From: a virus | IMG/VR virus record: IMGVR_UViG_3300035698_003004 | Coordinates: 1-23,072 of that record | Direction: 5' to 3' (one strand) | DNA length: 23,072 nt | Part shown: one piece after another, positions 1-23,072 of the stretch | Numbering within the stretch: position 1 is the stretch's first letter | Layout of the letters: the number at the start of each line of letters is the position of its first letter | Position numbers and translations under genes: made by a program | Notes under the pieces: generated by a model | Databases searched by the model: none | What the model saw: the letters and a program-made list of their open reading frames with translations, nothing else | Told to the model about the DNA's origin: nothing

Positions 1-22
1 TATGCAGATGTTTAGTTTTCAT
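1..22 (-). CDS. start of a leftward gene, cut by the window edge
   Basis: Reading leftward, an ATG at 22-20 follows a strong Shine-Dalgarno sequence (AAGGAG, complementary to 27-32) and stays open for seven codons (M-K-T-K-H-L-H) to the edge. It begins 11 bases after the stop of the 34-507 gene on the same strand, so the two would form one leftward operon. Nothing can be said about its function. The claim rests on the ribosome site, the spacing and the shared strand only. Confidence 0.5.
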
Positions 23-33
23 GTTGCTCCTTT

Positions 34-507
34 TTATAAAGATACGTTTTTCTTTTCCATATGTTCTTTTAATTCTCCGGCTGTCATCGATAAAAATTCA
101 GTTAAATCTAGCTCCATATAGTCCATGCAGCAATCAACGCACGTTTCAACTGCTTCTTTTTCCGTTTCAAAGCCTGTAGCCTTATACCCAGAGTAATGGC
201 TTTCTCCGTCGCCGAACATATACCCCTCTTCTTTATCATCTGAGTAAAATCCGACTTCCCAGAATATCCCCTTTTCAATCTTTTGGATCTGGGCGTATGC
301 TTGGGTGACTTTCTTTAATCTGAGTTCTTTTGCAAATTTTTTAGTCTGAGTTATCTCTGTTACTATAGCTTCGGCAGTCATGTCTGTATGGATATATACT
401 ATACCTTCTTCCTTATCTGCCTCCCATGTTGCACACCATCCAGCTTCTCCCTCAATAATTTTAGCCCCTGTTTTCTGATAAACTTGTTCGATTTTAGTAG
501 TATTCAT
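34..507 (-). CDS. hypothetical protein, first gene of the leftward operon
   Basis: This 157-residue acidic protein matches no family I recognise. It has no signal peptide or membrane segment. It is rich in E, K, T and Y, and has a cysteine cluster in the middle of its C-terminal half (ETCVDCCMDYMEL). The start is well supported: AAGGAGT (complement of 514-520) lies six bases before the ATG. Two sigma70-like promoters lie upstream on the same strand, at 543-581. It is the only complete leftward gene here and is the mirror partner of the rightward virion operon. By position it may be an early or regulatory gene, but that is inference; the sequence gives no DNA-binding motif I can point to. Confidence 0.75.
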   Translation of the reverse strand: MNTTKIEQVYQKTGAKIIEGEAGWCATWEADKEEGIVYIHTDMTAEAIVTEITQTKKFAKELRLKKVTQAYAQIQKIEKGIFWEVGFYSDDKEEGYMFGDGESHYSGYKATGFETEKEAVETCVDCCMDYMELDLTEFLSMTAGELKEHMEKKNVSL

Positions 508-513
508 GATATT

Positions 514-520
514 ACTCCTT
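514..520 (-). promoter_or_regulatory. ribosome binding site of the leftward gene
   Basis: The complement reads AAGGAGT, six bases before the ATG at 507-505. It fixes the start of the 157-residue protein. Confidence 0.8.
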
Positions 521-542
521 TTTTGATTTGTGTGTCATTTAA

Positions 543-581
543 CTTATACCTAAGTATATCATGCTGTCAACACAATGTCAA
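543..581 (-). promoter_or_regulatory. two overlapping tandem sigma70-like promoters, leftward
   Basis: On the minus strand there are two TTGACA boxes 11 bases apart (complements of 576-581 and 565-570). The outer box has a TATACT -10 (complement of 553-558) at a 17-base spacing. The inner box has TATAAG (complement of 543-548) at a 16-base spacing. Both are near-perfect consensus promoters for the 34-507 gene. The outer -10 lies inside a CTAAGTATA motif (550-558) that is repeated around the rightward promoter. The two promoters would compete for or duplicate polymerase entry, and one bound repressor could cover both. Confidence 0.75.
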
Positions 582-612
582 CACAAAATAGTAAATATTG
601 TATTCTTAACAT

Positions 613-641
613 TTGACAATCTAAACTTTATTGTGTATACT
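613..641 (+). promoter_or_regulatory. sigma70-like promoter for the rightward virion operon
   Basis: The -35 box TTGACA (613-618) and the -10 box TATACT (636-641) are separated by exactly 17 bases. One position departs from the -10 consensus and none from the -35. Transcription would begin near 648. It drives the small terminase gene at 706 and possibly much of what follows, since no other clear promoter was seen downstream. Such a strong host-type promoter argues against dependence on a phage RNA polymerase for this transcript. Confidence 0.75.
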
Positions 642-647
642 TATGTA

Positions 648-672
648 AACTAAGTAGTTTGTATACTTAGTT
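648..672. promoter_or_regulatory. perfect inverted repeat at the predicted transcription start (operator-like)
   Basis: AACTAAGTA (648-656), seven bases, then TACTTAGTT (664-672) form a perfect 9-base inverted repeat. Its half-site overlaps the motif TATACTTA, also present at 636-643 and 662-669, 26 bases apart, and as CTAAGTATA at 550-558 in the leftward promoter. It begins at the predicted +1, so it could be a repressor operator in DNA or a 5'-terminal stem-loop in the RNA. No repressor gene is in the window. Confidence 0.55.
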
Positions 673-705
673 ATGTTGTAAGTTGTTTACTAACAAAGGT
701 TTCTT

Positions 706-1125
706 ATGGCTCAGATATGGTTTAAGGGTAACAAGGCTAACCAAAAATGGACAGAAGTGGAAGTAGAAGAAATCTTCAATGATGCCTTTAATTATGTAAA
801 AGATAATAAAAATATAGTGCTTGTTATTGAAGTAGAGCAGTATTTTCTTGAACATCATTCCTTAGGTTACGATACTTACAGAGATTGGCTCAAAAGGTAC
901 TCCAACAATAAAAGAATCCCCCTCTTATGGCAATCCATTAAAAATGAACTTGAAATTAGAGTAGTTAAAGACCAAAAAATATTAAGACCAAACATCCAAG
1001 CTTTAGTTCTCCAAACTAAACATAATTACAAAGAACGTAAAGAATCAGAGCAGACACATAAGTTTGCTAAAATGCCTAAGATAAAGATAGGCGATAATGA
1101 CCTTGAAATCAATATAGGAGAATAA
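706..1125 (+). CDS. terS: probable terminase small subunit
   Basis: This 139-residue protein lies directly before the large terminase, the usual place for the small subunit, which recognises phage DNA and regulates the packaging motor. It is mostly helical. Near residues 105-115 it has the pattern A-L-V-L-Q-T-K-H-N-Y-K, which resembles the conserved 'ALQ..yGW' stretch of phage small terminases before the oligomerisation region. The tail after residue 120 is charged and probably contacts the large subunit. AAAGG (695-699) precedes the ATG by six bases. It is separated by one base from the TTG start of the next gene, so the two are probably translationally coupled. The family call rests on position and this weak motif; a different DNA-binding protein is possible. 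Confidence 0.65.
   Translation: MAQIWFKGNKANQKWTEVEVEEIFNDAFNYVKDNKNIVLVIEVEQYFLEHHSLGYDTYRDWLKRYSNNKRIPLLWQSIKNELEIRVVKDQKILRPNIQALVLQTKHNYKERKESEQTHKFAKMPKIKIGDNDLEINIGE
1116..1120 (+). promoter_or_regulatory. ribosome binding site deciding the TTG start of the terminase
   Basis: AGGAG (1116-1120), inside the end of the preceding gene, lies six bases before TTG at 1127. It supports the rare initiation codon over any later ATG, because the residues that follow (M-S-G-V-S-E-L-P) precede the ATPase domain by a normal distance. Confidence 0.7.
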
Positions 1126-1126
1126 T

Positions 1127-2449
1127 TTGTCTGGTGTCAGTGAACTACCTCAGATATTAGATATACCTAAAATATTCTACCCGGTAATAGAGAATATTAA
1201 CAATTATAGGTATTTTATGCTTGAAGGGGGCAGAAACTCACTTAAAAGCCATACAGTTGCAAGGTTTATATTATATTTAGGCGAACAGAAGAAGCTCAGG
1301 GTGGTATGTGGTAGAGAGATACAGAAATCTATTGAAGATAGTGTCCACGCCTTATTTTCTGACCTTATTAATCAATTTGGAATATGCTATGATATAGGTA
1401 AGGCTACCATAAAACATAAGGTTACCGGCTCTACTCTTAGATTTGTAGGAGTAAGGGAACAGGGAGTAGATAGTGTTAAGTCCTTAGAGGGTTGTGATAT
1501 ATTCTGGGGAGAGGAAAGCCATACATTTACAAAAAAAACAGTTGATATACTCCTACCTACTATAAGGAAAGAAAACAGTAAGTTGTTTTTTACCTTAAAT
1601 AGGTTTATAAGGAAAGATCCAATATTCGAAGTATTGTCAAATAGGGATGATTGCTTACATATACATGCAAACTTTAATGATATAGAACCAAGATTCATAG
1701 CACCTAATGTATTAATAGAATCCGAAGAATGTAAGAAGCGGAATGAAAAGGATTATAACCATACTTGGTTAGGGCAACCATTGCCGACTACAACAGAATA
1801 CTTATTCAACTTTGATAAACTAGCTAAGTTACCTAATATACAGCCATTTGGAGAGTTACATTTACCTCAATCGGTTATGAGTGTAGATTTTGCAGGTTCA
1901 GGCGGAGATCTTTGCGTTGCAAAATTATTAACTCGGAGGTCTAATGTGCACTGGGAAGAAACAAACGAGGTATGTTGGAATGATCCTGACACAGATGTAA
2001 GTGTTGGAAAGACTATTGCACTATATGGACAATGGAATCCAACAGAGTTGATAGTTGATGCTGATGGTTTAGGTTATCCTATGGCGGTAACAATAAGTAA
2101 AACTGTAACAGATCTTATTATGTTTAGGGGAGCAGGAGAATCGAGAATAAACAATGCAGGCAATCAGAGAGCTGATGGTTGGTTAGCATTAAAAGACTTT
2201 ATAGATCAGGAGTGGTTAATCCTAAACAATAAGTTTTGTATCAACGATTTAGAAACAATTAAGAAGAAATACAAGCCAAATGGTAAGATATATATACAGA
2301 GTAAAGCTGAAATGGAAAGTAGTCCGGATAGAGGGGATGCTTTAATGTTTGGCATATATGCTATAAAATACTATCTGGGTAGATTAGAAACTCAGTTAAA
2401 ATCTAATATTACAAGATCAAATACAGGGGGTCGTTATGGGCGGAGGTAG
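1127..2449 (+). CDS. terL: terminase large subunit (PBSX/Terminase_3-type ATPase-nuclease)
   Basis: The 440-residue packaging motor hydrolyses ATP to pump DNA into the procapsid and cuts the concatemer. The N-terminal ATPase domain shows a Walker A-like loop, E-G-G-R-N-S-L-K-S at 33-41, and a Walker B segment, C-D-I-F-W-G-E-E at 123-130 with the catalytic glutamate. The stretch C-G-R-E-I-Q-K-S-I-E-D-S-V at 61-73, and S-V-K-S-L-E-G just before Walker B, are typical of the PBSX family. The C-terminal RNase H-like nuclease supplies acidic residues D254 (SVDFAG), D311 (IVDADGLG) and D404 (DRGDALMFG). The length is normal. Translation starts at TTG with a good upstream AGGAG. Its 3' end overlaps the next small gene by 14 bases. 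The Walker A loop has N-S-L in place of the usual G-S-G or G-S-A, a mild deviation. Confidence 0.93.
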   Translation: MSGVSELPQILDIPKIFYPVIENINNYRYFMLEGGRNSLKSHTVARFILYLGEQKKLRVVCGREIQKSIEDSVHALFSDLINQFGICYDIGKATIKHKVTGSTLRFVGVREQGVDSVKSLEGCDIFWGEESHTFTKKTVDILLPTIRKENSKLFFTLNRFIRKDPIFEVLSNRDDCLHIHANFNDIEPRFIAPNVLIESEECKKRNEKDYNHTWLGQPLPTTTEYLFNFDKLAKLPNIQPFGELHLPQSVMSVDFAGSGGDLCVAKLLTRRSNVHWEETNEVCWNDPDTDVSVGKTIALYGQWNPTELIVDADGLGYPMAVTISKTVTDLIMFRGAGESRINNAGNQRADGWLALKDFIDQEWLILNNKFCINDLETIKKKYKPNGKIYIQSKAEMESSPDRGDALMFGIYAIKYYLGRLETQLKSNITRSNTGGRYGRR

Positions 2450-2606
2450 TGATGATACCAACAAAAAGAATGACGAAGGCTTAGATGCTGATAGAAAAGA
2501 AGCCAAAAAACTAAGAAGTTCGCTGACTAAGACAAAAGGCGGAGTATTAGGGCAGGAATTAACAGAGGATGAAGTTAAAAAACGACCTAACATATATGGG
2601 AATTAA
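2436..2606 (+). CDS. small virion-module protein of 56 residues (GGxxGQEL motif)
   Basis: This short gene starts at ATG 2436 inside the terminase end and stops one base before the connector start. The protein is hydrophilic: a glycine and acid-rich N-terminus, a basic R-K-E-A-K-K-L-R stretch at 20-27, then K-G-G-V-L-G-Q-E-L around 34-42 and a C-terminus in I-Y-G-N. Small proteins with a 'GG..GQEL...R..LLGN' pattern occur between terminase and portal genes in many podovirus genomes; I know of no assigned function. GGGGG at 2426-2430 precedes the ATG by five bases and can serve as a ribosome site. It fills what would otherwise be a 158-base gap, and its position between two stop-start junctions supports it being real. 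Confidence 0.7.
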   Translation: MGGGSDDTNKKNDEGLDADRKEAKKLRSSLTKTKGGVLGQELTEDEVKKRPNIYGN

Positions 2607-2607
2607 T

Positions 2608-4395
2608 ATGAAAACTGAAATATCAAAACTTAAAGATTGGCACTCAGAACTTAAAACAAAGTCTGACGAGAATCAAAGTCTATGGGATGATATAGCGTCA
2701 GTTGTTGGAATAACCGTCAATCCTCGCAATAAAGGTACTAAGAACTATGGTAAAGAAGGCGATAGGGTAGATAGTCAGGTAGATGATCCTACTGCTGCGT
2801 TAAGTGTCAATCAGGCAGGAGATTATCTTATAGGCATACTATGGGGTACAGGTAACGATATATTACAGCTAGAGCCTACGGATGAAGTATTGCAACTTGC
2901 AGAAGAGGCAACAGTTGCACCTTTTTATCAGTATGTAAGCAAGACTTTATTAGACCAGATGAATCATGCAGAAGCAGGATTTAGTACAAACTTAAAACCT
3001 TATGCTTACGATCAGGTATCATTCGGGACCTCCGGAATGGGTGCATATCAAAATGAAGATTATACTAAAGAGGGAAATGCTATTGTATATAGAAGTTATG
3101 GAGTAGATAATATAGATATAGATGAAGGAAAGAATGGTTTAATTAATGTAGTTTTTGTAACTTATCAATGGCGAGTTAATAGGGTAGTGTCTGAATTTTG
3201 TTACAGAAATGGGATGTTTGATGAAAAAAAGTTTACAGAATTACCTAAAAAGATACAAGACAGCTATAAAAACAAGAAAATAAACGAAGAATATACAATA
3301 ATACAGGCTATTTTCCCCAGAGAGGACTATGATCCTAAGTTACAGGGGAAAAAGGGAACAAGATTTAAGGGTGTTTGGTATATTGAAGAGGAGAAAGCCG
3401 AAGCATTGCTTGAAGAAGATTATAAAACTATACCTATTGCAGTAGCCAGAGCTATTAAAATAAGAGGGCAAGTGTGGGGTAGAAGTAGTGGAACATTGCT
3501 AATATCGACTATAAAGTGTGTCAATTACATAGTAAAAAAAACTATAAAGATACTTGAAAAGATGGAAGATCCTTCACTTGGAGTGTGGAATAACGGTATA
3601 TTCGGGGATTCAGTTGTAGATTCATCAGCCGGAGGGCTAGTTGTATTTAACGAAGGTGTATGCGGAGGCGGAGGCAAGAATCCAGTATTTCCATTACATG
3701 AGGTGGGAGATCCAACAGGAATAATCCAGTATTTAGTACCATATCTTAATGAAAAGATAACAACAGGGTTCAAGGTTGATTTATTATTGGACTTCAATTC
3801 AGCTAAAGATATGACAGCAACAGAGAGCTTGCAAAGATATGTAATAAGAGGTAAAAGTTTAGCTAGTTTGACACAACAACAGAAAATTGAAATGTTAGAG
3901 CCTATTACTCACAGGTCAGTATCATTATGCGATAGTGTTGGACTTATGGGAGTTGATCCTACAATAGATGATAGTGTAAACAATAGACTAAAGAAGCTTA
4001 ACAGGGGCGATATGCTTATACCTGATGCAGTATTAGAGTTAAAGAAACAGGGTAAGCGGTGGTATAAGATAAGATTTAAGAATGAACTGGATAAGCTAAG
4101 CCATACACAGGCAGTTGAGAATATAATACAGGTAATTAATGTAATAACTGCAATGGCTTCTTTATATCCTATAATAGTAGAAGCAATAAACTGGTATAGT
4201 CTTGTAAGTGATTTAAACAAACATTTAGGATTGAGTTATATAATCGGAGAAAAAGCGTTTAAAGCTATTGTTGTGGCTGATGCTCAGGCTAAATCACAGG
4301 CAATGGAAGCTCAAGTTGGTAAGGATATGTCACAGGCGGGAAAGAATACAGTTGAAATGCAACAGATAGCAGGAGGCGGTAAAAATGGAGAATAA
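2608..4395 (+). CDS. head-tail connector (portal) protein, T7 gp8-like
   Basis: This 595-residue protein is the dodecameric ring at the capsid vertex that nucleates head assembly, binds the terminase and joins the tail. The N-terminal region L-K-D-W-H-S-E-L-K followed by W-D-D-I-A and V-N-P, and the downstream G-D-Y-L-I-G-I-L-W-G, match the podovirus head-to-tail connecting protein family (Head-tail_con). The size fits. A central glycine-rich segment (G-V-C-G-G-G-G-K, near residue 350) and the T-A-T-E-S-L-Q-R-Y motif near 400 are also family-like. An in-frame ATG at 2569 would overlap the small gene and has its GAGG touching the start codon; ATG 2608, one base after the previous stop and preceded by GGGA, is the better start. 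The end overlaps the next gene by 11 bases. Confidence 0.88.
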   Translation: MKTEISKLKDWHSELKTKSDENQSLWDDIASVVGITVNPRNKGTKNYGKEGDRVDSQVDDPTAALSVNQAGDYLIGILWGTGNDILQLEPTDEVLQLAEEATVAPFYQYVSKTLLDQMNHAEAGFSTNLKPYAYDQVSFGTSGMGAYQNEDYTKEGNAIVYRSYGVDNIDIDEGKNGLINVVFVTYQWRVNRVVSEFCYRNGMFDEKKFTELPKKIQDSYKNKKINEEYTIIQAIFPREDYDPKLQGKKGTRFKGVWYIEEEKAEALLEEDYKTIPIAVARAIKIRGQVWGRSSGTLLISTIKCVNYIVKKTIKILEKMEDPSLGVWNNGIFGDSVVDSSAGGLVVFNEGVCGGGGKNPVFPLHEVGDPTGIIQYLVPYLNEKITTGFKVDLLLDFNSAKDMTATESLQRYVIRGKSLASLTQQQKIEMLEPITHRSVSLCDSVGLMGVDPTIDDSVNNRLKKLNRGDMLIPDAVLELKKQGKRWYKIRFKNELDKLSHTQAVENIIQVINVITAMASLYPIIVEAINWYSLVSDLNKHLGLSYIIGEKAFKAIVVADAQAKSQAMEAQVGKDMSQAGKNTVEMQQIAGGGKNGE

Positions 4396-4702
4396 GATTG
4401 ATATGTCGGTAGTAGATGGATTGTTGAAACAAGAAAAGGCAAAAGTGGAGAAACAGAAACAATTTGAAGAAGAAATGCAAAGCTTAAAGGCAGATGCTAA
4501 TATATGCTTTGGGTCAACATCAGGTAAGCGAATAGCTAAATCTATGATGAAAGTATCAGGGATATACAATATCAATAAGAATGTAACTGATCCGGTATTG
4601 ATGGGAGAGCATAGGGGAATGGCTAAGATGTATTTAGTATTTATAAAGGGTATGTGTTCACAAGACTTAATATCCGATATAGAAACAAACAGGGAAGGAT
4701 AA
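4385..4702 (+). CDS. Bbp19-like phage protein
   Basis: This 105-residue protein has a charged, lysine and glutamate-rich N-terminal helix (residues 15-35), then F-G-S-T-S-G-K-R-I-A-K-S-M-M and a second block G-E-H-R-G-M-A-K-M-Y-L. These two blocks resemble the Bbp19 family, named after a Bordetella phage BPP-1 protein, where a 'vF.t.dGkrvL..L' block is followed by 'f.eGkR.v...I'. Members sit beside the portal and capsid genes of podoviruses; their role is unknown. It starts within the last codons of the connector (A-T-G at 4385, ribosome site AGGAGGC about five bases before) and ends one base before the scaffold gene, so expression is coupled to both. Confidence 0.65.
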   Translation: MENKIDMSVVDGLLKQEKAKVEKQKQFEEEMQSLKADANICFGSTSGKRIAKSMMKVSGIYNINKNVTDPVLMGEHRGMAKMYLVFIKGMCSQDLISDIETNREG

Positions 4703-4703
4703 G

Positions 4704-5510
4704 ATGAATATAGAAGATGCAGGTGTAGAACCAATAGTTCCAGTTGAAGATGTTACGATAGACACAGGCGGTGTAGATACTCCTGAAGTTATCGAGGATG
4801 GAGCATATCAAGTTCCGGAGGGTTACAGGGATAGATCATGGGCGAAAGATATAAAGAGCGAGGAAGATGTATATAAGCAGTTAGATGGTACTCAAGAGTT
4901 AATAGGTAAAAAGAGTTTACCACCTAAGTTTGATGAAATGACGGAACAGCAAATATCAGAGTATTACACAGCATCAAGACCAGAGAAGGCAGAGGATTAT
5001 GTAATGCCAGAAAGCTTTTCAAGTGTTGAGAAGGATTATTTTGCTAAAGCCTTCCATGAGGAGGGTCTAAGTGCATACAGGGGTCAAAAGTTAGCTGAAC
5101 GATATGAGGCTATGAATACAGAGATTAAAGAAAAGACCTATGGAGAAAAGGGATGGAAAGATATATTAAAGAGGTCTTTTGGGGATGATTTTGAATCTAA
5201 GGGTGGAGAACTAACAGGATTTATGAAGATGAACGCAACAGAATCAGACCAGAAGTTCATTGACGCAGCACCGAATGAGGTAATGGGTGCTTTTTATAGG
5301 ATTCTTGACAATATAAAGCAAGCTTATGGGGTTAAAGAATCAGGTACAGGAGGGAAACATCCGGCAGGAGTAACAGGATTACAGGATAAAGGTGCAATGC
5401 AGTCAGATTTAAGAAATCAGATAATCGGATTAAGTAAAAGACCACATTCATCAGAGGAAAAACAAGTATTGATAGACAAGTTAAATGCTACATACAAAAG
5501 TAGAGGATAA
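4704..5510 (+). CDS. scaffolding (capsid assembly) protein
   Basis: This 268-residue acidic protein is probably the internal scaffold that shapes the procapsid and is removed before packaging. Evidence: placement between connector and capsid genes, an acidic low-complexity N-terminus (residues 1-35), and the blocks V-P-E-G-Y-R-D-R-S-W-A-K and R-P-E-K-A-E-D-Y. These are characteristic of podovirus scaffold proteins, which usually carry 'ipeky.dk.w.k.....e.l...y' and 'GrPe.peeY'. The C-terminal 60 residues include R-N-Q-I-I-G-L-S and a basic end (K-L-N-A-T-Y-K-S-R-G), matching the usual coat-binding helical tail. It starts one base after the previous stop with AGGGAAGGA upstream. Confidence 0.78.
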   Translation: MNIEDAGVEPIVPVEDVTIDTGGVDTPEVIEDGAYQVPEGYRDRSWAKDIKSEEDVYKQLDGTQELIGKKSLPPKFDEMTEQQISEYYTASRPEKAEDYVMPESFSSVEKDYFAKAFHEEGLSAYRGQKLAERYEAMNTEIKEKTYGEKGWKDILKRSFGDDFESKGGELTGFMKMNATESDQKFIDAAPNEVMGAFYRILDNIKQAYGVKESGTGGKHPAGVTGLQDKGAMQSDLRNQIIGLSKRPHSSEEKQVLIDKLNATYKSRG

Positions 5511-5517
5511 TATTAAT

Positions 5518-5802
5518 ATGGAAACTACAAGATATTTAGCTCCGATAGGGGATTATATACTAGTAAAGTATATAAAAGCAGATGTAACACCATCAGGGAT
5601 TATTATTCCAGACGCAGTAGATGAAATTGGAAAAGGGTTTAAGGTGCTATGTAAGGGCGAAGATGTAAACGACATAATCAAAGTGGGGGAGTTTATATTG
5701 TTTGTCGTGAAAGAAGCAATATCAGTAAATATTGAGCATACAGAAAAAGATACTTTTCTAATTAAGGAAAAGTTTGTTATAGGCATATTAAAAGACAAAT
5801 AG
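5518..5802 (+). CDS. GroES-like co-chaperonin (Cpn10 family)
   Basis: This 94-residue protein has the full GroES layout. P-I-G-D-Y-I-L-V-K at residues 9-17 corresponds to the 'PLGDRVLVK' signature. A mobile-loop segment, D-V-T-P-S-G-I-I-I-P, spans 22-31, with I-I-I in the place of the GroEL-binding hydrophobic tripeptide. V-G-E-F-I-L-F at 56-62 matches 'vGd.VlF', and the C-terminal F-V-I-G-I-L closes the barrel. Bacterial GroES has about 95-97 residues. The roof loop between V43 and K55 looks short, as in T4 gp31, which also replaces GroES for capsid folding. It lies between scaffold and capsid genes, so the likely client is the capsid protein (inference). ATG 5518 with AGAGGA ten bases upstream is preferred to the in-frame ATG 5485, which lies inside the scaffold gene. 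Confidence 0.85.
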   Translation: METTRYLAPIGDYILVKYIKADVTPSGIIIPDAVDEIGKGFKVLCKGEDVNDIIKVGEFILFVVKEAISVNIEHTEKDTFLIKEKFVIGILKDK

Positions 5803-5817
5803 GAGGATAAAATTAAA

Positions 5818-6459
5818 ATGGTAGAAAAGAATACAGAAACTATGAAAATGATGAAAATGACAGTATCGGGAAGTTTTAAGACAAGTCCGGGAACGGATAA
5901 AGACAGATGCAACTTTGCTGATCTAAAGGGTTTAGTTGAGTTTGCTGATTATGAATATTATTACCAGATAGCCGAAAGAATGTTGCCTATATGGTTAGCT
6001 AAGTCTACAACATACAAGAGAAAAAACTTTGAAGGTCGCATAAAGATATATGTTGATGATGTCGTGGAGTGTGAAGGTACTCCTGAATGTCTGCATAAAG
6101 ATATAAAGGAAATGACCTGGGAAGAACTAATGAGTTTAGCTTGTTACGCTAAGATTAGGGAAATACCATTATACAAGCGAGGAGATTTAAGGAAGGCTCA
6201 AGAGAAAGCATATTTGCTATATGAGGAAAAAGTAAATGGCAAAACTATCATCAGGACAAAGAAAGACTTAAACAAGTTAGTAAAGAAGGCAGAAAGAAAA
6301 TTAGAGATAAACGGAGAGATGGTTGAGGGTGGAAAAATAAGTCAATCACAGCTAGAGGAAGCATTGAAGCCTTGCATAAACACTATGCAGGATGCCGTAA
6401 ATCCGTTAAATAGTTACAACTTTGCAAAATTGCCAAGTCTATTTATAGACGGTAAATAA
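5818..6459 (+). CDS. hypothetical protein upstream of the capsid gene
   Basis: I do not recognise this 213-residue protein. It begins with a methionine-rich stretch (M-K-M-M-K-M-T at 9-15), has a helical region with Y-E-Y-Y-Y-Q-I-A-E-R near 46-55, and a block M-T-W-E-E-L-M-S-L-A followed by I-P-L-Y-K-R-G-D-L-R-K-A. That block looks like a short helix-loop-helix of the SAP/Rho-N type, which can bind nucleic acid or act as a peptide dock. The last third is charged and probably helical. AGGAGGA (5802-5808) lies nine bases before the ATG. Its place between co-chaperonin and capsid suggests a role in head assembly or DNA packaging, but that is context only. Confidence 0.7.
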   Translation: MVEKNTETMKMMKMTVSGSFKTSPGTDKDRCNFADLKGLVEFADYEYYYQIAERMLPIWLAKSTTYKRKNFEGRIKIYVDDVVECEGTPECLHKDIKEMTWEELMSLACYAKIREIPLYKRGDLRKAQEKAYLLYEEKVNGKTIIRTKKDLNKLVKKAERKLEINGEMVEGGKISQSQLEEALKPCINTMQDAVNPLNSYNFAKLPSLFIDGK

Positions 6460-6463
6460 TAAG

Positions 6464-6556
6464 TAGTATTGCTGGGGGAGCTACACTTTTTTAAAAGTAT
6501 AGTCCTAGTGGAAAATGTAAGGAATCCGGGAAACGGGTAGTTCCGCTAGTGTTATT
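6464..6556 (+). ncRNA. candidate structured leader RNA before the major capsid gene
   Basis: The 120 bases between 6460 and 6579 hold no gene and fold by eye into a three-way junction. Hairpin 1 pairs 6477-6479, 6481-6483 and 6485-6489 with 6503-6505, 6500-6502 and 6494-6498. Hairpin 2 pairs GGAA (6521-6524) with TTCC (6541-6544) and CCG (6526-6528) with CGG (6534-6536) around a GGAAA loop. A closing helix pairs 6465-6475 with 6546-6556, using several G-U pairs and one mismatch. It could be a cis-regulatory leader, a processing site or an attenuator. It fits no class I recognise. The fold is a hand prediction. Confidence 0.45.
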
Positions 6557-6565
6557 TTAACTTTT

Positions 6566-6572
6566 AAGGAGG
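6566..6572 (+). promoter_or_regulatory. full-consensus ribosome binding site of the capsid gene
   Basis: AAGGAGG lies seven bases before ATG 6580, among the strongest such sites in the window, as expected for the most abundant virion protein. It follows directly after the foldable leader. Confidence 0.85.
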
Positions 6573-6579
6573 TGTTACA

Positions 6580-7503
6580 ATGAAAATGATTAGTCCAAGC
6601 TTGGATCAGGGTGCATTGCAGTCTTTCAAAGACAGCTTTTACCACATGGCTCAGCAAACTCAATCTTTGGTCGGCAGCTCAAGTGCTGTAACTTTTTTAC
6701 CATCAAAGGGTAAAACTCAGAATCTTGCTAGAATAGGCAAGGTTGAACTAACAGAGGTGTCAACCCGTAATCCGAATAAGCAGTACGGAGATTACAACTT
6801 AGATAATCGTCAGCTAACAAAAAGACGTTTTACTAAGACTATCCAGATAGATAAATTGTATGACATCAATGAGCTTATTGCTGATCCTACAAGCGATATA
6901 CTTACGCAGTTACTTTCAGCTAAGGAAAGAGTAATTGATAAGGTATTGTTACAGTCTGCTTCTGGTGCTGTACTTACAGGTGCTCCGGATAGTGCTCCAA
7001 CTTCAACAAGTGCTTCTGATGATGGAGTTATAACAATTACTGCAACAGGTGGTGTTGATTATGATGATATTACAGACATCACACAGAACTATATCAACAA
7101 TGAAATCAAGATGGAAGAATTTAGAGGATCTTTAATCTGCTTAACAGGTAAAGAGAACTCTGATCTTATGTCAATCTCGCAGTTTATAAACAATGATTAT
7201 ATAACTGCTAAGCCTGTTGATGAAAGTGTTATGACTAAAATGGGTGTTTACAAAACTGTTTTCTTCGCTGGTTCAGTAAGTGGTGGAATAACAGTAACTA
7301 ATCCTATACTTGCAGAAGGTACAACTTACAGGACTTGTGTAGTGCTTGCACCTAAGTCTTTGGCTGTATCAATGGAAATAGGGGATGTTTGTGTAGAGAA
7401 GTCAAATAACAAAGTAAACTCTATGGATATAACTGTTGATTTTTGGATCAACTCAATGAGAACTCAGGGCGAATTAGTCCAGTTACTCACAACAACAATA
7501 TAA
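6580..7503 (+). CDS. major capsid protein
   Basis: This 307-residue protein forms the icosahedral shell. It fits a group of podovirus-type HK97-fold capsid proteins that lack a long cleaved N-terminal scaffold. The diagnostic region is R-R-F-T-K-T-I-Q-I-D-K-L-Y-D followed by I-A-D-P-T-S-D-I-L at about residues 85-110, then A-K-E-R-V-I-D-K-V-L-L-Q-S-A-S-G, which is the long spine helix with 'D..ii.A..G.a..G'. The C-terminal part has S-M-D-I-T-V-D-F-W-I-N-S-M-R-T-Q-G, the usual 'w..Ga.r......v..I' ending. It is preceded by scaffold and co-chaperonin, and by a structured leader with a strong ribosome site. Expression should be high. Confidence 0.88.
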   Translation: MKMISPSLDQGALQSFKDSFYHMAQQTQSLVGSSSAVTFLPSKGKTQNLARIGKVELTEVSTRNPNKQYGDYNLDNRQLTKRRFTKTIQIDKLYDINELIADPTSDILTQLLSAKERVIDKVLLQSASGAVLTGAPDSAPTSTSASDDGVITITATGGVDYDDITDITQNYINNEIKMEEFRGSLICLTGKENSDLMSISQFINNDYITAKPVDESVMTKMGVYKTVFFAGSVSGGITVTNPILAEGTTYRTCVVLAPKSLAVSMEIGDVCVEKSNNKVNSMDITVDFWINSMRTQGELVQLLTTTI

Positions 7504-7518
7504 AGGCGGTGTTTCAAA

Positions 7519-8022
7519 ATGGCTAGCAGAACAACAGTTGGTTATACCAACAAACCTAAAGCTACCCTTTATAATCAGGGTAGTAAGATACAGACAGTAC
7601 AGGCAGAAGTCGCTGTTTTATCAACATGGAATGATGCAGATACAGTAATACTTGCTCGTAATCTTCCCTTAGCATCAAGGATAGTAAGTATCATCATGAG
7701 AACAGCAGGTTCTATCACAGCAGCTACGGATTATGATATAGGTATTTATAAGGCAGGGGATTCTGATGGAGATGCAATAGGCGATGTTATTGATGCCGAC
7801 ATCTTAGCAGATGGTATTGATTTTGATGCTGGTGTTGCATTAGGTGTAGATATACTTGGTACTAACCTCACATTTGTTAAGTCTAAAACACTTGGCGATT
7901 TGTTAGGTTATGACGAAGGCGAAGCACCTGTTGGAGGAGTTCATATTGTAATGACTTTGAACACAGCCGGAACAGCATCAGCAGATCTTGATATGGAAAT
8001 TAAAATTGATATGGCTGGATAA
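7519..8022 (+). CDS. probable head decoration or minor structural protein
   Basis: This 167-residue protein follows the capsid gene after 15 bases. It is rich in A, D, G, I and T and has an even beta-strand pattern. Its N-terminus carries N-K-P-K-A-T-L-Y-N-Q-G, its middle L-P-L-A-S-R-I-V-S-I-I-M-R-T-A-G, and its end an alternating strand (D-L-D-M-E-I-K-I-D). This composition is usual for decoration or head-fibre proteins encoded directly after podovirus capsid genes. No enzymatic motif is visible. AAAGGCGG precedes the ATG by several bases. The call is from position and composition; a tail or neck protein cannot be excluded. Confidence 0.6.
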   Translation: MASRTTVGYTNKPKATLYNQGSKIQTVQAEVAVLSTWNDADTVILARNLPLASRIVSIIMRTAGSITAATDYDIGIYKAGDSDGDAIGDVIDADILADGIDFDAGVALGVDILGTNLTFVKSKTLGDLLGYDEGEAPVGGVHIVMTLNTAGTASADLDMEIKIDMAG

Positions 8023-8035
8023 TAACAAAACAGTA

Positions 8036-8065
8036 AGGGAGCTTATATTTAGGTATAAGTTCCCT
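8036..8065 (+). terminator. strong hairpin after the capsid and decoration genes
   Basis: AGGGAGCTTATA (8036-8047) and TATAAGTTCCCT (8054-8065) form a 12-pair stem with one G-U pair and a six-base loop. There is no run of T after it, so a classical intrinsic terminator is unlikely to be efficient. It could be a partial terminator, an RNase III site or a 3'-end stabiliser for the capsid and decoration transcript. It stops just before the ribosome site AAGGAG (8072-8077) of the next gene. Confidence 0.6.
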
Positions 8066-8082
8066 GCTTATAAGGAGTAACA

Positions 8083-8685
8083 ATGAAAATAAGATATTTA
8101 TTAGTGTTAGTTCTTTTGGTTGGCTGTTTTGGTCTTTTAGCTCATGCTGATGATCTTGACTTTGCACAACTAGGACTACACGAATTAGCAACATCAACAG
8201 AGGCAGAAAGTGGAGATTTGTTATTGATATATGACGCATCTTCTAAGCGTGGAAAAACAATGGATGCTGCCAATCCGGTAGTTGCTGGAGATGTGACGTT
8301 TAGAGGTGATTTGCTTGCAAATGGTAGAAAAGGTGGAGCAAGTACAGTATCATCTTCTTCCACTGCATTAGCTCCGGCATCATTGCCATATACAGTAGTA
8401 AGAAAATGTATAGGTGGAGCAGGTGGACTTGATGAAACTGATGGAGGTACTAGGTTACAGAACGGAACAGCCGGACAAGTGTTAGTATTAGTAGCTATAA
8501 CCGTAGAAGGTTCAGGAACATGGATAGTAACTCCAGACCTATCATTAACTTTCAATACGTTAACTTTTGATGCAGTAGGCGAAATGACAACATTATTATA
8601 TATAGATGATGTAGTAGGTTGGATAGTAATGGCTAGTGAAGGAACAACAGTAGATCCAATAGTTACAGCATTTGAACTTGACTAA
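8083..8685 (+). CDS. secreted or lipoprotein-like virion-module protein
   Basis: This 200-residue protein starts with a clear export signal: K2 and R4, a hydrophobic run L6-V13, then two alternative cleavage signals. One is L-V-G-C at 12-15, a lipoprotein box. The other is A-H-A before D23, a signal peptidase I site. The mature part begins L-G-L-H-E-L-A-T-S-T and L-L-L-I-Y-D-A-S-S, a pattern I associate with phage fibre and decoration proteins. Its C-terminal 100 residues (T-A-G-Q-V-L-V-L then G-T-W-I-V-T-P-D) look like a beta-rich virion surface domain. A signal peptide on such a protein is unusual. AAGGAG is six bases before the ATG. It may be a head fibre that reuses an exported scaffold, or a surface protein displayed on the infected cell. 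Confidence 0.6.
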   Translation: MKIRYLLVLVLLVGCFGLLAHADDLDFAQLGLHELATSTEAESGDLLLIYDASSKRGKTMDAANPVVAGDVTFRGDLLANGRKGGASTVSSSSTALAPASLPYTVVRKCIGGAGGLDETDGGTRLQNGTAGQVLVLVAITVEGSGTWIVTPDLSLTFNTLTFDAVGEMTTLLYIDDVVGWIVMASEGTTVDPIVTAFELD

Positions 8686-8695
8686 TAAGGATAAA

Positions 8696-9823
8696 ATGTC
8701 TATCAAAAAAGTAATATCATATATAATTGGTTTGTTGGTGGGGTTGCTTGCAGTAGCTCCGCCAATAGGCTATAAAATACCCGTTATAATTAATAGTTAT
8801 AGCTGGCTATATATGTTTACTGTATCAGCATTATTGGGAGTATATTTAATATTTACTAAAATACCTACAACAATGAAAGTCTTGTCTATATATTTGTTAG
8901 TTGGTTGTTTTATAAGTCAAGCTCCCTATGTATCATTCAATGCTTATATTTTATGTGTAGGTGCTATGTATTGCTTTCTATGGGTACAAAGAAATGATTT
9001 CACTCCCATAATAGACATGGTATGTGCTGCGTTCTTCGTTCAAGTTATATTTACAACATTGCAGTTATTCGGTATGGATAAGCTATTGAACTTCGACAAG
9101 ACTACGCCTGTATTTGTAGGCACAATATTACAGTATATGAGGTTTTCATCTTTACTGGCAATAATGACACCTATATTAGTATTGAAAAATAAGAAGTTTA
9201 TATTTTTGATTATGGTACTTGCAGTATTATCTCAATCCTTATCTTTTGCATTATCTGTAATCTTAGGCATAACTGCATATTTCCTATGTAAGCATAGGCG
9301 ATATATTAAAGTTACTCTTATAAGTAGTGTAGTGGCTATGGGTGCTTATTGTATATGGGATAGGGTATCTATATCAGTAGCCATAACTTGTGGCAGGGTG
9401 TCAGTATGGGCTGATATTATAAGGACTATTTGTTATGATACGCTAAACTGTAAAGTGCCTATAAAATATTATATATCATCTTGTAGCATAGATTGGAAAG
9501 CTATTATATTTGGTAGAGGATTAGATACATTCTTACCATTATTTCCAATATTTAAACATGATCTTAACCCATTTCCTCAGGCTCATAACTGCTGGTTGCA
9601 ATTATGGTTTGAGATTGGATTGATTGGATTAAGTATATTAAGCGTGTATTATGTTAAGCTATTGATAAGATTGAAAAAAAATCCAATATTGGTAGGTGGG
9701 TTAATTTGCATGGGCGTAAATATGTTCTTTGCATTTCCTACTAGAATGACACAAACTATGCTAATGATAGTTGTATTCCTAGCCTATTGTGAACGGAAAG
9801 CAAGGCAATATGAAGCTATATAA
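8696..9823 (+). CDS. O-antigen polymerase/ligase-like membrane protein (Wzy_C type)
   Basis: This 375-residue protein is polytopic, with about ten hydrophobic segments spread through its length. It has the signature of the Wzy/WaaL family, which polymerises or ligates lipid-linked polysaccharide on the periplasmic side. The family pattern is G-R-V-S-V-W at 233-238, F-G-R-G-L-D-T-F from 272, then A-H-N-C-W-L-Q at 296-302 with F-E-I-G-L-I-G-L right after, where 'HN..l....e.G..Gl' is the hallmark. The length is near the lower normal limit. An in-frame ATG at 8672 lies inside the previous gene without a ribosome site; ATG 8696 has AAGGA just upstream. No separate promoter was found, so it would be made with the late genes. 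The last 14 bases overlap the next gene. The substrate is unknown. Confidence 0.75.
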   Translation: MSIKKVISYIIGLLVGLLAVAPPIGYKIPVIINSYSWLYMFTVSALLGVYLIFTKIPTTMKVLSIYLLVGCFISQAPYVSFNAYILCVGAMYCFLWVQRNDFTPIIDMVCAAFFVQVIFTTLQLFGMDKLLNFDKTTPVFVGTILQYMRFSSLLAIMTPILVLKNKKFIFLIMVLAVLSQSLSFALSVILGITAYFLCKHRRYIKVTLISSVVAMGAYCIWDRVSISVAITCGRVSVWADIIRTICYDTLNCKVPIKYYISSCSIDWKAIIFGRGLDTFLPLFPIFKHDLNPFPQAHNCWLQLWFEIGLIGLSILSVYYVKLLIRLKKNPILVGGLICMGVNMFFAFPTRMTQTMLMIVVFLAYCERKARQYEAI

Positions 9824-10034
9824 AACATCTGATCTATATTTAGCAGCATATATAAAGACATTAGGTAAATCGTTATCGGGTACGGAGCGAAAAGGTCGAA
9901 AGGTATATTTTTGTTTTTATAATGTAAGTGAAGCAATAATACTAAGTTTTTATAATAACGCAATGATAGGTGTAACAGAGTATAAAGATTCGTTACAGAA
10001 TTTAAAGAATTTACTATATAAAACAGGGGTTTAA
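9810..10034 (+). CDS. DUF5659-like small protein
   Basis: This 74-residue protein fits the pattern of DUF5659: Y-K-T-S-D-L-Y-L-A-A-Y-I-K-T at 4-17, E-R-K-G-R-K-V-Y-F-C-F at 26-36, then a hydrophobic helix with S-F-Y-N-N-A and a C-terminal L-Q-N-L-K-N-L-L-Y. The family is found widely in phage and metagenomic genomes, and I know of no proven function. ATG 9810 has AAGG upstream and lies inside the end of the Wzy-like gene. An upstream in-frame GTG (9789) would lengthen it by seven residues and is less likely. It ends two bases before the tail tubular gene, so it is part of the late operon. Confidence 0.7.
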   Translation: MKLYKTSDLYLAAYIKTLGKSLSGTERKGRKVYFCFYNVSEAIILSFYNNAMIGVTEYKDSLQNLKNLLYKTGV

Positions 10035-10036
10035 GA

Positions 10037-10663
10037 ATGAACACAAAATCAAGTATATGCAATTTAGGACTAGGTAAGCTGGGCGATTATGGAAGTATTG
10101 AGGATATAGACACTCCTGAAAGTCCAACAGAAAAGATATTTGCAAGTGTTTGGGATATAGTTAGACAAGATACATTGAAGATGTTAATACCTAATTTCTC
10201 ATTTTCAAGAAAAAGGGTTGCTTTACATACAGAAGTCCCGGTATTTGGTTGGACACAGGCATTTGAATATCCAAGCGATTGTTTAAAGGTGTTAGGTATC
10301 GGGATGGTTGAGGAGAAAGAAAATAACTATGCTTTAGAGAGTTTACCAAGTGGCAAGAGGGCAATAATGACGGAGGAAGATGGAACAGATGGTTTGCCGA
10401 TAAGATATATTAGGGATGTAACAGATACTTCTAAATTCACACCAGACTTTGTTAAGCTGATGGCATGGGAACTCGCATATGCAACTTGTATGTCAATTAC
10501 AAAGGATTTAGAACGAATGACATACCTAGAGGGTGTATTGCCAAGAAAACGATCTGAAATGGGTGCAGTAGATTCTCAAGAGAATAGACCAATTAGAATA
10601 AATCATTCTAAGTTTATGAAATCAAGAACCACAAACAATCCAACTAACCATATAAAATACTAA
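10037..10663 (+). CDS. tail tubular protein A (T7 gp11-like adaptor)
   Basis: This 208-residue protein forms the ring between connector and tail nozzle. The N-terminus S-I-C-N-L-G-L-G-K-L-G-D-Y at 6-18 is the classic 'icN.AL..lG' opening of gp11-type adaptors. It is followed by I-E-D-I-D-T-P-E-S, then the D-T-L-K-M-L-I-P-N-F-S-F-S-R-K-R segment, which matches 'R...L....W.FA..r..L'. W-T-Q-A-F-E-Y-P-S-D-C-L-K at about 72-84 is the 'y.lP.DclR' motif. The region R-Y-I-R-D-V-T-D-T-S-K-F-T-P-D-F matches 'yi.d..D...f...F'. Length is close to T7 gp11. It precedes the gp12-like gene with an overlapping TAATG stop-start. Confidence 0.87.
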   Translation: MNTKSSICNLGLGKLGDYGSIEDIDTPESPTEKIFASVWDIVRQDTLKMLIPNFSFSRKRVALHTEVPVFGWTQAFEYPSDCLKVLGIGMVEEKENNYALESLPSGKRAIMTEEDGTDGLPIRYIRDVTDTSKFTPDFVKLMAWELAYATCMSITKDLERMTYLEGVLPRKRSEMGAVDSQENRPIRINHSKFMKSRTTNNPTNHIKY

Positions 10664-12702
10664 TGCAGAAAATCATATCATTATATAGTAACTTATCAAG
10701 AGGCGAAACAGACCATGATTTAATGGGCAGGGTAGACTTGCCTATATATAAGAATGGTTCTGAAAGATTCCGTAACTTTTGGAGCGATTTCAAAGGCAAT
10801 GCTTTATTTAGACCGGGATTTGAAAAGATGGTAGAGTTCGAAGATTGTAACATGGTTGAGTTTAAATTCACACAAAAACAAAGCTATAAGGCTTTATTTT
10901 ATAAAGAAAAGATTAAGTTCCTTAGTTATGATGTAGCTGGAAACTATGGATTCGTTCAATCTGGGGGTGCTGATTTAGAGGTTGCAAGTCCTTATAGTCT
11001 AGCAGAAGCTAAAGAAATACAGTTTACACAGAACGCAGATGTTATGTATGTAGTTCATAATCAACATGAACCTAGAAAACTAACTAGATTAAGTGCGAGT
11101 AGTTTTACATTTAGTACATTTGTAAGAACTGCTGATCCATTTGATGATCCTAACGCTGCTGGAACAACAGGTTATCCGGCTTGTGTTATATTTTTTCAGG
11201 GTAGATTGTATTATGCAGCACCAACATTAAAGGGAACTTCCTTATATGGTTCTATGGCTTCTGATTATGATAATTTAACTCCGGGTAATGCAGATAGTGA
11301 CGGATTAGAAATATCTATTGCAACTATATCCGAAAGCATAACATGGCTAAAAGATGGACAGAAAAGTCTATTATGTGGGAATCCAGATGGAATAGTAACA
11401 ATAAACGGAGGTAGTCCAACAGATCCTATAACTCCGAGTACAATAACAGCCAATATATCATATACAGATGGAAGCGATTCAAGTATTCCTATACATAAAG
11501 ACGGATTACTATTTTATATTAAGCATGATAAAAGGAATGTTAAGTATTTCCAATATGATTTGCTTACAGAAACATTTGATTCTCAAGATGCTAATGGTGT
11601 TAATTATGATGTAACTTCTGGGGGTATTAGTAATCTGTATCATATTAAAAACAAGAATGATTTAATCTTCATGATGTCAGATGATGGGGATTTTTTAAGT
11701 TTAAACTTTAATCAGAAAGAAAGCATAGCTGGATGGCATAGGCATAATACGCAGGGTAAAATAAAAGATTTATGTAAGATGTACGATCAAGATGGAAACC
11801 ATAATCTATTTGCATTAGTAGAGCGAACTAACGGGTTTTATATAGAAAAACTAAGCAATATAATAGAATTTCCTTTATTTGAGGACTATTTTACAGGCGA
11901 AAGTAACAAAAAAGCAGATAAAGAGGCATATAACAGGGTAATAGCTGAGAAGCTAAAAGAATGTAGATATTTAGATTCTTATGTTGTATGGAATGATTTA
12001 AGAACAGATCAAATTACTTATGATGCTACATTAGGAACTATCGTAACAACTACCGGGACTTTTCTTTCAGGGGATGTAGGCAAGAATATAGTATATAAAA
12101 CAAGCACAGGTTATGAATATGGCTACTTTAAGATAACAGAGTATGTATCTGTTACCGAAGTTAAAGTAACCGCATTAAGCGATATAACAGATATTGTATA
12201 TAGTAGCTGGTACTTAACAAATGATAGTATCGGGGGAATAGACCATTTGAAAAATCAGACAGTTGGAATAGTGGCAGATGGTGGATATTTAGGAGATTTT
12301 GTTGTTGACGAAGATGGAAATATAGAGTTAGGAATACAAGTAACAAATGCAGTAATAGGGTATAGATATAACGGAATAATACAAAGTTATCCTATTGGGA
12401 TGTTGATACAGCTTATAAACACTCAGCTATTACCTAAAAGTATAGTAAGAGCATATATGAGGTTCATACATTCAGCTGGTGGAGAGTTTGGCACAACTCC
12501 GTATAACATGGTAGCTATTCAGAAATATGACACGACAGGGGCAATATACGATTTACCACCATTACCTATGGATGGAACATATCAGATAACATATCCAGAT
12601 GATAGCTTGCTAGACAAGAAATACATAATCAAACAGACTAAACCATTACCTTTAAATATCGTATCAACTTCATTAGATGTGAAATATGGGGATAGGACAT
12701 GA
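10663..12702 (+). CDS. tail tubular protein B (T7 gp12-like nozzle)
   Basis: This 679-residue protein forms the hexameric tail nozzle through which DNA leaves. The N-terminus N-L-S-R-G-E-T-D-H-D-L-M-G-R-V-D-L-P-I-Y followed by G-S-E-R-F-R-N and G-N-A-L-F-R-P-G-F-E matches the diagnostic 'N.s.Ge.s..l.gR.D...Y..g...~~~N......G...rRPG' of this family. The rest is beta-rich, as expected for its propeller and platform domains, including repeated aromatic strands such as G-Y-E-Y-G-Y-F-K-I-T near 485-495. Its ATG uses the final A of the preceding stop codon. It ends with the ATGA overlap to the acetyltransferase-like gene. The tail fibre at 20273 should bind near the junction with the gp11-like ring. 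Confidence 0.86.
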   Translation: MQKIISLYSNLSRGETDHDLMGRVDLPIYKNGSERFRNFWSDFKGNALFRPGFEKMVEFEDCNMVEFKFTQKQSYKALFYKEKIKFLSYDVAGNYGFVQSGGADLEVASPYSLAEAKEIQFTQNADVMYVVHNQHEPRKLTRLSASSFTFSTFVRTADPFDDPNAAGTTGYPACVIFFQGRLYYAAPTLKGTSLYGSMASDYDNLTPGNADSDGLEISIATISESITWLKDGQKSLLCGNPDGIVTINGGSPTDPITPSTITANISYTDGSDSSIPIHKDGLLFYIKHDKRNVKYFQYDLLTETFDSQDANGVNYDVTSGGISNLYHIKNKNDLIFMMSDDGDFLSLNFNQKESIAGWHRHNTQGKIKDLCKMYDQDGNHNLFALVERTNGFYIEKLSNIIEFPLFEDYFTGESNKKADKEAYNRVIAEKLKECRYLDSYVVWNDLRTDQITYDATLGTIVTTTGTFLSGDVGKNIVYKTSTGYEYGYFKITEYVSVTEVKVTALSDITDIVYSSWYLTNDSIGGIDHLKNQTVGIVADGGYLGDFVVDEDGNIELGIQVTNAVIGYRYNGIIQSYPIGMLIQLINTQLLPKSIVRAYMRFIHSAGGEFGTTPYNMVAIQKYDTTGAIYDLPPLPMDGTYQITYPDDSLLDKKYIIKQTKPLPLNIVSTSLDVKYGDRT

Positions 12703-13109
12703 TAAGAGATTACATAAAAGGCGATTTAGAACGCATTAAGGAAAATAAACATTCTCGTATGGAGATTAAAAGCGATAAGTTTATTAAAGACTTTGAACAG
12801 AGAGAGAATTACACACTATATCGGGATGATGAAATAATGATGATATTCTCTTATAAGCAGTATGCGCCAAAAAGATATACTGTATACATGGTATTGTCTA
12901 AGTATTTTGATTTAGTTGATTTGAGAGAAGCTAAGAAGTTATGGGATAAAGGTGTCAGCATATTAGAGCCTATCAGAATAGAAACAATAAGCGAGGATGA
13001 CGAACAGAATAACAAGTTTCATAGATTTATAGGGTTTGAAAAAGAAGGTACTAAAAGAAATTATTTAGATGGTAAAGATTATATAGTCTGGGGGATTTTA
13101 TGGGTATAG
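12699..13109 (+). CDS. GNAT acetyltransferase-like phage protein
   Basis: This 136-residue protein has the outline of the GNAT fold. The C-terminal part F-H-R-F-I-G-F-E-K-E-G-T-K-R-N-Y at about 107-122 corresponds to the 'a...y...GF...g..r' motif of the last helix and strand. The two strands T-L-Y-R-D-D-E-I-M-M-I-F and Y-T-V-Y-M-V-L-S match the central sheet. Similar proteins are found beside the gp12-like gene in podoviruses, often called internal or acetyltransferase-like proteins, and may be catalytically weak. The acetyl-CoA loop (Q/R-x-x-G-x-G/A) is not obvious, so catalysis is doubtful. It overlaps both neighbours: four bases on the left and ten on the right. Confidence 0.6.
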   Translation: MIRDYIKGDLERIKENKHSRMEIKSDKFIKDFEQRENYTLYRDDEIMMIFSYKQYAPKRYTVYMVLSKYFDLVDLREAKKLWDKGVSILEPIRIETISEDDEQNNKFHRFIGFEKEGTKRNYLDGKDYIVWGILWV

Positions 13110-13612
13110 CATCAATAGTTTTGATGGTAGTAGCGGCAGCAGTAGCAGCTGGAAGTGCTTATTATGCAGGAGTTGAATCAAAAAAGAGTTCTAAGAAAAA
13201 AGCTGCTATGCTTGAATCTGATAAAAAGATGCGTCAGAAGGAAAGAGCCTTAAAGACAAGAAGATTAGCTTCCGGACAGAAAGCATCATTTTTAGCTAGT
13301 GGAATATCTTTAACAGGAGAAGGTACAGCAGCAACAATGCTTGATGAAACTTTCACATTTGGTAAAGAGGAAATTGAGAATATAGGCGAAAAGTATAGTA
13401 AACAACAAGAGGCTGTACTTGCTAAAGGTAGAAAAGATTATAATTTAGGATTGTTAAGTGTGATTACAGGAGTGTCTATGGCTGCTGGTCAAGCTGCTGG
13501 TAAAGTTTCTGAATTGAAAGCTCCAGAGAATAAATTAGATCCTTCTGAAACAAGAAAGCCGGGTTCAGGTGGTGTAAAGACAGGAACATCTAGTCCGGGC
13601 GGATTAAAATAA
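13100..13612 (+). CDS. internal virion (ejection) protein, T7 gp14-like
   Basis: This 170-residue protein starts with a hydrophobic, alanine-rich segment (residues 3-22), which looks like a membrane helix, then a basic, lysine-rich region (K-K-S-S-K-K-K-A-A). The central block K-T-R-R-L-A-S-G-Q-K-A-S-F-L-A-S-G-I-S-L-T-G-E-G is diagnostic: gp14 and P22 gp7-like proteins carry '.r..asg..rv..a.aGv.l.gs' there. The C-terminus is glycine and proline-rich and probably disordered. Such proteins sit inside the capsid and are ejected to form the outer-membrane part of the DNA channel. A tail-assembly role is less likely. Confidence 0.75.
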   Translation: MGIASIVLMVVAAAVAAGSAYYAGVESKKSSKKKAAMLESDKKMRQKERALKTRRLASGQKASFLASGISLTGEGTAATMLDETFTFGKEEIENIGEKYSKQQEAVLAKGRKDYNLGLLSVITGVSMAAGQAAGKVSELKAPENKLDPSETRKPGSGGVKTGTSSPGGLK

Positions 13613-13624
13613 TAAGGATTATTT

Positions 13625-15094
13625 ATGAAAAGACAACAAGCACAAAAAAGGTTATTAGATACAGCAGTTAAACCAGTTGATAATGCTGAATTATATAAAG
13701 CTATTGGTAGTGCCGCGTCTAAAGTTGGCATGACAATGTCTGATGTTGCTATGAGATACCAAGACAAGCAAGACGAAGCTACAATGATGGAATCTGCGAG
13801 TAATGCCAACATACAGATGATGGAAACAACGCAAGCATGGAGGGTTGAGAACGAATCAGACCCAAGCAATCCGAAAGCATTAAGTGAATTAGATAAATCA
13901 TATAGGGATATATATGGACAATATTCTGATAAAGTTAGTTTATCAGGTAAAGGCAAATGGTCGCAGACAAGTAACGCAATGGTTAATGATGCTAAAGAGA
14001 AGAACACAGTATGGGGAATAAAACAGGGAATAATAAATGCTGAAACAAACATCAACAACTCCATAGAAAACAATCTTGAAATGGGTAAAGTTATGGGAAT
14101 GAGTGGGGATGTAAACGAAGCTATGAAGATATATGGAACTTCAAGGGTAGCACTTAAATCTTTTTCAGAGGGTATTTTTAGTACACAGAAAATGGATGAG
14201 ATACTAAAAGATTATGAAAGTGATTATATGGAAGCCTTTGTTAGTGGTATGCTTGAGAATGACCCTGAGGGAGCTTTAGACTTGCTGAAAGACGAACGAG
14301 TGTTAATGTCTTTAGATAGTAAGGATAGAGAAGAAACCTTAACAGCTCTTGCAGATAAAAGAACTCTTGAGATAGACCATCAAACTAATTTAGATACTAT
14401 AACAAGCGAGAATGAAACAACATCTTTCTTAGCAAGTGATGAAGTATCTCTATCTGAAAAGTATGTTTCAATAGCTACAAATGAAAATATTAGTCCTGAA
14501 TATAAAAAATTAGCAACTACATATTTAAAAAGTAAAGCAGCAGTAAAACCTAAATCAGGAACACCAGAAGAAACAGAATTGATTAGACTTTCAGGTTCAT
14601 TAAAGAATATGTTAGGTAAAGATCCTAATTATGGTTCTAGTAAAGAGTTTTTAAAAGCATACAGGGATTTAAACAACTTAGCTATGAAGTATTTAGGTCG
14701 GGGTACAGTAACTACAAACGCTGTTAATTCAGTACAGAAGGGTTTAAATTCTAAAATAGCAGATGCTTCAAGAGGTTTAACTGCTAATCATAAATGGGGA
14801 TATGATGAAAAAGATGCAGACAAGTATTTCAAAGAAAATCTAGGCAGTAATCTATATAGGGATGAAGCTTTAAGGGAATTTTTCTATCAATCAGATGGTC
14901 AGAAGTTATCCAGAGAAGAATCTGAGCAGTTGGCTTTTGATATAAAGAATAATATAAACAACAGAATATTAGGCATCAAGCCTGTGAAGAATAAACCTAA
15001 ACCTAAAGTTACATTAAAAGTAGGAACAGTACAACAGGGTTATAAGTTTAAGGGTGGGGATAGATATGATAAGACAAACTGGGAGAAAATATAA
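13625..15094 (+). CDS. internal virion protein, T7 gp15-like
   Basis: This 489-residue protein is largely helical and lacks signal peptide or membrane segments. Order and size match gp15-type core proteins, which follow a gp14-like protein and precede the largest core protein. Its C-terminus is the strongest signature: G-T-V-Q-Q-G-Y-K-F-K-G-G-D-R-Y-D at about 468-483, then N-W-E-K-I; this 'G.v..Gy.f.GGDP.....W' ending recurs in podovirus internal proteins. Acidic helices around D-D-P-E-G-A-L-D-L-L-K-D-E (near 215-230) resemble helical repeats. It would be ejected into the periplasm as part of the translocation channel. AAGGA lies six bases before the ATG. The stop abuts the next start at 15095. 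Confidence 0.72.
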   Translation: MKRQQAQKRLLDTAVKPVDNAELYKAIGSAASKVGMTMSDVAMRYQDKQDEATMMESASNANIQMMETTQAWRVENESDPSNPKALSELDKSYRDIYGQYSDKVSLSGKGKWSQTSNAMVNDAKEKNTVWGIKQGIINAETNINNSIENNLEMGKVMGMSGDVNEAMKIYGTSRVALKSFSEGIFSTQKMDEILKDYESDYMEAFVSGMLENDPEGALDLLKDERVLMSLDSKDREETLTALADKRTLEIDHQTNLDTITSENETTSFLASDEVSLSEKYVSIATNENISPEYKKLATTYLKSKAAVKPKSGTPEETELIRLSGSLKNMLGKDPNYGSSKEFLKAYRDLNNLAMKYLGRGTVTTNAVNSVQKGLNSKIADASRGLTANHKWGYDEKDADKYFKENLGSNLYRDEALREFFYQSDGQKLSREESEQLAFDIKNNINNRILGIKPVKNKPKPKVTLKVGTVQQGYKFKGGDRYDKTNWEKI

Positions 15095-18000
15095 ATGGCT
15101 AATCCGTGGGATAAACCAAATGAATCAATAGCTTCTCAGGACAATGTTAAATCTAATCCGTGGGATAAGCCAAACGAAGAAACATCAAAGTTTAAGCCTA
15201 ATAACTATATGCCTAGCAATGTTGGCGATAATATAGACACTCCTAGTCGTATAAAGAACATGGTAGATATGCTAGGGGCAACATTAGACCCTACTGGTGG
15301 ATTTTTAGGTAAGAGTGTCAAGGGCTTGGTTGATGAATCCATGAAAGCTCCTAAGAACTTAATGGAGATACCTAAAGCAGTAGCAAGATCAACTGAACAG
15401 TTTGCCGGAGGAGTGTTAGGATTGACAAGTGTAGTCGGTTCAGTAGTTCAGATGAATGATAAATATATTGATATGATAAAGAAAACAGGATTAGTAAGTG
15501 GTGCAGCTGTTAGCAATATGCAAAACCTATCTTCTATTATGGAAACATGGGGTAAAAAAGGTAAAGATTTCTTAATTCGTGAATCAATGGAAGGCTGGGA
15601 AGCTCCGGACCCTGAAATATTCAAAGGTTCATTTATGGAGAATCCAAGTTTTACCAGAGGATTTGCAGTAGCTTCTGGTGCTGTTCCTTCTCTTGCCGGA
15701 TCATTACTTGTAAGTGCTGCAACTGGAAATCCTTTAATGGGTGCTTTAGTGTTGGGTGGAGTTGAAAGCGAAAGTATATTTTTCGCTAAAAAAGATAAGG
15801 GGGGTTCTGAACTTGATGCACTTGCATTATTTACAGTTGCAACTATTGGAACTACATGGCTTGAATATTTAGGCATTAAATCTATTCAGGTAGCTGGGGG
15901 TAAAGCAATATCTAAAGTACCTAAAAACGCAATTATCAAAAAAGCCGTTGATCGTATAGGCAAGAACTCAAGACGAGTTATGAAAAAGTATTTAACAAAT
16001 AGAGTAACTAAAAGCCCCTTAGTAAATCGTATATCTGGAATAGTTAAAGCAGGGTTTGGAGAAGGTAGCACAGAAGGACTACAAGAGATATGGGGTAATG
16101 CAGTAACTAAGATGGGTGTAGATAATTCACAGGAACTACTTACGGGAGTAGTAGAAGCCTTTATAGGAGGTTTCGGAGGTGGTGGCATAGCTACAATAGG
16201 ATATAGTTATGCAGGTAGTGTAATGGAAAAGAGAAGGCTTAAAAAGAAGATAAAGGAATTTGAGAAAGTCTTAAAGGTAGCTAAAGAACAGGGTATAGAT
16301 ATAGACCAGTTTAATCTAGCAGTTGAAAAGAGTATGGGAAGCAAACATAAAGATATTGATACGGAAATAGATAACGAGGTCAATGATAACTTAGACTACT
16401 TAAATGATATGAAGGAAGCAGAAACACAAGACATAGGAGAGCAGGCACAGGAAGCTCAAGACCAAAGAATCACAGAAGATGCTTTTAAATATGAAACTAA
16501 AGAAGAATTTATTAATAACATTTATAATAAAGATGGTATGCGACCTGTATTTGTAGAAGAAATATTACCAGCAGGATATAACATTAAAATGAATATGCAG
16601 ACAGGCGAACAAACAACAGATGCACCTTTAAGTACAGAAAGTAAAGCTAAGTTATCAGATACATACGACATAGCACAGAAAGTAAAAGATATTGAAACTA
16701 AGGTAAAGGGAGCAGAGGTAAAATCTGTAAGGGATGAAGTAGCCAAGACACCAGAGCAGAGCCTAGAGGCAGAGGCGAGGAAGTATGGGAGTGTTGAGGA
16801 GTTTTTAAAGAGTAAAGGCACACCATTGTATAGGGGTGGTAAGGGTTTTGGAGTAGGGTCTTTTTCTACCTTCAAGTCTATTGCAGATAGTTTTGCGACT
16901 AACAGGGGTGGTACTACAACTGAGTATATGCTAGATTCAAAAGCAAAGATTGCCGATTATCTAGATTTTCCAGATGCGAAATATTTAAGTACAGATAACT
17001 CTACTCTTGATTTAATGGGAGATGATAAGCTACTTAAATTTATGGAGGGAGAACTTGAGATAGATTATTCTAAGGCTACAAAATGGGCGAAAGAAAACGG
17101 ATATGACGCAATAAAGTTTCCAGTAGAAGGAGAGATTAGAGTAATAAATAAAAGTGCTGTAAAAACCAAAGAACAACTAACCGAAATATACAACAAATCA
17201 AAGCAACCGACAACAAAAGCAGACACATCATTTAATTTCGGGGCAAACATAGAAGAAGTAGGCAAGCCTGAAACACTCACAACAGCGAGAAAAAGACTTG
17301 ATAAGATACTTGATGTTAAACTTAAAATGCAGACAGCTATGGATATGCGCGAACAAGCAAGAGTTATGCTAGATGAATTTAAGGGCAGAATAAAGACAGT
17401 CAAAGTAGATGATGTAAAGATACCACAGTATTTCCGGACTGCTAATAAGAATGGTATATCAATAGATGAGGCAACAGACGAATATAACAGAAATACAGGT
17501 AGTAATTTATCTGATAGTGAATTTACAAGTTCTTTAGTAAGTGGATATGAAAACATTCAACAACTTAATGCAGATATAAAAGCATTAAGACCAATATTAC
17601 AGAGAAAAGTTAGCGAACAGGTTGCACTTACAAGACTTGTTGCTCAGGAAGAAAAAACTATATTAGCCAAGCTAAAGGGCGAAACACTATTAAGGGTGGA
17701 AAAGGTCAAGAGTGGTATTAAAGTTGGCCAGGCGAAAGTTAAGGGCGAAATTAAGGGCAAGAAGGAAGGTATCAGGGAACAGAAAAAGACAGCTAAGGCA
17801 TTACAGGAAGAAGTTATTAAGATGCTTGAAGATGCTAAGCATTTAAATAGTAAAGATGTAAAAGCTTATGTCAGGGCAATTAAAAATATACCGACATTAT
17901 CAGATGCTAAACTTAAAACAACAATGAAAGATATTGCTACTCGCATTGAAAACAAATCACATCAAAGACAAAAGGCAAGACTTGCTAAGAAAATAAAGAG

Positions 18001-20257
18001 ATTAGCTAAAGTTGATGTTGACCAAGATTATAGAGATCAGATAGATGCTTTACTAGAAGGTAATGAGTTAAAGACTAGATCCGAAAAGATTAAGAAGAGG
18101 CGAGAATCAAGAGCTGATTTTATTGCAAAGCAACAGGCAGATGGAGAATTAACTTTATTTCCTAGAGGTTTCTTTGAGAATTTACCAAAAAAGACTTTAG
18201 ATGAAATGACAGTTGATGAATTACAGGAGATACATGACACTATTGCAGTATTGGCTAAGACAGGCAAACTTAAAAACAAGATGTTATCTTTAAAGAAAGA
18301 TAAAGAAGTAGCTGATTTTGTTAATGATTTAGTTACAAAGGGATATAAAAAGGTTGGTAGAAAAGAAGGTGTTATTACAGAAGAAACACTTAAAGCAACT
18401 CCGAGAAAAAACAACTGGCAGAGATCAAAAGAGATATTAGATGGGTTCTTTGCAGCACATAGAAAAGTTGATTTTGTAATGAAATTTCTTGATGGGTTAG
18501 AACTAACTCAGATTATACATGATGGTCGTATAAAAGAAATGAAGTTAAAAGAAAAAGTATATCCTATGCTGGATAAAGCTATTAAATCATTGGGAGATAT
18601 TGGCAAGGTAATGACAACTAAAGGGTTGTATGGTATTACTAGGGAGCAGATGGTAGGCATAGCCCTAAACGCAGGAAATCAAGGTAATTTAGAGCGAGTA
18701 ATAAAGGGGAACAAGCTAACAATAGAACAAGTCAGAAACATTATAAATGATTTAAGTCCTCAAGAAAGTAAGTTTGTAGCTGATGTATTTAAGATAGTAG
18801 ATAGTCTTTTTCCGGTAATGAGTGAAACAACTAGAAAAATGACAGGATTAGACGCTCACAAAGTAGATGGGCAATATTTCCCAATAGTTGCAGATTATGA
18901 ACTAAGTAAACAGGCAGCACTACAAGAAGCCCAGAGAGATTTGTTTCAAGATGTATTTGCTCAAACATATATAGCTCATTCGTTTAATAAGTTAAGACGA
19001 GGAGGCAATGCACCAGTAAACTTAAATATATTTGATGTGATTACTAGGCATATAGATGATGTAATACATTACACCTCCTTTGCAGAAGGTGTTCGGGATG
19101 TTCAGAAGGTTATTAACCATCCAAGATTTCAAGCAATGGTAACAGATATATATGACGATAAGGTATATGACCAGTTTCCTTTATGGTTGAAAAGCATAGC
19201 TAATCCTAAATCATTAAAAGTGAAAGGTGCTTTGCAATGGTTAGAGAAACCAGCACAGTATTTAAGAAGTAGTGCTACAACTGCTATGTTAGGATTAAGA
19301 TTAACAGTATCAGCAGTACAGGCAGGTTCATATACTCAGACGATTAAAGAGATAGGACTAAAAGCAGCCTTAAATGCAATAGGCGAGTTTTCTCAAGACA
19401 AGAAAGGTACAACTGAATTTGTATTTGAAAATTCAATTCTTATGAGGAATAGACAGCAGACTTTTGATAGAGATATAAAAGATAATATAAATTCTGGTAA
19501 GCTTAGTGAATTAACTAAAAATAGACCTTTGAATAAGGAAATGTTGTTTTATATGATCCAATCAGTTGATTTAGCAACAACAGTTCCTACATGGTTAGGG
19601 GCGTACAATAAAAGATATGCTGAAACAAACAACAAACAAGAATCTATAAACTATGCAGATCATGTAGTAAGGACAACACAGCCTACGGGGTTGCCTGAAA
19701 ACCTATCAGCAGTAATGAAGGGTTCTGAATTTCAAAAGATGTGGACGATGTTCATGTCGCATTTTTCAAATGTGCATAACCAATTAACATTATCTTTAGA
19801 TGAACTTAAAATGGGTACAGACGATCCATTACGCAAAATAGGAAGTTTAGCAAGAAATATGTTCCTGTTATGGCTATTACCGGCATTTGTAGCTGGATAT
19901 ATTAAGAATTTAGGCGATTTAGATAGAGCATTGAAAGATGTTGTAACATATCCTTTTGCTGGGTTGATGTTGTTTAGAGATTTGGCTAATTCAATAAAAG
20001 GATTTGATATGTCAGCACCTCCGGCATTGGGTGCATTTACAGAAGCAGGAAAGGCTATTAAAGCTAAGAAGTTTAAGACCAAACTAAAAGCAGGCATAAA
20101 GTCAGCCGGAATATTAACAGGACAAATACCAACACAAGTAGTAGATTCAGTTAGTGGAGCTTTTGATTTAATGACAGGAGATACAGATAATTGGATGAGA
20201 TTGTTCTTTTCTGAGTACGCATTAAAGAATTTTGGTAATAGCGGATCAAAGTATTAA
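15095..20257 (+). CDS. giant ejection protein, T7 gp16-like position, with ADP-ribosyltransferase-like domain
   Basis: This 1720-residue protein fills the position of the largest ejected core protein. Residues 3-28 hold two copies of N-P-W-D-K-P-N-E. Hydrophobic segments lie at about 189-215, 242-262 and 351-376 and may insert in the host membrane. A charged helical linker follows. Residues 575-700 look like an ADP-ribosyltransferase: L-Y-R-G-G with R580, S-F-S-T-F with S591/T592, then E678-G-E680 before I-R-V-I, the R-S-ExE layout. A long lysine-rich, coiled-coil-like stretch spans 730-1080. The C-terminal 300 residues (Y-A-D-H-V-V-R-T-T-Q-P-T-G, then F-M-S-H-F-S-N-V near 1560) resemble the large polyvalent protein-associated domain LPD38. 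No lysozyme or transglycosylase motif like that of T7 gp16 was seen. GGGAG is ten bases before the ATG. Confidence 0.75.
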   Translation: MANPWDKPNESIASQDNVKSNPWDKPNEETSKFKPNNYMPSNVGDNIDTPSRIKNMVDMLGATLDPTGGFLGKSVKGLVDESMKAPKNLMEIPKAVARSTEQFAGGVLGLTSVVGSVVQMNDKYIDMIKKTGLVSGAAVSNMQNLSSIMETWGKKGKDFLIRESMEGWEAPDPEIFKGSFMENPSFTRGFAVASGAVPSLAGSLLVSAATGNPLMGALVLGGVESESIFFAKKDKGGSELDALALFTVATIGTTWLEYLGIKSIQVAGGKAISKVPKNAIIKKAVDRIGKNSRRVMKKYLTNRVTKSPLVNRISGIVKAGFGEGSTEGLQEIWGNAVTKMGVDNSQELLTGVVEAFIGGFGGGGIATIGYSYAGSVMEKRRLKKKIKEFEKVLKVAKEQGIDIDQFNLAVEKSMGSKHKDIDTEIDNEVNDNLDYLNDMKEAETQDIGEQAQEAQDQRITEDAFKYETKEEFINNIYNKDGMRPVFVEEILPAGYNIKMNMQTGEQTTDAPLSTESKAKLSDTYDIAQKVKDIETKVKGAEVKSVRDEVAKTPEQSLEAEARKYGSVEEFLKSKGTPLYRGGKGFGVGSFSTFKSIADSFATNRGGTTTEYMLDSKAKIADYLDFPDAKYLSTDNSTLDLMGDDKLLKFMEGELEIDYSKATKWAKENGYDAIKFPVEGEIRVINKSAVKTKEQLTEIYNKSKQPTTKADTSFNFGANIEEVGKPETLTTARKRLDKILDVKLKMQTAMDMREQARVMLDEFKGRIKTVKVDDVKIPQYFRTANKNGISIDEATDEYNRNTGSNLSDSEFTSSLVSGYENIQQLNADIKALRPILQRKVSEQVALTRLVAQEEKTILAKLKGETLLRVEKVKSGIKVGQAKVKGEIKGKKEGIREQKKTAKALQEEVIKMLEDAKHLNSKDVKAYVRAIKNIPTLSDAKLKTTMKDIATRIENKSHQRQKARLAKKIKRLAKVDVDQDYRDQIDALLEGNELKTRSEKIKKRRESRADFIAKQQADGELTLFPRGFFENLPKKTLDEMTVDELQEIHDTIAVLAKTGKLKNKMLSLKKDKEVADFVNDLVTKGYKKVGRKEGVITEETLKATPRKNNWQRSKEILDGFFAAHRKVDFVMKFLDGLELTQIIHDGRIKEMKLKEKVYPMLDKAIKSLGDIGKVMTTKGLYGITREQMVGIALNAGNQGNLERVIKGNKLTIEQVRNIINDLSPQESKFVADVFKIVDSLFPVMSETTRKMTGLDAHKVDGQYFPIVADYELSKQAALQEAQRDLFQDVFAQTYIAHSFNKLRRGGNAPVNLNIFDVITRHIDDVIHYTSFAEGVRDVQKVINHPRFQAMVTDIYDDKVYDQFPLWLKSIANPKSLKVKGALQWLEKPAQYLRSSATTAMLGLRLTVSAVQAGSYTQTIKEIGLKAALNAIGEFSQDKKGTTEFVFENSILMRNRQQTFDRDIKDNINSGKLSELTKNRPLNKEMLFYMIQSVDLATTVPTWLGAYNKRYAETNNKQESINYADHVVRTTQPTGLPENLSAVMKGSEFQKMWTMFMSHFSNVHNQLTLSLDELKMGTDDPLRKIGSLARNMFLLWLLPAFVAGYIKNLGDLDRALKDVVTYPFAGLMLFRDLANSIKGFDMSAPPALGAFTEAGKAIKAKKFKTKLKAGIKSAGILTGQIPTQVVDSVSGAFDLMTGDTDNWMRLFFSEYALKNFGNSGSKY
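15101..15178 (+). repeat. direct repeat encoding NPWDKPNE twice
   Basis: Two 24-base copies at 15101-15124 and 15155-15178 differ at two wobble positions only (22 of 24 identical). Each encodes N-P-W-D-K-P-N-E at the N-terminus of the giant ejection protein. Similar D/N-P-W-D motifs occur at the start of podovirus internal proteins, where they may dock to another core protein. Confidence 0.75.
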
Positions 20258-20272
20258 AAAACAGGAGGGGTA

Positions 20273-21757
20273 ATGTTAGCAGACAATTATGTACCAGAAA
20301 AGTATACAGGAAATGGAACAACTACCTTATTTTCTTTTGGGTGGGGCATAAGTTCAGAATCAGATTTAATAGTAAACATTGAGGATAAGACAACATTAGT
20401 ACAGACATTACAGGTCCTAGGTGTAGATTATACTATTGTATCTGGATGGGATGATGATGGTGGAAGTATAGAGTTTACTACTGCTCCTGCATCTACTTAT
20501 GACATATTGATGAATAGAGATACTCCGGAAACTCAAGAGGTAGGATATAAAACAAGTTCAGGGTTTCAAGGGGAAGTAATAGAGAATAGTTTTGATAAGT
20601 TGACAGCTTTTTCTCAGGAGGTCAACGAGATAGTAAAAAGATGCTTAAAATATCCAGTAGGGACTTCTGATAGCACAGTTAAAGATGTAGCTGTACCAAG
20701 TACAACAGCCGGGTATATGTATTGGGATGGTGCTGCTTATGACTTAGTAGAATCTATTACAGCAACAGAAGATTATCCGGGATCAATAACTAGAGGAACA
20801 GACGCAAGTAAAAGCGCAGTTCCGGCAGTTGGAGATATTCATGTTGCAACAGATACAGCTATATTATATATATGCTTTGTAGCAGGTGCATGGACAGACT
20901 ACAATCAGGATATAGTTAATCGGAATGTATTGCAGATAATGAATATAGAACAGGATAATTTTGCAGGCATAAATATAAGTGTTAGTCCTCAAGCCTATCA
21001 GTCAATAACTCCAATAAGAGATATGTATGTTACTACTATAAGCCTATATAGTACAGGTGGTGGGGCTAGTGTGGGCGTAAGCATAGAAACTGATACTGCA
21101 AATGCTCCTTCTGGAACTATCGTGTCAGGAAGTACAGAGGTAACAAAGTCTACTGCTGGGGGGTGGCTTGAAATAGATATGGGTCAAATTATTAAGCTTG
21201 ATGCAAATACTAGATATTGGGTTAAGCTTCGCAAGGTAACAGGCGCTCCTAATTTTTATAAAGCAGACGCAGATGTAATGTTGGGAGAAACATATATTGA
21301 CAATTCAAGTGTAAGAAGTGATATAGATTTAGCCATTAAGATTATAGGTGCAGATTTTTCAGTAGGCGATTGTGTTGGAGTTATATCTAATTCTTTTGAG
21401 AAGGCTCAAGCAGATACAGAAGTTAATTCTAAGAACTTCATAGGCATTGTTTCAGCAGTTATAGATGTAAGTTTTTATTCAACAATAGATATAGTCATGA
21501 GTGGTATTATAACTGGTCAAACTGCATTGGTAGAAAGTAGTCTTTATTATCTTGATACTGCAACAGCAGGAGGATATACAGCAACTAAGCCTATAGCTAT
21601 TGGGGATATTGTTAAGCCTGTTATGATTGCCTTATCTCCTTCAACTGGAATAGTTATCAATCAAGTAGGCATTGAGATAGAATCAAGTGTAAGCGATATA
21701 GTGTTTTATGAAAATGATGTAGTATCATACGAAAACGAAGTAATATATAACCAATAG
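20273..21757 (+). CDS. tail fibre with T7 gp17-like N-terminal anchor
   Basis: This 494-residue protein binds host receptors. Residues 1-125 match the Phage_T7_tail anchor: Y-T-G-N-G-T-T-T-L-F-S-F at 11-22, L-G-V-D-Y-T at 49-54, G-G-S-I-E-F near 63, N-R-D-T-P-E-T-Q near 81, and F-D-K-L-T-A-F-S-Q-E-V-N at 107-118, where 'D.lt...Q......' is the end of the anchor. A middle part near 240-330 (I-E-T-D-T-A-N-A-P-S-G-T-I, then L-D-A-N-T-R-Y-W-V-K-L) looks like a carbohydrate-binding-type jelly roll. The C-terminal part has the fibre repeat V-M-S-G-I-I-T-G-Q then Y-Y-L-D-T-A-T-A-G-G-Y-T-A-T-K-P. The last 20 residues carry Y-E-N-[DE]-V twice. AGGAGG lies four bases before the ATG. Confidence 0.82.
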   Translation: MLADNYVPEKYTGNGTTTLFSFGWGISSESDLIVNIEDKTTLVQTLQVLGVDYTIVSGWDDDGGSIEFTTAPASTYDILMNRDTPETQEVGYKTSSGFQGEVIENSFDKLTAFSQEVNEIVKRCLKYPVGTSDSTVKDVAVPSTTAGYMYWDGAAYDLVESITATEDYPGSITRGTDASKSAVPAVGDIHVATDTAILYICFVAGAWTDYNQDIVNRNVLQIMNIEQDNFAGINISVSPQAYQSITPIRDMYVTTISLYSTGGGASVGVSIETDTANAPSGTIVSGSTEVTKSTAGGWLEIDMGQIIKLDANTRYWVKLRKVTGAPNFYKADADVMLGETYIDNSSVRSDIDLAIKIIGADFSVGDCVGVISNSFEKAQADTEVNSKNFIGIVSAVIDVSFYSTIDIVMSGIITGQTALVESSLYYLDTATAGGYTATKPIAIGDIVKPVMIALSPSTGIVINQVGIEIESSVSDIVFYENDVVSYENEVIYNQ

Positions 21758-21765
21758 GGGGAAAG

Positions 21766-22413
21766 ATGGCAGATTTAAAAAAAGAAGCAATAGCAAGACT
21801 AGCAAGGGTTAGCAGTATAGACATGAACGCAGTTGCAGCAACAACTCTTTTTACTGTACCAGTAGGAATGAAAGCAGTTATATCTCATGTTATTATCAGG
21901 GATGTGTCAGCAGATGCAATAGATTGTCAGCTAACATTAGGGCAGAGTAGTGCTAAAACAGATTGGCTTAATACTCAAGATGTAGGCGAGAACTTAACCG
22001 CAGCAGCTAAAGCAATGATTTTATATCCTAAAGATGGGAACTTGTATGGTTCTACAACATGGGATCCGGGTTCTATTGCAGATGGAGCAGAGGAAGCTAA
22101 AGATGTAACAGTTACAGGTGCAGAACTTGGAGATATAGCACTAGCTTCATTTAGCTTAGATGTTACAGATTTAGAATTATCAGCAAGTGTAACCGCAGCC
22201 AATACTGTTACTGCTGTACTTGCGAATAACACAGGTGGAGCTATTGATTTAGCATCAGGAACATTAAGGTCAAGAGTATTAAAACTTACACCATATCCTC
22301 CAGAAGTTGTTGAATATGCAGCTAGTACAGTATTTGTAGTAGACATAACAACAGCAGCCGGCGGAGTTTGTACTGCCTCATTTGATGTGTATGGAAATAT
22401 CAAAGCTACATAA
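21766..22413 (+). CDS. beta-rich fibre-associated protein with a nested domain
   Basis: This 215-residue protein has no signal peptide. Two outer pieces, about 1-105 and 178-215, look like one beta-sandwich: the first has F-T-V-P-V-G-M-K-A-V-I-S-H-V and L-Y-P-K-D-G-N-L-Y, the second F-V-V-D-I-T-T-A-A-G-G-V-C-T-A-S-F-D-V-Y-G. Between them lies a self-contained domain: V-T-V-T-G-A-E-L-G-D-I-A-L-A-S, then A-N-T-V-T-A-V-L-A-N-N-T-G-G and D-L-A-S-G-T-L-R. This sequence pattern is common in phage tail and head-decoration proteins. The insertion suggests modular exchange of a binding or trimer domain. It is encoded between the fibre and two exported proteins, so a receptor-binding or fibre-bridging role is plausible. 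GGGGGAAAG precedes the ATG. Confidence 0.6.
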   Translation: MADLKKEAIARLARVSSIDMNAVAATTLFTVPVGMKAVISHVIIRDVSADAIDCQLTLGQSSAKTDWLNTQDVGENLTAAAKAMILYPKDGNLYGSTTWDPGSIADGAEEAKDVTVTGAELGDIALASFSLDVTDLELSASVTAANTVTAVLANNTGGAIDLASGTLRSRVLKLTPYPPEVVEYAASTVFVVDITTAAGGVCTASFDVYGNIKAT

Positions 22414-22423
22414 AGGAGGATTG

Positions 22424-22579
22424 ATGAACAAGAAAACAATAATACTAGGTACATTTATTATGATGATGACATTTTTATCTGGTATAGCATTTGCGAGATT
22501 GACAAGCGTGCAGACTATATTAAACAATGTGTGGGATACTAGCAATGATGCTTTAACAGTAAAAATTGTAGTACCATAA
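22424..22579 (+). CDS. small exported protein with VWDxxNDALTV motif
   Basis: This 51-residue protein is almost wholly a signal peptide (N-K-K at 2-4, a hydrophobic run 6-22, cleavage probably after I-A-F-A at 24) plus a 27-residue mature part containing T-I-L-N-N-V-W-D-T-S-N-D-A-L-T-V. The same motif starts the mature part of the next protein, so this may be a shortened paralogue or a detached leader of the same exported fibre family. AAGGAGG (22413-22419) lies four bases before ATG 22424; a longer reading from 22382 lies inside the previous gene and is rejected. The AT-rich codon use matches its neighbours. Function unknown. Confidence 0.65.
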   Translation: MNKKTIILGTFIMMMTFLSGIAFARLTSVQTILNNVWDTSNDALTVKIVVP

Positions 22580-22589
22580 GGAGGAAGAA

Positions 22590-23072
22590 ATGAAGAAAGT
22601 TTTATTATTGCTAATAGGTTTTATGGTGTCTTGTAGCCTTGTAGCTTATGCGTTACCAAGTGAACAAACAATATTTAATGATGTATGGGATGAACCAAAT
22701 GATGCTTTAACTGTTGTGGTAGCTGTGGGGTCTGACATACCAGCCGGAGGAGCAGATACAAACATACAATACAATGCCGGAGGAGTTATAACAGGATCGG
22801 CATTATTTAGTTATGTTGCGTCTACTAATAGTATGGGTATTGGTACTGATGACCCACTTTACCGTTTGTCAGTATATTCAGCAACAGACGCTTATTCTGC
22901 TTTCCAAAATGCTGGTACTGGAGGTGCTTCTTCAGACGGATTTTTAGTGGGGTATTCAAATTCGGGTACAGCTACGCTATGGAATCAAGAAAACACCAGC
23001 ATGAGATTTGGGACTAATAGCATAGAGCGATTAACAATATCAGCTAATGGGGATACTATTGTTAATGATACA
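22590..23072 (+). CDS. exported tail-fibre-like protein, cut by the window edge
   Basis: At least 161 residues are visible with no stop. The first 21 form a signal peptide: K2-K3, a hydrophobic run 4-13, then A-Y-A at 19-21; C15 in M-V-S-C is a weak lipoprotein box. The mature part begins with T-I-F-N-D-V-W-D-E-P-N-D-A-L-T-V, shared with the preceding gene. Then come blocks typical of phage fibre shafts and S74 intramolecular-chaperone proteins: N-I-Q-Y-N-A-G-G, M-G-I-G-T-D-D-P-L-Y-R-L-S-V, and I-E-R-L-T-I-S-A-N-G-D. The S74 peptidase domain that usually ends such proteins would lie outside. GGAGGA (22580-22585) is four bases before the ATG. An exported fibre protein in a phage operon is unusual. 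Confidence 0.65.
   Translation, partial: MKKVLLLLIGFMVSCSLVAYALPSEQTIFNDVWDEPNDALTVVVAVGSDIPAGGADTNIQYNAGGVITGSALFSYVASTNSMGIGTDDPLYRLSVYSATDAYSAFQNAGTGGASSDGFLVGYSNSGTATLWNQENTSMRFGTNSIERLTISANGDTIVNDT

Follow-up and report, generated by a model that had tools for sequence, protein, structure and literature searches.

The stretch of DNA analysed here (the window, i.e., the 23,072 nucleotides of IMG/VR virus record IMGVR_UViG_3300035698_003004) is a podovirus structural cassette in which terminase, portal (phrog_332), capsid and tail tubular genes are accompanied by a phrog_418 internal virion protein, a 489-aa protein, a giant protein and a tail fibre (Table 1). The annotations of vir555 and of Bordetella phage BPP-1 show a matching gene order, and the cassette order parallels gp14-gp15-gp16-gp17 of T7. 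The giant ORF runs over 1720 residues with zero internal stop codons, and its C-terminal region (residues 956-1697) matches phrog_9880 with an E-value of 3.9e-97. A first-pass annotation of this DNA had described an ADP-ribosyltransferase (ART)-like domain inside a giant ejected protein; both the phrog_9880 family and the BPP-1-like gene order agree with this location and, judging from gene order and relatives, it is likely that the ART-like domain is carried by an ejected protein. The residues that had drawn attention, namely R580, S591-T592 and E678-G-E680 with the preceding G-Y-D-A-I, are all found in frame in the ORF translation (E678-G-E680-I-R-V-I-N at 17126-17149; codons of S589 and S591 at 16859 and 16865, respectively), and the two hydrophobic stretches detected by the hydropathy scan lie N-terminal to them.

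Some neighbouring ORFs are worthy of mention. A GroES-like co-chaperonin (Cpn10 E 1.9e-6; phrog_3188) is encoded at 5485-5802, just before the capsid gene, and a 383-aa ORF at 8672-9823 gives a sub-threshold match to Wzy_C (O-antigen ligase/polymerase, E 9.7e-5), an odd site for such a function between capsid and tail-tube genes. At 12699-13109, a weak match to GNAT acetyltransferases was obtained (E 0.0095); Vibrio phage 1.182.O has a gene annotated as acyltransferase at the equivalent place.

Table 1. Features of the ejection cassette and of the giant protein in the window, followed by the enzyme domains located in named relatives (residue numbers of the relative).
Feature	Position	Strand	Basis
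Internal virion protein	13100..13612	+	phrog_418, E 2.5e-5
489-aa protein, gp15 position of the ejection cassette	13625..15094	+	gene order only; no family match
Giant internal virion/ejection protein, 1720 aa	15095..20257	+	phrog_9880; BPP-1 Bbp10 family; T7 gp16 position
Hydrophobic N-terminal stretches, residues 189-225 and 348-371, possible membrane-inserting segments	15659..16207	+	hydropathy scan; role inferred from T7 gp16 (PMC8954989)
Putative ART-like domain, residues 553-702 (two leading helices, core, closing helix)	16751..17200	+	AlphaFold2 model, Foldseek, HMM
R580 in L578-Y-R580-G-G, putative first catalytic position (mostly H in ART-PolyVal)	16832..16834	+	model strand E31-38; H-column alignment
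S589-F-S591-T592 (within G588-S-F-S591-T592-F), putative second catalytic position	16859..16870	+	model strand E45-47; alignment
G669-Y-D-A-I, GYDG/GYDA motif of ART-PolyVal	17099..17113	+	sequence, alignment; hhalign E 1.1e-5 including the next motif
E678-G-E680, putative third catalytic position	17126..17134	+	E680 opens model strand E136-139; E/D/Q/N/other column alignment
Conserved C-terminal region of the ejection-protein family, residues 956-1697	17960..20185	+	phrog_9880 match, relatives
ART-PolyVal, Limnohabitans phage DC33	residues 664-792
ART-PolyVal, ctEw122	residues 629-758
ART-PolyVal, Caulobacter phage Jess A	residues 612-777
PBECR1, BPP-1	residues 643-729
PBECR5, Cobetia phage Carin1	residues 911-1052

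Homology and predicted fold of the mid-chain domain

Taken alone, the ART-like domain of the window matched no Pfam or NCBIfam model, including the R-S-E Pfam families, and a sequence search of the PDB returned RNA-binding proteins alone, all with E-values above 0.1. Its relationship was reached through its one close relative, on IMG/VR contig 3300029268_000065 (hereafter L001), whose protein is 56% identical across the domain, keeps R, S-F-S-T and E-G-E, and matches ART-PolyVal (PF18760) with an E-value of 0.002 (19.3 bits, below the gathering cut-off of 31.2). Unlike the window protein, the L001 protein possesses a second, H-type ART behind the R-type domain (PF18760, E 2.6e-6), so that both ARTs stand in tandem in one 1155-aa ORF (4291-7758 of the contig); the remainder of this protein has no PHROG match. 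PF18760 comprises the HYD2-type ARTs of polyvalent proteins, which are large injected phage proteins (Iyer et al. 2017, PMC5512222), and is described as an H-Y-D family.

The profile search that the first-pass annotation had proposed gave a positive answer: an HMM built from 10 H-type ARTs, with the window domain left out, picks up residues 585-703 with an E-value of 4.5e-5, relative to a small target set of 32 sequences in which the best reversed decoy scored 0.34. T4 Alt, ModA and ModB were not found by this profile in the same set. When the R-type pair (the window domain and that of L001) was aligned with the H-type profile by hhalign, an E-value of 1.1e-5 was obtained across the GYD and third-motif region. 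In addition, a clear PF18760 member (L002, E 3.6e-22) has in common with the window domain the preceding helix and the tail (KYGSVEEF... and ...KTKEQLTEIYN). The likeness to ART-PolyVal thus comprises lineage by profile, flanking helices, the GYD[AG] motif, the xE-h-x-V-h-[ND] strand and the setting in a large injected phage protein, whereas the window domain differs by R, S and ExE in place of H, Y and E/D, by first two sites that stand 13-19 residues closer together, and by a score under the Pfam cut-off. As regards membership of PF18760, homology to H-type members is detectable while the gathering cut-off is not reached and the H-Y-D residues are absent.

AlphaFold2 modelling of residues 545-715 from a 12-row alignment that includes H-type rows yielded a pLDDT of 83.7 and a pTM of 0.71. 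In this model, R580 lies on the first strand (E31-38), S589 and S591 lie on the second (E45-47) and E680 opens a late strand (E136-139), i.e., the three motifs are borne by core strands in the order that the ART superfamily fold requires. Foldseek comparison with viral models gave 11 matches with E-values of 1e-3 or less, several of them named ART-PolyVal. Against the PDB, most matches belong to the ART superfamily (PARP, tankyrase, cholix, KptA) with a scattered minority, each being individually weak (E 0.017 and up, low TM-scores). The top match is chain 9k3a_B of the cyanophage A4 pre-ejectosome, and a profile including the window domain aligns with residues 1421-1600 of this 1717-residue chain (E 4.8e-5); here an ART-like domain is carried by an ejection-complex protein of solved structure, but it is of the H type (LYHGT) and sits near the chain end. 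A control model computed from the R-type pair alone (two rows) was of low confidence (pLDDT 59.8); its order of elements was much alike and its top three matches were also present in the first Foldseek list. Model and structural matches therefore agree with the ART fold that had been suggested from the motifs, and it is very likely that residues ~553-702 adopt an ART-like fold.

R, S and ExE in the catalytic columns

Across the aligned family, most rows have H in the first catalytic column, while Y, F or W stands in the second and E, D, Q, N or another residue in the third. The window domain and L001 display R, S and E at these columns, with an extra E two positions before the third; S589 falls in the Y column and S591 in the next S/T column. 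It is worthy to note that residue choice in these columns varies widely between members, T being seen in the first, W or M in the second and a large assortment in the third, which suggests that some family members are probably inactive. Eight residues separate R580 from S589, whereas H-type relatives have about 21-27 between their H and Y, and the missing segment makes the activity of the window domain uncertain. The full R-S-ExE set was encountered in just two sequences, the window and L001, while the giant ORFs of L068, L072 and L089 have R at the first position and keep the remaining PolyVal pattern. In a tree of 33 ART domains, which holds no R-S-E outgroup, the R-type pair is supported (97) on a long branch and the rest is mostly unresolved; the tree shows neither which catalytic state came first nor how R arose at the first position.

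Wider searches were conducted with degenerate DNA patterns for GYDAIxFxxxxE. Across 84,980 genomes they returned 23 stretches, all in unrelated proteins or non-genes, and in IMG/VR they recovered the L001 contig alone; an over-specified pattern for the preamble gave zero matches. Profile A2 likewise found zero matches in 398 and 395 genomes of two phyla, a result that says little as it lacked a positive control. Salmonella phage SPFM10 gave a weak match by tblastn, discarded as chance, the aligned NYDAV stretch belonging to no ART. This residue set appears uncommon in this setting, the setting itself being known.

Candidate function and competing readings

Taken together, we consider it probable that residues ~553-702 form an ART of the ART-PolyVal lineage occupying a swappable effector position in a giant podovirus ejection protein, and delivered to act on the host. 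This reading combines computed elements (homology, predicted fold, gene context, residue differences) with inferred ones (ejection, cytoplasmic exposure, activity, target). The giant protein would be packed in the head core and would exit via the tail either ahead of the DNA or together with it; by comparison with T7 gp16, for which a model locates the central part in the cytoplasm of the host (PMC8954989), the hydrophobic N-terminal stretches of this ejection protein may insert and thereby place the middle of the chain in the host cytoplasm, where the ART domain would take host NAD+ and ADP-ribosylate a host macromolecule as infection starts. Given R, S and E (ExE) in the catalytic columns, the chemistry may resemble that of R-S-E mono-ARTs such as T4 Alt. 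T4 Alt, ModA and ModB carry the same R-S-ExE residues as the window domain, and Alt is packaged and injected; in contrast, they are stand-alone proteins that the H-type profile does not detect as homologues. In the T4 enzymes, E to A replacement of ModA E165 or Alt E577 abolished activity (PMC11404850). Catalytic activity of the window domain is about an even call, and arginine specificity is a guess drawn from ExE. It is tempting to go further and to propose that the whole catalytic set was exchanged within ART-PolyVal, from H-Y-D to R-S-ExE, the product being a mono-ART that is active, has a compact R-S loop and is delivered in the DNA-ejection machine; we regard this extension as less likely than not.

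The most serious competitor, in our opinion a rather doubtful one, is that of a degenerate and inactive ART fold which the core protein retains as a structural module, catalysis being precluded by its short R-S linker and changed residues. The absence of the H-to-Y segment of the relatives and the variability of the catalytic columns, with some members probably inactive, speak for it; R, S-F-S-T and E-x-E are nevertheless intact in both members of a pair that has diverged to 56% identity, and decay is not expected to produce a complete alternative catalytic set. The domain might otherwise be an NADase or an anti-defence ART, acting on nucleotides or nucleic acid or countering NAD+-dependent host immunity rather than modifying host proteins, which seems unlikely. 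ExE is classically tied to arginine transfer in R-S-E enzymes, and the window gives no pointer to a particular target, although the family is without known targets and several functions are on record among viral ARTs (PMC9503650).

That a true R-S-E clade member (Alt/ModA/VIP2 type) was inserted, its likeness to ART-PolyVal being superficial, appears quite improbable. The R, S-T and ExE residues are the R-S-E signature and, by eye, the spacing from S591 to helix Ala597 equals that from S98 to A104 in T4 ModA; yet the best family is PF18760 (via L001), the R-S-E Pfam families and the T4 enzymes remain unmatched, the flanks and GYD motif are common to H-type ART-PolyVal, and L068, L072 and L089 combine R at the first position with the PolyVal pattern elsewhere. 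The first-pass assignment to the arginine-specific ARTs survives as regards the motifs (R, S-[TSQ], E-x-E), while the membership of the R-S-E clade that it implied received no support from these comparisons. Finally, there might be no ART here, the motif having arisen by coincidence within a linker or a coiled region. A loose R..ST..ExE pattern arises in 14% of shuffled copies of the giant protein, hence the loose motif is no evidence, and the window domain matches no curated family. A tight pattern (hydrophobic-aromatic-R-G, x-S-T, E-x-E-h-x-h) occurs in 0.1% of shuffles, and in none of 20,000 once G-[YF]-D-[AG]-h is added before ExE. As these patterns were drawn up after the sequence was known, homology and fold weigh more than shuffle counts, which only show that the motif find is not trivially chance. 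Since profile, fold and relatives all point the other way, a chance motif is hardly credible.

A swappable enzyme position in the phrog_9880 proteins

The giant protein matches 41 phage records at 21-29% identity, and the named phrog_9880 relatives are BPP-1 Bbp10, Cobetia phage Carin1, Caulobacter phage Jess A, Limnohabitans phage DC33 and ctEw122. C-terminal region, gene order and a variable enzyme position are alike in these proteins and in that of the window: ART-PolyVal (clear in three of the named relatives), PBECR1 or PBECR5 occupies the corresponding part of the chain, whereas LPD22, found N-terminally in most of them, was not detected in the window protein. Large, multidomain, encoded in a virion morphogenesis cassette and bearing variable enzyme domains in its family, the giant protein fits the polyvalent/ejection class. 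Such enzyme domains at the corresponding position agree with the effector-like cargo put forward in the first-pass annotation, and a search for the same insertion in relatives was fruitful, the ART profile scoring in 23 of 80 IMG/VR relatives of the giant protein. By contrast, novelty of an ART within an ejected core protein is not supported: more than one quarter of the relatives examined have one, and ART cargo in such injected, multidomain "polyvalent" proteins has already been described (Iyer et al. 2017, PMC5512222), so that the interpretation is right in kind and not new. A later survey reported fusions of MuF head proteins with Alt/VIP2 and N4-ART domains (PMC9503650).

What the window adds to this known class of virion-delivered effectors is a rare active-site variant in which the three catalytic columns differ together. 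If active, it would provide a test of whether H-Y-D and R-S-E chemistries replace each other on one scaffold and, should the full exchange be true, the two great ART classes would be able to convert into each other within a single effector family. The swappable position of BPP-1-type ejection proteins (ART, PBECR1, PBECR5) may also be a convenient hunting ground for early-infection effectors. Two H-type ARTs in tandem were observed in the giant ORF of L118, an ejection-protein relative (residues 705-828 and 859-1062). Lastly, the relatives L050 (1346-9724, MW202640), L054 (BPP-1 bbp10) and L055 (Jess A) are annotated as 'crystallin beta/gamma motif-containing protein' or 'lysis protein', names that look misleading since the domains detected in them are ART-PolyVal, PBECR1 and LPD22.
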